This document shows, one piece after another, positions 1 through 64,000 of a DNA stretch of 64,000 nt. The stretch is from Gracilinema caldarium (GTDB lineage: Bacteria > Spirochaetota > Spirochaetia > Treponematales > Breznakiellaceae), in NCBI RefSeq assembly GCF_029265695.1, contig NZ_JAJUHW010000006.1, forward strand, positions 1 to 64,000, written 5' to 3'. The position numbers and the translations under genes are program-made. The notes beneath the pieces were generated by a model. The model did not search any database. It was not told the DNA's origin and saw only the letters and a program-made list of their open reading frames with translations. Position 1 is the stretch's first letter. Each line of letters opens with the position of its first letter.

Positions 1-148
1 TAAATATCCATTTCGGCGGATAGGCCGTAATATCAACCTGAGTCTTAAGCGAAGATATAACAATCCATACAAGGGGAAACACGACCGGTACTACAATAAA
101 CAACACAAGGAAATAAAAAAACAAACGGGATATTTTGAATCTATGCAT
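1..148 (-). CDS. Sugar ABC transporter permease, MalG/CUT1 type (partial, N-terminus)
   Basis: Inner-membrane permease of a carbohydrate ABC importer, cut off by the window edge so that only about 49 N-terminal residues are visible. The translation begins MHRFKISRLF, has one hydrophobic membrane helix, and continues into SSLKTQVDITAYPPKW, which is typical of the segment after the first helix in MalG/LacG-type permeases (the motif around SLK and the YPPKW turn). An SD sequence (GGAGGC) lies about 10 nt upstream of ATG at 148. It follows the other permease by 6 nt, so the two would form the usual heterodimeric channel. Substrate cannot be read from the fragment. Confidence 0.85.
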   Translation of the reverse strand, partial: MHRFKISRLFFYFLVLFIVVPVVFPLVWIVISSLKTQVDITAYPPKWIF

Positions 149-154
149 ATTCTT

Positions 155-1033
155 TCACGCCTCCAGTTTTTGCCTTAGTTTTGCCACGAGATAGCTTAAT
201 ATCATGACCACCATAAATAAGAAAAACAGTACAACCGAGGCATGACCAAGCCTGAAATAGTTAAAAGACAAATTATAGGCGTATATATTCAAGGTCTCGG
301 AGGCAAAACCGGGACCACCATTGGTCATCGCATATATGATGTCATAAGTTTTTAGGGCATCGATAGAACGAAGTACGACGGCGGTTAAAATAACCGGAGA
401 TACCATGGGTAGAGTAATCCGCCAAAATATTTGCCAGGCATTAGCCCCATCAACCCGGGCTGATTCGTAGGGTTCGACTGAAAGACCCGCAAGGCCAGCA
501 AGCATAATGAGGGTCATCATGGGGGTCCATTGCCAGATATCAACTATTACTAGAGAAGGAATGACAAGCTGTTTATCGGCAATCCATTTGAGGGGAGCAA
601 GTCCTGCGGATCTAAGCACCCAGTTTGCAAGCCCTATGGTAGGTTCATAAAAAAGAGTCCAAGCAATACCAATGGCAACCGGAGTAGACACCATGGGGAG
701 CAATAAGCTCATTTTAACCAGGTTTTTCCCCACAAATTCCCTGTTTAAAATGAGTGCCCATATCATACCGAGCACTGTCTCGATGCTGACCGCAAGTAGT
801 GTAAAATAAAAGGTTCTGCCCAGGGCTGCCCAAAAACGTGGTTCCTGTAAAATGGAAAGGTAGGTTTTCAATCCTACAAAGCGGGGCGGTAAACCGGAAG
901 TCAGATTCCAATTGGAAAAACTAATTGTAAAAGTATAGAACACAGGAAAAACCATCATAAGGGCAACAAAGAGTACCGCCGGAAGCGGAAAAAGTACTTT
1001 TATATGTCTGTCAACAAAGGAACTCTCAAGCAT
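155..1033 (-). CDS. Sugar ABC transporter permease, MalF/UgpA type
   Basis: A 292-residue CUT1 permease that would form half of the membrane channel of a sugar importer. It has about six hydrophobic helices, and the EAA loop that contacts the ATPase is visible as EPYESARVDGANAWQIFWRI followed by LP. The start was placed at ATG 1033 because an SD sequence (AGGAGA) sits 4-5 nt upstream; an in-frame ATG at 1066 has no SD. It lies between the binding protein (upstream on the same strand) and the second permease, the standard order SBP-permease-permease. The ATPase is not in this window; CUT1 systems often share one encoded elsewhere. Confidence 0.93.
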   Translation of the reverse strand: MLESSFVDRHIKVLFPLPAVLFVALMMVFPVFYTFTISFSNWNLTSGLPPRFVGLKTYLSILQEPRFWAALGRTFYFTLLAVSIETVLGMIWALILNREFVGKNLVKMSLLLPMVSTPVAIGIAWTLFYEPTIGLANWVLRSAGLAPLKWIADKQLVIPSLVIVDIWQWTPMMTLIMLAGLAGLSVEPYESARVDGANAWQIFWRITLPMVSPVILTAVVLRSIDALKTYDIIYAMTNGGPGFASETLNIYAYNLSFNYFRLGHASVVLFFLFMVVMILSYLVAKLRQKLEA

Positions 1034-1127
1034 TGTATCTCCTAGTAAAAAACAGGGCCGATCCACTGGATAAACCTATGGAACAGCCCATTCATAATTA
1101 TTGTTCTTAATGGTGCAATGGCTTCGC

Positions 1128-2411
1128 CTACTTGCCCAATTCGCCTGCTGCATCAAGCAATTCGTTTACCTTCTTTGCAGCGGCCTTTGCAGCACCTGCG
1201 ATATCACCGGTTCCTCCGGTATCAATTGCCAGTACAATAACATCTCCAATGGCATCGCGGGCTTCACCAACCGCCGTCATCAGGGGCCGATCATAGGGCG
1301 TACCGATGGGTCCCATTTTAACCGCCGTTGTTGCAAGCTGCTGGTCAAACTTGGCAAGGATATTCGCATCAGTCCAGACCGAATTCCGAGCCATGGTAAT
1401 GCCCTTATCGATCATCGCTTTAATTGCCAGATCCTTGCTGGTTGCCCACATGAGGAAATCGTAGGCCTGATCCTTGTTTTTCGATTGCCTTGAAACTGCC
1501 ATACCCCAGGATACGACAATATAAGGCCGATTTCCCTTGGGGCCTGCCGGCATGAGCGCCACACCGACCTTGTCCGCTACCTGGGACTTGGTGGGATCTT
1601 TAAGATTGCCCAGGAAAACGCTTGCATCGGTCCACATAGCTACCTGTCCTGCCTGGAACAAAGCTTGCCCCTGGGCCCAGCTCATGTTGGTAACTCCCGG
1701 AGGACCGTATTCTTTAAGCATCTTTCCGTAGAATTTAAAGGCCTCTATAGCTTCAGGGGTATCCACCACAGCCTTTCCGTCTTTTAGGAAATCTCCGCCA
1801 TAATTGTATAGATAGGTGGAGAATTGGGTAACTGCAGCCCCCCGCTGTCCACGGGACACAATTCCGTACACATTTTTATCGGGATTATGAAGTTTTTTTG
1901 CCGCCGCTAGCAATTCATCAAAGGTCGTTGGGGGATTTAAACCAGCCTGTTTAAAGAGATCTGTCCGGTAATACAAAACCTGCCATTCCGTAACAAGTGG
2001 AATCGTGTATACATTCTTCGCATAGGTTACCGCGTCGACAGAGCTCTTAGAATAGTCGGCGAAGTTATAGTTTGCGGGAGTCTTTTTATTGTTGTTGATA
2101 TAGGGGGTTAGGTTCTCATACCAGCCATTGCGGTAAAAAAGCTTTCCTTCCTGCAGCGGCCTGGTCATAAATACGTCGACCGTAGAAGATTTTGTGGCAA
2201 ATTCGGTGGTCAATTTCTGGGTCAGCTGGTTTTCATCATAGCTTTCCACATTTACCTTTACACCGGTTTTCGCTTCATATTCAGCGATGAGGGGTTTGAG
2301 GACCTCCGCATAGGGATGGTTCGCCAGCAAGACCCGGATCGATTTGGTCTGAGCTGCGGCACTAAAGACGACTGCAATCGTTAAAAAAGCAACGATAAGT
2401 CTTCGTTTCAT
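1128..2411 (-). CDS. Extracellular sugar-binding protein, family 1 (CUT1 ABC transporter)
   Basis: A 427-residue periplasmic solute-binding protein that would deliver a sugar to the two permeases downstream. The N-terminus (MKRRLIVAFLTIAVVFSAAA) is a clear signal peptide; the mature part has family-1 hallmarks such as a YRTDLFKQAGL...PTTFDELLAAAKKL segment and an AMWTDAS ligand-pocket region. The ATG at 2411 is chosen because AAAGGAGGC lies just upstream; the in-frame ATG at 2426 lies before that SD. The gene is divergent from the RpiR-type regulator, whose probable operator repeats lie in the shared intergenic region. The transported sugar is unknown; the linked oxidoreductases suggest a sugar, polyol or cyclitol that is oxidised after uptake. 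Confidence 0.92.
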   Translation of the reverse strand: MKRRLIVAFLTIAVVFSAAAQTKSIRVLLANHPYAEVLKPLIAEYEAKTGVKVNVESYDENQLTQKLTTEFATKSSTVDVFMTRPLQEGKLFYRNGWYENLTPYINNNKKTPANYNFADYSKSSVDAVTYAKNVYTIPLVTEWQVLYYRTDLFKQAGLNPPTTFDELLAAAKKLHNPDKNVYGIVSRGQRGAAVTQFSTYLYNYGGDFLKDGKAVVDTPEAIEAFKFYGKMLKEYGPPGVTNMSWAQGQALFQAGQVAMWTDASVFLGNLKDPTKSQVADKVGVALMPAGPKGNRPYIVVSWGMAVSRQSKNKDQAYDFLMWATSKDLAIKAMIDKGITMARNSVWTDANILAKFDQQLATTAVKMGPIGTPYDRPLMTAVGEARDAIGDVIVLAIDTGGTGDIAGAAKAAAKKVNELLDAAGELGK

Positions 2412-2478
2412 AAAGCCTCCTTTCAATAGTTAAGCTTCTTTTAATTATTAACCTGTTTTTTTACGCCGTCAATTGTTT

Positions 2479-2515
2479 TATGAAATATTTTTTTATTGTA
2501 TGAAATATTTTTTCA
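2479..2515. promoter_or_regulatory. Candidate operator: two direct repeats with 20-bp spacing
   Basis: TATGAAATATTTTTT occurs at 2479-2493 and again at 2499-2513, a 20-bp period that puts both copies on the same DNA face. The second copy also reads as an inverted repeat TGAAA-N5-TTTCA (2501-2515). The repeats overlap the -35 and spacer of the promoter for the regulator gene at 2531 and lie upstream of the divergent binding-protein gene, so the RpiR-type protein encoded next door is the obvious candidate to bind here. This is inferred from position and symmetry only. Confidence 0.55.
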
Positions 2516-2524
2516 TGCTATGCT
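2496..2524 (+). promoter_or_regulatory. Leaderless promoter of the RpiR-type regulator gene
   Basis: The -35 hexamer TTGTAT (2496-2501), a 17-bp spacer and the -10 hexamer TATGCT (2519-2524) give good sigma-70 geometry. Only 6 nt separate the -10 from ATG at 2531, so transcription would start at about the A of the start codon, and no SD is present. It is one of a set of similarly placed promoters in this window. Confidence 0.6.
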
Positions 2525-2530
2525 GATAAC

Positions 2531-3376
2531 ATGCCAAATACAAGCTGTATGTTAAAAATTCACGAGGTTCGCCATACACTGAGCGCCAAAGAACAAATGA
2601 TAGCGGACTTTATTTTGCAACACCCCCATTCCTCAGTTCATCCAACCATCGAAGAACTGGCAGAACAGATCGGGGTTTCAGAGGCTACCCTGTTTCGTTT
2701 TGTTAAAAAATTAGGTTACGCGGGTTATCAGCAGTTTCGGATTGCCCTGGCAACCGATATTGCAAGCCCCCAACAACGGGTATACGAAACAGCAATAGAT
2801 AGAGGCCTAGAAACTACGGTCTCCCTTGTTTTCAAGACAAACATCAATGCCATGGAAGAAACCCTGAAACATATCGATCCGGAACTCATACAGCATATTG
2901 CCCAACTTTGCATAAAAAGCAGAACCCTTTTTTTCTTTGGCCTTGGCGGTTCATCTATCGTAGCTTTGGATGCCTACCATAAACTGGTCCGAACCGGTCT
3001 CTCCTGTTGTGCTCCCATGGATTTTCACATGCAGCTTATGCAGGCTTCCCAGCTATCAGCGGAGGACACGGCCTTTCTTATTTCCCATACCGGAGTAAAT
3101 CGTGATGCACTTTATTTGGCAGAAACTATTAAACAGCAGGGAGCCAAGCTCATCGTTATTACCGATGCCCGCCGGTCTCCACTTTTAAAGCTAGCCAACC
3201 ACAGTCTCTTTGCCTACGCACAAGCATCGCCTTTTGTGTCCGAAGCGTTCTCTGCCCGGATAGTACAATTAGCCCTTATAGACTGCCTTTATGTATCTAT
3301 TATGGAACAGTTGGGACAGTCCGGTTTTGACCACCTTGAACGGATGCGCAGCGTTATTGCCCAACGCAGAATCTGA
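2531..3376 (+). CDS. RpiR/MurR-family transcriptional regulator (HTH + SIS)
   Basis: A 281-residue cytoplasmic regulator. Residues about 1-77 form the HTH_6 domain (EELAEQIGVSEATLFRFVKK is the recognition region), and residues about 110-250 form a SIS sugar-phosphate-binding domain with FFGLGGSS and ISHTG turns. RpiR proteins sense phosphorylated sugars and control nearby catabolic genes. It is divergent from the ABC importer and is followed after 17 nt by the zinc dehydrogenase, so it probably controls both transcripts through the repeats at 2479-2515. ATG at 2531 has no SD, in keeping with the leaderless promoter immediately upstream. Confidence 0.92.
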   Translation: MPNTSCMLKIHEVRHTLSAKEQMIADFILQHPHSSVHPTIEELAEQIGVSEATLFRFVKKLGYAGYQQFRIALATDIASPQQRVYETAIDRGLETTVSLVFKTNINAMEETLKHIDPELIQHIAQLCIKSRTLFFFGLGGSSIVALDAYHKLVRTGLSCCAPMDFHMQLMQASQLSAEDTAFLISHTGVNRDALYLAETIKQQGAKLIVITDARRSPLLKLANHSLFAYAQASPFVSEAFSARIVQLALIDCLYVSIMEQLGQSGFDHLERMRSVIAQRRI

Positions 3377-3393
3377 TACCAGAGAGGTAAATC

Positions 3394-4425
3394 ATGAAAG
3401 CCCTTATGTTAGATGGGATTAAGCATTTTAGTTATGTTGATGTACCGGTGCCGGTTATTTCTGCCCCCGACCAGGTTTTGATACAGCTCAAGGCCGCCGC
3501 TATCTGCGGCAGCGATGTCCACGGTATGGACGGTTCCACGGGAAGACGGATCCCGCCGATAATCATGGGACACGAAGCGGCGGGTGTTATTGCAGCAGTA
3601 GGTTCCGCGGTAAAGTATTTTACGCCTGGAGACCGGGTTACCTTTGATTCCACCATTTCCTGCGGCCGGTGTTTTTACTGCCAGCGTGGAGAGGTAAACC
3701 TCTGTGACAACCGCAGGGTAGTCGGTGTATCCTGCCAGGAATACAAGCAGGATGGGGCTTTCGCCGAATACATCGTCGTTCCTGAACGGGTCCTCTATAA
3801 ATTACCAGAACAGGTTGATTTTATTCACGGAGCCCTGGCTGAACCAGTAGCTGTAGCCGCCCATGCCCTCAGCCTTGCCCAGCTTTCTCCCGGAGACTCG
3901 GTCCTGATCGTCGGTACCGGGCTTATCGGCCTTATCCTATTGCAGCTTTTACGGCTCCACACTTCCGGTACAATTATAGCGGTCGATATTGATGAAAAGC
4001 GTCTCGAACTGGCCAAAGGGCTTGGAGCAGACAGGGTATTGCTTTCCAACAATAACATTGGAGAACAAATAAGATCGCTCACCGGAGGCCGCGGAGCCGA
4101 CAAGGCATTTGAGGTTGTCGGAACAGAAAAAACAGTGGGGACTGCTATAGAAGGACTCCGAAAAGGCGGCAGACTGACTCTGGTGGGAAACGTAAGCCCC
4201 TTTATTAACCTACCCCTCCAGGCAGTAGTAACCCGACAGTTAGATCTCCAAGGCTCCTGCGCGATATCAGGCGAATATCCCCTAGCACTACAGCTTATGG
4301 CGGATAAAAAAATCGACCTGTCTCCGATTATCAGTGCCGTGGCACCCCTAAAAGAAGGAGCAGCCTGGTTTGAACGGCTCTATAACCGAGAAGCTGGGCT
4401 CCTTAAGGTCGTTCTGGAGATATGA
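3394..4425 (+). CDS. Zinc-dependent medium-chain dehydrogenase (sorbitol/threonine DH family)
   Basis: A 343-residue NAD(P)-dependent alcohol dehydrogenase. Visible features are the catalytic-zinc region CGSDVHGMDG and GHEAAG, the structural-zinc loop with four cysteines (CGRCFYCQRGEVNLC), and the Rossmann glycine motif GTGLIGL followed by an acidic residue in VDIDEKRLE, which favours NAD over NADP. An SD (AGAGAGG) precedes ATG 3394. It sits between the regulator and a Gfo/Idh/MocA oxidoreductase, with only 1 nt between its stop and the next start. It probably oxidises a hydroxyl of the imported sugar or polyol; exact substrate unknown. Confidence 0.9.
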   Translation: MKALMLDGIKHFSYVDVPVPVISAPDQVLIQLKAAAICGSDVHGMDGSTGRRIPPIIMGHEAAGVIAAVGSAVKYFTPGDRVTFDSTISCGRCFYCQRGEVNLCDNRRVVGVSCQEYKQDGAFAEYIVVPERVLYKLPEQVDFIHGALAEPVAVAAHALSLAQLSPGDSVLIVGTGLIGLILLQLLRLHTSGTIIAVDIDEKRLELAKGLGADRVLLSNNNIGEQIRSLTGGRGADKAFEVVGTEKTVGTAIEGLRKGGRLTLVGNVSPFINLPLQAVVTRQLDLQGSCAISGEYPLALQLMADKKIDLSPIISAVAPLKEGAAWFERLYNREAGLLKVVLEI

Positions 4426-4426
4426 T

Positions 4427-5515
4427 ATGAAAAAATTACGATTTGGTATTTTAACCTACGGCAAGGTAGCCCACCTGCATGCACAGGCCCTGCGTTCAGT
4501 TCCGGGTATAGAACTCGCCGCAGTATGGGGAAGAAATCCGGAAAAACGTGATCAATTTGCAAAGACCTATGGCATTGAGTCCTATGATGACGTTTCAGCT
4601 ATGATTCGAGAGGCCCATATAGACGCCGTCGTCGTTGCATCTCCCCACCCCCAGCATACAGAACACAGTTTAGAAGCACTGGAGGCAGGAGCCCATGTCA
4701 TTATAGAAAAACCAATGGCCCTCCATACAGACGACTGTGACCGGATTATTTATACAGCTACAAAAAACAATAAGAAATTGGGTGTTATCAGCCAGCGCCG
4801 CTGGTATCCTGCGGTCAGACGGATCCGGGAGGCTATCGATACAGGAAAACTGGGTAAGCCCATGATTGCCCAGGTAACCATGCTTGGCTGGCGGGACGAG
4901 GCTTATTATAAAAGCGATCCTTGGCGGGGAAGCTGGGCAGGTGAAGGGGGCGGAGTTCTCGTAAACCAGGCACCCCATCAGCTGGACCTGCTCCAGTGGT
5001 TTATGGGCCCTGTTACAGAAGTCTTCGCCTATTGGGATAACATCAACCATCCCTATATAGAAGTAGAAGATACCGCCCTAGCTCTGCTACGGTTTGCCTC
5101 AGGGGGCATGGCAACCATATTGGTAAGCAATTCCCAAAAACCAGGCATTTACGCCAAGGTTCATATACATGGCTCATCCGGTGCATCGGCAGGGGTCCAA
5201 ACCGACGGAGGGGCCATGTTTGTGGCGGGTATGTCAAAAATTACTGAACCGCCTATTAATGACATATGGACCGTACCAGGCGAAGAGGCATTATGTACCC
5301 AATGGGAAGCGGAAGATCGAGCTTTATTTAACCAGATCGATGCGACCACCTATTTTCACGCCCTTCAATTCAAAGACTTTGCCGATGCCATTATCGAAAA
5401 CAGACAGCCCTTGGTCGATGGGCAAGAGGGCAGAAAAACCATAGCTCTTATTGAAGCTATTTACCAATCAGGGCGGGAGCACCGGCCAATCAATTTAGAA
5501 GTACCACAACATTGA
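4427..5515 (+). CDS. Gfo/Idh/MocA-family oxidoreductase
   Basis: A 362-residue NAD(P)-dependent sugar or cyclitol dehydrogenase. The N-terminal Rossmann domain (about 1-125) ends with the family motif EKPMALH, whose lysine is the usual catalytic residue; the C-terminal alpha/beta substrate domain follows, with GGVLVNQAPHQLDLLQW containing the conserved His and Asp. The ATG at 4427, 1 nt after the preceding stop, has an SD (GGAGA); an upstream ATG at 4370 lies inside the dehydrogenase gene and is rejected. Together with the importer and RpiR regulator it completes a small catabolic locus. Such pairs occur in inositol, uronate and amino-sugar pathways, so the substrate is left open. Confidence 0.9.
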   Translation: MKKLRFGILTYGKVAHLHAQALRSVPGIELAAVWGRNPEKRDQFAKTYGIESYDDVSAMIREAHIDAVVVASPHPQHTEHSLEALEAGAHVIIEKPMALHTDDCDRIIYTATKNNKKLGVISQRRWYPAVRRIREAIDTGKLGKPMIAQVTMLGWRDEAYYKSDPWRGSWAGEGGGVLVNQAPHQLDLLQWFMGPVTEVFAYWDNINHPYIEVEDTALALLRFASGGMATILVSNSQKPGIYAKVHIHGSSGASAGVQTDGGAMFVAGMSKITEPPINDIWTVPGEEALCTQWEAEDRALFNQIDATTYFHALQFKDFADAIIENRQPLVDGQEGRKTIALIEAIYQSGREHRPINLEVPQH

Positions 5516-5540
5516 AAGTGACCAGCAGTAATGCTATGCT
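5512..5540 (+). promoter_or_regulatory. Promoter of the moxR-like operon
   Basis: TTGAAA (5512-5517), a 17-bp spacer and TATGCT (5535-5540) form a strong sigma-70-like promoter overlapping the stop codon of the preceding gene. ATG at 5550 is 9 nt after the -10, leaving an RNA leader of roughly 0-3 nt with no SD. The 15-base context TGCTATGCTGGTAAC is almost identical to that of the regulator gene at 2531 (TGCTATGCTGATAAC). Confidence 0.65.
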
Positions 5541-5549
5541 GGTAACATA

Positions 5550-6506
5550 ATGGAAATATCAAAGGTACCCTCAGCACTTCTCGAAGGCGCCGCGAGTGTC
5601 ATTAAGGGCAAGGAAGAGTTCCTTGAATATCTTATCACGGTTCTGCTCGCCGGGGGCCATGTGCTCCTGGAGGATCTCCCCGGTCTGGGAAAAACCACGG
5701 TCGCCAAGACCCTTTCCCATCTTATCGCAGATAACGAAGGCCGCCCCCTTGCCTTTAAACGAATTCAATTTACACCTGACCTTTTACCCTATGACATTAC
5801 CGGCGTCGACGTGTTTGATCCAGACCTTCGTAACTTTCGTTTTGTCCCGGGGCCAATTTTCGCAAACCTTATCCTGGCAGATGAAATCAATAGAACGACA
5901 CCTAAAGTGCAGTCGGCACTTTTAGAAGTCATGGCAGAACAACAGGTGACCATAGGTTCCGAAACACGACCTGTTCCCTCGCCTTTTATGGTAATTGCAA
6001 CCCAAAATCCTGTTGAAAGCGAAGGGACCTTTCCCCTGCCCGCAGCTCAACTCGATCGTTTCATGATGCGGCTTTCCTTAGGCTACCCTCATAAAGAAGC
6101 GGAACTGGATATTCTTAATTTTGACCCCTCAGAAAAGATACTCGCAGGGCTCACTCCGGTTGTGACTGCAGCGGACCTATCGGAAGCAAAGGCCGCAGTT
6201 GAGCAGGTATACTGTCATCCAGAACTTAAAGAAGCCATTGTAGATCTTGCCCGGGCAAGCCGAAACCACCCGGATATTCGGCTTGGCGCAAGTCCCCGCT
6301 CTTCCCTGCACTTGCTCAAGGCGGTACGATCCTATGCCTTTATAAACGGCCGTGATTATGTGGTAGACGAAGATATCATCGCCTTGGGTCCCCTGGTTCT
6401 CAGTCACCGGCTCAAATTTGCCGACCCCCGTACCGACGGAGCTCCCCTCGTGAGGAGGCTTGCCATTGAAATCTGCCAAAAACATAAACTCAGCCTCGAT
6501 CGGTAA
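5550..6506 (+). CDS. MoxR-family AAA+ ATPase
   Basis: A 318-residue cytoplasmic AAA+ ATPase of the MoxR/BatA-operon type, thought to act as a chaperone that matures or inserts partner complexes, usually with DUF58 and vWA proteins. Walker A is GLGKTT at residues 45-50, Walker B is LILADEINR at about 109-116, and sensor motifs ATQNPVE and RLGASPRSS are present. Length matches the family. It heads a three-gene unit: the DUF58 gene overlaps its 3' end by about 40 bp and the transglutaminase gene overlaps DUF58 in turn, a common MoxR-DUF58-transglutaminase arrangement. It probably has a leaderless start (see the promoter at 5512). Confidence 0.93.
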   Translation: MEISKVPSALLEGAASVIKGKEEFLEYLITVLLAGGHVLLEDLPGLGKTTVAKTLSHLIADNEGRPLAFKRIQFTPDLLPYDITGVDVFDPDLRNFRFVPGPIFANLILADEINRTTPKVQSALLEVMAEQQVTIGSETRPVPSPFMVIATQNPVESEGTFPLPAAQLDRFMMRLSLGYPHKEAELDILNFDPSEKILAGLTPVVTAADLSEAKAAVEQVYCHPELKEAIVDLARASRNHPDIRLGASPRSSLHLLKAVRSYAFINGRDYVVDEDIIALGPLVLSHRLKFADPRTDGAPLVRRLAIEICQKHKLSLDR

Positions 6507-7707
6507 CAAGACCGTCACCATTATATCCTGGATACTGGCAGTACTCACTTTAGCAGTTGGTCTAGCAACACAGGAAATAATACTCACCCTTGCAGGGTTC
6601 ATATCAATTTTCTTGTTGATAAGACTTTTTGCTAACATTGTAATTCTTCTGAATTTTTACAAAAAAAAAGCCGGCTTTTTCTCATGCACGATCCATCCCC
6701 CAGAGGCAGCTGCTGGAGAATCCTTGCGTTTTGAACTATGGATACAAAATCTGCGGCATATCTTTCCCTTTACTTTTCCTGGAATCCTCACAACCTATGA
6801 AGTTCACTTAGTCACCAAGGACCAGAAAAACATCTCTGTATCAATTCCAATACCTCAGAGAAAACTAGTTTCCGCCCCCGATTCAGCATCGCCAGTATCA
6901 TTACCTTCTATCACCGTTGACACAACAGAGTTTTCACGGGGAGTGTATTACGCTGAAGATGATAACCTTGTTATTGCCGATATGTTTGGATTCCATACCC
7001 AAGCAATAAGTCTTCAACATACTTTGACCGAAAGACTTATCATTGGCCCCAAACCGATGGAAAATGGACTCCCTTTCCGTTTTCAGATTGGCGGCTCCTC
7101 CAGGCGGGAAGAGCTGGTGTATCAAAAAACCGAAGATCTCACCGAACACCGGCCTTATACTCCCGGAGATGATCCAAGAAGGATAAACTGGAAGCTCTTC
7201 GGCCATTCAGGAGACCTGTTCGTCAGACAGGAAGAATTAGAGCCCCCGCCGGTTTCTGAATATACCCTTGTTCTGGACACTTCGGTGGACCACCGTATTT
7301 TTTCAGAAGCCGAAGGACGTAAACTAGTTGATATACTTTGCCGCCATGCATTGACCCTTGCGCTTGAATTGATCCATACACATTTTTCTATAAATCTTTG
7401 GTTTCCAGGAAGTGAACTAAAATGTCCTGAGGAAACCGCCATTGCGAAAACCTTAGCCTATCCCTACGCGGTAGATATGAGAGATAGTTTTTCTATACCG
7501 GACTTTTCACGGGAAATGAGCCTTTTTATCCTTGCCCTACCCCGAACAATTCCATCACCCAATTCGGTCCTTGAAAAAATACTCAATACTGCACCCAATC
7601 CCCGGCAGATCTATTTTATCAATCCTGCCATAGTGCTCGCTTCGCAGCTATCTCAAGAAAGCTATGAAAATTGTGTCCGTTATTATGGGAACCACCATGC
7701 AACATAG
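6466..7707 (+). CDS. DUF58 membrane protein
   Basis: A 413-residue protein with two hydrophobic N-terminal helices (about residues 12-60) and a C-terminal DUF58 domain containing the signature RPYTPGDDPRRINWK, then a vWA-like fold starting YTLVLDTSVD. DUF58 proteins partner MoxR ATPases; their molecular role is poorly defined. The TTG at 6466 is chosen as start because GAGGAGG at 6452-6458 lies 7 nt upstream; a TTG at 6460 is too close to it. The gene overlaps the moxR 3' end by 41 bp and the next gene by up to 44 bp, indicating translational coupling. Confidence 0.88.
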   Translation: MKSAKNINSASIGNKTVTIISWILAVLTLAVGLATQEIILTLAGFISIFLLIRLFANIVILLNFYKKKAGFFSCTIHPPEAAAGESLRFELWIQNLRHIFPFTFPGILTTYEVHLVTKDQKNISVSIPIPQRKLVSAPDSASPVSLPSITVDTTEFSRGVYYAEDDNLVIADMFGFHTQAISLQHTLTERLIIGPKPMENGLPFRFQIGGSSRREELVYQKTEDLTEHRPYTPGDDPRRINWKLFGHSGDLFVRQEELEPPPVSEYTLVLDTSVDHRIFSEAEGRKLVDILCRHALTLALELIHTHFSINLWFPGSELKCPEETAIAKTLAYPYAVDMRDSFSIPDFSREMSLFILALPRTIPSPNSVLEKILNTAPNPRQIYFINPAIVLASQLSQESYENCVRYYGNHHAT

Positions 7708-10700
7708 AAGTCCTCCTCTCATGAGCAGTATACTATACAGCATATCAATAGGCATCTTTCTTTTTCATCTACATCTGCTCACCGCTCCTCTTTCGAATAT
7801 CCAGTTTTTTCTGATAAGTCTTGTGCTCGGTGTTTCTGTTGGATTAGCTGGAGCCAAAGTATATACCTTGAAAAAAAAATGGATGTTGATTGTTCTCTTA
7901 TCGATTCCATGGATTCTAAAGGTACTGCTGATTTGTACGAGTTTTATTGTACCCCGCCAATCGATTAGCTTCGATCGGTTCCTTCTTTTTTTTGACCGGA
8001 ATTTTATAATTTCCCTTTTTCCTTTTTACTGGATAGGCTTGAGCACCTTTATGGCAAAGCTTTCTTTTAAAGCCTTGCACTGGAACAGGATCGCAAACGG
8101 CATCCTGTTGCTCCTCTTTTTTCTTGTGTTTAAGAGCAAAAACTTTACCTTCTATTTATGGCCTACTCAGATGCTAGCGGTTTTTGCCCTGATTATACTG
8201 CTTCAGTTTGCAGCGCTCTTAATAGCCTATCCTTACAAAGTACAGAGCTATCGAAAAAATAAATTCTGGGCCCTTTTTATACTTCTATTAATAGGCCTCT
8301 TTTCCATTTTGCTCGTACGAAAACCCGCGGAAGAGCAAGCTGCAGAACAGGGCGGAGGACTCATTAAGCCCGATCTTTTTAGATTCGATTTTTCCCAATT
8401 TCTGCGGCTCGAAAGCGAAATATCTCTTAAAGAAGACTTAGTCCTCATTCTTCATAAGGATCCAGAGGACTCCCATATCCTGCTGCGGCGCTACATTCTT
8501 TCTGGATACGGCAGCAAAAAGGGCTTTTATCGAGATCCTTCATGGGATGAGGCTGAACATCCCCAGGAACTTCCCCCAGCGGCACTTGTCTTGCAAAGCC
8601 CCGCATGGCAAGACCGCAGGGATACTGAACAGGAATACTTTCTCATCAATTTTGATCCTTCGGCCCTTATCGCTCTGAACAGTCCCCGGAGCATCCAGCC
8701 CCTCAAAGCATGGGATACCACTTCTTTTTCTTCTGCATACCGGGTCATAAGCGAAACCAGCGAAGCCATGCCGTTCCAGCTGCTGGATTCGGTGCCTGAA
8801 AAAGATTATCAAACAGGCAAGCTCGGCCTATCCAGCCAAGAGTACCAATGGTATACCAACTTTGGCGGTGACATCCGTATTAAAACACTGGCAGATTCCA
8901 TTACCGAAGGATTAGAAACTTACTGGGAAAAAGTACAGGCTATATACGAATACCTTAAATACGGGGATTACCGTTACAGTCTTAAACCGGGAATAGCATC
9001 CGACGGAGATCAGCTCGGCCGCTTTCTTTTTGAAACAAAAAAGGGTTACTGTTCCTATTTTGCCTTTTCTATGGCGCTCCTGCTCCGCTCCCAGGGTATA
9101 CCATCCCGAGTTGCGGTAGGTTTTTTTATTAACCCCGAAACAGGGGCCTTTAATTATTACCCTGTACTTTCCAACATGGCTCATGCATGGGTAGAAGTCT
9201 ATTATCCTGGTTATGGATGGATAGAATACGATCCAACAAGCACCCAGCTTGCAGAAAATGAACAATTCCGTTTTTCACAAGGAGCTCAGCAAGAAACCTT
9301 TGAACGGCTCTTGGGGGAAATTCTTCAGAACCGGAGTAAACTTTCCCCCTTAAACGATGTTATAGATAAAACCAAAACCCAGAACAGAGCCTTAACATTT
9401 GAAACAATGCAAAAATGGATCCGTTCTCATTGGATCATACTTGTGGTGGTGTTGTACCTCTTCATCGTAGTTTATTTTGGATATGGTCACTATTGCAGGT
9501 ATTTGTATCACCTGTTTATTACAAAAAAGAACCGCCCCGCGGCAAAAGCTTTATTTTTATTCAGCATTAAGAAGCTCAGTGTTACCGGAATCTATAAAAA
9601 GCCTCAGGGGAACTTACTGTATACCTTACAGGAAGAGATATTTCGGATTGAACATAACTTTTCAGTCAAAATCATCCCCCTCTACAACATGTATCAAAAG
9701 GCAATTTTCGCTCCTCCCGCTCAAGATATCTCAGGGGATGAAATCTCTACAGCTTATCGGACATTTGTTGAATCATATAAAAAAGGAATACATCCTATAA
9801 AGCGCTTTTTAGCTGTGATTTTTCCCTTTTCTTGTAGTTCTTCCGGAAAACTACTCTCTCTCTTATTTATGGGATCTCTCCTCTTCACCCAGTCAGGACT
9901 CCAAGCCCAAAACAATACTTCGAACGTTCAAGATACAGAAATCCAGAACATACTCTTGGAAATTCAACAGCTCCGGCAGGAAGAACGGTGGGAACAGGTT
10001 ATTACCATTTTACAAAATGCAAAAAAACAGTATCCCGATGATAGCCGTATACTCACCGAATTGGGAGATATATTTGAGAGCCGGGGTCTTTATTCACTTG
10101 CCTGGAATGAATATCTGCAGGCAGAAAAACTAGCAGGAGATAATATCCATATCCTGTATCAGTTATCCTCCGTTGCCGGGAGACTCAATAAAAATGATGA
10201 TTCTATTCGTTACCTGCAAAAAATCCTGCTACTCGATCCGGGCAACAGGGATGCCCTCGCAGACCTGGGTTGGATGTATTTTAAAACCCATCGTCTTGCA
10301 GAAGGAGAAAAACTGCTGACCGATGCGCTGGAACGTTATGGCCCCGATCAAGGGCTTGAGATGACATTGGGAACCATATATTCCGATCAATACAGATACA
10401 CCGATGCAAAACAATATTATCAACGGGCAATAAAACAGGCGGAAAAAAGCGGCTATAAACTGTTCCTTTCAGTAGCCTATTACAATCTTTCCATATTAGA
10501 AACCCGTTTTTATCATTTTGCCGATGCCTTTAACTGTACCCACCTTTCTTTGCAATACGCAGAACGGGCATCCGGTCACCTTGCCCGAGGAGAACTGTAC
10601 CAGCACCGCCTCGATTTTACAAAAGCCTATGCCGAATATAACGCCGCTTATGAGATGGATACATCTCCGCTATCAAAAATAAACCTATCCCAACTGTACC

Positions 10701-11623
10701 AGCAAACCGGAAATTTGGAAAATGCCCGCTCTTATGCTGAAAACACCCTGAGTCAGAGTGATCTTTCATGGATGGTCAATTACGGGACCGATTATGAGCG
10801 CTATAAAATGGACCTCCACACCATTTTGGTAAAAACCTATCAGGGACTCGCAGACTTCCAGCGGTTTACCTATAATGCAACACTTAAACAAGCCTTGGTA
10901 CATTCTATTAATTGGATTCATTATAAAACACTAGCCCTCTGGCACCAATTATTACTCACCTATTATACTATCCAAACCGCCGATGCATACGGAACAGGAA
11001 ATCAGCAACTGAATGCACTCATTCATTATTTTCTCGCATTAAAACAGTATCCATGGAGGGCAGAATCGTATCTATTAGAAGCAATGCATTTCGAGACCAG
11101 TATTATTGAAGCTTCACGTCCTACCTATCTCTATGAATTGGGAACACTGAAACAGGATCCAGAACTTCTGGAAAATGCCATTGCCCAATTTGATCCGGTC
11201 TGGGAACGAGACATGATTGCCGATGCCTATATGGAACTTGCAAAGATCTATAAAAAACAGGGGAGGCAAAAAGAAGCACAGGTCTGCATCGAAGGACTCT
11301 ATGCATTGAACCGGGGAGCCCTTTTGCAGCAGGGCATCAAACTCCCCATCAACTTAGAAATACAGGGCCAATTACCCGAAGCTGCCACCATCATCAAAGT
11401 TCTTAAGCAATCGGGTCTGCAGATTCTCAATAACCCAAGCGGACGCTATACCTTAAAAATTAAGCGTCAAAACAATTCGGTACAGTGGGCCCTCTTTGAT
11501 AACCATACAGGAGCAACCCGAGCTCAGGATCACCCCATAGAGCTTTCAAACCTGGATAATGCGGATCTTTTACGGTTTAGCCGCCAAATCCAGCGAGTAT
11601 TGTTTTCAGAATTAACCCAATAA
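7664..11623 (+). CDS. Large membrane transglutaminase-like protein fused to TPR repeats
   Basis: A 1319-residue protein. Residues about 20-230 contain several membrane helices. A periplasmic transglutaminase-core domain follows, with a complete predicted triad Cys463 (KKGYCSYFAF), His507 (MAHAWVEVYY) and Asp523 (WIEYDPTS). A further helix lies at about 585-605 and a cytoplasmic stretch to 710. A second hydrophobic segment (about 715-750) ends in GLQAQNN, much like a signal peptide, and is followed by a long array of TPR repeats to about residue 1210. The first part resembles TgpA-type partners of MoxR/DUF58. No SD clearly fixes the start; ATG 7664, 7685 or 7697 are possible. The fusion could create a periplasmic TPR scaffold. 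Confidence 0.85.
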   Translation: MKIVSVIMGTTMQHRSPPLMSSILYSISIGIFLFHLHLLTAPLSNIQFFLISLVLGVSVGLAGAKVYTLKKKWMLIVLLSIPWILKVLLICTSFIVPRQSISFDRFLLFFDRNFIISLFPFYWIGLSTFMAKLSFKALHWNRIANGILLLLFFLVFKSKNFTFYLWPTQMLAVFALIILLQFAALLIAYPYKVQSYRKNKFWALFILLLIGLFSILLVRKPAEEQAAEQGGGLIKPDLFRFDFSQFLRLESEISLKEDLVLILHKDPEDSHILLRRYILSGYGSKKGFYRDPSWDEAEHPQELPPAALVLQSPAWQDRRDTEQEYFLINFDPSALIALNSPRSIQPLKAWDTTSFSSAYRVISETSEAMPFQLLDSVPEKDYQTGKLGLSSQEYQWYTNFGGDIRIKTLADSITEGLETYWEKVQAIYEYLKYGDYRYSLKPGIASDGDQLGRFLFETKKGYCSYFAFSMALLLRSQGIPSRVAVGFFINPETGAFNYYPVLSNMAHAWVEVYYPGYGWIEYDPTSTQLAENEQFRFSQGAQQETFERLLGEILQNRSKLSPLNDVIDKTKTQNRALTFETMQKWIRSHWIILVVVLYLFIVVYFGYGHYCRYLYHLFITKKNRPAAKALFLFSIKKLSVTGIYKKPQGNLLYTLQEEIFRIEHNFSVKIIPLYNMYQKAIFAPPAQDISGDEISTAYRTFVESYKKGIHPIKRFLAVIFPFSCSSSGKLLSLLFMGSLLFTQSGLQAQNNTSNVQDTEIQNILLEIQQLRQEERWEQVITILQNAKKQYPDDSRILTELGDIFESRGLYSLAWNEYLQAEKLAGDNIHILYQLSSVAGRLNKNDDSIRYLQKILLLDPGNRDALADLGWMYFKTHRLAEGEKLLTDALERYGPDQGLEMTLGTIYSDQYRYTDAKQYYQRAIKQAEKSGYKLFLSVAYYNLSILETRFYHFADAFNCTHLSLQYAERASGHLARGELYQHRLDFTKAYAEYNAAYEMDTSPLSKINLSQLYQQTGNLENARSYAENTLSQSDLSWMVNYGTDYERYKMDLHTILVKTYQGLADFQRFTYNATLKQALVHSINWIHYKTLALWHQLLLTYYTIQTADAYGTGNQQLNALIHYFLALKQYPWRAESYLLEAMHFETSIIEASRPTYLYELGTLKQDPELLENAIAQFDPVWERDMIADAYMELAKIYKKQGRQKEAQVCIEGLYALNRGALLQQGIKLPINLEIQGQLPEAATIIKVLKQSGLQILNNPSGRYTLKIKRQNNSVQWALFDNHTGATRAQDHPIELSNLDNADLLRFSRQIQRVLFSELTQ

Positions 11624-11966
11624 TGACTAGCCAAAAGAGAATAATAAATACAGTAGCCCCCCACTGTTTTTTTAAAGATACTGGATGCTCCCGTGCTTCA
11701 GCTTCACAAACCTGAAATAGTTTTTGGGGCACCAGCTTTATCGCGAGACCAACTAAAAGGGGCAGAATAACAAGATCATCCAAATACCCAAGAATAGGAA
11801 TAAAGTCCGGTACGAGATCGATGGGTGAAAGGGCATAAGCAAGCGCTATAATAGCTACAACTTTAGCAAGTTTTGGGGTTTCAGGATGTATCGTCAGATA
11901 ATAAAGGGTTCCGATAGTTCTTTTTGCCCAAAGGCCCAGAGCTTCAAGGCGTTGTTTTATTTTCAT
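11577..11966 (-). CDS. DUF1232 (YkvA-like) membrane protein
   Basis: A 129-residue small membrane protein. The DUF1232 core is visible as YALSPIDLVPDFIPILGYLDD, the family signature, followed by a hydrophobic stretch and a second C-terminal helix. Function is unknown for the family. It is convergent with the transglutaminase-TPR gene and overlaps its 3' end by 47 bp. No SD is evident before ATG 11966. Confidence 0.85.
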   Translation of the reverse strand: MKIKQRLEALGLWAKRTIGTLYYLTIHPETPKLAKVVAIIALAYALSPIDLVPDFIPILGYLDDLVILPLLVGLAIKLVPQKLFQVCEAEAREHPVSLKKQWGATVFIILFWLVIIGLILKTILAGFGG

Positions 11967-11982
11967 ATCTGTATGTCTATTG

Positions 11983-12019
11983 ATAAAAAATGAGGGACCT
12001 GAGAATCCTCAGGCCCCTC
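11983..12019 (-). terminator. Intrinsic terminator after the FMN-binding protein gene
   Basis: On the minus strand, a 12-bp stem (arms 12019-12008 and 12003-11992, one G-U pair) with a GATT loop is followed by ATTTTTTATC. It lies about 50 nt downstream of the stop at 12068. Confidence 0.85.
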
Positions 12020-12067
12020 GCTTACCATTTTAAACCAATTTCATAAATGCCTGGTGCAGCGCGGCAA

Positions 12068-12889
12068 TTACCGTGCAGCATTGAGTGCATTCGCAGCAAG
12101 CTGCAGGAAGGGTGCTACTGCAATCGAAACACCGCTAATTGCATCAGTCTTACCGTCCGCTTTAACAGCGATTTTAGCTGGATCCTGGGCGGTAAGCAGC
12201 GCAGCTTGAGCTTTTACAGCCTGTTCGTGCCACTCAGCCTGGGCTTTGCCGAATTTTACCATGTTATAGTTTCCGCTTACGGATTCAACAATTTTAGATT
12301 TTTTTGCCTTGTCGTTCGATATTCCGTTCCATACAACATCGACGATCCGGCCATTCACCACCGTCAGTAGGACCGTATCTTTCCAGCCAGAATTTTTATC
12401 AAAATCCACCTGTTCAGCATAGAACCAGCCATCCTTTGCATAGGAACCCTTTGCGACAGGACCTGCGGCAATTGCCTTCTGGGCCAGATCAAAAAACTCT
12501 TTTACATGAATAGAAGCTCCGGAGATTGCATCCGTGCGTCCTTCCGCATCGGTATATTTATTGAACTTATAATCCTGGGTTTTAATAAGATACTGTTCTA
12601 CCTTTTCTGCCTGTTGGTACCATTCAGCCTGGGCTTTGCCAAATTTTACCATGTTGTAGTTGCCAGCCTTGTCATAAGCCTTCTTGTCCACCGCGCCGGC
12701 GATATTGCTCACCCCGTTCCAATTGGCGGCGGTAATTTTACCGCCCTTTACTTCAAGTACTACCTGGCTTTTCCAGCCCGAAGAACCAAAACCGTCTTGC
12801 TGGGCAAAATATTTTCCATCCTTTAGCGTCTGGGCACTGAGCCCCATGGCGAACGCGCAGAACATAAGAACTACGCCGATTCGTTTCAT
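12068..12889 (-). CDS. Exported protein with two tandem FMN-binding domains
   Basis: A 273-residue exported protein with signal peptide (MKRIGVVLMFCAFAMGLSAQ). It consists of two homologous halves, each starting with a YFAQQD/FYAEQVD strand and GW(K)..V.L.V..G.I....WNG, then YNMVKFGKAQAEW, and ending TDAISGASI or TDAISGVSI. The last motif matches the D-x-x-(S/T)-G-A-(S/T) flavinylation site at which ApbE attaches FMN covalently, here best conserved in the first half. Such proteins carry electrons outside the membrane, as in PplA-type extracellular electron transfer. The ATG at 12889 is chosen for the SD (GGAGG) upstream. No apbE gene is in this window. Confidence 0.88.
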   Translation of the reverse strand: MKRIGVVLMFCAFAMGLSAQTLKDGKYFAQQDGFGSSGWKSQVVLEVKGGKITAANWNGVSNIAGAVDKKAYDKAGNYNMVKFGKAQAEWYQQAEKVEQYLIKTQDYKFNKYTDAEGRTDAISGASIHVKEFFDLAQKAIAAGPVAKGSYAKDGWFYAEQVDFDKNSGWKDTVLLTVVNGRIVDVVWNGISNDKAKKSKIVESVSGNYNMVKFGKAQAEWHEQAVKAQAALLTAQDPAKIAVKADGKTDAISGVSIAVAPFLQLAANALNAAR

Positions 12890-13067
12890 AACAACCTCCA
12901 TAGAATTGTTAATATATAATACAATTCTTATCTATAAATTATAAACCAATTATTACTAACTGTCAATACTGACTATTTTACTCTCCCGTAAGTGCTCAGT
13001 CAGACGTGTACAAATATTAAATAAATTGTTATATTGTAAAGCTCATAAATATGTATAAGGAGGCACC

Positions 13068-14993
13068 ATGCGGCAAACCCTGTTTGATATGGTGAATCAA
13101 GCCTGTACGCGTTTTGGAGATAAACCATTCACATTTAAAAAGACCGACTCCGGATGGGTATCCAAAACCTTTAATCAGAGTTTTGATGAAAGCCGTCGTT
13201 TTGCGTCTTTTCTATTGGAACGGGGATATCAAGCACAAGACCGGGTCGCCATTTACGCCGAAGGCGGACCCAATTGGATAGTCGGCGAATACGGGATAAT
13301 AATGGCTGGCCTTATCGCTGTCCCTCTTTCATTTAAGCTTTTACCTGAAGAGATATATTACCGCCTCGATCATTCAGAAGCACGTATGATCCTGACCAAT
13401 GCCAATCATATTGATAAAATTTGCCGGGTCGCCCAGGACATACAGGCTAAAACAGGCCGCACCATTGATATTGTCGCAATCGATGAAGATCAGGATCTTT
13501 CATCCTGTACGTATCCGAAAAATCAATTATTCAGAATCGATGAAGCCCTTGCACTGGGCAATGCAGCCCTGGATAAGAACAGGGAAAAGCTCGATACCAT
13601 TGAAAAGGAATGCAGCGAAGATACGGTAGTAACCATTTCTTATACCTCCGGTACTACCGGCAATCCTAAGGGTATCATGCTGACCCATAAAAACTATTAT
13701 ATCAACAGCCTCGACTCGGTAAACATATTTAAGGTTCCAGAAACAGGCTACCGGAACTTCGTAATTCTTCCGGTTGACCATTCCTTTGCCCAAACCGTTG
13801 GTATTCACGCAGCAATTCAGCGGGGCATTGAACTATGGTTCGTTGACTCCCGCGGCGGCGGCATGGCAATTCTGCGGAATATACCAATCAACATGAAAGA
13901 AGCTGAACCGGTATTTCTTATGACCGTCCCGGCCCTTTCCAGCAACTTTATGAAAAAAATGCAGGCAGAAATTGACCGGCGGGGCGGCATTGTCAAATTG
14001 TTGTTTGATACGGGCATAAAAGCCGGTATTGCCTATTGGGGTGATAACTCCTACCCCCAGCCATCCTTGGCAACCTTTATAAACGGCCTCATCTACTTCC
14101 CTCTTAAAAAACTGGTACTGGACAAAGTAAAAACTGAAGTTTTCGGAAAACGGGCTCAGTTTTTTACCGGAGGCGGAGCCAGCTTTGACATTGGACAGCA
14201 GCGATTTTATCGAGCCCTCGGCATGCCCCTCTATCAGGGTTACGGCATGACCGAAGCCGCTCCAGTCATTTCCACCAACATAGAAGGACACACCAAACTG
14301 GGTACCTCCGGCATACCTTTAGACCATGTAGAAATCCGCATCCTCAAGGATGACGGCACTGTTGCAGCTCCCGGTGAAAAGGGAGAAATCTGTGTCCGCG
14401 GCCCCAATGTAATGAAGGGCTATTTTAAAAATCCTGAGGCAACCAAGGAAACCTTGGTGGACGGATGGCTCCATACGGGAGACCTGGGCTGGCTCGATCA
14501 GGACGGATATCTTACCGTCGCCGGCCGTGCAAAGGCGCTGCTCATTTCCGCAGACGGAGAAAAATACAGCCCAGAAGGCATCGAAGACGCCATTGTTAAC
14601 TCAGCAAAGGTGGTAAACCAGGTCATGGTTTGGAACGACCACAAACGTTTTACCTGCGCCCTTATCACATTAGATGACGATCAGGTACGGAAACTTATCA
14701 AAGAGCATCATCCTAAAACCAGGGAAGAGCTGCTTGAACTGATCAAAGATTCATTCTATAGCTTCAGATCCGACGCCTCATACCGCAACATGGTTCCCCT
14801 CAACTGGACCCCAGCCACTTTCCAGATAGTCCCTGAAACATTTAATGAAAAGGACGGACTTATCAATTCCACCATGAAATTAGTTCGGTACAAGGTTGTC
14901 GAAAAATACCAGGAGCTTATCGACTATATTTATAATGAGGGCTCTAGCTACAAGAATGATAAAAACTTGGAAGCCCTGTCAAAATACCTGTAA
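13068..14993 (+). CDS. Long-chain acyl-CoA synthetase (AMP-forming)
   Basis: A 641-residue adenylate-forming enzyme that would activate fatty acids with ATP and CoA. The P-loop-like motif [18 protein letters not shown] is at about residues 190-207, the A5 motif [12 protein letters not shown] at about 390, and the FACS signature [18 protein letters not shown] with the hinge GRAK near 470-490. Length fits the FadD/FACS subgroup common in treponemes, which take up host or environmental fatty acids. A strong SD (AAGGAGG) precedes ATG 13068. metK follows after 11 nt, so the two are probably cotranscribed. Confidence 0.92.
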
Positions 14994-15004
14994 GGAGCGT
15001 ATTT

Positions 15005-16177
15005 ATGGAAAATAGACAATACCTGTTTACATCCGAATCGGTCGGAGAGGGGCATCCCGATAAACTCTGCGATCAAATTTCCGACGCCATTCTCGATGCC
15101 TGTATTGAAAAAGACCCAGAAAGCCGTGTTGCCTGCGAGACCTTCGCATCCACCGCCATGGTGCTGGTAGGCGGTGAAATCACCACCAACACCTTTGTAG
15201 ACATCCAGCAAGTTGCTCGAGACGTTGTTAAAGAAGTAGGATACACCAACCCCGCCTATGGACTCGACTTCGAATCGATGGCGGTCCTCGACATGATACA
15301 CAACCAATCAGAAGATATCAGCCAGGGGGTATCGGGTAAGGGACTCGAAGAATTTAAGGGACAGCAGGGCGCAGGTGACCAGGGCATGATGTTCGGATTT
15401 GCCTGCACCGAAACCCCGAACCTGATGCCAGCGCCGATAACCTTAGCTCATCAAATTCTTGAAAAGGCAACCCTCTTGCGAAAAGCCAAAATCATTCCCT
15501 GGCTCAGACCGGACGCTAAAAGCCAAGTTACCGTACAATATGAAGGTCACAAACCTATCAGGATTGATACGGTTGTGGTTTCCCACCAGCATGATGACGG
15601 AATTGCCTACGAGAACATTAAAGAAGCAATTATCGAAGAAATTGTAAAACCCGTTTTAGCCCCAACGGGACTGCTGGACGCAAAAACCCGGTATTTTATC
15701 AATCCCACAGGACGCTTCGTTATTGGCGGCCCCTTTGGCGATACGGGCCTTACGGGAAGAAAAATAATCGTCGATACCTACGGCGGTATGGGCCGCCATG
15801 GCGGCGGCGCCTTTTCCGGAAAAGATCCAACCAAGGTAGACCGTTCAGCAGCCTATATGGCCCGCTATGTGGCTAAAAACATCGTTGCCGCAGGTTTTGC
15901 AGAACGATGCGAAGTACAGCTCGCCTATGCAATCGGAGTTCCATTCCCGGTCTCCGTCATGGTTGACACCTTCGGCACCAATACGGTGAGCGAACAGGCG
16001 ATAGAAAAGGCGGTCACCGAAATCTTCGATCTCTCCCCTGCAGGCATTATAGCCACCTTGGACTTAAGAAGACCAATATATAGAAAAACTGCTACATATG
16101 GTCATTTTGGCCGGGACGGTTTTACCTGGGAAAAAACCGATAAGGTAGAAGCCCTTCAAAAGGCTATTTCAAAATAA
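15005..16177 (+). CDS. metK: S-adenosylmethionine synthetase
   Basis: A 390-residue cytoplasmic enzyme forming SAM from methionine and ATP. Signature motifs are present: [17 protein letters not shown] at the N-terminus, [12 protein letters not shown] near residue 120, and [19 protein letters not shown] near 260-278. Length is typical. The SD (AAGGAG) overlaps the end of the acyl-CoA synthetase gene; the 11-nt gap leaves no room for a SAM riboswitch. arfB begins 1 nt after its stop codon. Confidence 0.97.
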
Positions 16178-16178
16178 C

Positions 16179-16598
16179 ATGGACCTGGTTCGTCTGAGTG
16201 CCTCGCTGGCATCTCACGCTACTATGCAGTTCTCCCGCTCAGGCGGACCTGGTGGCCAAAACGTAAACAAAGTCAACAGCCGGGTCGAAATCCGCATCAA
16301 CCTTGATGAACTCCAAGGGCTCTCAGATGCGGAACGGCAGCGGCTAAAATCTGTTCTTTCCAATAGAATCACTTCCGAAGAGGCCCTGGTTCTCTTTGTC
16401 AGCGATGAACGGTCCCAGCTGGATAACAGGGTTCTCGCCTTTAAACGGCTTGAAGGGCTTATTATTCAAGCCGCCCGGTTGCCAAAGGAGCGTAAACCAA
16501 CCAAGCCGACAAAGGCATCCCGGGAACAGCGGCTATTGCATAAAAAATTGGAAAGCTTAAAAAAATCTCGTCGCAGATTTCATCAACATGAAGACTAA
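16179..16598 (+). CDS. arfB: ArfB/YaeJ-type peptidyl-tRNA hydrolase (ribosome rescue)
   Basis: A 139-residue member of the class-I release-factor fold that frees nascent chains from stalled ribosomes without a stop codon. It has the catalytic GGQ in SRSGGPGGQNVNKVNS at about residues 22-37 and lacks the codon-recognition domain of true release factors. A basic C-terminal tail rich in Lys and Arg fits insertion into the empty mRNA channel. ATG 16179 lies 1 nt after the metK stop, so it is probably translated by coupling. Confidence 0.88.
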   Translation: MDLVRLSASLASHATMQFSRSGGPGGQNVNKVNSRVEIRINLDELQGLSDAERQRLKSVLSNRITSEEALVLFVSDERSQLDNRVLAFKRLEGLIIQAARLPKERKPTKPTKASREQRLLHKKLESLKKSRRRFHQHED

Positions 16599-16607
16599 GG
16601 AACTATT

Positions 16608-17723
16608 ATGAAAGACCCACGGTTACAAAAATTAGCGGACATCTTGGTAAATTATTCATTAAAATTACAGCCCGGTGAAAAAGTCCTGATACAGGACACT
16701 AACTTTGAACTTGATTTTGTAAAAGAATTAGTTAATACCGTTCATGATGCAAGGGCGATTCCCTTTGTGCACCTCAGCGATAAAAATCTTGAACGGACGC
16801 TCTATGCACGGGCGACAGAAGAACAATTCAAATGGCAGGCAAAATTTGAACGTGATAGGATGAAAGAAATGGATGCCTTTATAGGCTTTACATCCCCACG
16901 GAATGTATATGCCTGGGCTGATATGCCTGCGGACAAACAGGATCTTTACAACCGGTATATAACCAAATTGGTCCATATGGAAGAACGAGTTCCCAATACT
17001 CGCTGGGTGGTTTTGCGCTATCCCTCTCCCAGTTTTGCCCAAATGGCATCCATGAGCGAAGACTCCTTTGAGGAATTTTATTTTAACGTCTGCACCCTGG
17101 ATTACCAAAAAATGTCAAAAGCCATGGATCCCCTGGTTGAACTCATGGAAAAAACAGATCGTGTCCGCATTGTAAGTCCCAGCACGGATCTTAGCTTTTC
17201 CATTAAAGGTCTTCCAGCTATTAAATGCGACGGGACCATGAATATTCCCGACGGCGAAGTCTATACAGCCCCCGTAAAGGACTCGGTTAATGGAACCATA
17301 GCCTACAACACTCCCAGCGATTATCAAGGTTTTGTCTATGAATCAATAAAATTCGAATTTAAGAATGGTAAAATTGTTTCTGCCTCATCGAACGATACGG
17401 ATCGGATTAACCGTATTCTAGATATTGATGAAGGGGCCAGGTATGTGGGTGAATTTGCCATTGGTGTAAACCCCTATATCACAAAGCCAATGAAAGAAAC
17501 CCTTTTTGATGAAAAAATTGCTGGCTCTATTCATTTCACCCCAGGGAATTCCTATGACGATTGCGATAACGGCAACAAATCAGCCTTGCACTGGGATTTG
17601 GTACTCATTCAACGGCCTGAATGGGGCGGCGGCGAGATTTGGTTCGATGATCGGCTTATACGCAAAGATGGCCGCTTTGTCATACCAGAGATGGAAGGCC
17701 TGAACCCAGAAAATTTATTATAA
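16608..17723 (+). CDS. M29-family aminopeptidase (AmpS-like)
   Basis: A 371-residue metalloaminopeptidase of the thermophilic M29 family, cytoplasmic, releasing N-terminal amino acids. Family features seen are the N-terminal KLADILVNYSLKLQPGEKVL, the metal-site region DEGARYVGEFAIGVNP, and the C-terminal block GNSYDDCDNGNKSALHWDLV with His and Asp ligands. Length is slightly below the usual 400-410. It follows arfB by 9 nt with a weak SD (AAGGA). It closes the run that starts at 13068; hairpins downstream probably end the transcript. Confidence 0.9.
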   Translation: MKDPRLQKLADILVNYSLKLQPGEKVLIQDTNFELDFVKELVNTVHDARAIPFVHLSDKNLERTLYARATEEQFKWQAKFERDRMKEMDAFIGFTSPRNVYAWADMPADKQDLYNRYITKLVHMEERVPNTRWVVLRYPSPSFAQMASMSEDSFEEFYFNVCTLDYQKMSKAMDPLVELMEKTDRVRIVSPSTDLSFSIKGLPAIKCDGTMNIPDGEVYTAPVKDSVNGTIAYNTPSDYQGFVYESIKFEFKNGKIVSASSNDTDRINRILDIDEGARYVGEFAIGVNPYITKPMKETLFDEKIAGSIHFTPGNSYDDCDNGNKSALHWDLVLIQRPEWGGGEIWFDDRLIRKDGRFVIPEMEGLNPENLL

Positions 17724-17776
17724 ATGTGCAAAATACAAAAGTCTGTTACTTTCACAATTTGCTTTGCGATTGCTTG

Positions 17777-17814
17777 CGGTTGCATGCTTTTTGATTAAAA
17801 CCCGCATGCAACCG
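17777..17814. terminator. 11-bp hairpin downstream of the M29 aminopeptidase gene
   Basis: CGGTTGCATGC (17777-17787) pairs perfectly with GCATGCAACCG (17804-17814) across a 16-nt loop containing CTTTTTG. No T-run follows the stem. Partial outer pairing (GCGATTG near 17766 with CAAATCGC near 17821) extends it. It lies between two convergent genes, so it may help terminate either one. Confidence 0.5.
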
Positions 17815-17841
17815 TCGCTTCAAATCGCGGATTTCAGGGGA

Positions 17842-17874
17842 GCTCTTTCAAAACTCTTTGAGTTTTGAAAGAAC
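17842..17874. repeat. Hairpin repeat, copy 1 of the CTTTCAA family
   Basis: GCTCTTTCAAAACTC (17842-17856), loop TTT, then GAGTTTTGAAAGAAC (17860-17874): a 15-bp stem with one mismatch. The same element recurs at 18878-18909, 19059-19090 and 62157-62189. It lies between convergent genes here. Confidence 0.75.
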
Positions 17875-17936
17875 CTTAATATTGTTGCGCTGCGCTTGAT
17901 TAACAGGCGCAGCACATTTAACTAAAAATAATGAAT

Positions 17937-18554
17937 CTAATCTTCAGGCCTTTCAGTTATCCTTTCAGATTGGGCATATTGTTTATATTCTGTTTCAGCT
18001 GGACTTTCTATAAACAATGGTACCAAGCCGCCACAAACGAGCACCGTTCCTGCTAAAGGGCTGCCCCATAGAAAGTTTCCTACACCGACACCGGTTAATA
18101 TGCCGGCTGCTAAGAGCCGTCTCATCCGACACGATGCAGCCAAATCTTCGATAGTCTTATCAAGATATTTGTATCGTTCAAATTCACTTTCCGGCTTATA
18201 CGCTTCTGCAGTCTTTACTTTTTGCTCCTGATATGAAGGAATAAGAAAAATAGGTATTGATAAACCAACTAATACGCCGCCACCAGCCATGAGCCCAATA
18301 CCAAGCATACGGGCCTCATCAGGATTGGAAGAAGGGCTTAATGCAACAAAAGCCCCAGCGGCCACAGAAATTGCTCCAAGGCCTGCCACAATAGATCCGG
18401 TTATGGTTCGATTACTTCGGCTTTTTATTGCGATAGTATCAAAACGCAATAAAAGGGAATTGTTTAATTCCTTATAGTCGACCGTCTCATTTTGAGCATA
18501 CACCAAGGATGAAGATACAATCAGAACCATAATAAAAGTACCTATTCGTTTCAT
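17937..18554 (-). CDS. Hypothetical exported or membrane protein
   Basis: A 205-residue protein of unrecognised family. It starts with a signal peptide (MKRIGTFIMVLIVSSSLVYA), and later has glycine-rich hydrophobic stretches at roughly residues 50-70, 80-105 and 145-180 that could be membrane helices. The ATG at 18554 is preferred because AAGGGG lies upstream on the minus strand; a longer reading to 18602 has no SD and would place residues before the signal peptide. It stands alone between the aminopeptidase gene and the parS-containing region. No function can be assigned. Confidence 0.65.
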   Translation of the reverse strand: MKRIGTFIMVLIVSSSLVYAQNETVDYKELNNSLLLRFDTIAIKSRSNRTITGSIVAGLGAISVAAGAFVALSPSSNPDEARMLGIGLMAGGGVLVGLSIPIFLIPSYQEQKVKTAEAYKPESEFERYKYLDKTIEDLAASCRMRRLLAAGILTGVGVGNFLWGSPLAGTVLVCGGLVPLFIESPAETEYKQYAQSERITERPED

Positions 18555-18613
18555 CGGTATACCCCTTATAGATAGCATAAGCTGGTATCGGTAAAATTTC
18601 AAAAGCGGCTTTA

Positions 18614-18629
18614 TGTTTCACGTGAAACA
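18614..18629. promoter_or_regulatory. parS: parS site 1
   Basis: TGTTTCACGTGAAACA is a perfect 16-bp palindrome identical to the bacterial chromosomal parS consensus bound by ParB. ParB loads here and recruits ParA and SMC for origin segregation. It is about 5.7 kb from the gyrB-dnaA junction. Confidence 0.93.
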
Positions 18630-18877
18630 GAACCAGGGAATCGAACCAATTTTAAATTTCGAGCCCAACTCTTCGAGTAAATCGGCCTAGAGATTATAAT
18701 CACAAAGGCAATTTCAAAAGTTACAGACTTATAATATTTTCTCATTTACTTTGATTTATATATGAGCTTCATTTACAGCTCTTTTTTTACAGTTATCTGC
18801 AGCAATGTTTAAATCACAGTTCTAAATAGATATAGCAAGGCTGTTTTTCTTAGCTGAGGATCTTTTAAAAGTCAGAG

Positions 18878-18909
18878 GTTCTTACAAAACTCTTGAGTTT
18901 TGTAAGAAC
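18878..18909. repeat. Hairpin repeat, copy 2 (covarying variant)
   Basis: GTTCTTACAAAACTC (18878-18892) and GAGTTTTGTAAGAAC (18895-18909) are perfectly complementary. Relative to copy 1 the arm has changed at two positions and the other arm has changed to match. Outer sequences (CTTTTAAA near 18862, TTTAAAAG near 18922) could extend the stem. Confidence 0.75.
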
Positions 18910-19025
18910 TGCCCTCGTGTATTTAAAAGACCTGGGCTACCTACTATATTTTTAAATTTATTACCGAAAGATAAAAGCATTAATTAGGTCATTTATTACT
19001 TAAATGAGCTCTTTTCAATAGGGTT

Positions 19026-19041
19026 TGTTTCACGTGAAACA
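19026..19041. promoter_or_regulatory. parS: parS site 2
   Basis: A second perfect TGTTTCACGTGAAACA palindrome, 412 bp from site 1. Confidence 0.93.
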
Positions 19042-19058
19042 GTTGTATCTCCAATAAG

Positions 19059-19090
19059 GCTCTTTCAAAATCACAGAGTATTGAAAGAGC
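19059..19090. repeat. Hairpin repeat, copy 3 of the CTTTCAA family
   Basis: GCTCTTTCAA (19059-19068) pairs with TTGAAAGAGC (19081-19090); flanking AAGG before and CCTT after can extend the stem across a small bulge. It starts 17 bp after parS site 2. Confidence 0.7.
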
Positions 19091-19222
19091 AGCCTTGGAA
19101 TCAGAGATTTAGCGCGGCGATTACGAATAGTTACTCTGCAGCAACATGTAAACAAAAGCAATCACAAAGCCAATTTCAAAACTCGCAGCGTAGAAAAAAC
19201 GTTTAAATTGGAACACTTAAAT

Positions 19223-19238
19223 TGTTTCACGTGAAACA
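19223..19238. promoter_or_regulatory. parS: parS site 3
   Basis: A third perfect TGTTTCACGTGAAACA palindrome, 197 bp from site 2. Three perfect copies within 625 bp next to gyrA strongly support a centromere-like cluster. Confidence 0.93.
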
Positions 19239-19383
19239 AAATTTTAAATCGTTACACATTGTTTTGACACATAACAATAGAACCAATTTCTTGACTTTAA
19301 GCCTTGTGCCTTTTTTAAAATTATTACCTCAAATTTTACAAATTAATGTTTAAATAATATGCTTTATAAAGGAGGACCAAAAT

Positions 19384-19749
19384 ATGAAAGCAGTATTTGA
19401 AAATATTCAAGACTATATTGCTCAGTTTCCTGCAGATATTCAAAACCGATTACAAACTATTAGAACCCTTGGTCATACAATTATTCCGAACGCTCAAGAA
19501 GCCATCAAATATAACATGCCAACCCTGATGGTGAACAATAAAAATGTTTTCCATTTTGCGGCGTTTAAGCATCATATTGGTATTTATCCACTGCCCCATA
19601 CAATAGAAGTTTTACAAAATGAAATTTCTGGATATGTTCAGGGAAAAGGCTCAATTCAATTTCCCAATGAAAAACCTTTACCTATTGAATTGATTAAAAC
19701 AATAATTACCGTCCGATTCCAGGAACTAAGTTCCAAGAATCAGACATAG
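19384..19749 (+). CDS. DUF1801 (YdhG-like) family protein
   Basis: A 121-residue small cytoplasmic protein of the DUF1801/YdhG fold, related by fold to frataxin-like proteins. Family features are the N-terminal DYIAQFPADIQNRLQTIR, the central AIKYNMPTL, FAAFKHHIGIYPLP, and the C-terminal KGSIQFPNEKPLPIELI. A strong SD (AAAGGAGG) precedes ATG 19384. It ends 12 bp from the convergent gyrA stop. Function is unknown; an iron-chaperone role has been proposed for relatives. Confidence 0.85.
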   Translation: MKAVFENIQDYIAQFPADIQNRLQTIRTLGHTIIPNAQEAIKYNMPTLMVNNKNVFHFAAFKHHIGIYPLPHTIEVLQNEISGYVQGKGSIQFPNEKPLPIELIKTIITVRFQELSSKNQT

Positions 19750-19761
19750 TAACTTTTTCCC

Positions 19762-22260
19762 TTATACTTCAGATTCGGATTCTTCCGCTTGAGACGGGGA
19801 ATCGGTCTCGCCTGCGGAAAGGTCCTGCTCATCCTTTTCGCGGGCTATACGGTCTACACCGATGACAAAGTCTGGCCGTTCTATATTAAGGATGCGAACC
19901 CCTTGTGCAGACCGGCCCATGACTGAAATTTCCTTTACCGCCACTTTAATGGACTTTCCCTGGCTCGTGATGCACATAATGGAGTCATCATCCCCGACAG
20001 AAACACAGCCAACCAGTTCGCCGGTTTTTTCGCTCACTGTATAGATCCGCTGACCACCGGTAGCCCTACCATGGGCTGAAAACTCCACATACTCTACCCG
20101 CTTCCCGTAGCCAAACTCGGAGAGGATAAGCATTTTTTCCGTATCGTCTATCCGCAACACGCCGGCAAGTTCATCATCAGAATCGAGCCTGATACCGCAT
20201 ACACCACGGGAAGACCTGCCGCTTGCACGGACCTCTTCCTCGGCGGTCCGCAGAGCCTGACCTTTTCGGGTAATCAGGACAATTTCATCATCACCCTTTG
20301 TAAGAAGAGCGCTGACCAAGCTATCCCCTTCATCAAGGTTAATCGCGATAATCCCCCGTGTCTTTGCGTTAACAAATTCATCGGTCTGTACTTTCTTAAC
20401 GACACCACGGGCGGTTCCCATAAAAATATACTGGTCCGCAGAAAAATCCTTAAAGGCAACTACAGTCGTAATATCTTCGTTAGGAGAAACCGCCAGCAGC
20501 GATTTGATATGGGCACCCCGGGAAATCCTGGATCCTTCGGGGATTTCGTGGACCTTCATCCAGTAGGCCTTACCCTTACTGGTAATATACATAATGTAGT
20601 CATGGGTCGAAGCCACAAAGAGCTGCTTTACAAAATCGTCTTCGGACAATTTTGCGCTATTCATCCCCTTTCCTCCCCGGCCCTGACTTTTGTAGGAGCT
20701 TACGGGTACACGCTTGATATACCCCAGGTTGGAAATAAGGATGACCATTTCTTCTTTTTTTATGAGGTCTTCTATATTGATGGACTCCACTTCGTCGGCC
20801 ACAATTTCCGTACGCCGCGGATCCCCATACTTTTCCGCGATAAGCTTAATTTCATCCTTAATAACTCCCCTCAGTTTTTGGGGATCGTCAAGGAGGGATT
20901 GCAGATAGGCAATGAGGGTCTTAAGCTCCTCCAGTTCCTGTTTGAGTTTCTCCACCTCTAAACTGGTGAGGCGGCCAAGGCGCATATCTACGATTGCCTG
21001 GGCTTGGACCTCAGAGAGCACAAAACGGTCCATCAAGTTCTTTTTAGCCAGATCCACATCCCGGGAAGCTTTGATAATGGCGATAACTTCATCGATATGA
21101 GCCAGGGCTATTACTAGTCCTTCCAGGATATGGGCCCGTTCCTGGGCTTTACGGAGGTCAAATTTGGTTCGCCGGGTAACCACATCAACCCGGTGTTCCA
21201 CATAATAATAAATCAGTTCCTTGAGATTGAGGCAGCGAGGACGGCCTTCGACCAGGGCAAGATTGATAACACCAAAGGAAGACTGCAGGGCCGTATGGGA
21301 AAAGAGCTGATTCAGCACAACCTTAACAATGGCACCCTTTTTTAGCTCGATGACAATACGCAGCCCGTCCCGATCCGATTCGTCTCTAATTTCAGAAATA
21401 CCGTCGATTACCTTGTCACGAACAAGCTCTGCAATCTTTACCAAAAGATTCGATTTATTAACAGCATAAGGTATTTCATTGAATATTATAGATTCTTTTC
21501 CTGTTTTCGACGTTTCTATAACAAATTTACCCCGGGTAATAATCTTACCCCGGCCGGTTTTATAGGCTTCCCGAATGCCTCGACGGCCAAAAATAATGCC
21601 CCCCGTAGGATAATCGGGTCCTTTGATATAGTGCATCAGGTCATCGACTGAGAGATCCGGATTGTCGATGAATGCGCAAATAGCATCACACACTTCTTTG
21701 AGGTTATGGGGCGGCATATTGGTCGCCATACCAACGGCAATACCGCTAGAACCATTTATGAGCAGGTTTGGAACTGCCGAGGGGAGCACCACCGGTTCCG
21801 TTAAGGATTCATCGTAATTGGGAACAAAATCGACGGTTTCTTTCTTAAGATCCGCCAGCATTTCATCGCCAATCCGGGACAGCTTTGCCTCGGTGTAACG
21901 GGATGCGGCTGGTGGATCTCCATCAATAGAACCAAAGTTACCCTGCCCTTGCACAAGCGGATAACGGAGTGAAAAATCCTGGGCCATACGCACCAGGGCA
22001 TCATAGAGTGACATATCTCCATGGGGATGGTATTTACCCATGGCGTCACCGGTTATACGGGCGCTTTTTTTCGTGGCCGCATTCGGGTGTAAGCCAAGCT
22101 CGTCCATGGCATACAGAAGCCGCCGATGTACCGGTTTAAGCCCATCGCGAACATCGGGAAGGGCGCGGCTGACAATGACCGACATGGCATAGTTAAGGTA
22201 TGCGGTCTTAATTTCATCTTCTATTGCAACTGGTATTATTTTTCCGCCCGATTCAGCCAT
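19762..22260 (-). CDS. gyrA: DNA gyrase subunit A
   Basis: An 832-residue subunit that cuts and rejoins DNA in gyrase. The N-terminal winged-helix domain contains the active-site tyrosine in [10 protein letters not shown] (about residue 122), and the C-terminal pinwheel has the GyrA-box QGRGGKG that marks true gyrase rather than topoisomerase IV. The quinolone-determining region reads [10 protein letters not shown] at residues 78-87, with Met at position 83 where E. coli has Ser. It starts 12 bp after the gyrB stop and is surely cotranscribed with gyrB. Confidence 0.97.
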
Positions 22261-22271
22261 AGTTTCAACCT

Positions 22272-24588
<2,317 letters not shown>

Positions 24589-26010
24589 ATGGCTGTATGG
24601 GATTATGAAATTTTCTGGAAAGAAGCAATGAGCCAGATTAAAGAGGAACTGGAAGAACAGGAATTTGTCATGTGGTTTAATATCCAGTACCTCCGATCGG
24701 AAGAAAATACCATCGTCATCGGTGTACCCTCTTCTTTTTACCGCGACCAGGTAAAACTGAGATATCAATCTTTTATAGAAGGAAAATTACACGATTTATC
24801 GGGGCAGCAGATATCAATCCAATTTGAAGTGGTTCCTAAGAAACAAAATACAGCTGACACAGATACACGGTCCCAGTCTAACGGAACTACCCCTGAGCGA
24901 AGAAGCTCTTCTGAACCTTCGAGCAAAAATCAGAATCAAGCATCCCCTGTCCTTACTCCCCAACAAAAGGATCCCCATCCCCTGCTCCGACGGGATTACA
25001 CATTCGCCAATTATGTTATCGGAGACAACAATAGTTTTGCCGCTAACGCTGCTCTTGCAATCTCTAAGAATCCTGGAACAGCCTACAATCCCTTCCTTGT
25101 TTACGGCGGTGTAGGACTTGGAAAGACCCATCTCATGCAGGCTATTGGAAACTACATCTACGAACATTCCAACGCAAAAATTATCTATATTACTGCTGAA
25201 ACCTTTACTAACGAGTTTGTACAGGCCGTGCAGGCAAACAAAACTACGGCATTTAAAAATAAATACCGTTTTGTCGATGTTCTTTTGGTTGACGACATTC
25301 ACTTTTTACAGAACAAGACTGAAACACAAGAAGAGCTCTTTCATACCTTTAACGCCCTCTACGACGCTAATAAGCAAATGATTTTTACCTGCGATCGGCC
25401 TGTGTCGGAATTAAAACACCTTTCCGATCGGCTCCGTTCACGCTTTGAACGGGGTCTTACCGTAGATTTACAGCCTCCAGATTATGAAACTCGGCTTGCG
25501 ATATTAAAGAAGAAAGTAGAGGCCCGAAATGGGTCAATTCCCCAGGAAGTATTGGAATTGGTAAGTAAGAACATTACTTCCAATGTTCGTGACCTAGAAG
25601 CGGCGTTGACTAAATTGATCGCCTATACCGAACTTGTTCAAAAACCCATCACTATAGAAATTGCCCAACAGCACTTAAAAGATGTATTTGCCTCCCCAAA
25701 ACATTCAAATATGTCTATTGAGGTAATTCAGCGGGTTGTGGCCGAATATTTTTCTCTTTCCTATAACGATCTTAAAGGCAAAAAGCGAACTCAAAATATT
25801 GTTTTTCCCCGACAGCTGGCAATGTACATAGCACGGGAGATCACTGAATATTCAACAACCGAATTAGGGCTGGAATTTGGAGGCCGGGATCACACTACTG
25901 TTATGCATGCTTGTCAGAAAATAGAAGAACGAATTCGTTCCGATCCGACTCTGGAAACGGTAATTCAAAACCTGATTCGTCTTATAAAAGATTATAGAAC
26001 AAAGAACTGA
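24589..26010 (+). CDS. dnaA: Chromosomal replication initiator DnaA
   Basis: A 473-residue initiator ATPase. Domain I (about 1-85) is followed by a Ser/Gln-rich linker (about 88-128), then the AAA+ domain with Walker A GGVGLGKTH (about residue 170) and Walker B LLVDDIHFL, and finally domain IV with the DnaA-box-binding signature GGRDHTTVMHACQKI near residue 425. SD GAGGAAGG precedes ATG 24589. dnaN follows after a 198-bp gap that itself holds DnaA-box-like sequences. Confidence 0.98.
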   Translation: MAVWDYEIFWKEAMSQIKEELEEQEFVMWFNIQYLRSEENTIVIGVPSSFYRDQVKLRYQSFIEGKLHDLSGQQISIQFEVVPKKQNTADTDTRSQSNGTTPERRSSSEPSSKNQNQASPVLTPQQKDPHPLLRRDYTFANYVIGDNNSFAANAALAISKNPGTAYNPFLVYGGVGLGKTHLMQAIGNYIYEHSNAKIIYITAETFTNEFVQAVQANKTTAFKNKYRFVDVLLVDDIHFLQNKTETQEELFHTFNALYDANKQMIFTCDRPVSELKHLSDRLRSRFERGLTVDLQPPDYETRLAILKKKVEARNGSIPQEVLELVSKNITSNVRDLEAALTKLIAYTELVQKPITIEIAQQHLKDVFASPKHSNMSIEVIQRVVAEYFSLSYNDLKGKKRTQNIVFPRQLAMYIAREITEYSTTELGLEFGGRDHTTVMHACQKIEERIRSDPTLETVIQNLIRLIKDYRTKN

Positions 26011-26096
26011 AAACATGTTATTATTATGAGGAAAGACAGTGGAAAACACTAGTAGTTGTGGGAATGTGGAAAAGGCTGTTCTACTTTTCCCATGAT

Positions 26097-26147
26097 TGTG
26101 GATACTATAAATTATTGTTTTATAACGATATATCTACAGTATCCACA
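26097..26147. promoter_or_regulatory. Inverted pair of DnaA-box-like sites between dnaA and dnaN
   Basis: TGTGGATAC (26097-26105) and GTATCCACA (26139-26147) are perfect inverted copies, each one base from the TTATCCACA consensus, flanking 33 bp of nearly pure AT. A weaker TGTGGAAAA lies at 26065-26073. The arrangement recalls bipartite origins with box clusters on both sides of dnaA, and it may also let DnaA regulate dnaN. Confidence 0.6.
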
Positions 26148-26208
26148 TATCAATGGCCCCTATTACCACTACTACTAATATTTATATATTAAGAAGGAGA
26201 TAGGAATT

Positions 26209-27312
26209 ATGAAATTTATTTGCGATCGAAGTATCCTATCAAAAGAAATCGGTATTGCTCAGGAAATCATCTCTAGCAAAAACGCTATTTCCATATTGTC
26301 AAATGTATATTTGGAAGCTTCAAATAATACGTTACTTATTAAAGCTACGGATATCAAGGTTAATTTCGAAACCCGTCTTCCGGTAACCGTTCTTGAGGAA
26401 GGTTCTACTACTGTTTTCTGCGATAAATTTATGGGTATTCTCAACTCTATTCCTGAGGGAGAAATAGAGTTCGAACAAACGGAAAACAAAATAGTTATCA
26501 AACCAAGCTTTAAAAAAATAAAATTTCAGCTTAAAAGTATTACGGCGGACAAATTTCCAGAGTTCCCTGCCGCGGGTACCGCAGAGTCCTTTAACATTCC
26601 CATAAAAGATTTAAAGGATATGATAACTCAAACTGTCTTTGCCGTTTCGGATGATGAAACCCGCTATTTTATGAACGGCGTCTTTTTTGAACGGCAGGAA
26701 AATGACCTTGTTATGGTCGCCACTGATGGCCGGCGATTGGCTTTTATAAAAAAGCAGATTACGTCTCCGGTGCCTGATTTTAACGGTATCATAATACCGC
26801 CAAAAATTCTTAATTTAGTAGTAAAACGGGCGGGTGATGAAGGAATGGCAACAATACGGGTGACAGAAAAGAATATTTTCATCACCTTTGGGGCTTATCA
26901 GCTTTCGTCTGTTTTGATCGAAGGTCAATTCCCGAATTATCGCCGGGTTATTCCCGAAAGCCAGAGTCATTCATTCACCATTAACCGGCAGGAAATGCTC
27001 GATGCTTTAAAGCGTGTTTCAATTTTGGTTGAACAAAAATCCCGTCGGGTCTATTTGAATGTGAATCCCGGTATGCTTTCGGTTGTTTCCGAAGAAAGCG
27101 AAATCGGAGGTGCTAAAGAAGATATTCCCTGCCAATATGCGGGAGACGAAGTATCTATAGCCCTTAATTACCGGTATATCGAAGAGCCCTTTAAAGTAAT
27201 GAATGAAGAATCGGTCAGCATTTTCTTTACTGAGCCGAACAGAGCTATTACGATTAAACCGGTACCGGAAAAGGACTTTTTCCATATTGTCATGCCTATG
27301 CAACATGATTAA
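26209..27312 (+). CDS. dnaN: DNA polymerase III beta subunit (sliding clamp)
   Basis: A 367-residue ring-forming clamp that tethers polymerase III to DNA. The three-domain fold is indicated by typical segments: LSNVYLEASNNTLLIKATD in domain 1, FAVSDDETRYFMNGVFFE with VATDGRRLA in domain 2, and the C-terminal IVMPMQ, which matches the conserved end of DnaN. SD AAGGAG precedes ATG 26209. recF starts 3 nt after the stop. Confidence 0.97.
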   Translation: MKFICDRSILSKEIGIAQEIISSKNAISILSNVYLEASNNTLLIKATDIKVNFETRLPVTVLEEGSTTVFCDKFMGILNSIPEGEIEFEQTENKIVIKPSFKKIKFQLKSITADKFPEFPAAGTAESFNIPIKDLKDMITQTVFAVSDDETRYFMNGVFFERQENDLVMVATDGRRLAFIKKQITSPVPDFNGIIIPPKILNLVVKRAGDEGMATIRVTEKNIFITFGAYQLSSVLIEGQFPNYRRVIPESQSHSFTINRQEMLDALKRVSILVEQKSRRVYLNVNPGMLSVVSEESEIGGAKEDIPCQYAGDEVSIALNYRYIEEPFKVMNEESVSIFFTEPNRAITIKPVPEKDFFHIVMPMQHD

Positions 27313-27315
27313 TCC

Positions 27316-28383
27316 ATGTCTTTTTCTCAATTACGGACTGTCGGTTTCCGCAATCTAGCTGATGCTCTGATTGAATTTCCGTCAAACACGGTTTTTCTTG
27401 TTGGCGAAAACGGTCAGGGCAAAACAAATCTGCTGGAAGCCATCTATGTATGCGCCTATGGTTCTTCTTTTAGGGGTGTCCGGGATACTCAGCTGGTAAG
27501 AGACGGAAATCGAGAAGCCTCCCTTACTGCTGTTTTATCCGGTGACATTGAGCACCAGGTGCGCATCAAGCTGCAGGGGGCTCAAAAAAGCATACAGATT
27601 GATGAAAAGCTGGCAAAAAATCGGAAAGAGCTCATATCTTTAAGTCCCACTATCATTTTTTGTCATGAAGATATGGAATTTGTCTCAGGAAGTCCTGAGC
27701 GACGGCGATGGTTTTTTGATCAAACCTTAAGTTTGTATGATAGCCTGTATTTGGAGGATCTTCAGCGTTACCGGCATATACTGAAACTCCGTAATGTGAT
27801 CCTTAAAGACGGATTTATAGATACCCTTGAAAGCCTCGATTACCAGCTTGCAACGGTCGGTTTAGCTCTTATCGAAAAAAGAAAAATGATTTCTGATCAA
27901 TTTTCCGCTGTATTTTCCCAGTTATACGAAAAAATAACAGGAATCGATGGTGTTATACTTTGTTATAAGCCTTCCTGGACTTCCGCAGACAGGGACACCA
28001 TTGTAGAACACCTGGTAAAAACAAGGGAACGGGAATTGATTTTAAAAATGAGCCTTTCGGGGCCTCACCGGGACCGCTACCAATTTGTCCGATATGAACG
28101 GGAGTTTGAGACCCAGGCTTCTACTGGGCAGCGGCGTCTTCTCGCACTGCTTCTTCGTGTAGCTCAAGCGATGCTCTATACAAGTATAGCAAAGAGGCTT
28201 CCTGTATTGCTGCTGGATGATGTTATGCTTGAACTGGATCCAGAAAAGCGGAAAAAATTCTTTTCAGTTCTTCCTGAAAACGAACAGGCCTTTTTTACTT
28301 TTTTGCCTGAAGAGCCCTTTGACCGCTATAAACCTGAAGGCACTCTGGTGTATCATGTTAAAAACGGGGAGCTTAGGTTATGA
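27316..28383 (+). CDS. recF: DNA replication and repair protein RecF
   Basis: A 355-residue SMC-like ATPase that helps load RecA at gaps. Walker A is GENGQGKTNLLEA at about residues 31-43; the ABC-type signature STGQRRLLALLLR is near 270 and Walker B LPVLLLDDVMLELD near 295. It starts 3 nt after dnaN without an SD of its own and overlaps the next gene by 4 bp (ATGA), so the cluster is translationally coupled. Confidence 0.96.
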   Translation: MSFSQLRTVGFRNLADALIEFPSNTVFLVGENGQGKTNLLEAIYVCAYGSSFRGVRDTQLVRDGNREASLTAVLSGDIEHQVRIKLQGAQKSIQIDEKLAKNRKELISLSPTIIFCHEDMEFVSGSPERRRWFFDQTLSLYDSLYLEDLQRYRHILKLRNVILKDGFIDTLESLDYQLATVGLALIEKRKMISDQFSAVFSQLYEKITGIDGVILCYKPSWTSADRDTIVEHLVKTRERELILKMSLSGPHRDRYQFVRYEREFETQASTGQRRLLALLLRVAQAMLYTSIAKRLPVLLLDDVMLELDPEKRKKFFSVLPENEQAFFTFLPEEPFDRYKPEGTLVYHVKNGELRL

Positions 28384-28847
28384 AAAAAGCAGGTGATATT
28401 CTTTCCGCATTTTTTGATGAACGGCTTGTAAAAGAGGGAAAGACCTATTCCGAACTTTTTAAATCATGGTTCCAGATTGCGGGAGAACGGCTCGCTGCCC
28501 ATAGCCGTATAGTTGAGTTGGAACGGAATATACTATTTGTCGAAGCTGATCATCCTGGTTGGATCATGATACTTCAATCGAAAGAAAAGGATATACTTGA
28601 TCAGGTTCGCCGCTCCTTTCCACACCTGACTATAAATGGTATCAGCATACGACTTGCAAAGTCAGGGATATCTCTGCCCGATACTAAATCAGAATCTACT
28701 GAAGCGGTGCAGCGTGATGAACAAAATCCGCAAATTGAGACCTCTCATGAATTTGATGGAGATCCCGATTATGATAAAATTCAGGATCCTCATCTCAAAG
28801 AACTTTTACAGCGTTTGGAGCGGGGAATTAAGGCAAAGCATACATAG
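28380..28847 (+). CDS. DUF721 (DciA-like) protein
   Basis: A 155-residue protein whose first about 100 residues form the DUF721 domain (FKSWFQIAGERLAAHSRIV and ADHPGWIMILQSKEKDIL). The DciA branch of this family acts as a loader or partner of the replicative helicase DnaB in bacteria lacking DnaC or DnaI, which fits its place in the dnaA operon. The C-terminal 50 residues are acidic and probably disordered. It overlaps recF by 4 bp. Confidence 0.82.
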   Translation: MKKAGDILSAFFDERLVKEGKTYSELFKSWFQIAGERLAAHSRIVELERNILFVEADHPGWIMILQSKEKDILDQVRRSFPHLTINGISIRLAKSGISLPDTKSESTEAVQRDEQNPQIETSHEFDGDPDYDKIQDPHLKELLQRLERGIKAKHT

Positions 28848-28848
28848 G

Positions 28849-28878
28849 TTGACCAAAAACCGGTCTTTGTTCTATACT
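28849..28878 (+). promoter_or_regulatory. Promoter of rpmH-rnpA
   Basis: TTGACC (28849-28854), an 18-bp spacer and TATACT (28873-28878) lie between the DUF721 stop and rpmH, giving a roughly 28-nt leader with SD AAGGAG. Ribosomal protein and RNase P genes can therefore be transcribed independently of dnaA. Confidence 0.65.
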
Positions 28879-28912
28879 TCCTTGCCGTTATATTAATCAA
28901 GGAGATTCTCCC

Positions 28913-29068
28913 ATGAAACGTACATATCAGCCCAGTAAAGTAAAGCGCAACCGGAAATTTGGTTTCCGCGCGCGGATGAAAACCCGGGGCGGCCGTCTTG
29001 TATTAAAGCGGCGTCGGGCAAAGGGTCGGGCAAAGCTTACTGTTTCCGACGAAAAGAAGCCCTATTAA
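28913..29068 (+). CDS. rpmH: 50S ribosomal protein L34
   Basis: A 51-residue ribosomal protein. The sequence begins [20 protein letters not shown] and continues with an Arg/Lys-rich region typical of L34 ([19 protein letters not shown]). The C-terminus has a short acidic extension ending EKKPY. ATG 28913 follows SD AAGGAG. The rnpA reading frame is already open across its last codons. Confidence 0.97.
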
Positions 29069-29075
29069 AAAAGGT

Positions 29076-29432
29076 ATTGAACTGTCTTTCCGGTTTCGAT
29101 CTGCGGAACGACTTAAGGGAAGGGAAGAAATACGAAGAGCTTTTGCCGATGGGAGAAAATTTTCCTGTAATGGCGCAAAGCTCTTTGTGGTTCAGAACGG
29201 CTTGCCGGTGAACAGAATCGCCTTTACCTTTGCGCGGAAATATGGAAATGCGGTTCAGCGAAACCGTTCCCGGCGTTTAAGCCGGGAAGTCTATCGACTG
29301 TTAAAAGCCCGGCTTTGTATCGGTTATGATCTGGTGCTTCTGGTGTATCCAGGGGCTGATACTTTTGCAGACCGTTTGGAACAGCTTGAGACTCTTTTTC
29401 GGAAAGCCGGCTTATTTTTGGATAAAACGTGA
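29076..29432 (+). CDS. rnpA: Ribonuclease P protein component, probable ATT start
   Basis: The protein subunit of RNase P, which matures tRNA 5' ends. From 29076 the frame gives 118 residues, the normal RnpA length, including the conserved N-terminal [20 protein letters not shown] and the RNR signature [17 protein letters not shown]. No ATG, GTG or TTG exists in this frame between the stop at 29004-29006 and GTG 29187; starting at that GTG would remove about a third of the fold. ATT 29076 is the best-placed alternative start (AAGG about 1 nt upstream, in an A-rich stretch); CTG 29082 or CTG 29040 inside rpmH are alternatives. yidD overlaps its end by 4 bp. Confidence 0.85.
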
Positions 29433-29650
29433 AAGGTATCGTAAAAAATCTGATGCTTTTATTCATCAGATTTTATCAAAAGGCTATCTCTCCCCTCTTT
29501 CCTCCCTCATGTCGGTATACACCGACGTGTTCACATTATACCTATGAGGCAATTCAAAAATATGGTCCATTAAAAGGACTTTGGCTGGGAATAAAGAGAA
29601 TACTCCGGTGTCATCCGTTTCATCCCGGCGGATATGATCCGGTACCCTAA
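29429..29650 (+). CDS. yidD: Membrane insertion efficiency factor YidD
   Basis: A 73-residue membrane-associated protein that assists YidC-dependent insertion. The family signature is clear: [28 protein letters not shown] with its conserved cysteines, and the C-terminal [16 protein letters not shown] 29429 overlaps the rnpA stop as GTGA, giving coupled translation. It sits in the standard position between rnpA and yidC. Confidence 0.95.
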
Positions 29651-29670
29651 TATAACATCGAGGAATTTTG

Positions 29671-31494
29671 ATGGACGAAGAAAAACGAATACTTTTAGCC
29701 GTAGTGCTTTCTGTGGTGGTTATTTCCGGAAGTTTTATGCTTCAGAGCTATTTTGCTCCTCCTCCAAAGACACCGGTTACCACGACTGAACAACCCCAAA
29801 AGCTTGATTCCCAAGGGAATACCAAAATTGCTGAATCCAGCAACGGAACTAATCTTACCAACAGTACTTCTTCAGATCCTCTGGTTTTTGTTCCTGAAAC
29901 GGCGGTTTCAAATGTTCCTGTAGCGGAAGAAAAAATCACAATTGAAACAAACCTTGTTCGGGTCGTACTTTCAAATAAGGGTGGGGACATTCTTTCTTAT
30001 AAGCTGAAGGAGCATAAGGACCAGAATGATTTTGTAGAAATGGTGCTTCCTACAGATGAGGAATCCCATGCCTTTACCCTTGCCTTTGGTGGTATTGATG
30101 CTAAACCTAGAACTGAGTTTTTTAATATAAATAGGATTTCTGACACGGTGGTGGAATTCTACCGGGACTATACACTGCCAAAAGGTGAATCAAACGGCGG
30201 TTCCGGTGAAAATGCTACGTTCCGGCTCATCAAACGGTACGAATTTAAAAACAACGATTATATGTTTGAGCTTTCCGTCACCTTGGACGGCGGTTACTCT
30301 GTGCCGAGCCTAAACTTTTCCGGTGTTGCCTACACAATCGAATTTGGCCCCCAGATTGGTCCGAAATTTGAAAAACTGGACCAGCGGTATGATTACCGAC
30401 ACTACTATACCTATACAAACGGTAAACAAAAGACTGAAAAGGTAGACAAAAAAGCGCCTACCCTCATCAATTCAAGAATATCCTGGGCCGCTATTGCCGG
30501 AAAATATTTTACGTTTATAGCCGTTCCTGATGCGACTAATTATACCTATGCCTTTTCTTCCATACCGGTTCAAGGTTTGCAGGATACATCGCGGTTCTAC
30601 ATAATTAGGCCTGCTTTGAATGGTTCTCGGACTACCGATGTGCTCCGTTTTTATCTTGGGCCTAAGACCCAGAAAGCTTTGGCCGCCTATGATGTGAGCG
30701 ACAAGAATGCATTTAAGCTGAGCGGTATGAACATGACCAGCGTGGCCAATACGAGCGGTATTCTTGGCCCGGTAGAAACAGTGTTGAAATGGTTCCTGCT
30801 TATCTTTTATAAAATAATTCCCAACTACGGTGTTTCGATTATTCTTTTAACTATCCTCGTTAAGCTTCTGATGTTCCCCTTAACGAAAAAGGGGTCCGAG
30901 TCTACTATTCGCATGCAGGAGCTGTCGCCGAAAATTAAGGAAATTCAGGAGAAGTATAAAGATAATCCGAACAAAATGAATGCGGAAATGGCGGAGCTGT
31001 ATAAAAAGGAAGGCTATAATCCCATGGCGGGATGTCTGCCCATGTTGCTCCAGATTCCGATATTCTTTGCCATGTATAATCTTTTTAACAATCATTTTGA
31101 TCTGCGGGGCGCACTCTTTATCCCTGGATGGATCCCTGATTTGTCGTTGCCCGAATCTGTGTTTAGTTTCGCACCATATAAAATTCCGATTTTGAACTGG
31201 AGCGATATACGCTTATTGCCCTTTATATATCTTGTTTCCCAGCTCTTGTATGGCAAGGTGACCCAGACTCCGGATCAGCAAAATAACTCACAAATGAAGA
31301 TTATGCTGTATGCAATGCCGATCATGTTCTTCTTCATTCTCTATGATGTTCCGTCGGGTCTCTTGGTGTACTGGATCATGTCGAACCTGCTTACTTTGGT
31401 GCAGCAGATGATTATAAACCAGTATCTTGCGAGGCATAAGGCGTCCCGTGCCGCCCCAGAGCCGGTAATAGCACCGAAGCGGAAAAAACGATAA
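29671..31494 (+). CDS. yidC: Membrane protein insertase YidC
   Basis: A 607-residue insertase. It has an N-terminal helix (residues about 5-27), a long periplasmic domain to about 365, and the C-terminal five-helix insertase core with GVSIILLTILVKLLMFPLT, MQELSPKIKEIQEKY and PMAGCLPMLLQIPIFFAMY. The large periplasmic domain is the Gram-negative form. ATG 29671 is preferred over TTG 29668 because GAGGAA lies 6 nt upstream of it. Confidence 0.96.
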   Translation: MDEEKRILLAVVLSVVVISGSFMLQSYFAPPPKTPVTTTEQPQKLDSQGNTKIAESSNGTNLTNSTSSDPLVFVPETAVSNVPVAEEKITIETNLVRVVLSNKGGDILSYKLKEHKDQNDFVEMVLPTDEESHAFTLAFGGIDAKPRTEFFNINRISDTVVEFYRDYTLPKGESNGGSGENATFRLIKRYEFKNNDYMFELSVTLDGGYSVPSLNFSGVAYTIEFGPQIGPKFEKLDQRYDYRHYYTYTNGKQKTEKVDKKAPTLINSRISWAAIAGKYFTFIAVPDATNYTYAFSSIPVQGLQDTSRFYIIRPALNGSRTTDVLRFYLGPKTQKALAAYDVSDKNAFKLSGMNMTSVANTSGILGPVETVLKWFLLIFYKIIPNYGVSIILLTILVKLLMFPLTKKGSESTIRMQELSPKIKEIQEKYKDNPNKMNAEMAELYKKEGYNPMAGCLPMLLQIPIFFAMYNLFNNHFDLRGALFIPGWIPDLSLPESVFSFAPYKIPILNWSDIRLLPFIYLVSQLLYGKVTQTPDQQNNSQMKIMLYAMPIMFFFILYDVPSGLLVYWIMSNLLTLVQQMIINQYLARHKASRAAPEPVIAPKRKKR

Positions 31495-31525
31495 ATGAGC
31501 ATTATCTCTTGCGAGGAGTATTCGT

Positions 31526-32212
31526 ATGACATATGAATTTGAAGGCCGGACCGAAAAGGAGGCCATTGATCGAGCTGCAGAGGAATTAAGACTAGAAAAG
31601 GATCAGTTTGATGTAGAGATCCTAGAAACCCAACGATCTACCCTGTTTAAAAAAGGCTTTGTCCGTATTCGGGTGCATACGGATGAACCGGTAACGCTTT
31701 CCAAAGAAACCACTGTTTCAAAACCGGTGTATGGAGATCCGGAGCCTAAAAATGATTTTGAAACCAATTTGGTGAACTTTGTTACGGATCTTATTGAAAA
31801 AATGGGTTATCCAGGAAAAGTTTCTATTTTATTCCGGGAAGAAAAGAAAATAGGACTTAAAATTGATTCTGAACATTCTTCTATTCTTATTGGGAAAAAG
31901 GGAAAAAACCTTGACGCCCTTCAGCTGCTTGCAAATATATATGCAAGCAAATTGGGTTATGATGATATGCGGGTAATTCTGGATGCTGAAAATTACCGTA
32001 TTCGTCGTGAAGAGTCCCTTGTTCGTCTTGCCTATTCGGTGGCAGACAAGGTGCGGGAGAGCCGCGGTTCTATTTTGCTTGAACCCATGAACCCCTTTGA
32101 ACGAAGGCTTATTCACACAACCCTGAATGATATTGCGGATGTGGAAACAAAAAGTGAAGGTGAAGGACTGTATAAACAGGTCCGGGTATTTTATAAAGGT
32201 ACCCGTCATTAA
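31526..32212 (+). CDS. khpB: RNA-binding protein KhpB/Jag (Jag-N, KH, R3H)
   Basis: A 228-residue cytoplasmic RNA-binding protein, the usual neighbour of yidC. The Jag-N domain is at residues 1-50 (YEFEGRTEKEAIDRAAEEL), the KH domain centres on GKKGKNLDALQLLAN near 120, and the R3H domain on RREESLVRLAYSVADKV and MNPFERRLIHTTLN near 160-200. A terminator hairpin follows the stop, closing the origin-proximal operon. Confidence 0.94.
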   Translation: MTYEFEGRTEKEAIDRAAEELRLEKDQFDVEILETQRSTLFKKGFVRIRVHTDEPVTLSKETTVSKPVYGDPEPKNDFETNLVNFVTDLIEKMGYPGKVSILFREEKKIGLKIDSEHSSILIGKKGKNLDALQLLANIYASKLGYDDMRVILDAENYRIRREESLVRLAYSVADKVRESRGSILLEPMNPFERRLIHTTLNDIADVETKSEGEGLYKQVRVFYKGTRH

Positions 32213-32238
32213 ACGGGTTATACAGTTTTAATGATACC

Positions 32239-32284
32239 AAGGCCGGTTTCATCATGGTTTTGATGAAGTCGGCCTTATCTTTTT
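32239..32284 (+). terminator. Intrinsic terminator after khpB
   Basis: Arms 32239-32253 and 32262-32276 form a 15-bp stem with two imperfect pairs (AAGGCC...GGCCTT ends) and an 8-nt loop, followed by ATCTTTTT. It precedes the next gene by only about 20 nt. Confidence 0.8.
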
Positions 32285-32304
32285 AGGAGAAAGGAAATAA
32301 AAAA

Positions 32305-33096
32305 ATGAAAAAGATTTTTATTGTTATGTTCTTAGCACTCTCTTTGTTCGGACAATTAGGCGCGGCTAGTATTTCGGATTTTATTTCAAAAGAAACTTTT
32401 GTTTTATTGCAGAAGGATCAAAAAATCGTAAATGTTTCGACTAGCAATATGCAGGCTCTGTATGTGCCAAATAATGGACTCCAAAAAAAACTTGTACAGG
32501 AAATAATTGAAACTATTCATCCGACCTTATTGGTAGAAAACTTGTATTTGTACCGAAAACCAGCCTCTAAAATAGGAATGGTGTGGCTTCCTGCAGAACA
32601 GCTGCGGCTTTTCAATAATATTCGCTCAATTAGCACCCTGACTGGTATTGAATATTATTCGGCTAGCAGGAAAAAAATGCGCACCTTTTATGAGTTTTCA
32701 ACGGTGATTGATAATCTGGAAAATAAAAAGACCGTCGCTGATCCTGTTGTAAGTTCGCTTCCGAATGAATCTACCCTTTTCGCCCGTCAGAAAGATTTGA
32801 CCTTTGGGGATAATGTGTACCGGTATGATTATAAAACCACCGAAAACAGCATTGTATTTATACAGACCAACCTCACAACCCTTTCGTACGGAATTATTCC
32901 CCTGGTGCAGAAAGAAAATTTAAAATCCCTCATTGGTATCCTTGATTGTGATGAGGGGCTCCTCCTGTATGCGGCAACCTTTGCAAAGGCAAGCATGATC
33001 CCCGGTGTGGAAGGTAAAATACGTGATTCCTTTGCGAACAGGACCGAAGCGGTTTATAAATGGTTTGTAGAGAAGGCCGATTCGGTATTTAAATAA
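32305..33096 (+). CDS. Hypothetical exported protein
   Basis: A 263-residue protein with a clear signal peptide (MKKIFIVMFLALSLFGQLGA) and no recognised domain. The mature part is soluble-looking, with a YSASRKKMRTFYE segment and an internal repeat-free mix of strands and helices. SD AGGAGAAAGG precedes ATG 32305. It begins right after the khpB terminator, so it relies on read-through or an unseen promoter. Proteins of this shape (short secreted, about 260 residues) are common and uncharacterised in treponemes; that comparison is from memory, not a search. Confidence 0.75.
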   Translation: MKKIFIVMFLALSLFGQLGAASISDFISKETFVLLQKDQKIVNVSTSNMQALYVPNNGLQKKLVQEIIETIHPTLLVENLYLYRKPASKIGMVWLPAEQLRLFNNIRSISTLTGIEYYSASRKKMRTFYEFSTVIDNLENKKTVADPVVSSLPNESTLFARQKDLTFGDNVYRYDYKTTENSIVFIQTNLTTLSYGIIPLVQKENLKSLIGILDCDEGLLLYAATFAKASMIPGVEGKIRDSFANRTEAVYKWFVEKADSVFK

Positions 33097-33097
33097 A

Positions 33098-33135
33098 AAA
33101 AAGGAGTTTTTCGGGAACTTGGCCCGAAAAACTCC
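33098..33135 (-). terminator. Intrinsic terminator after the flagellin gene
   Basis: A perfect 13-bp stem (GGAGTTTTTCGGG at 33103-33115, CCCGAAAAACTCC at 33123-33135) is followed on the minus strand by an eight-T run. It lies between two convergent genes and may act in both directions, but the T-run favours flagellin. Confidence 0.88.
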
Positions 33136-33158
33136 ATCCTTCCTTACCGGTTAAAAAC

Positions 33159-34019
33159 CTACTGGAGCAGCTGCAGTACACCCTGGGATTTCTGGTTAGC
33201 CTGGGCAAGCATTGCATTGCCAGCCTGACTCAGGATTCTGTCTTTGGTGAACTTGACCATTTCATTAGCCATGTTGGTATCGCGGATACGGGATTCTGCG
33301 GCTTGCATGTTTTCTGCTCCGATATCGATACCGCGAATAGCGTGTTCCAGACGGTTCTGGTAGGCTCCCAAATCGGCCCGCTGTTTGTTGACCTTTTTAA
33401 GAGCTTCATCAAGGGTTCCGATGGCACGGTTGGCAGTGTCAGGATCGGCGAGAGAAAGAATAGAATTGTCACCGGCATTGCGGACTCCGAGGCCCTTGGA
33501 TGTCATGGTGCCAATGTACACTCTTTCGCGCTGATCCATGTTGGCTCCAATATGGAACCACATTGAGGCAGTAACAACATTTTCTCCGGTTGCCCGGGCA
33601 AACCGTCCGGTGAGCATATTCATTCCGTTGAACTGTGCATGGGAAGCAATCCGGTCGATTTCGTCTACCAGCTGGGAGACTTCTACCTGGATCTGCATCC
33701 GGTCTTCTGCGGTATAAATACCGTTTGAAGCCTGGACTGCCAGTTCACGGAGTCGCTGAATGATGTCCTGGGATTCCTGCAGATATCCTTCTGCGGTTTG
33801 AATGAAGGAAATACCGTTCGAAGCGTTGGTGGACGCTTGGTTCAAACCGCGGATCTGGCTCCGCATCTTTTCAGATACGGCTAATCCGGAGGCATCATCA
33901 CCGGCGCGGTTAATTCGCATGCCGCTGGAAAGTTTCTCCATACTTTTGTCCATACTGGTCTGAGTAACACGGAGAGACCTGTCAGCATACATGGCGCTCA
34001 GGTTGTGGTTGATAATCAT
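33159..34019 (-). CDS. flaB: Periplasmic flagellin, FlaB class
   Basis: A 286-residue core flagellin of the periplasmic flagellum. The N-terminal D0/D1 region starts [16 protein letters not shown] and contains [20 protein letters not shown]; the C-terminal D1/D0 region ends [20 protein letters not shown]. The short middle region and absence of a signal peptide are typical of spirochaete FlaB, exported by the flagellar type III system. ATG 34019 is used because AAAGGAG lies 8 nt upstream; the GTG at 34028 overlaps that SD. A sigma-28-like promoter lies about 200 bp upstream. Confidence 0.95.
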
Positions 34020-34223
34020 AGACTTCACTCCTTTGGCGTTTTCGACGCAAACCGCTTAAGGCGGGTTAGGCGCCGCGGCATCCTTGCCGTTGCTCTACGA
34101 AAAGCTGAAACGTGCCTGGAACCCTCGACCCGCCCGAAAAGGAAGGGTTGAGGATATTGAGGAGCTATTTTACAAATACAGTGGCCCGACGGGCATATAT
34201 TTGCCTTAGTCACCTCATTAAAA

Positions 34224-34251
34224 GTATCGGATTTGCATATTGAGGGCTTTA
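34224..34251 (-). promoter_or_regulatory. Sigma-28 (FliA)-like promoter of flagellin
   Basis: On the minus strand TAAA (34251-34248) is followed after 16 nt by TCCGATAC (34231-34224), close to the consensus TAAA-N15-GCCGATAA. It would give a flagellin leader of about 200 nt. It lies inside the 3' end of no gene, just past the zinc-ribbon gene end at 34264. Confidence 0.7.
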
Positions 34252-34263
34252 CAGAAAAGTATG

Positions 34264-34683
34264 TTATTTTGAAATGCCTGTTTTTCGGCAGCGGGAGCAT
34301 CCGAGTACATGTACATGGGAGCGGCCTGGCTTATCAAACAGACGGGCAACAAGCACCTCTTGCGATGAGAGCGTTGCATTACAAACAGGGCAGATACGTT
34401 TCCGGTCCCCTGATAAGCAATAAATACACCCAAAGATGTGCATGAGCCGGTCCGTACCATTTACAGTAGGAAAGGCTGAAGATTTTACCCGTTCTCCCTC
34501 AGCAAGCTTTGCTCCACAGACTGGACAGGTGCGCGGATCTCCTGGTGTTCCCTCTAGAGGCCCGTTGTAACGGGGGACTGGGTTTTTTGAATTATGAGAA
34601 AAACCAAAAAAGAGTGAATATCCGAAATATAGGAGTACCGTAGCTATTATGATCATCACGAGAATTTGAACTATATCAGCCAT
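34264..34683 (-). CDS. Small membrane protein with paired zinc-ribbon motifs
   Basis: A 139-residue protein with one N-terminal membrane helix (about residues 5-27) and a cytoplasmic tail carrying four pairs of cysteines: CPVCGAK, FGCIYCL, CPVCNAT and LGCSRCRK. These look like two zinc ribbons built as CxxC...CxxC. No family is recognised beyond this. It lies upstream of flagellin on the same strand. A perfect TATAAT (34702-34697) sits 13 nt before ATG 34683 with no SD, so the leader would be only about 6 nt. Confidence 0.75.
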   Translation of the reverse strand: MADIVQILVMIIIATVLLYFGYSLFFGFSHNSKNPVPRYNGPLEGTPGDPRTCPVCGAKLAEGERVKSSAFPTVNGTDRLMHIFGCIYCLSGDRKRICPVCNATLSSQEVLVARLFDKPGRSHVHVLGCSRCRKTGISK

Positions 34684-34795
34684 GATTTTAATGCTGATTA
34701 TACAGTATTGTGATACAGAAAGAAATGAGCCAATTTTAAAAGTTCGCTGCTTTTCTCTGGCGAATTGCCTGCTAGCCGACCAAGGGTAATACAGA

Positions 34796-34801
34796 TATAC
34801 T
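34796..34801 (+). promoter_or_regulatory. -10 element of a leaderless promoter for rsmI
   Basis: TATACT lies 7 nt before GTG 34809; no SD is visible and no good -35 at the normal spacing. Transcription would begin at or next to the start codon. Confidence 0.5.
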
Positions 34802-34808
34802 GTAAATT

Positions 34809-35501
34809 GTGTCTACTTTATATGTAATAGCTACACCGATCGGTAATTTGGGAGATATAAGCTTTCGGGCTGTTGAAATTCTCAAATCGGTTGATGTGGT
34901 AGCCTGCGAAGATACTCGTCAAACTTTAAAATTACTCAACCATCTGGGAATATCCGTGCGGCTTATTTCCTGTAGAGCCCACAATGAAGGTATTGCAGCC
35001 GAAAAAGTGATTAACCTTTTAAATGAAGGTTTAACGGTTGCTTATGCAAGCGATGCGGGAACCCCTGGAGTGAGCGATCCTGGAGCTGTTCTGGTTCGAT
35101 TGGTGGCCGAAGCGGGGCATAATGTTATTCCAATTCCTGGTCCTTCTGCTTTTGCATCCCTTGTGAGTGTGGCTGGAGGTCTCGATAAGACGGTAATTTT
35201 TGAGGGTTTTCTTTCTCCAAAGCCAGGACGGCGGAGAGCGAGGCTTCAGGAGCTCTTGAATACAGACTCTGCATTTGTTATTTATGAATCACCATTCAGG
35301 ATACTTAAGTTTTTGGAGGATCTTGCCGATCTTGATAAGGACCGATATCTCTGTGTGGGCCGTGAAATGACCAAGATGCATGAAGAGTACTTGCGTGGAT
35401 CCGTAGCGGAAATCTTGGGTATTTTGCAGTCCAGGGAGACGCAAAAAGGCGAATTTTCGGTGTATGTATCTGGCAAGAAAAAGGATAAACTATTAGAATA
35501 A
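34809..35501 (+). CDS. rsmI: 16S rRNA (cytidine-1402-2'-O)-methyltransferase
   Basis: A 230-residue SAM-dependent methyltransferase that modifies C1402 in the ribosomal P site. Family motifs present are the N-terminal YVIATPIGNLGDISFRAVE, ACEDTRQTLKLLNHLGI, YASDAGTPGVSDPG and PGPSAFASLVSVAG, then FEGFLSPKPGRRRARL. The usual C-terminal extension is short. GTG 34809 has no SD and is probably the 5' end of the mRNA. flgM follows after 42 nt. Confidence 0.95.
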   Translation: MSTLYVIATPIGNLGDISFRAVEILKSVDVVACEDTRQTLKLLNHLGISVRLISCRAHNEGIAAEKVINLLNEGLTVAYASDAGTPGVSDPGAVLVRLVAEAGHNVIPIPGPSAFASLVSVAGGLDKTVIFEGFLSPKPGRRRARLQELLNTDSAFVIYESPFRILKFLEDLADLDKDRYLCVGREMTKMHEEYLRGSVAEILGILQSRETQKGEFSVYVSGKKKDKLLE

Positions 35502-35543
35502 AAGGGCCGATGTAATATCTATACGGCAAGGCAGGATGAAGTT

Positions 35544-35828
35544 ATGACAGTTGACAGAATTGGTTCCATTGATCCTATTCAAAACAGCAAAAAGACGGGA
35601 AAACCCGAAGCGGTTCACAAAAAAGGTTCCGCCGATTCGGTGTCTTTGTCCAATGAAGCTGTCGAGAAGGGGGACTTATATCAGGCTATCGAACTGGTAT
35701 CATCAGCCTCAGACGTCCGTATGGATAAAATTGCTGAACTGAAACAGAAAATCAACGATCCATCCTATATAAACGATACGGTTATAAACAAAACTGCCGA
35801 AAAGATCATGGATCTGTTCGGTTTATGA
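35544..35828 (+). CDS. flgM: Anti-sigma-28 factor FlgM
   Basis: A 94-residue FlgM protein, which holds sigma-28 inactive until the flagellar hook is finished. The N-terminal half is polar and probably unfolded (IQNSKKTGKPEAVHKK), the middle contains DSVSLSNEA, and the C-terminal sigma-binding part reads VRMDKIAELKQKINDP followed by a helix with TAEKIMDLFG. Its place about 1.5 kb from flaB, whose promoter looks sigma-28-dependent, fits its job. Confidence 0.88.
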   Translation: MTVDRIGSIDPIQNSKKTGKPEAVHKKGSADSVSLSNEAVEKGDLYQAIELVSSASDVRMDKIAELKQKINDPSYINDTVINKTAEKIMDLFGL

Positions 35829-35831
35829 TCT

Positions 35832-36977
35832 ATGCCGGATATCTCCTTTAAACTGGATCCAAAAATAATTATTGGCCCTGAAACGGTTAATAGGCTTGGC
35901 GGTATTTGCTCTGAGTATGGAAGCAGGGTTGTTCTGGTAACAGAACAGGTTCTATACGAAAATAAAATAATTGATCGCGTTGTTCAGGTTCTGGAAGATT
36001 CTCAGGTAGAAACAATAGTATTTGATGAAATTCCTCCCCAGGCTACTGCTGAGATTGCAGAACAGGTAGCTGAACTTGCCCGCGGCGGACGTTGCAGCGC
36101 CATTATTGGCCTTGGGGGATTAAAAACCCAGGCTATTAGCCGGCTTGCTTCCATGCTTAAAGAAGCTGGCGCTTATTTATTTGATTTACTTGACGGTCTT
36201 ATGGCTGAATGGAACTGCCTGCCCTATATTGCGGTTCCCACAAGCGGCAGGGACCCTTTTTTATTTTCCGATCGTTTTATCGCCGTAGATCCCCGGGATC
36301 GGTCGGTTAAGATCGTGCGGACACCTCCAGGCCTCTGTGTTGCTGCTATTATTGACAGTGGTGTTTCTGAACTCTTGTCCGATAAATTTGCTGCTACCGT
36401 AGCTTTTGATGGCCTCTGTGTTGCGATAGAATCATATTGTTCTACAAAAGCTAATTTTCTTTCCGATGCTATTCTTGAACAGGCCATTGCATCATACGGT
36501 CATATTTTGGATTCCTTTTCGGAGAACCGAACCTTTGATTTGGTCGGTAATTCATCTCATGCAGGTTTTTTAACTGCCCTTGGTTCTGCGGTCAGCGCCC
36601 CTGGTATCGGTACCGCATTAGCGTACGCCTTAAACGGCCGTTTCCCTGTAGCAAAATCGTGGTGTTCTACTGTTTTATTGCCCCATATAATGGAACGTCT
36701 TGTTCCTGCTCGGCCTGAAAAATTAGCAAAGATTGCCGAATTGCTCGGAGAACCCGTAACGGGGGTGCCGGTAGCAGAGGCTGCAAGCCTTGCTGTTGAT
36801 GGGGTACGGCGAAGAATGGGTGTTTTATCTGTTCCAGCTCGGCTTAAGGATTTTAATCTGGTTTTAGATCGGCTCGTTCCGGTGGCAGAAACTGCCCGCA
36901 GTCTCGATTTTATTGCCTATTCTCCAAGGCCGATCACCAGCGATGAAGCCTACGATATACTGAAACAGGCATTTTAA
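35832..36977 (+). CDS. Iron-ADH-fold protein lacking the metal-binding histidines
   Basis: A 381-residue member of the iron-containing alcohol dehydrogenase / glycerol dehydrogenase fold. The N-terminal nucleotide domain (IIGPETVNRL, GLGGLKTQAI in place of GGGS..D..K) and C-terminal helical domain (FDGLCVAIESYCS, GTALAYALNGRF, LLPHIMERL) align well with the family. Of the four usual metal ligands only Asp193 remains; the three histidine positions are Val197, Thr261 and about Lys275. It is therefore unlikely to bind iron or act as a normal dehydrogenase. It starts 3 nt after flgM, suggesting coexpression. Confidence 0.8.
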   Translation: MPDISFKLDPKIIIGPETVNRLGGICSEYGSRVVLVTEQVLYENKIIDRVVQVLEDSQVETIVFDEIPPQATAEIAEQVAELARGGRCSAIIGLGGLKTQAISRLASMLKEAGAYLFDLLDGLMAEWNCLPYIAVPTSGRDPFLFSDRFIAVDPRDRSVKIVRTPPGLCVAAIIDSGVSELLSDKFAATVAFDGLCVAIESYCSTKANFLSDAILEQAIASYGHILDSFSENRTFDLVGNSSHAGFLTALGSAVSAPGIGTALAYALNGRFPVAKSWCSTVLLPHIMERLVPARPEKLAKIAELLGEPVTGVPVAEAASLAVDGVRRRMGVLSVPARLKDFNLVLDRLVPVAETARSLDFIAYSPRPITSDEAYDILKQAF

Positions 36978-36983
36978 GCATCT

Positions 36984-37799
36984 ATGATTACAATTGAAAA
37001 ATTGCGCAAACTTCCCCGGCATCAGCGCTTGCATAAAATTGAAAAGATATTGACCCAATATGAGTATCAACTCGTGGGGAAGCCTCTGAGCTCCGAATTG
37101 ATACACGGTTCCTATATTATCGACGTCGTCCGATTATTGACTTTTGATAATGATTTTGAAGATGCGACACGGCTCTATATTACTAAATTATTAGATGAAA
37201 TGAAGGATGAATCTGATCAAAGACCCTTTGTTAATAAAATTCGTCATGTGCTTCTTACCGTATGTGGTACTACGGTAGCTGATTGGGATTTTATAGATGA
37301 TGAGGGAAAATTAAACTCACAAATCCGTAAGATTTTGCCAGGAGTACAGGTTTTTCTAGAGGATATACGATCACCCTTTAATGTAGGATCTATTTTCAGG
37401 ACCGCAGAGTGCTTTGGTGCAGAAAAACTCTATTTATCACCCTTTTGTGCAGATCCGCTTCATCCAAGGGCAGAACGAAGCGCTATGGGCTGTGTGCGAT
37501 CTCTATCCTGGGAACGCAGGTCGCTGGATTCTTTTGAAGGCCCGCTCTTTGCCCTTGAAACCGGGGGCACACCGCTGGATCAGTTTAAATTTCCAGAAAA
37601 AGCAACGATGATAATTGGATCTGAAGAGCTGGGGGTCTCATCAGAGGCGTTGCACCGGGCAGATGCCTCCTTAGGAAGGCTATCTATACCCACCATCGGC
37701 GCAAAGGGTTCTCTTAATGTAGGCGTTGCTTTTGGAATAGCTATGCAGCGATGGATGGAGTATATTCTTAAACCCGGCTCCGCTGATTCTCCCGTTTAA
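36984..37799 (+). CDS. TrmH/SpoU-family RNA 2'-O-methyltransferase
   Basis: A 271-residue SPOUT methyltransferase. The N-terminal 110 residues are a helical extension of unknown role, and the C-terminal domain contains the three SpoU motifs: FLEDIRSPFNVGSIFRTAECFGA near residue 125, TMIIGSEELGVS near 210, and IPTIGAKGSLNVGVAFGIAM near 235. Substrate (rRNA or tRNA) cannot be told from sequence. Its stop overlaps the convergent HDOD gene by 32 bp. Confidence 0.9.
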   Translation: MITIEKLRKLPRHQRLHKIEKILTQYEYQLVGKPLSSELIHGSYIIDVVRLLTFDNDFEDATRLYITKLLDEMKDESDQRPFVNKIRHVLLTVCGTTVADWDFIDDEGKLNSQIRKILPGVQVFLEDIRSPFNVGSIFRTAECFGAEKLYLSPFCADPLHPRAERSAMGCVRSLSWERRSLDSFEGPLFALETGGTPLDQFKFPEKATMIIGSEELGVSSEALHRADASLGRLSIPTIGAKGSLNVGVAFGIAMQRWMEYILKPGSADSPV

Positions 37800-39273
37800 A
37801 ACCGACCGAAAATTTTTCCAGCAGAACTTCGAGCTGTTTCTCATTAGAAATTCCGAAGGATGCTAGGGGTTTTTTATCGATCTGATCAAACGTAATGGTT
37901 CCTGTCTCGTATTCACAGAGCATGTTGGCAAGGTATACCGTTTCGACCAGATCCTTGAATTCGGTGGGGGCTACATTAGGATCATGATGCAGCCGTATTG
38001 CACTGACTAGGTTATCGGGGAAGTTCCATTTTTCTGCTATTAGAGCCCCGATTTCGGCGTGGTTAAGTCCTGCAGCTAAATCTTCAAAGGTAGAGGCTGG
38101 AATTCCCTTTTCTATGCAAAAGGTTTTAATTTTATTTAAAAGGTCAGGATGTACATTGGCAAAAATGATTTTGCCCATGTCATGGAGTATACCGCCGACA
38201 TAGACGTCGTCGAGTAGGTTTCGGTCCTTACGGAAATTTTTTGCTAGATTATAGGCGTAAAAAGCGGTTTTATATGAATGTTCCCAGAGGATGCGTTTGT
38301 CTGTAGTATCGTCTCCTAAAATTTTCTGGGTTCCGTAGGAATAGAGAAGGTTTTTTATACCCCTAATTCCCACCATTTTAACCGCTTCTGAAATACTGTC
38401 GACCTTTTTAGAAAGCATAAACTGGGCAGAATTGACAATTTTTAAAAGGTCCGCGGTCATAGCAGGGTCCATGGAAATTTGCCGGGCAATATCAGTCATT
38501 TCGGACTTGGGATCGTTAATGAGTTTCTGGATCATGACGATATTTTCGGGAAATTGGGGTAAGGAGCTAACCTGGTCTACGATTGCCTGAGACAATATAG
38601 AAAGATTTTCTACCCTGGTCTGGTCAAGGGGTATGGTGATTCTAGCAATGGTTTCGGTGTCACTGGCGACTATATCAAAACAATCTTCGTCGAGACCGAT
38701 TTTTTTAAGCATCAGCACCAAAATAACGAGTCCGAGACCGGCGCCTTCTGAGTCATCCAAAACCTGGGTAAGGGCTTCTTCAAGGGAATTGTATTGGCGG
38801 GAGCGGGCGAGCTTATCATGAATACGGATCAGTTCCGTTTTAGTGATGGTTACGTTGTTTCTAATTTCTAGATTGATAATTTGAGCTTTGACATGCAGGA
38901 TAACCTTAATGTATAGGCCCTTTTCCTTTTGGAGCTGCAGATAATGGCCGATATTATCCATGGTTTCCTGCTTAAAATTGGCCATTCCGATTTTATAGTC
39001 CTCCGGGTTATTGAGATCCAATCCCCGTTCTTGGAAATAGACCCGCTTGGTATTTGCTTTTTTAGCGTTTACCGCAAGCTCCCGTAAACAGTAGGATAGA
39101 TAGTCTTTAAGTTTTTCCTGGCCCAGCTCTTTTAGAAATACCTCTAAAACCTCTTCAATATATACTTCTATTTCATGAGGCAGGGTATAGGTTGTTATGG
39201 TGAGGGGTATTCCTGAATTAATGGCTTTTTTAATTCTTGCAACATCAACAATTAGTTCCTGCGATACAGCCAT
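37768..39273 (-). CDS. GHKL ATPase-like / HDOD signalling protein
   Basis: A 501-residue cytoplasmic protein with an unusual architecture. Residues about 50-215 resemble a GHKL (histidine-kinase-type) ATP-binding domain: LRELAVNAKKAN is an N-box and DSEGAGLGLVIL a G-box. Residues about 235-430 form an HDOD domain (VSSLPQFPENIVMIQKLINDP, MDPAMTADLLKIVNSAQF, GILHDMGKIIF and LNHAEIGALIAEKWNFP). No phospho-acceptor domain is visible. HDOD proteins take part in signalling and motility control in several phyla. Start ATG 39273 follows SD AAGGAA. Confidence 0.85.
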   Translation of the reverse strand: MAVSQELIVDVARIKKAINSGIPLTITTYTLPHEIEVYIEEVLEVFLKELGQEKLKDYLSYCLRELAVNAKKANTKRVYFQERGLDLNNPEDYKIGMANFKQETMDNIGHYLQLQKEKGLYIKVILHVKAQIINLEIRNNVTITKTELIRIHDKLARSRQYNSLEEALTQVLDDSEGAGLGLVILVLMLKKIGLDEDCFDIVASDTETIARITIPLDQTRVENLSILSQAIVDQVSSLPQFPENIVMIQKLINDPKSEMTDIARQISMDPAMTADLLKIVNSAQFMLSKKVDSISEAVKMVGIRGIKNLLYSYGTQKILGDDTTDKRILWEHSYKTAFYAYNLAKNFRKDRNLLDDVYVGGILHDMGKIIFANVHPDLLNKIKTFCIEKGIPASTFEDLAAGLNHAEIGALIAEKWNFPDNLVSAIRLHHDPNVAPTEFKDLVETVYLANMLCEYETGTITFDQIDKKPLASFGISNEKQLEVLLEKFSVGFKRENQRSRV

Positions 39274-39350
39274 ACATTATTCCTTAAAAAAATAAAAAAA
39301 AGCTACTGAAAAGTATAACATTACAGACAGTGATTCTGCAAGGATTTGGC

Positions 39351-41747
39351 TTAAGTTTCATATCGTTTAATAATTGTAGCCATTCGCTTGAGTTCCCGGG
39401 AAACAATACCGTTAATAGTATCCGGCGGAAAGACCCCATCTTCGTCTGCAATCCCTGCAGGTTTGCCCATAAAGACCTCTAAAGCTTCATCAATAGTATT
39501 AACCGCATAGAGGTGGAATAGTCCTGCTTGAATATCTTTTTGGACCAGAGTGCTCAGAATAAGATTGTTCATGTTTCTCCGAGGTATCAGCACTCCCTGT
39601 GTTCCGGTGAGACCCCGTTTAAAGCAGATTGAATGGAAGCCTTCGATTTTTTCAGAGACCCCTCCTACGGGCTGCATATCTCCCAGCTGGTTAACGCTGC
39701 CCGTGATTGCCAGGTCTTGTCTGAGTGGGACGCCCGAAATAGCCGATATAATTGCGCAGAGTTGGGCTGCTGTCGCAGAATCGCCGTCTATGGGGGTGTA
39801 CATCTGTTCGAAACACACACTGGCTGTGATGGAAAGGGGGAATGTTCTGGCATAACGGGAACGGAGATATCCTGAAAGAATGAGCACCGCCTTATCAAAA
39901 ATCTCACCTGAAAGTCCCGATTCACCTTCGATATTGATAACCCCTCCGTCGCCGGGAGCGACTTGGGCAGAAACAACGACGGGAATCCCGTAAGAATAGT
40001 AGCCTCGGTCATGTACAGCGAGTCCGTTTATTTTACCAATAGCAGTCCCGCTGAATTGTATAATAATTTCATCTGCTAATATCATGGATTGAATCGTTTC
40101 TTCTGGCAGCCTGTGAAGATAGGAACGCAGTTCAAGAGTTTTTTGGATCACTTCGGCGGAAATCCCTGATAATTGATGTTCCCGGGCATACCAGGTAGCT
40201 TCCCTCAGAAGATCTACAACTCGGGAAAAACGGGTGCTGAGTTTTTGCCGGTGTTCCGCATCACGGACACTCCATTCAAGAACCGCTGAAACCCCTGAGG
40301 ACTCTAGAGGCAAAAGCCCTTCTTCCTGAACAATTTTATGCAGAAATGCCGCGTATCGCTGCTGTGAATGCTCGTTTCTATTCATGGTTGAATCAAACTC
40401 GGCACATATTTTGAACAGCTTCTGAAAATCCGGATCTGTTTGGTATAAAATGTCATAGGTGGATTCTTCGCCGATCAAAACAACTTTGACATACAGTTCA
40501 ATAGGTTCCGGTTTAATAATAAGGGGACTGGCGATCGGGTTTGGAGGACACTGAATTTCGACAATACCTGTTTGCAGTACCCGTTTAAGATATGGCCAGG
40601 CTTCCTCGTCTTGAACAATGTCTTCCGCTCTCAGGACAAGAATTCCGCCCGCTGCTTTTATGAGGCTGCCAGCTCTGATTCGCAGGTATGCGGAACGGAG
40701 TTCTTCGGTTACTGATCCTGGTGGTTCAATGGTACCAACAAGATTGGTGAGGGTAGGGCGGTTTTCGAAAATGACAGGAGGGCTTGATATTCCCGATCGG
40801 TCTACTATGATGTTGGCTCCGTAACGAATAAGGGCTGAAGGGTGGCTATGGCTGCGTTGTGCTTCTTTTTCGAGCCGTTCGGCATAAAATAAAGGGAGAT
40901 GCCCAATAATGTCCTCTTCTAAAGTATGGAGCCAAGCGGTGATTGCAGGATATGGAAATTCGTCGGACAATTTCTCTATCTGTGAATGAATTTGAGGTTT
41001 GAGCATTTCTTTAGAAAGTTCTTGAATTTTTCTATCCAAATCCATACGTTCCCGTTTAAGGGAATCAAAAAGCCCCTTCATGTGGTCGATCAGGGCATAG
41101 TAAGTTTCCCGGAGGGCATTCCATTCAGCGGCAGAAAGGGTGCCGCTTGCAACCTGGGCTTGGAGATCTTCAAATGAGATTGGAACTCCATCCCGCAGGG
41201 GCACTAGATCAGTACTTTGGGATTCCCCTTCGTTTATCTGCACAATCTGAAAACCAAGAGATGCAGCTTCACTTTCAAAAGCGCTCAGGGTTTTATTTTC
41301 CTGTTGTTCCATTAAAGAAACCAGGTTGCTTTTTTTGTTTTTAAACACATCACTTTCTCTATGGAGCTTGACGAGCCGTTTCATTTCTTCGATGAAGTCA
41401 TGTAATTTTTGTTTAAATAGTCTGCCTGTTCCGGCAGGCAGTTGAATGATATGAGGTTCAGTAGGAACAGCATAGTTAGGCACATATACAAAATCTTGCA
41501 GGTTGGCCTGGGATGCAGTATAGTTTGTTAATGCCTTGAGTAGAGCTGTGCGTCTTCCGGTTCCCGGAGAACCCTGGATGTAGATGTTGTATCCCTTCGC
41601 ATGGATTCCCAATCCAAGCGATAGGGCTTTCATCGCTCTGCTTTGGCCAATGATGGTAGCATCCGAATCTATGGTTTCAGATAATGCTGGAGGAGAAATG
41701 GTAAATACTATATCTTCTGGAGATAATTCATACTTGTTTAGGTTCAC
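39351..41747 (-). CDS. LonB-like ATP-dependent protease (S16)
   Basis: A 798-residue AAA+ protease of the LonB/COG1067 group. Walker A is IQGSPGTGRRTALLKA near residue 60, with a long coiled-coil insert at about 180-270 and Walker B-type ILVLRAEDI near 365. The C-terminal proteolytic domain has Ser657 in PIDGDSATAAQL and Lys700 in VSEKIEGF, separated by 43 residues exactly as in Lon. It degrades misfolded or regulatory proteins. GTG 41747 is the start, with SD AAGGAG. It is divergent from the ODP gene. Confidence 0.92.
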   Translation of the reverse strand: MNLNKYELSPEDIVFTISPPALSETIDSDATIIGQSRAMKALSLGLGIHAKGYNIYIQGSPGTGRRTALLKALTNYTASQANLQDFVYVPNYAVPTEPHIIQLPAGTGRLFKQKLHDFIEEMKRLVKLHRESDVFKNKKSNLVSLMEQQENKTLSAFESEAASLGFQIVQINEGESQSTDLVPLRDGVPISFEDLQAQVASGTLSAAEWNALRETYYALIDHMKGLFDSLKRERMDLDRKIQELSKEMLKPQIHSQIEKLSDEFPYPAITAWLHTLEEDIIGHLPLFYAERLEKEAQRSHSHPSALIRYGANIIVDRSGISSPPVIFENRPTLTNLVGTIEPPGSVTEELRSAYLRIRAGSLIKAAGGILVLRAEDIVQDEEAWPYLKRVLQTGIVEIQCPPNPIASPLIIKPEPIELYVKVVLIGEESTYDILYQTDPDFQKLFKICAEFDSTMNRNEHSQQRYAAFLHKIVQEEGLLPLESSGVSAVLEWSVRDAEHRQKLSTRFSRVVDLLREATWYAREHQLSGISAEVIQKTLELRSYLHRLPEETIQSMILADEIIIQFSGTAIGKINGLAVHDRGYYSYGIPVVVSAQVAPGDGGVINIEGESGLSGEIFDKAVLILSGYLRSRYARTFPLSITASVCFEQMYTPIDGDSATAAQLCAIISAISGVPLRQDLAITGSVNQLGDMQPVGGVSEKIEGFHSICFKRGLTGTQGVLIPRRNMNNLILSTLVQKDIQAGLFHLYAVNTIDEALEVFMGKPAGIADEDGVFPPDTINGIVSRELKRMATIIKRYET

Positions 41748-41821
41748 AACTGATGCTCCTTATAGTAAACTATGAGGTGTTGGTTCATAGATTTCAAGGG
41801 CAAGGATGATGGAGGATACAT

Positions 41822-42595
41822 ATGATTGCTGCAGATGAGGTAAACGGCAAAATTCTATATCAAGATACGGATCACATGTTTATTTGGCTTGGAGCTGATC
41901 CGGAAAGTGCTTCTGGGGTCGTGCAAACCAATCAATATCTTATTATTGATAAAGGCCGCGGAGTCCTTCTTGATCCGGGTGGCATTCACCTCTTTGCCCG
42001 GGTTGTAGCGGTTGCTAGCCGCTATATAGCTCTTGATAAAATCGATGCAATATTTTTTTCTCACCAGGATCCGAATGTATCCTCTGGTATTGCCCTGTGG
42101 CTTGGGGTGACTTCTGCAAAGATTTATGTCAGCTCCCTTTGGCTTCGGTTTTTGCCCCACTTCGGTATTGTGGATCAGAGCAGAATGGTTGGGATAGAAG
42201 AGTTTGGTAACACTTTTAAATTCGGTTCTGGGGCACTTCTGCGTTTTCTGCCTGCCCACTTTTTACATTCTACAGGAAATTACTCGGCCTTTGATGAACG
42301 GTCTGGCATTTTGTTCTCCGGTGATATTGGAGCTGCAGTGTTCCCAGCAGGAAAGGAACAGCTTTTTATAGATGATTTCACCGCTGCATTGCCCTTTATT
42401 GAGCCCTTCCATAAACGATATATGGCCTCTAATAAAGTAACCTCTTTGTGGGTGCGTCAGGTCCGTGAATTAAAACCCCGCTTGATTGCAGCCCAGCATG
42501 GGGGTGTATATCGAGGGGATGCGGTTTCAGCCTTTCTTGATTGGCTGGGTAAGCTTACCTGCGGAATCGATACTATCGAATCCATCTATAAATAG
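41822..42595 (+). CDS. Oxygen-binding di-iron protein (ODP), metallo-beta-lactamase fold
   Basis: A 257-residue flavodiiron-type metallo-beta-lactamase domain without a flavodoxin module. Di-iron ligands are visible: His81 and Asp83 in FSHQDPN, His146 and/or His149 in PAHFLH, an Asp in LFSGDIGA, and His226 in AAQHGG. In Treponema denticola such an ODP protein senses iron and oxygen and feeds into a chemoreceptor. Here the chemoreceptor gene begins 14 nt downstream, the same pairing. SD GGAGG precedes ATG 41822. Confidence 0.88.
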
Positions 42596-42609
42596 GGACA
42601 GGGTATACC

Positions 42610-43473
42610 ATGACGGAAAATACGACTTCTTTCGAAAACAGTTCTCTGGCGATTCGAAAATTTGTACGAGGTTATAATAAAAGCATCGTATTAAATACGG
42701 TCACCCTTCGCTCATTAGATATTATTGGTTACAATCTTGAACGTATTGGTTCCAGCCTTTCTTCTATTGTAGCAGCTTTTGAAGAAATTCGGGCTACGAG
42801 CCAAACTACTTCAAATAATGCTGACAAAATTGATGCAATGATGGATGGCATTTTAACTAAAAATGCCAGTACGGGTGCTGAAATTACCCAGCGGGTTCAA
42901 GATATTAACCAGGCGGTTGAAGGAACTGCACGGCTTTCTGCATTGTTTGCGGATCTGGCGGAGAAGGCAAAAAGTATTGCATCGGTAACTGGTTCAATTC
43001 AGGATGTGTCGGACAGGACTAATATTTTGGCCATCAATGCTTCTATCGAAGCTGCCCGGGCGGGCAATGTGGGCAAAGGGTTTCGGATTATTGCTAATGA
43101 GGTCCGTACTTTAGCTGGGCAAACCGGTGATTTTGCAAAGACGATTGAGGCGACCATTAGTGATTTTGAATCCGTTGTAGGTGAAATAACAAAGGAATTG
43201 CAGGGATTTACCAAGGTTCTAGAGTCTTTTAAACAATCCTTTTCGACTGTTTTGGATAGTTTCCAGACCAATGCGAAATCAATAGACGAAACGGGTGCTT
43301 TCCTGAATCAGATTTCAGGATCTATCAGGGAAGAAACAACCGCACTCACCGATGGTTTAAATTCCCTTGAACAGATTTCTACCTCTCTTAAGGACACCAA
43401 TGTCGTTTTTGCTGCCCTATTGAAGACTTACGGAAATTTGGATACCCTTCTGGACAAAGAAGGAAACCGTTAG
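42610..43473 (+). CDS. Soluble methyl-accepting chemotaxis protein (ODP partner)
   Basis: A 287-residue receptor with no signal peptide or membrane helix, so it is cytoplasmic. The whole chain is helical coiled coil; the CheA/CheW-contacting hairpin tip reads [20 protein letters not shown] then [18 protein letters not shown], centred near residue 150. It has no ligand domain of its own and probably gets its signal from the ODP protein encoded just upstream. The next gene starts inside its stop codon (TAGTG). Confidence 0.92.
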
Positions 43474-44852
43474 TGTCCGATTTGGTTCTACTTATTTGGC
43501 TTATCATCGGTCTTGTTGCCCTGGAAATCCTGCGGCCTTTTTTTAAAAGTATCCGGGATGTGGCCGGATTTCTTTTTTTTCCCTTTCTCGCATTACTTCT
43601 TATATTTGTTAGCTCTTTTGTTTATGGATTTCGGCCTGAGATTATTCCCTTAGGTATAGTGCTTTTTTTTATTGCTGTTTTTCGTATACCTATGCTTATT
43701 TCTTTGATGCAGGGGCTCCGAATCGATGAAGATCGAAACCCCTCGCTGATACGTGTCAGCATTGGGATTCTTTTTTTGGGTCTGGCTGGATTTATAGCTA
43801 TCCATTTCTCGCCACAGGAAGGGCTTTATACCAGGCCCACTTCTGATGCATTAGCATATGAAACAATGGTTTTAAAAGGGCAAAACGGAAGCCCCGAGTA
43901 CTTTGTTAGAAAATATGTATCTAAAGAGAATGAACCAAAGGGAACGATACTGCTTATTCCTCCGGTAAATGGATCTGTGGAAGTTGTTGACACCATTTGT
44001 GTTGCATTAAAATCTTGCGGATTTTCTGTTCTTACCTTTTCACAACCTGGTATAGATATTCCCGCCTATGATGTATTCAATAAGGCGATTTTTCCATCAA
44101 TACGAAATACTGGATCCTATGTACTGAGTTTTATTGCAGGGCTCCAGGTTAAGGCAGCCCATCAATATGGAATATATTTTGAAAAGGCCCGGATGGAGGC
44201 CCTTGATTTTCTTCTCAAAAATATAGAAGTGGCAGAAAAGCTGTATGTTGTCGGTTATGGGGCTGGAGGGGCTGCAGCTCTTAAGTACACTGCGGAGCAT
44301 GCTGAGACCAACATTGCTGGTATAATAAATGTGGAGGGCCCGCTGTATTCTGTGCTTGAGTTCCCCGATTCTGGCGGAAAAACTTCAGGCCTGTTTATGC
44401 TCTTAGAAACATTGCGGCCCCATCCTGCTGTGCATATCGGAACTATACCGGCAGTACAAAAACCGCTTTTAATACTCGCTTCGGATAAAATAAAACTGAC
44501 CGATCAAAGGGACAGCCGATATGCAACTCTCGTGAGAACTGTCCATATGGCTCAAGCCCCTGCGGTGATAGCAGCCCTTACCGGCGCTGGCCCTTTTGAT
44601 TATTCGGATGTTCCTATGCAGTATCCAGTTTATTCAGCCCTTATGGGCGGTGATGGAAACAGGGTGCGCAATTCAGGCTATTATATTGATGCAACGGTGG
44701 CGCTTATTTCCAATTTTATTTGCAGTATCGAACGCCAATCGATCGGAAATGCCGAGTCGTCGTGTTCATCAATTCCTGTATCGGGAGATGTCTATATTGA
44801 ATATAATGATTTTATTAAGAGCTATAATCCACGGGAGGTAGTGGGGAAATGA
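43473..44852 (+). CDS. Membrane protein with hydrolase fold lacking the nucleophile
   Basis: A 459-residue protein. Four hydrophobic helices occupy about residues 1-112, followed by a domain with an alpha/beta-hydrolase-like order of strands (GTILLIPPVNGSVEVVDT, VLTFSQPG, LYVVGYGAGGAAALKY). The nucleophile elbow, normally GxSxG, reads GYGAG, so the catalytic serine is missing. It overlaps the chemoreceptor gene by 1 bp and Nif3 by 4 bp. No function can be assigned; it may bind rather than cleave a ligand. Confidence 0.78.
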   Translation: MSDLVLLIWLIIGLVALEILRPFFKSIRDVAGFLFFPFLALLLIFVSSFVYGFRPEIIPLGIVLFFIAVFRIPMLISLMQGLRIDEDRNPSLIRVSIGILFLGLAGFIAIHFSPQEGLYTRPTSDALAYETMVLKGQNGSPEYFVRKYVSKENEPKGTILLIPPVNGSVEVVDTICVALKSCGFSVLTFSQPGIDIPAYDVFNKAIFPSIRNTGSYVLSFIAGLQVKAAHQYGIYFEKARMEALDFLLKNIEVAEKLYVVGYGAGGAAALKYTAEHAETNIAGIINVEGPLYSVLEFPDSGGKTSGLFMLLETLRPHPAVHIGTIPAVQKPLLILASDKIKLTDQRDSRYATLVRTVHMAQAPAVIAALTGAGPFDYSDVPMQYPVYSALMGGDGNRVRNSGYYIDATVALISNFICSIERQSIGNAESSCSSIPVSGDVYIEYNDFIKSYNPREVVGK

Positions 44853-45610
44853 CATCTAAACAGCTTGATGCATATTTTCGCTCATTTTTGGATATCGAAG
44901 GTTTTTCCCGTTGCGACGACTCGGTGAATGGATTGCAGGTGGATAATAATGGTAGTGATATAAAAAAGGTTGCCTTTGCAGTAGACGCAAGCCTGGAATC
45001 ATTTACGTTAGCGGCCCAGCGGGGTGCTGGGATGCTTTTTGTGCATCATGGACTTTTGTGGGGAAAACCTACAGCCTTGACGGGAATTATGAGGACCCGA
45101 TTGCAGGTTCTCTTTGAAAACAACATTGCCCTCTATGCGGTTCATTTACCGCTAGATCAGCATCCCGAAGTAGGAAACAATGCTGTTCTTGCAGACTTGC
45201 TTGGTCTTGAACAGCGGGAACCCTTTGGTCTCTACCATGATCAGAAAATAGGCTACAAGGGAATATTCAAAGAGCCCGTTTCTATAGAAGAAGCGGTGAA
45301 ACGAATCAGCTTTATGGATCGGCCTCCGATAGGGGTGTTCCCCTTCGGTAAAAAGGAGATTCGTTCCTGTGCAGTTGTTTCTGGCGGAGCGCCGATGGAA
45401 GCCTTCCAGGCTGTTGATGAAGGTCTTGATTTGTATATTACCGGGGAAAGTTCCCATAGTGTGTATCACTACGCAATAGAAGGCAAACTTAACATGATCG
45501 CCGGAGGCCACTATTCTACCGAGGTTTGGGGTGTCAGGCGGGTTATGGAAAAATTGGCGAATGAAACGTCTCTTGAAGTAGAGTTTTTAGATATTCCTAC
45601 GGGATTGTAA
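44849..45610 (+). CDS. Nif3-like dinuclear metal centre protein (DUF34)
   Basis: A 253-residue member of the Nif3/YbgI family, toroidal hexamers with two metal ions per active site. Motifs include VNGLQVDN, MLFVHHGLLWG, LYAVHLPLDQHPEVGNN, and GGHYSTEVWGV near the C-terminus, which supply the His, Asp and Glu ligands. The biochemical role is still unsettled across the family. It starts within the stop of the preceding gene (ATGA). Confidence 0.93.
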   Translation: MTSKQLDAYFRSFLDIEGFSRCDDSVNGLQVDNNGSDIKKVAFAVDASLESFTLAAQRGAGMLFVHHGLLWGKPTALTGIMRTRLQVLFENNIALYAVHLPLDQHPEVGNNAVLADLLGLEQREPFGLYHDQKIGYKGIFKEPVSIEEAVKRISFMDRPPIGVFPFGKKEIRSCAVVSGGAPMEAFQAVDEGLDLYITGESSHSVYHYAIEGKLNMIAGGHYSTEVWGVRRVMEKLANETSLEVEFLDIPTGL

Positions 45611-45625
45611 AAAGGAGCTGTAAGA

Positions 45626-46156
45626 ATGGAATTTAAAAAGCAAAAAATGCTTCCCTTCCTGTTAACCCTGGCGGTGATCCTTGCAGATCAGGTCTCGAAG
45701 AGTTTTATTGTGTCCCGGTGGCCCCGGGAGGGTACTTTTATTAAAGATGTGTTTGGCAATGATTTTTTATGGATTATCCATGTTCGTAATAAAGCCATTG
45801 CCTTTAGCATTGGTGACGGGCTGCCAGATCAGCTGCGAGCCCTCTTGTTTATTATTTTGCCGCTTATCGTAATCGTGGTTTTACTTGTCTATTATTTTAA
45901 ATCCGATGAGTTTACCCTGTTACAACGTTGGGTTGTGGCTGGTATTGTTGGCGGAGGCTTTGGCAATTTAATAGACCGAATCTGGCGCCCTGATGGGGTT
46001 GTCGATTTTATCAGTGTTAATGTATATGGTTTTCTTGGGTTTGCCCGCTGGCCTACGTTTAATATTGCCGATTCCAGTGTGGTTGTTTGCGGTATTCTGC
46101 TGGTGCTTAGTATGCTGTTTATCAATTCTAAATCGGCAAGGAAGGAGTCATTGTGA
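45626..46156 (+). CDS. lspA: Lipoprotein signal peptidase (signal peptidase II)
   Basis: A 176-residue inner-membrane aspartyl protease that cleaves prolipoproteins. Four membrane helices are visible, and the conserved regions are ADQVSKSFIV, NKAIAFSIG, GNLIDRIWRPDGVVDFISV (first catalytic Asp) and FNIADSSVVVCG (second catalytic Asp). SD AAGGAG precedes ATG 45626; the gene overlaps the next by 4 bp. Spirochaetes carry many lipoproteins, including one proposed at 59792. Confidence 0.96.
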   Translation: MEFKKQKMLPFLLTLAVILADQVSKSFIVSRWPREGTFIKDVFGNDFLWIIHVRNKAIAFSIGDGLPDQLRALLFIILPLIVIVVLLVYYFKSDEFTLLQRWVVAGIVGGGFGNLIDRIWRPDGVVDFISVNVYGFLGFARWPTFNIADSSVVVCGILLVLSMLFINSKSARKESL

Positions 46157-46440
46157 ATAAAAAGGCTAATACGATTGTATTTATGCTGGTGGCCACTGTG
46201 TTTAATGTGGTTATTACGGTTGCGTGTTTTGTGGTGCTGCTTATCCTTTATGGACGGCTGCTTGCACCGCTCTTACCCCAGGAAACCGCAGCAATCGGCC
46301 TTCCCATTGTTTTTATTGGTGCGATAGTGCTTTCTTTTGTAATTTACCGATATGCGCTTAAAGCGTTTACCAAACGATTTGAGACAGATAAATATTTTGA
46401 TCCCCTTATAAAGCGCAACAGGCCGCCCAAAAGAGATTAA
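46153..46440 (+). CDS. Small two-helix membrane protein downstream of lspA
   Basis: A 95-residue protein with two hydrophobic helices (about 8-34 and 44-67) and a basic tail ending RPPKRD. GTG 46153 overlaps the lspA stop. It has no recognised domain; its tight coupling to lspA suggests a link to lipoprotein processing, which is inference. It ends 4 bp past the start of the convergent gene's 3' end. Confidence 0.75.
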   Translation: MNKKANTIVFMLVATVFNVVITVACFVVLLILYGRLLAPLLPQETAAIGLPIVFIGAIVLSFVIYRYALKAFTKRFETDKYFDPLIKRNRPPKRD

Positions 46441-48083
46441 TATCCGTCGGAGAGGGACCGGTTTATATCCCGTTGATACAATTCCTGGTAAATATAACTG
46501 CGTCCCTTAAGTTTGTCCTTAATCGGCTGAGAGAAGGGAATATATCTCCAGAAAATAGCCCGTACCTCTTTTTCGAGTTTTTGTATCGCATCGCTTTCTT
46601 TGGTCATCCAGATTATATAGTCCTGGATAAAGTATTCTTTCACGTCCCCTTTTAGTTTTTTAGAGGTGAACCACTGGTAATAGTTACCGGTGAGACCCTC
46701 TTCCATCCAATAATATGAGGCCTTTTCTTTTGCTACCTGCCAGCGAAGATCTCCTACGGCAGACAGAATAGCCAGGGAAAGGTTTTTGGGGTACATGGGA
46801 ATCGCGATGCGGCCACGGCTTGTTGCTCGGTTAAATCGGTCAAAGGGTTCCCAGCAGATACCAAATTCTCCATAAGATGGTACCAGGATGACATAGGGAA
46901 CAATACGGTTCAGTTTATTTTTATAAGAACGGCAGAACGCTTCGGGGTCTATGCTTTCTATCCAGGCAAGCTGTTTGATAACGTTTTCCCGGGTGGCAAT
47001 TTCATTCGGTCCGCAGCGAAAATATTCACGGGTAAGGATGGGAAAGTGATTTCCCTGGCGGCCGATGGTGAGCTTTACCATTTGGCGAACGCTGTCAAAT
47101 TCGGTATCGATTGCTTTTATATCAACCGCAACATCAGCGCCTGCTTCCCGCACCTTGTCTTCCAGTGTTTGTACATCGGCCTGGGCCTGTGAAAATTCTT
47201 TAAGAAAAGAATCCAGTTCACGGTCGGCCTTTGCCATGTTTTTAAGGAGTTCCTGTATATCGCTGAAAGCCCGTCGCTGAACTTCGGTATAGACCGACTG
47301 CAGGTCGGGAAAACCGGGAATTGGTGTATGTTGGGAAAGAATGTTAACTGCGTCAAGAAGTGCCCGTTCATAGCTGGCCCGTTCATCACTTTTTGCTTTT
47401 AACAAATTCCGCGCCGCGTCCCGCCGACCTTCTGCTTTTTCGAGGAGCTGTTTTAATCGGGTTGCTTCGTTGTTTTTCGCGACCCGGACCTCGTCGGTGG
47501 TAGAATTTTTAATAATCCCGGTGCCGATAGCTTTAAACCATTCATCAAGATAATAGATTGGCTGGTTAAGTTCGTTATCGACAATTAGTTTAGAAAATAG
47601 ATCTCGGTCTTCGGGGGCAAGAAGGTTCGGATGCAAAATGCCGAACCGAAGGAGAAATTTTTTATAGTCCGATAATTTACCAGGAGTTTTTCGTGCAATA
47701 CCAAGAAGAAAATCCCAATAGGCGGTGGTAAGCTGCTGACGGTAAACACCGCGGTCTTTAGGATCCTTGGTGGTTAAAAATTTCTGGAGTATGGTGTGTA
47801 CCCGTTGGGCAATATCGCCTTCTCCTGAAAGGGCTTTTTTATAGTAATCTGGATCAGAAAAGGTGGTAACAGGTATGGTAGCGTATTGTTTTGTGATTTC
47901 AGGAAAGGTGTTTTGGGTTAAATCGACTTCAATCTGGTTAGGGGTGTCTATGCTCTCATCACCGAAAAGATCTGAATAATCAGGAGTGTTCGATGCAGAA
48001 GCAGACCCGTTTTTAGCGGACGAAACACCGAGCAGAGCCGCAATTTCCGGATCCATCTCGCCATTAAATATTGTGTTACCCAT
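46437..48083 (-). CDS. Large hypothetical protein, probably cotranscribed with tRNA-Ala
   Basis: A 548-residue soluble protein of unrecognised family with no signal peptide. An acidic, low-complexity N-terminus (about 1-60) is followed by helical regions and a strong coiled-coil-like segment at about 195-330 (LKQLLEKAEGRRDAARNLLKAK). The C-terminal half is rich in Trp and Tyr (YYWMEEGLTGNYYQWF). The reading frame continues back through the tRNA gene, so the start is placed at ATG 48083; ATG 48056 is an alternative. No SD is present. Only 26 nt separate the tRNA 3' end from this start. Confidence 0.78.
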   Translation of the reverse strand: MGNTIFNGEMDPEIAALLGVSSAKNGSASASNTPDYSDLFGDESIDTPNQIEVDLTQNTFPEITKQYATIPVTTFSDPDYYKKALSGEGDIAQRVHTILQKFLTTKDPKDRGVYRQQLTTAYWDFLLGIARKTPGKLSDYKKFLLRFGILHPNLLAPEDRDLFSKLIVDNELNQPIYYLDEWFKAIGTGIIKNSTTDEVRVAKNNEATRLKQLLEKAEGRRDAARNLLKAKSDERASYERALLDAVNILSQHTPIPGFPDLQSVYTEVQRRAFSDIQELLKNMAKADRELDSFLKEFSQAQADVQTLEDKVREAGADVAVDIKAIDTEFDSVRQMVKLTIGRQGNHFPILTREYFRCGPNEIATRENVIKQLAWIESIDPEAFCRSYKNKLNRIVPYVILVPSYGEFGICWEPFDRFNRATSRGRIAIPMYPKNLSLAILSAVGDLRWQVAKEKASYYWMEEGLTGNYYQWFTSKKLKGDVKEYFIQDYIIWMTKESDAIQKLEKEVRAIFWRYIPFSQPIKDKLKGRSYIYQELYQRDINRSLSDGY

Positions 48084-48109
48084 TGGATTTAAATAAGGAA
48101 GGAACTTTT

Positions 48110-48183
48110 TGGAGGTGAGGGGAATTGAACCCCTGACCTTTTGAATGCCATTCAAACGCTCTAGCCAACTGAGCTACACCCCC
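48110..48183 (-). tRNA. tRNA-Ala (anticodon GGC)
   Basis: A complete 74-nt cloverleaf on the minus strand. The 7-bp acceptor stem GGGGGTG/CACCTCC has one G-U pair, the D-arm is GCTC/GAGC, the anticodon stem TTTGA/TCAAA encloses loop ATGGCAT with anticodon GGC, and the T-arm AGGGG/CCCCT encloses TTCAATT. The discriminator is A and CCA is not encoded. Confidence 0.97.
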
Positions 48184-48321
48184 AAAAGGTTGACTGGAAT
48201 ATAGCCAAAGGAACCAATCCTGTCAAGGGGTGGTTCTGGCTACCGACGGTACACAGGGATGATTCCCTGCGGTATTCTTAGAATAGTATATGCGATATCA
48301 TGGCTAACGTAAAGGTTCTGT

Positions 48322-49140
48322 ATGATTATCAGTGTTTCAAGACGTACCGATATTCCTCGATTTTATTGGGACTGGTTTCTAAAACAAATTGAATTGGGTG
48401 AAACGCTTATCAGTAACCCGTTTAATGCAAAGCAAAAAAAGATTATTTCGCTGAAGCCTCATGATGTGGATGGTTTTGTGTTTTGGACCAGGGATCCCCA
48501 ACATATTGCTGAATCAGCAGGGCTGCTTAAAGAAAAGGGATATTCCTTTTATGTAATGGTAAGCATCACGGGGTATCCAGACATTTTTGAGCCGATGGCA
48601 CCCGATCTTGAGCGTGTTGTTGTTGGAATGGGCCGGTTAAGTTCTTTCATTGGCAAAGACAGGGTATTCTGGCGTTACGATCCCATCATAATAAGTTCCC
48701 TAACAACCGCAGAATATCATGAACAAATGTTCCGGTATTTAGCAATCCGCCTGGCTTCTTATGTTGATCGGTGCATTATTAGCTTTTATGATCCCTATAA
48801 AAAAAGTGAAGTGAGGTTTCGGACCCTTGAGGCAAACGAGAAGCTGACTCGGTTCTCCACTTTTTCTGATACGGGTTATTTGTCTCCCGAAGCAGAAGAG
48901 GCGATTGAAAGAATTGCAGCAGCGGCTCATCAATATAAAATTCCTCTCTTTAGCTGTGCGGAACCTCACTGCCTTGAACGATTCGGAATAAAAGCTCATG
49001 CTTGTGTGGATGGAAATCTGTTTGGTGCGGTGGCTAAAAAAGATCCAGCCCAACGGCCTTTCTGCCGATGTTACCAAAGTGTTGATATCGGCGCCTATCG
49101 CACCTGTCCTGCCCGCTGTGTTTATTGCTATGCCTGGTAG
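48322..49140 (+). CDS. DUF1848 protein with C-terminal cysteine cluster
   Basis: A 272-residue protein of the DUF1848 family, starting with the signature ISVSRRTDIPRFYWDWF and containing GFVFWTRDP and YDPY. The C-terminal end carries clustered cysteines (CRCYQS and CPARCVYCYAW), which suggests an iron-sulphur cluster. The family is biochemically uncharacterised. AAAGG lies 6 nt before ATG 48322. It lies head-to-head with the tRNA-Ala gene. Confidence 0.88.
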   Translation: MIISVSRRTDIPRFYWDWFLKQIELGETLISNPFNAKQKKIISLKPHDVDGFVFWTRDPQHIAESAGLLKEKGYSFYVMVSITGYPDIFEPMAPDLERVVVGMGRLSSFIGKDRVFWRYDPIIISSLTTAEYHEQMFRYLAIRLASYVDRCIISFYDPYKKSEVRFRTLEANEKLTRFSTFSDTGYLSPEAEEAIERIAAAAHQYKIPLFSCAEPHCLERFGIKAHACVDGNLFGAVAKKDPAQRPFCRCYQSVDIGAYRTCPARCVYCYAW

Positions 49141-49151
49141 GTATAAAAGCG

Positions 49152-49157
49152 TATATT
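49152..49157 (+). promoter_or_regulatory. -10 element of a leaderless promoter
   Basis: TATATT is separated from ATG 49164 by exactly 6 nt (AGTACT) with no SD, the same geometry as at 2519, 55283 and 55874. Confidence 0.5.
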
Positions 49158-49163
49158 AGTACT

Positions 49164-50048
49164 ATGAGAATACCACCCGACTGGAATCCCACAAATAGCG
49201 CTTTCCGTGTTTTTTATGGCTGGAATGATACCACAGGCCGGTGGAATTATGACCTCGTGGATACAAAGGTGAACCAAAAAGTAGCCGTTCATACTTTTAT
49301 TCCTGCCGGCCAACCTAATGTAAAGGGCACCCTGTTTATTATTCACGGATATCTGGAGCATACTGCGCTCCGTTTGCCCCTTATATCTCAGGCGGTAGAG
49401 CATGGATGGACTGTCGTTGGTATAGATTTGATTGGGCATGGTTTTTCTACCGGAAGTCCTGCCCATATCGATGATTTTGACGAATATGCAGTTGCTCTGG
49501 AAACGGTTCTTCAGTATCGGCCCTGGGCCAAGCCCTGGCGTTTTGCAGGCCATTCTACTGGCTGTGCGGTGGAACTCCTTTATGTTGCAAAGCATGGGAA
49601 TCCCTTTGAATGGAGCCTTCTTGAAGCGCCCTTGGTACGGACTGTACTGTGGAAACCTTCCATGGTGGCAAAACGGCTTTTTAAGGGAGCCATAAGTACA
49701 TTGCCTCGACGAAATGCGGGGCTGCCAAAAAGTCATACTTATTATGGTTTGCTTAAGCGGGACCCGCTCTATCTTGATAAGGTTCCGGTAAGCTGGTTTG
49801 ATGCGCTTGAACGGTATGTTGCAGGGACTGAACTGTGGTCTATGCTCCCCGGTACGTTTTTAATACTGCAAGGCGATATGGATACGGTTGTTGATTGGCC
49901 TTATAACATTGCATTTTTAGAGCAGCATCTCGAAAAAAAACGAATAGAAATGATAAAGGGGGGAAAACATCATCTTTTAAGGGATGAGGGGCCTGCGGGA
50001 GATCAGGCGCGCCGGGCTGTTTTGCAGCATTGGTATTCGATGATGTAG
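49164..50048 (+). CDS. Alpha/beta hydrolase (serine lipase/esterase family)
   Basis: A 294-residue cytoplasmic hydrolase of the monoacylglycerol-lipase-like type. The oxyanion segment is IIHGYLEHT, the nucleophile elbow is FAGHSTGCAV (Ser about 130), a probable acid is in LILQGDMDTVVDW, and the final His is in KGGKHHLLRD. The ATG at 49164 starts the family-like region MRIPPDWNP; a longer reading from 49125 lies inside the DUF1848 gene. A hairpin at 50059 follows. Confidence 0.88.
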   Translation: MRIPPDWNPTNSAFRVFYGWNDTTGRWNYDLVDTKVNQKVAVHTFIPAGQPNVKGTLFIIHGYLEHTALRLPLISQAVEHGWTVVGIDLIGHGFSTGSPAHIDDFDEYAVALETVLQYRPWAKPWRFAGHSTGCAVELLYVAKHGNPFEWSLLEAPLVRTVLWKPSMVAKRLFKGAISTLPRRNAGLPKSHTYYGLLKRDPLYLDKVPVSWFDALERYVAGTELWSMLPGTFLILQGDMDTVVDWPYNIAFLEQHLEKKRIEMIKGGKHHLLRDEGPAGDQARRAVLQHWYSMM

Positions 50049-50058
50049 TCCTTTTTGT

Positions 50059-50098
50059 TTTTGGACCATAATTGGTATAGTCCAAAAGCGATTTTTCT
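50059..50098 (+). terminator. Terminator-like hairpin after the hydrolase gene
   Basis: TTTTGGAC (50059-50066) pairs with GTCCAAAA (50080-50087) around a 13-nt loop, followed 3 nt later by ATTTTTCTT. Confidence 0.6.
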
Positions 50099-50146
50099 TG
50101 CAAATTCTTTGTTTCAGTCTTAGGATTAACGGTGGGAGGCTATTCT

Positions 50147-53131
50147 ATGGCTGAAGCAAAGGTTCGGTATCTGGCATCATATCTAAAGGGTGTAAAGGCA
50201 CGGGTTGGTACCATTCTGGAAACCAATTACAAGCTTGATATAAATACCCGGGAAAAAATCCTGGCAGATTATCTGAGTGATGAACAGTTGCCCCATTGGT
50301 ACTTTTATTCCAATACACCGGAAGAAATAGCCCGGCATTTGTTTATTATTACCCAGCTGCTTTCTTCCAATGTGGGACAGATTTACCATGTAAGCGATGA
50401 CTCCCGGGTTATCACCTATCTTATCAATATTGGACGCGATTATCCCGGACGGCTTGAACGGGTTATAGAAGAAAATATGAACATGCGGATAGCCTCCTTT
50501 GATTCCGAATCGACGGTAAATGGGGTCCGTATAGTCAGTCTGGAAAAGATAAGCCAGGAACCGGCGCACTTTACCCCTGAGCAGGCTGCGGCGGTAGAAA
50601 AATTAAAAAATGATCTTGCTTATTATGGAGAAAACCGTGACCTCTCCCATACTAGCCGGTTTATCGAAAGCCTTTCGTCCCGGTATCTTTTGGAAGAAAT
50701 AGAATCGACCTTGGAACCAAAACGGTCCGAGCGGCATCTTGTTTTTTATAACCGAATTGTAGATGCCCAGGGCCCGGTTATAGATATTTCCGATGTGCAA
50801 TACGAGGATGATATTGGCCGTATAGAAAAATCAAGCCGTATCATGATTGGCGTATCGAATCCGGGGCACGAGTTTATTCCCCAGGTACTCCGGGTTTTTG
50901 AAAAACGGGGCATAAATTTACGGCGGACCTATTTTGATTTATTCCGCCATCTCCAGGGAGATGTGGCCATTTTCTCTACCTATTTTGACCCTGGTTACAA
51001 TCTTAATGGGCTTGAGGATGCACTCGGGCAAGCCATTGTATCCGGCCAAATAGAAGAATCTACTGTAAGTGCGACGGGGGCTGGAACGGTTCATTCAAGC
51101 GCAAAAAGGAACCTGGAAGAAAAAATTGAAACTATACTGCGCAGGCTTCCCAGCAGGTCTAACAGCGATGATGCGATGAAGGCGATAGAGGAACTTAAAG
51201 CCCTGTGCAAACAGAACGGAACAGTCGGTGCAGGACCTGAAAGCCGCAGTTTTTACCTTAACAGTGTAACCGATTTTATGGAGGCTGCCCGTTTTGCTGG
51301 CTTTGACGAGAGCCCGGAAGTACTTCGTCTCCTTTTAGGTTATGAAGCCTTTGACGAATTCTTTGTTACCGCCCAGGCAAATGGTATTTCCAGCAACCTT
51401 CCCGGTTATCGGATTAAACATTCTATTGCCCGGGGACCAGCCAAGGGTGGTTTGCGTATTGACCCCATAGTCAGTTTTGACGAAGTAGCGGCTCTTTCGT
51501 TCATGATGACCTGGAAATGTGCCCGCAGCCGTATTCTGTACGGGGGGGCAAAGGGCGGTCTCATGCTGAATCCCCGTACCTTTGAGGGGTCTGCCATTGA
51601 TTATTTTGATACCCTTTCCAGTTTTGGCCGCAGTCTTTTCTTGGTTTCAGGTCCTATGAGGGATGTTCCCGCAGGAGATGTGGGGTGCGGTCCAAAAGAA
51701 ATCGGACATATGTTCGAAGGTTTTAAAAGTGCCTTGCGGGATCTGGCGGTTATGTCCTACGGCCTCAAGCCGGGGGTTACCATGATTGGGCCGCGCATTG
51801 TATCGGTTCAGGAAGCCCGCAGGATGCTGGCTGAACATTTTGATGTGGACTGGACTGATCCGGTCATCATTGGCGAGCTCGTTCGGAATGAGACCTATTT
51901 GGAACTGGTGACGGCGGCCCAAATTACAGGGAAACCTAAACTTGGTATCGAAGCCCGGGGAGCCGCAACGGGTTTGGGCATGGCTTATGCGGTGCTGGCT
52001 GCGGTAGGTAACCTGTTCCTTGACGGTGCATGGGAACCAAGTAGGCCCTTGTCCGAAAAAGAAGAACGGGTACTGCGAAAGGCTTGTTCTATCACCGAGG
52101 AAATGATTCTTAAGGAAGAATCGGAGGCTGCATACGACAAAACCGAATACAAAGCGGGAGATGCTCCTGTGTATGGCAGGCTCCTTTCTGCGGACGAATG
52201 GAAGCTGCTATCAGAACAGGTGTATCCCGCCTTGCTGAACGGTAAAACCCTTTCGGTCCAAGGTTCCGGCAAGGTCGGCGGTTCTCTGCTGACATCCCTT
52301 ATGCCCTATGGGGTTAAACTCATCGCGATTGCCGATGCGGGAGGAGCCATTTTTGGCGATGACCTTGATATGGCAGAGGTTCTGGCGGCGGTAGAAAACT
52401 CCCGAAATCATCCTGATAAGGCGCTCAGGGCATCCTGCGTTCATGCAACAAAAAATGTAAAGGAGCGTGTGTTGGGATTGGAAGGGAGCTCCAAGGTGCT
52501 CGAAATAGCCTGCGATATTGTGGCCCCCGCGGCTCTGGAAAACGCGGTGACTGAGGATAATGCACATAAGATCCAGGCAAAACTCGAAGTTTGCGGCGCC
52601 AATGGCCCCAACACATCCCGGGCAGAAAAGATACTAGCAGAACGGGGAGTAACTGTTTTATACGATTTTCTGGCTAACGGGGCCGGTGTAACCGCAAGCT
52701 ATTTTGAATGGCTGAGGAACCTGACGGACCGTTTCCGCTATGAGGCAGAACAGATTCGGCATACAGCCTTTGATATAAGCTGTATGGATAAATATGTTAT
52801 GCCAGAATTTAAAACCCGGCTTAAGAAAATACTTGCCAACCCTGAGGGTCGGAACACAACCGAATCTTGGAACCTTTTGCTGCGGGATATCATGTTTGCA
52901 GCCTTTAACGAGGATTATCGCTTTGCAAAAGAAAACAAGGTATCGATGAAAACAGCGGGCTTTTTAAATGCCCAGCTGCGGGTGCTCGCAGCAACCCTGG
53001 CCCGTATGGATGAAGGGAACCGAAAGAACCTTATGGATCGTTTGCCCGATCGGACAAAACAGCTTCTTAAGCCCTTTATGGAACATCCTGAAGTTGCACT
53101 TTTTAAGCAGATTGGAAATAAAAATTACTAA
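50147..53131 (+). CDS. Large NAD-type glutamate dehydrogenase (about 110 kDa)
   Basis: A 994-residue member of the Glu/Leu/Phe/Val dehydrogenase superfamily, much longer than the 420-450-residue common GDH. The N-terminal ~330 residues include an ACT-like stretch (IMIGVSNPGHEFIPQVLRVF). The catalytic domain contains RGPAKGGLRI with the active lysine region and LYGGAKGGLMLNP near residue 465, and the nucleotide domain has SVQGSGKVGGSLL near 700. It would interconvert glutamate and 2-oxoglutarate with ammonia. ATG 50147 is chosen because GGGAGG lies 7 nt upstream. hcp follows, giving a nitrogen-metabolism pair. Confidence 0.88.
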   Translation: MAEAKVRYLASYLKGVKARVGTILETNYKLDINTREKILADYLSDEQLPHWYFYSNTPEEIARHLFIITQLLSSNVGQIYHVSDDSRVITYLINIGRDYPGRLERVIEENMNMRIASFDSESTVNGVRIVSLEKISQEPAHFTPEQAAAVEKLKNDLAYYGENRDLSHTSRFIESLSSRYLLEEIESTLEPKRSERHLVFYNRIVDAQGPVIDISDVQYEDDIGRIEKSSRIMIGVSNPGHEFIPQVLRVFEKRGINLRRTYFDLFRHLQGDVAIFSTYFDPGYNLNGLEDALGQAIVSGQIEESTVSATGAGTVHSSAKRNLEEKIETILRRLPSRSNSDDAMKAIEELKALCKQNGTVGAGPESRSFYLNSVTDFMEAARFAGFDESPEVLRLLLGYEAFDEFFVTAQANGISSNLPGYRIKHSIARGPAKGGLRIDPIVSFDEVAALSFMMTWKCARSRILYGGAKGGLMLNPRTFEGSAIDYFDTLSSFGRSLFLVSGPMRDVPAGDVGCGPKEIGHMFEGFKSALRDLAVMSYGLKPGVTMIGPRIVSVQEARRMLAEHFDVDWTDPVIIGELVRNETYLELVTAAQITGKPKLGIEARGAATGLGMAYAVLAAVGNLFLDGAWEPSRPLSEKEERVLRKACSITEEMILKEESEAAYDKTEYKAGDAPVYGRLLSADEWKLLSEQVYPALLNGKTLSVQGSGKVGGSLLTSLMPYGVKLIAIADAGGAIFGDDLDMAEVLAAVENSRNHPDKALRASCVHATKNVKERVLGLEGSSKVLEIACDIVAPAALENAVTEDNAHKIQAKLEVCGANGPNTSRAEKILAERGVTVLYDFLANGAGVTASYFEWLRNLTDRFRYEAEQIRHTAFDISCMDKYVMPEFKTRLKKILANPEGRNTTESWNLLLRDIMFAAFNEDYRFAKENKVSMKTAGFLNAQLRVLAATLARMDEGNRKNLMDRLPDRTKQLLKPFMEHPEVALFKQIGNKNY

Positions 53132-53133
53132 AA

Positions 53134-53151
53134 CGGTAACCTATGTTACCG
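53134..53151. promoter_or_regulatory. HcpR-type operator upstream of hcp
   Basis: CGGTAAC-CTAT-GTTACCG is a perfect palindrome with a 4-bp spacer. Its core GTAAC-N4-GTTAC matches the motif described for the nitrosative-stress regulator HcpR (CRP/FNR family) in several anaerobes including Treponema. A TATAAT -10 is at 53183-53188, placing the palindrome about 52 bp upstream of the likely transcription start, suitable for activation. Confidence 0.72.
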
Positions 53152-53205
53152 ATAAAAACATACTGAATTAGTATCCTTTGCATATAATCATATTTGGAGG
53201 ATACT

Positions 53206-54867
53206 ATGAGTATGTTTTGCCATCAATGTCAGGAAGCGGCCAAGGGTACCGGCTGTACGATCAAGGGTGTTTGCGGTAAGGATGAAACGGTTTCCAATCT
53301 GCAGGATGTTCTATTGTTTTCCCTTAAAGGGCTCGCCTTTGTCGCCCAGGAAGCCCGGAAACAGGGTATTGTGGATCCCCAAGTTGCTACTGCTTTGGTA
53401 GAAGGCCTCTTTGCAACTATTACCAATGCAAATTTCGACAAGGCTGTGTTCATCACCCGTATTAGAAATGCGATCTCTCTTCGCGAAGAGTTAAAAAAAC
53501 AGCTTGCTTTGAAGGGAATAAAGTTTCAAGGAACTAGCAAAACTCCACTGCATCCGAGTATTACTTTTACCGCCGACACAGAAGAGGCCATACTTTCTGT
53601 TTGGACTGAAGCAAGTTTTCTTGCCATTGAAGACCCGGATATACGGGCTCTGCGAAGTCTAGTCATTTTCGGGCTAAAGGGTATGGCTGCCTACATGGAG
53701 CATGCCATTAATCTGGGGCATACCAATGCGGACGTTATAGCCTTTATAGAACGTGCACTGGCTGCCACTATTGATGATTCTCTGGACGGTGCAAAATTAA
53801 CGGCTTTGGTACTGGAAACCGGTAAATATGGAGTGGATGCCATGGCCCTCCTCGATACTGCGAACACTACCGCTTACGGCAACCCTGAACCTACTACTGT
53901 TCAACTGGGTGTACGGAATAATCCGGGTATTCTTATTTCTGGGCATGATCTTAAGGATTTGGAGGAACTCCTGGAACAGACCAAAGGTACGGGAGTTGAT
54001 GTGTACACCCATGGAGAAATGCTGCCTGCCCATTATTATCCAGCCTTTAAAAAGTATTCCCATTTTGTAGGTAACTATGGTAATGCATGGTGGAAACAGA
54101 CTGAAGAATTTGAGGCCTTTAACGGTCCGGTGCTGCTTACCACCAATTGTCTTGTGCCTCCCAAGGAATCTTATAAGCATCGGGTCTTTACCACCGGAGA
54201 GGCTGGATTTCCCGGCTGTGTCCATATTGCGGATCGAAAAGAAGGGTGTAAAAAGGATTTTTCTGCCCTCATCGCTCTAGCTAAAACCTGCCAGCCTCCT
54301 AAAGCTCTGGAATCGGGAACCCTTGTCGGCGGTTTTGCCCATGCTGCGGTTGAAAAGGTTGCCCCAGCAGTTGTTGATGCGGTGAAGCATGGTGCAATAA
54401 AACGGTTCTTTGTCATGGCGGGTTGTGACGGCCGGCAGAAAAGCAGGGAATACTACTCCGAATTTGCCGAAGCGCTGCCAGAAGATACGGTTATTCTTAC
54501 CGCAGGATGTGCGAAATACCGTTATAACAAGCTTAATCTTGGCGATATCGGCGGCATACCCCGTATCCTCGATGCTGGTCAGTGCAATGACAGCTATTCT
54601 CTTGCCCTCACGGCTCTTAAACTGAAAGAAGCCTTTGGGGCCGCCGATGTAAATGAGCTTCCCATTAGCTTTAATATCGCCTGGTATGAACAGAAGGCGG
54701 TTATCGTGTTATTGGCCCTCTTGTATCTCGGATTTAAAAACATACATCTGGGGCCGACACTTCCAGCCTTCCTTTCTCCTCATGTGGCAAAGGTACTGGT
54801 AGACAATTTTGGAATTGCTGGAATCGGAACAGTGAAGGAGGATGTTAAATTGTTCATGGGCGCCTAA
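53206..54867 (+). CDS. hcp: Hydroxylamine reductase / hybrid cluster protein
   Basis: A 553-residue cytoplasmic metalloprotein with an iron-sulphur cluster and a hybrid Fe-S-O cluster, reducing NO or hydroxylamine. The N-terminal cysteine cluster [15 protein letters not shown] is present, as are hybrid-cluster segments [34 protein letters not shown] and [19 protein letters not shown] precedes ATG 53206. A likely HcpR operator and TATAAT lie upstream. Length matches the 550-residue class. Confidence 0.96.
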
Positions 54868-54877
54868 GTGGTGTTGG

Positions 54878-55276
54878 CTAGCGATCCGGATGTAAGCCTG
54901 GGACATCCCATTGGGCGGGCAGCCTTGTGGGGTTTCCCTCGGCATTTACAAAGGCCCAGGTAACCTTAGCCTCTGCAATGAGGTCCGAACCTCGTAGGAT
55001 TTTTTGTTCCATAACGCCGCTCACCGCACCCCGTTTAATCGGCCACGACTGGATGGTAAGTTCATCGTCTGGAAGGGCCGATTTTTTATAATCAATTTCC
55101 ACTCGTGCCACATAGAGGCCAAAACCAGCTTTAATCACACCGGGATAATCGAATCCGATAGCCCGCAGATATTCATAACGGGCATATTCCAAATAGTGAA
55201 GATATACGGCATTATTGACGTGTCCGTAGGCATCGCATTCATAGGTGCGAACCCGAATAGTACATTCATGAATCAT
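54878..55276 (-). CDS. Acyl-CoA thioesterase, 4HBT/YbgC family
   Basis: A 132-residue hotdog-fold thioesterase. It begins MIHECTIRVRTYECDAYGHV, with the conserved Asp and VNNAVYLHYLEYARYEY segment of the YbgC group, and ends with a VTWAFVN strand. It hydrolyses an acyl-CoA thioester. The longer reading to 55381 has no family sequence; ATG 55276 is the start, with TATACT just 6 nt upstream and no SD, a leaderless pattern. Confidence 0.86.
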   Translation of the reverse strand: MIHECTIRVRTYECDAYGHVNNAVYLHYLEYARYEYLRAIGFDYPGVIKAGFGLYVARVEIDYKKSALPDDELTIQSWPIKRGAVSGVMEQKILRGSDLIAEAKVTWAFVNAEGNPTRLPAQWDVPGLHPDR

Positions 55277-55282
55277 GGTCCC

Positions 55283-55288
55283 AGTATA
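55283..55288 (-). promoter_or_regulatory. -10 element of a leaderless promoter for the thioesterase
   Basis: Read on the minus strand, TATACT is followed by GGGACC and then ATG at 55276, a 6-nt gap. Confidence 0.5.
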
Positions 55289-55322
55289 AAAAAGGCAGGG
55301 TACCAGACGCAAGGGGAGGGGT

Positions 55323-55865
55323 ATGCAGATTGATGGATTAGAGCCGCTTTTTAGCCATTGTCCCCGCTGTGGAAAAGGCAAGCCAGTTATTGAAAATAAT
55401 CACCGTATCTATTGTACTTCCTGTGGTTTTGAATTGTTTCATAATGTGGCCGCCGCAGTAGGAGCCTTAGTGATGACTCAAGGCGGACTTCTCCTTATAA
55501 AACGGGCTAAGGAGCCTGCGAAAGGTAAATACGCCCTGCCCGGCGGATTTGTGGACCCCGAGGAATCATTGGAAACAGCCTTGCTGCGGGAATGTGTGGA
55601 AGAAATAGGCTGGACCCCTGAAATGCAGGATGTACACTATTTCTGTTCATTTCCAAATACCTATAGGTATAACGGCATACTGTACCATACCTGTGATACG
55701 TTTTTTTTGATTGATGGAAAATCCCCTGCTGTATCCCGCTTGGCAACAAATGAGACTGAAGTCTCAGAAATATGCACTGTTCCTTTGAATAATGTTGTCT
55801 TAGAATCTTTAGCCTTTGAATCGACCCGAAAAGCAGTTCAAAAGCTAATGAAGACGGTTAGGTGA
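55323..55865 (+). CDS. Nudix hydrolase with N-terminal zinc ribbon
   Basis: A 180-residue hydrolase of nucleoside diphosphates linked to another moiety. The N-terminus has a zinc ribbon CPRCGKGKP...CTSCGFE, and the Nudix box is intact: GGFVDPEESLETALLRECVE then EIGW (consensus Gx5Ex7REUxEExGU). Zinc ribbon plus Nudix resembles NADH pyrophosphatase and ADP-ribose hydrolases, but the substrate is not determined. SD GGGGAGGGG lies before ATG 55323. Confidence 0.9.
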   Translation: MQIDGLEPLFSHCPRCGKGKPVIENNHRIYCTSCGFELFHNVAAAVGALVMTQGGLLLIKRAKEPAKGKYALPGGFVDPEESLETALLRECVEEIGWTPEMQDVHYFCSFPNTYRYNGILYHTCDTFFLIDGKSPAVSRLATNETEVSEICTVPLNNVVLESLAFESTRKAVQKLMKTVR

Positions 55866-55873
55866 TTGTGTAG

Positions 55874-55879
55874 TATACT
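55874..55879 (+). promoter_or_regulatory. -10 element of a leaderless promoter for the sensor operon
   Basis: TATACT is followed by 6 nt and then GTG 55886, with no SD. It would drive the sensor-kinase-regulator genes. Confidence 0.5.
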
Positions 55880-55885
55880 GGTCCG

Positions 55886-56839
55886 GTGAAACGAATCGTT
55901 TTTTTAGGGTTGGTCGTTTTTGGAATATTAAGTCTTGCAGCCCTTTCGGTATCGCTGTTTCTCCTGGTTAATCTGGACAGTCTGGGGAGAGGCCGCACAG
56001 ATTCTGCTCCGCCAAAGTACCTCTTTGCGTTCTATATACCAAGAACAGAAAGCAGGTATTTTCAAGATATTATTAAAGGAGCTGAACTTGCGGCAAAGGA
56101 ATACCAAGCGGTGCTATTATACCACTCGGTAGATCCTCTGGATAACGAAATCCAACAGGCACCATTTCTTGAAGTTAACGGGTATGTCATTTGTCCCAAC
56201 ACCGAAGATCCGGTCATTGTTTCCAAGATAGGACAAATTCAAAATAAAAAAAATCATGTCATTGTCATTAATCATTCGGTGAGAAGCGATAAACCTGCGC
56301 CTTTTATTGGTTTTAATAATTATGATGTGGGTAAAAAAATGGCCCACATTGTTAAACAGTCAGAACAGACGATAAGCCATATTGCTATCGTATACAGTCA
56401 AAAAAATCCTGGAATATTTGCGGACAGAGAATTGGTTGAACTCGGCATTAGAACCGAGTTGCAGGTACAAGGGCTTGTAGCTCTTGAACGCTTTGAGACG
56501 AGTTTGAACCCCCTCGATGCAGAAGCATTGATTGACCGGCTCATCAAAGAATATCCTCAGGTACAACAGGTTATTTTTACCGATTCAAGCGATACCATAG
56601 CGGCTGCCCAAGCGTTAATAGATATGAATGCGGTGGGCCGTATCCAGCTCGTCGGGTTTGGAAATGATCAAACAATTCGGGAGTATATTCGTAAAGGGGT
56701 TATTGCCGCTTCGGTGGTAATAAATCCAGAAAAAATTGGGTACCAGGCAGTTAAATCTCTTGTAGAACTTGTTACCGTTGGTTTTACCTCTGCTACAGTA
56801 GATACGGGGGTGGAATTACTGGAGAAAAGCTCTCTATGA
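55886..56839 (+). CDS. Membrane-anchored periplasmic sugar-binding sensor (XylFII-like)
   Basis: A 317-residue protein with an N-terminal helix (about residues 4-27) that looks like an uncleaved anchor, followed by a type-1 periplasmic binding fold: FAFYIPRTESRYFQDIIKGA, VIVINHSVRSDK, IGFNNYDVGKKM and TDSSDTIAAAQALIDM. It overlaps the histidine-kinase gene by 4 bp. In Clostridium beijerinckii a similar protein, XylFII, binds xylose and signals through LytS/YesN. The same trio here suggests it is the sensing subunit rather than a transporter component. Confidence 0.85.
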   Translation: MKRIVFLGLVVFGILSLAALSVSLFLLVNLDSLGRGRTDSAPPKYLFAFYIPRTESRYFQDIIKGAELAAKEYQAVLLYHSVDPLDNEIQQAPFLEVNGYVICPNTEDPVIVSKIGQIQNKKNHVIVINHSVRSDKPAPFIGFNNYDVGKKMAHIVKQSEQTISHIAIVYSQKNPGIFADRELVELGIRTELQVQGLVALERFETSLNPLDAEALIDRLIKEYPQVQQVIFTDSSDTIAAAQALIDMNAVGRIQLVGFGNDQTIREYIRKGVIAASVVINPEKIGYQAVKSLVELVTVGFTSATVDTGVELLEKSSL

Positions 56840-58326
56840 AGAAGAATATTCGTAATTCCTTCTGGATGCAGATGGTTGTCAGTATTTTTGGAGTCTTCGG
56901 TTTATTGGTTGTATCGACCGCGTATATTCTGTATTCCACCGTTCAATTGCAAAAATATGCGGACCAGAGCTTTCAGAAGGAGCGGTATCTTAAAAATGTA
57001 CAAGAGGCCTTTCTCGCATACCAAGAGCCATTATTGGAATATCTTTCTACCCGCTCTTCCAATGCGCTGGCAAAATACCTCATAGAATCTCAAAATTTGC
57101 GCAAGGTTCTCCCGGAACCGGCTGCCATAACCTATGATTTAAATTCAATACGTGAACAGACCGTCTACAGTCTTATTCGGCGATATTTAGACATGGCAGA
57201 TGTGGTTGTGGAACAAAAACGGGGACGAAACATAGAAGGCTATATTGGTTTATATGCAGAAATGACCTCTCTGTTAGTATATATAAACAAAGAAATTGAG
57301 CATGTAAGTACAGAACGGTTTAAAAGCCAAATAGACACCTACGGTCATTTTATCCGATATTCCCAGAATATCATCCTTTCAAATCTTTTGTTCATCATCT
57401 GTATATCCCTGTTTTCTGTTGTGCTATTAATGTATTCGGTGCAAAAAATGACCGGTCCAATGGTGCATCTTTCTGCTATGGCAACAGAAATCTCAGCGGG
57501 GAATTTTACTGTGGAAGATGTCTCCTTAAGTTCTATTTATGAAATTGATCATGTTATAGATGCCTTTAACAAAATGAAAAAGGAAATAAGCCATTACATA
57601 GAAGAAATACGGTTGCAGGAAACGATTAAGCAGGAATATATGCAGGAGCGGATGCGGAACCTTAAAATGGAAGACCTGCTCCGCAGAATGGAAACCTATA
57701 CGCTGCAGGCACAAATGAACCCCCATTTTTTGTTCAATACGCTTAATACGGGTATGCAGCTTGCAATAGTGGAAGGGGCGGAAAAAACAGCGGAGTTTAT
57801 GGAGTACCTTTCGCTCCTGTTTCGGCATAACATCAGGAACAAGGATATTATTGTTCCCCTTCGTCATGAAATAGAGGGAATCAGCTATTACTTTTACATT
57901 GTTAAACTGCGTTTTCCGAAAAATTTAAAGCTTATACTGGAATGCCCTGAGGATATTCAGGATCTATACAAGGTTCCTGTTTCGATTCTTCAGCCCCTGG
58001 TAGAAAATTGCATAGTGCACGCATTCAAAAATACAGAAAAAGAGGGAATTATAGAAGTTCGGGGAGAACTCAAAGATCGGTTTTTATACCTGACTGTACA
58101 AGATAATGGATGCGGTATATCAAAAGAAAAAATTGATCAGCTGCTTCACCCGCTTCCCATAGAGGAAACTTCGTCCAAAGTTATGGGGCTCGAGAATGTT
58201 ATTCAGCGCCTATTATTTTTTTATCCCGATACACCAAATGTTATAACCATTCAGAGCAGTCCTGATATGGGAACGACCATACAGATTTGTATAGATACGG
58301 AGAAAAATCCATGTATCGCGTGCTGA
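56836..58326 (+). CDS. Sensor histidine kinase, YesM/LytS type
   Basis: A 496-residue kinase. Two membrane helices (about 12-33 and 183-205) flank a periplasmic helical domain; a HAMP domain follows (MTGPMVHLSAMATEISAGNF). The His_kinase domain has the phospho-acceptor motif LQAQMNPHFLFNTLNT near residue 295, and the HATPase has ENCIVHAFKN and DNGCGISKEK. This class pairs with AraC-type response regulators. It is coupled to the binding protein before it and overlaps the response regulator by 16 bp. Confidence 0.95.
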   Translation: MKKNIRNSFWMQMVVSIFGVFGLLVVSTAYILYSTVQLQKYADQSFQKERYLKNVQEAFLAYQEPLLEYLSTRSSNALAKYLIESQNLRKVLPEPAAITYDLNSIREQTVYSLIRRYLDMADVVVEQKRGRNIEGYIGLYAEMTSLLVYINKEIEHVSTERFKSQIDTYGHFIRYSQNIILSNLLFIICISLFSVVLLMYSVQKMTGPMVHLSAMATEISAGNFTVEDVSLSSIYEIDHVIDAFNKMKKEISHYIEEIRLQETIKQEYMQERMRNLKMEDLLRRMETYTLQAQMNPHFLFNTLNTGMQLAIVEGAEKTAEFMEYLSLLFRHNIRNKDIIVPLRHEIEGISYYFYIVKLRFPKNLKLILECPEDIQDLYKVPVSILQPLVENCIVHAFKNTEKEGIIEVRGELKDRFLYLTVQDNGCGISKEKIDQLLHPLPIEETSSKVMGLENVIQRLLFFYPDTPNVITIQSSPDMGTTIQICIDTEKNPCIAC

Positions 58327-59777
58327 TTGTAGATGACGAAGAGCCCGTATTGGACAGCTTCTCGTTTATGCTTAAGGAATATGCAACCGATTTTGTTCTG
58401 GCAGGAAAGGCCAGAAACGGATATGAAGCGCTCAATACAATTCACGAGCTGCATCCCGATGTGGTGTTTATGGATATCAATATTCCAGGGATGGATGGCC
58501 TTAAAGTGATAGATTCGGTCCATGAACAATATCCGCAGATGGTTTTTGTGCTTTCTACTGCCTATGAACGGTTTGATCTTGCTCAGCGGGCAATACCTCT
58601 CGGTGTTCATGCCTATCTTGTAAAACCAATAAGCAAAAAAGTGTTCATCTCCACCTTGGAAGATATTAAAGCCAAGTTGATGAAGAACCGTCCCCTTGGC
58701 TTATTAGAAAAAAAGGATGCAATCCTGGCACAGTTTTTTAATGATGTAACACACAGAGGACTCTCTAATGACCAAATTGAGCTGTATGCAGAGACGCTTG
58801 GAATAGGCTCCCGTTATGGTTGTATCTGTATAGTTGAAATTGAAGAACATAATGAAAAAACACTGGTAGAAATTGCTTCGAGAATTTCATTGAAATACTT
58901 TTGTCTTTTTTCAGCACGGAATAACCGTGGCCTTTATTTTGTCGGTGGGCAACATGAAAGTAATGAACTGAAAGCTTATCTTTCAGGAATCATGACACAA
59001 TGCGTGTCGCCAGAAACAGAGACTGTTATCGGTGTGGGCGGAACAGAAACACTAGAAAACTTAGCAGCCTCATATACGAGCGCCTTACATGATTTGTTAA
59101 AGAACAAAACCGATGAACAAGTACTTTACCGGGAACGGGTGAGAATTGTACAAATTCGAAAAAAAATAGGATATGTACCAAAGGACGAATTGACTAATCT
59201 TTTTGTGTCCTATGTAGATGAATTGTTTGAGTATTATGAACTTCCTGTAGTAAAGTGCAAAATGGCTGTTTTATTTAACCTATTGCTCGATGACCTGGTG
59301 AATTATTATAAGGACACTGAGCTGGTCCCCCATTGTGAACCTGTAGAACAGGAGCTTATGAATAATTCATCTGCTGAAGATATAAAACGCTGGGGATTGG
59401 ACTATTTTGAAAATCTTCTCGATATGTTTTCTGAAAAACGGAACAGTGCAATGCCGCTTCCCTTGCTTAAAGCGATCAATTATATCAAAGACCATTATGC
59501 CGAACCGATACAGCTCAGCACGGTAGCGGATGCTGTTCTTGTTTCTCCAGCTTATCTGAGCAGGATCTTTACCGAGTACCTTTCTACTCCCTTTGTGGAT
59601 TATGTAACGGATCTCCGTATTTCGGAAGCCCAGCGGCTTATAAAGACTACCAATATGAATATAAAAGAAATCGGAATTGCGGTTGGTTATGGGGATGCCA
59701 ATTATTTTAGTAAATGTTTTAAAAAGTATACCGGATATACACCCACGGATTATCTGGAAACGGCCAGGAATACATAA
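58311..59777 (+). CDS. AraC-type response regulator (YesN-like)
   Basis: A 488-residue DNA-binding response regulator. The receiver domain (1-120) has the acidic pair VDDEE, the phospho-acceptor Asp in VVFMDINIPGMDG (about 54) and the Lys in LVKP; a long linker region follows, and the C-terminal 100 residues form two AraC helix-turn-helix motifs (LSTVADAVLVSPAYLSRIF and IKEIGIAVGYGDANYFSKCF). ATG 58311 starts the domain proper, with an SD (CGGAGA) upstream. It probably activates the sugar ABC genes downstream. Confidence 0.95.
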   Translation: MYRVLIVDDEEPVLDSFSFMLKEYATDFVLAGKARNGYEALNTIHELHPDVVFMDINIPGMDGLKVIDSVHEQYPQMVFVLSTAYERFDLAQRAIPLGVHAYLVKPISKKVFISTLEDIKAKLMKNRPLGLLEKKDAILAQFFNDVTHRGLSNDQIELYAETLGIGSRYGCICIVEIEEHNEKTLVEIASRISLKYFCLFSARNNRGLYFVGGQHESNELKAYLSGIMTQCVSPETETVIGVGGTETLENLAASYTSALHDLLKNKTDEQVLYRERVRIVQIRKKIGYVPKDELTNLFVSYVDELFEYYELPVVKCKMAVLFNLLLDDLVNYYKDTELVPHCEPVEQELMNNSSAEDIKRWGLDYFENLLDMFSEKRNSAMPLPLLKAINYIKDHYAEPIQLSTVADAVLVSPAYLSRIFTEYLSTPFVDYVTDLRISEAQRLIKTTNMNIKEIGIAVGYGDANYFSKCFKKYTGYTPTDYLETARNT

Positions 59778-59791
59778 AGGAGTGTATGGTC

Positions 59792-60835
59792 ATGAAAAGT
59801 ATTCGAAATGTGCTGTGTCTGCTTTTAATCCCTTTAGCGTTTATTTCTTGTTCAAAAAGAAATATGATGAGCGACAGCAAAAAATTGACCATCGGTTTTT
59901 CTGTTGCCACCGACACGTTTATTTTGGAACGATGGAATAAGGATATCAGTATTTTTGCTAGTACCGCCAAAGAAATGGGGGCTGATGTGCTTGTGCAGCT
60001 CTCCGCCGGGGGGACCAAGGAGCAAATTGATCAAATCAATTATTTGCTCAAACAGCGAATTGATGTGCTGGTGGTGATAACCCATGACATGGAAATGATC
60101 GCCGGAGTGATTAAGCAGGCCCATGATGCGGGAATTCCAGTGGTTGCCTATGACAGGATGATTATGAATGTCCCTATCGACGCTTATATTTCCTTTGATA
60201 ATGTAGAAGTAGGCCGTTTGTTTGGGAAAGCCTTGACCTGTGCGGTCCCGCGGGGGAAGTACCTTATCGTCAATGGTTCGGTACGGGATAACAACAGTTT
60301 TCTTGTTCACAATGGTCTCATGGAAGTATTACAGCCCTTTATTAGTAGCGGTTCTGTAAGCATTGTACAGGATATATGGCTTAATGAGTGGAGCTTTGAC
60401 GAAGCCTTGGAAAAAATCGGCAAAGTATTTGATAAAACCACCAATATAGATGCTATTTCCTGTGGAAATGATCAGATTGCAAGCGCGGCAATTCAGGTCT
60501 TAGCGGAACGGCGATTGGCAGGAAAAGTAGCTGTAGTTGGACAGGATGCGGATCTCATTTCCTGCCAACGGGTTGTGGAGGGGACCCAGCTCATGACCGT
60601 ATACAAGCCGATTGCAAAGCTGGCTAGCCGGGCTGCACAGCTTGCCATTACGCTTGCTGAGCGAAAGGCCTTTCCTTATGACTTATTGATGGATAATAAA
60701 AGCGGGACCATGATCTCAAGTTATATAGAAAAACCTATAGCTGTCTATAAAGAAAATATGGAAGAAACGGTTATACGGGATGGATTCCATTCACGGGAAG
60801 ATATTTACCGGAATGTTCATGTAGTAAAAAAATGA
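59792..60835 (+). CDS. XylF-like sugar-binding lipoprotein
   Basis: A 347-residue substrate-binding protein of the xylose/ribose family. An N-terminal signal (MKSIRNVLCLLLIPLAFISC) ends in a relaxed spirochaete-type lipobox with Cys at 20. Typical XylF segments are FILERWNKDISIF, VAYDRMIMNVPIDAYISFDN, VNGSVRDNN, CGNDQIASAAIQ and VGQDADLISC. ATG 59792 is chosen over 59786 because SD AAGGAG is then 9 nt away. It lies between the two-component genes and a second, more canonical XylF gene, so it may have a separate binding or sensing role. Confidence 0.88.
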   Translation: MKSIRNVLCLLLIPLAFISCSKRNMMSDSKKLTIGFSVATDTFILERWNKDISIFASTAKEMGADVLVQLSAGGTKEQIDQINYLLKQRIDVLVVITHDMEMIAGVIKQAHDAGIPVVAYDRMIMNVPIDAYISFDNVEVGRLFGKALTCAVPRGKYLIVNGSVRDNNSFLVHNGLMEVLQPFISSGSVSIVQDIWLNEWSFDEALEKIGKVFDKTTNIDAISCGNDQIASAAIQVLAERRLAGKVAVVGQDADLISCQRVVEGTQLMTVYKPIAKLASRAAQLAITLAERKAFPYDLLMDNKSGTMISSYIEKPIAVYKENMEETVIRDGFHSREDIYRNVHVVKK

Positions 60836-60975
60836 TGTAAAAAAATTACTATAATATTAGAGTTTAAGCAGCTCGAATAAAATGATTACTGCTTTTTGTA
60901 AAAACATTACGATTTTCAGATCGTTGCAGCCAGGTCCATAATAAACCATATCATTACCATGGAGGTATGGGACTT

Positions 60976-62091
60976 ATGAAGAAAATCGTATCGTTATTCC
61001 TGGTTCTCGGTCTTGCGGGCTCTATGGCCTTCGCATCAGGTTCTCAGCAGCAAGTGGCCGGTGGTGGAAAAGCTCCTCTTATTGGGCTTGCCATGCCGGA
61101 AACCCATGTAGAACGCTGGCAGAAAGACGGCGCAGCATTAAAGGCTGATGCAGAAGCAAAAGGGTATCGGGCAGAAGTAACCTATGCTGACGCGGACCAG
61201 AGCAAGCAAAATCAGCAGATTCAGGACATGCTCACCAAGGGAGCAAAATTGCTCGTAATCGGTTCGGTCAACGAAGGTGTTGTGTCGGCCGTTTCAGATG
61301 CTGCAAAAGAAAAGGTTATTGTTATCGCCTATGACCGGCTGATTACTGGTACAGCCGATTATGACTATTACATTACCTTTGATAACTTTAAAGTCGGCCA
61401 GTTCCAGGGCAAAGCATTGGAAACTGCTTTGAATCTCCCCGCCGCAACGAAGGACAAGCCCAAATTTATCACCCTCTTCGCTGGTTCTCCCACCGACAAC
61501 AATGCGAAGGTATTCTTTGACGGCGCCATGGATATCCTGAAGAAGTATGTTGACAGCGGCGTTCTGAAGATCGTAGGCCCCGCTCCCTTAAGTTCCTCCG
61601 ATACGGCTAACTTTACCCGTATCACTACGGAAAACTGGCGGGCCGATGTTGCTAAGGCACGTATGGAAAACCTCCTTAACAACGATGCGAAGAATGTGGT
61701 ACTGGATGGTATCCTTGCTCCCAATGACACCCTTGCCCGGGCTATTATCGAAGCCTGTTCTGCCGATGCAAAATATGCAGGCGGAAAACTTCCCGTTGTT
61801 ACTGGTCAGGACGGTGAAGTAGCATCCATTAAGGCTATCAAAGACGGCAAGCAGTACATGACCGTATTCAAGGATACCCGTAACCTGGCTAAGGCTGCTA
61901 TTGAGCTGGCTGATGCACTCCTGAAAGGCCAGACTCCCAATATCCCCGGTGCTCGGCTTGATACCACCTCCTATAATACGGGCAAAAAGGTTGTAAAGTC
62001 TTACTTACTCGAACCGGTAGTAGTAACAAAGGACAATTATAAGCAAATTATGATTGACAGTGGCTACTACAAGGCCTCCGATATAGAATAG
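60976..62091 (+). CDS. xylF: D-xylose-type periplasmic binding protein
   Basis: A 371-residue binding protein of a CUT2 ABC importer. It has a signal peptide with a cut near AFASGS, then LIGLAMPETHVERWQKDGAA, the YADADQSKQNQQIQDML region, IAYDRLITGTADYDYYITFDN, LFAGSPTDNN, LAPNDTLARAII and VTGQDGE, which is close to XylF. ATG 60976 is used because GGAGG lies 10 nt upstream. A stable hairpin pair follows before the ATPase gene, a common way to raise binding-protein levels over the rest of the operon. Confidence 0.9.
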   Translation: MKKIVSLFLVLGLAGSMAFASGSQQQVAGGGKAPLIGLAMPETHVERWQKDGAALKADAEAKGYRAEVTYADADQSKQNQQIQDMLTKGAKLLVIGSVNEGVVSAVSDAAKEKVIVIAYDRLITGTADYDYYITFDNFKVGQFQGKALETALNLPAATKDKPKFITLFAGSPTDNNAKVFFDGAMDILKKYVDSGVLKIVGPAPLSSSDTANFTRITTENWRADVAKARMENLLNNDAKNVVLDGILAPNDTLARAIIEACSADAKYAGGKLPVVTGQDGEVASIKAIKDGKQYMTVFKDTRNLAKAAIELADALLKGQTPNIPGARLDTTSYNTGKKVVKSYLLEPVVVTKDNYKQIMIDSGYYKASDIE

Positions 62092-62103
62092 TTTTAAGAA
62101 TCC

Positions 62104-62142
62104 TTGAATTCCGGATAAGATCTGCGTCTATCCGGAATTCAA
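62104..62142 (+). terminator. 14-bp hairpin between xylF and xylG (partial terminator/attenuator)
   Basis: TTGAATTCCGGATA (62104-62117) and TATCCGGAATTCAA (62129-62142) are perfect complements with an 11-nt loop. No T-run follows, so it may stabilise the xylF transcript's 3' end rather than terminate fully. Confidence 0.65.
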
Positions 62143-62156
62143 AGAATAAAGATGCA

Positions 62157-62189
62157 GCTCTTTCAAGGCTCTCAGAGCTTTGAAAGAGC
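62157..62189. repeat. Hairpin repeat, copy 4 of the CTTTCAA family
   Basis: GCTCTTTCAAGGCTC (62157-62171) pairs with GAGCTTTGAAAGAGC (62175-62189), one G-U pair. It is the only copy far from the parS region and lies just after the hairpin at 62104. Confidence 0.75.
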
Positions 62190-62228
62190 CTCAATTGTTT
62201 TAGGTATCTCTATAAGGCAGGCCGAGGA

Positions 62229-63752
62229 ATGGGTGAGTATATACTAGAAATTGAAAATTTGACCAAGGATTTCCCTGGCGTTCGTGCTTTGGATCATGTA
62301 AGCCTTAGGGTAAAAAAGGGTGAAATCCATTCTCTCTGCGGCGAGAATGGTGCGGGAAAATCCACCCTGATGAGTGTAATCAGCGGCGTATATCCCAAGG
62401 GCAGCTATGAGGGAAAGGTTTTTTTTAAGGGTAAAGAAACCCATTATCACAGCGTAAAAGACAGTGAAAAAGAGGGGTTGGCGATAATCCATCAGGAATT
62501 GGCCCTAAGTCCCTATCTAACTATTTATGAAAACATTTTTTTGGGTCACATGCGGACCACCTTAGGAATAATAGACTGGGACTATTATATTCGGGAATCT
62601 CAAAAATACCTTGAGCAGGTTGGATTAAAGGAAAATCCAGCCACCATAGTAAGTAAAATGGGGGTTGGAAAACAGCAGCTGGTAGAAATCGCCCGAGCAC
62701 TTTCAAAAAAAGTAGAGCTCCTGATTCTCGATGAGCCTACTTCTTCTTTAAACGATGATGAAAGCGAAAAATTGCTCAAGCTTATTCTGGAATTGAAGAA
62801 ACAGGGTATCACCTGCATAATGATAAGCCATAAACTGAACGAAGTACTCGAAATTGCCGATACGGTTACGGTGCTCCGGGACGGTAAATCAATATCAACC
62901 TACGATGTAAAAAAGGATAATCTGACCGAAGCGGTACTGATTCGAGATATGGTAGGCCGGGATTTAACAACCCGTTTCCCGGAACGTAAAAATAAGCCTG
63001 CCGAAGTTATAATGGAAGTTAAAAATTGGTCCGTGTATCACCCCGACTATCACACAATAAAGGTGGTGGATGACGCTTCCTTTTACGTTCGCAGAGGGGA
63101 GATTGTTGCATTCTGCGGACCTATGGGTGCGGGCAGAACAGAATTGATGATGAGCCTTTATGGCCGGTCATACGGATCCCACGCGACGGGTGAACTGTAT
63201 TTGAGAGGCAAAAAGATTGATACAAGCGATACCCGTAAAGCTATAGAAGCGGGGATCGGTTACGTTTCTGAGGACAGAAAGAACCTGGGGCTTATCCTGA
63301 TTCAGGATGTAAAATCAAACATATCAATCTCCAGTCTTGCAAAACTTTCCAAGGCGGGGGTTGTCAATTCATCGCTGGAAATCAGGGAAGCGGAACGCTT
63401 TAAAACAGAGCTCAGGATAAAAACCCCTTCGGTGAACCAGCTTACCCGAAATCTTTCAGGCGGAAACCAGCAGAAGGTTGCGCTGAGCCGCTGTATGCTT
63501 TCAGACCCTGAAATATTTATTGTAGATGAGCCTACACGGGGAATCGACGTGGGCGCGAAGTCTGAAATCTATCATATATTAAACGACATGGCTGCTGCAG
63601 GGAAAACCATTATTATGGTTACCTCTGAATTGCCGGAGGCTATCGGAATGGCGGACCGTATTTATGTAATGAACGAGGGAAGAATTAAGGGCGAGTTGAC
63701 CCGTGAAGAGGCAACCCAGGAAAAAATTATGCATATTGCATTGCTAAACTAG
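62229..63752 (+). CDS. xylG: Xylose-type sugar ABC transporter ATP-binding protein
   Basis: A 507-residue ATPase with two ABC domains, the CUT2 form. The first domain has Walker A GENGAGKSTLMS (about 38-49), signature MGVGKQQLVEIARAL and Walker B LLILDEPTSSLN. The second has a modified Walker A GPMGAGRTELM, a signature LSGGNQQKVALSR and Walker B FIVDEPTRGID. This asymmetry is normal for RbsA/XylG. It follows xylF and precedes the permease by 11 nt. Confidence 0.95.
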   Translation: MGEYILEIENLTKDFPGVRALDHVSLRVKKGEIHSLCGENGAGKSTLMSVISGVYPKGSYEGKVFFKGKETHYHSVKDSEKEGLAIIHQELALSPYLTIYENIFLGHMRTTLGIIDWDYYIRESQKYLEQVGLKENPATIVSKMGVGKQQLVEIARALSKKVELLILDEPTSSLNDDESEKLLKLILELKKQGITCIMISHKLNEVLEIADTVTVLRDGKSISTYDVKKDNLTEAVLIRDMVGRDLTTRFPERKNKPAEVIMEVKNWSVYHPDYHTIKVVDDASFYVRRGEIVAFCGPMGAGRTELMMSLYGRSYGSHATGELYLRGKKIDTSDTRKAIEAGIGYVSEDRKNLGLILIQDVKSNISISSLAKLSKAGVVNSSLEIREAERFKTELRIKTPSVNQLTRNLSGGNQQKVALSRCMLSDPEIFIVDEPTRGIDVGAKSEIYHILNDMAAAGKTIIMVTSELPEAIGMADRIYVMNEGRIKGELTREEATQEKIMHIALLN

Positions 63753-63763
63753 AAGGAGTAGGT

Positions 63764-64000
63764 ATGAGCGATACGGCAATAAAATCATCATCCATTAGAA
63801 ATCTCATCAAGGCAAACATACGTAATTATTCTATGGTTCTCATGCTTGCCCTTATTATGATCATTTTTGCCTTTTTAACCGATGGGGTAAACCTGAATTC
63901 CCGCAATTTTACCAATATTTTCATGCAAAACAGCTACATATTACTGCTTGCGGTCGGTATGGTATTGGTTATTATTGTCGGGAATATTGATCTTTCTGTT
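63764..64000 (+). CDS. xylH: Xylose-type sugar ABC permease (partial, N-terminus)
   Basis: The first 79 residues of a CUT2 permease, cut by the window end. It starts MSDTAIKSSSIRNLIKANIR, has a first membrane helix, then FLTDGVNLNSRNFTNIFMQN and LLLAVGMVLVIIVGNIDLSV, which is the conserved glycine-rich segment of RbsC/XylH proteins. SD AGAAGGAG precedes ATG 63764. Confidence 0.92.
   Translation, partial: MSDTAIKSSSIRNLIKANIRNYSMVLMLALIMIIFAFLTDGVNLNSRNFTNIFMQNSYILLLAVGMVLVIIVGNIDLSV

Follow-up and report, generated by a model that had tools for sequence, protein, structure and literature searches.

Three palindromes near the probable replication origin of a treponeme-like spirochaete very probably form its chromosomal parS cluster

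Next to gyrA, a treponeme-like spirochaete carries three 16-bp palindromes that very probably constitute its chromosomal parS cluster, as part of a ParABS system. The sequence TGTTTCACGTGAAACA is the standard bacterial centromere sequence, parS. In the window, that is, the whole 64-kb stretch of DNA analysed, three copies were found with 16 of 16 bases matching, beginning at 18614, 19026 and 19223, exactly where a sequence-only reading had placed them. As an element, the cluster is of a known kind, a normal chromosomal parS. The sites and their surroundings are as follows; apart from DUF1801, the gene names around parS were read from sequence and gene order.

17937-18602, minus strand: gene for a small predicted exported protein, no Pfam match
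18603..19383, unstranded: intergenic stretch with the parS sites, fast-evolving except for parS; no Rfam match
18614..18629, unstranded: parS site 1, TGTTTCACGTGAAACA, exact match; identical in congener G002
19026..19041, unstranded: parS site 2, TGTTTCACGTGAAACA, exact match; identical in congener G002
19223..19238, unstranded: parS site 3, TGTTTCACGTGAAACA, exact match; one substitution in congener G002
19384-19749, plus strand: DUF1801 gene, flanking the parS stretch on the gyrA side
19762..22260, minus strand: gyrA, its 3' end being the usual neighbour of parS in the order
22272..24179, minus strand: gyrB, assigned from sequence by ORF and gene order
24180..24588, unstranded: gyrB-dnaA intergenic region, probable oriC, with two DnaA boxes (24341, 24543) and a GC-skew inflection
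24589..26010, plus strand: dnaA, start at 24589

All three sites lie within, or at the edge of, the intergenic stretch 18603-19383, in which no gene-like ORF was found, followed by DUF1801, gyrA, gyrB and then the divergent dnaA, dnaN, recF and a DUF721-type gene. Since dnaA starts at 24589, it is 5.3-6.0 kb from the parS sites; both the gene-poor character of the stretch and its distance of 5-6 kb from the dnaA region, as first proposed, are thus upheld. The sign of the GC skew changes at 24-26 kb, from negative to positive, and two copies of the DnaA box TTATCCACA lie in the gyrB-dnaA gap. Based on this inflection and the two boxes, oriC is probably the gyrB-dnaA gap, and the palindromes show the closeness to a replication origin expected of parS. 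A structured RNA in the parS stretch was considered and rejected, no Rfam match having been found. Small hairpin repeats with the pattern TTTCAAAACTC-N-GAGTTTTGAAAG were seen at 17845-17871, 18878-18909 and 19050-19099, the first type having about 10 exact copies dispersed over the genome.

The palindrome is far commoner here than chance allows. From base composition, about 2e-5 exact matches to TGTTTCACGTGAAACA are expected per 64 kb and about 1e-3 per genome, so that a triple perfect match is indeed as improbable as had been supposed. Besides the three exact sites, the window contains no match with up to 3 mismatches; a shuffle control at this threshold gave 0.28 expected matches per window, a figure that says nothing on exact matches. 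In a search of the draft genome (3,040,264 bp in 88 contigs), the three sites were the sole matches with 0-1 mismatches, and the next best was a single site with 2 mismatches on contig C75.

The partner proteins are encoded in the same genome. The sequence-only reading had noted that parA and parB are missing from the window, which is correct, and had named a genome lacking parB as evidence against its interpretation; parB is present, however, the pair being located on contig C35, which is 7.1 kb long and carries parA and parB slightly overlapping, followed by a response-regulator receiver gene.

L043 4515-5273 (contig C35): parA, 252 aa, AAA_31, motif NQKGGVGKTT
L043 5263-6153 (contig C35): parB, 296 aa, ParB_N, HTH_ParB and ParB_C domains

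ParA is thus a Walker ATPase whose gene adjoins parB, and ParB combines the CTP-binding motif GERRxRA, here GERRSRA, with HTH and dimerisation domains. Over most of its length, ParB aligns to the solved Spo0J-type protein of Thermus (1vz0) and to Caulobacter ParB (6t1f). SMC is encoded on contig C28. The presence of SMC is what would be expected if the sites served mainly as an SMC loading platform and ParA-ParB played a minor part in moving the origin, as in Borrelia burgdorferi, where partitioning depends chiefly on a protein other than ParB (PMC9712426). In the genome studied here, however, both genes of the parA-parB pair are intact and adjoin each other, and we regard this alternative as improbable.

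The specificity residues of ParB also agree with parS. Four positions discriminate ParB from its paralogue Noc (Jalal et al. 2020, PMC7383237), and the protein carries R, A, K and G there. In Caulobacter numbering, its residues are Q162, G170, K171, R173, N178, A179, K184, G201 and R204, among which the contact residues Q162, G170, K171, N178 and R204 are retained whereas S172 is replaced by N; K184 is a permissive residue reported for about 28% of ParBs (PMC7383237). R173 together with G201 is the parS type (RXXG pattern), as opposed to QKKR of Noc. It is therefore very improbable that the palindromes are nucleoid-occlusion sites: Noc and ParB are paralogues that bind similar palindromes, but the sequence is that of parS, the window contains no Noc site at 0-1 mismatches, and the sole full-length ParB/Noc-type protein has R and G in place of the Noc-type Q173 and R201, so that the sequence largely refutes Noc binding. 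The second match to ParB_N lacks an HTH domain. This match is a 129-aa protein with ParB_N only (L006 1423-1812, contig C34), whose gene adjoins a penicillin-binding-protein-like gene; it was rejected as a competing parS binder, since without HTH_ParB its domains are not those of a partition ParB.

The sites are conserved well beyond their surroundings. When the three parS were aligned with those of the closest congener, G002, 47 of 48 bases were identical (98%), compared with 61% identity for the intergenic stretch, so that they behave as a putative functional footprint, kept while the DNA around them diverges. In the genome search, parS with at most 1 mismatch was found in 46 of the 59 genomes, the window genome included, and in 31 of the 37 of good quality, 36 of which have ParB; the read-backwards control was nearly empty. 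Copies without function, arisen by chance or from repeats, are the least credible reading of all, practically negligible: small hairpin repeats do occur within the parS stretch, but exact sites are expected at 0.001 per genome, the flanks of the three share only few bases and are not copies of each other, for which repeat expansion was rejected as their origin, the sites persist in G002 where the flanks diverge, and conservation across the order has already refuted it.

The position by gyrA is also a recurrent one. Where the two share a contig, parS usually lies within about 3.5 kb of gyrA on its 3' side. A separate named set of gyrA loci agrees: parS directly follows the gyrA 3' end in 19 of the 42 spirochaete loci that have at least 1.5 kb of downstream sequence, and in none of the 20 from non-spirochaetes. 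In G055, this place is taken by two TGTTCCACGTGGAACA copies, which differ from parS by a symmetric double change, and G039 has a mixed pair. Congeners G001 and G003 carry different genes in the parS interval, labelled from sequence reading as acetyltransferase-like and NlpC/P60-like ORFs and as a PIN-domain toxin-antitoxin-like pair, and yet two parS are retained. Gene content between the aminopeptidase-like gene and gyrA (L076 3640-4325, L073 715-3697) is swapped among the congeners while parS stays, and this interval reads as a small variable spot near the origin. At two loci, L083 and L084, no parS was seen beside gyrA, and three genomes with good ParB (G014, G020, G035) have no recognisable parS within 1 mismatch, which speaks against the parS reading but may be due to divergence or assembly gaps; a diverged parS by gyrA was rejected for G014 and G035, no common palindrome having been found.

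The claim that the cluster lies beside gyrA holds for the window, in which 524 bp separate the gyrA stop from the last parS, but reflects a preference of the lineage and is not the functional point, the distance being 98-171 kb in two closed relatives. The distance from parS to parB varies as well: 86 kb in the closed congener G001, about 37-42 kb in G018, G049 and G058, and about 270-790 kb in the closed genomes G031, G037, G040 and G045. In G037 (L086, C1), parS occurs at 2505759 and 2507624, with a DUF721-type gene as its neighbour; dnaA is 276 kb away and gyrA 98 kb. The sampled GC skew of this genome changes sign around 2.48-2.53 Mb, with parS at 2.506 Mb, a hint that parS and the functional origin keep together and that this origin may perhaps be elsewhere than dnaA; the hint is no more than a lead, since the sampling was coarse and single-stretch values fluctuate. 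For G040, the sampled skew was too noisy for origin placement. A tentative generalization, which we consider rather doubtful, is that in this spirochaete order parS is uncoupled from parAB, that selection keeps parS near the origin, and that parS may be a better guide to the functional origin than dnaA is. The last part is suggested by at least one closed relative with parS near the GC-skew switch and dnaA and gyrA far away, and the selection by congeners in which parS flanks a fast-changing interval by gyrA.

The proposed ParABS-based segregation of the origin is supported by parA-parB on C35, the parS-type residues of ParB, origin proximity and conservation; three parS at 5-6 kb from the origin in a genome encoding ParA, ParB and SMC argue for an ordinary chromosome-segregation site. 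The analysis itself shows where the sites are, that they are unique in the genome, close to the origin and conserved, that ParA, ParB and SMC are encoded, and which specificity residues ParB has; how ParB would bind and spread, SMC be loaded and the origin be moved is taken from established ParABS biology, in which ParB is loaded at parS, spreads as a CTP-clamp and recruits SMC, and ParA moves the origin (reviewed in PMC7333895). By analogy, the three parS would be loading sites for ParB dimers, which are produced from a parAB operon located elsewhere on the chromosome; the dimers would then close into CTP-bound clamps and slide along the DNA to either side, gyrA among it. The clamps would recruit SMC, while the ParA ATPase would move ParB and thereby separate the newly copied origins. 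Given the secondary role of ParB in Borrelia burgdorferi, the ParA-ParB step could be rewired here too.

The cluster leaves the understanding of ParABS unchanged; with its fixed position on the gyrA side, parS can in practice serve to mark the origin where spirochaete genomes are fragmented. Like Bacillus subtilis Spo0J/parS and Caulobacter ParB/parS, the system has standard TGTTTCACGTGAAACA sites clustered near oriC, a ParA, an SMC, and a ParB of three domains that shares the key residues of DNA contact. Unlike in those two, parS lies beside gyrA and not in the parAB region, parAB being 86 kb off in the closed congener and, in the present genome, on a different contig. Borrelia burgdorferi, also a spirochaete, likewise has an oriC-proximal parS and ParA/ParB homologues (PMC9712426), but its parA and parB are close to parS whereas here parAB is remote. 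In sum, a conventional centromere of the ParABS/SMC kind has very probably been kept near the origin in a treponeme lineage that is free-living or uncultured, in contrast to the rewired arrangement reported for Borrelia.
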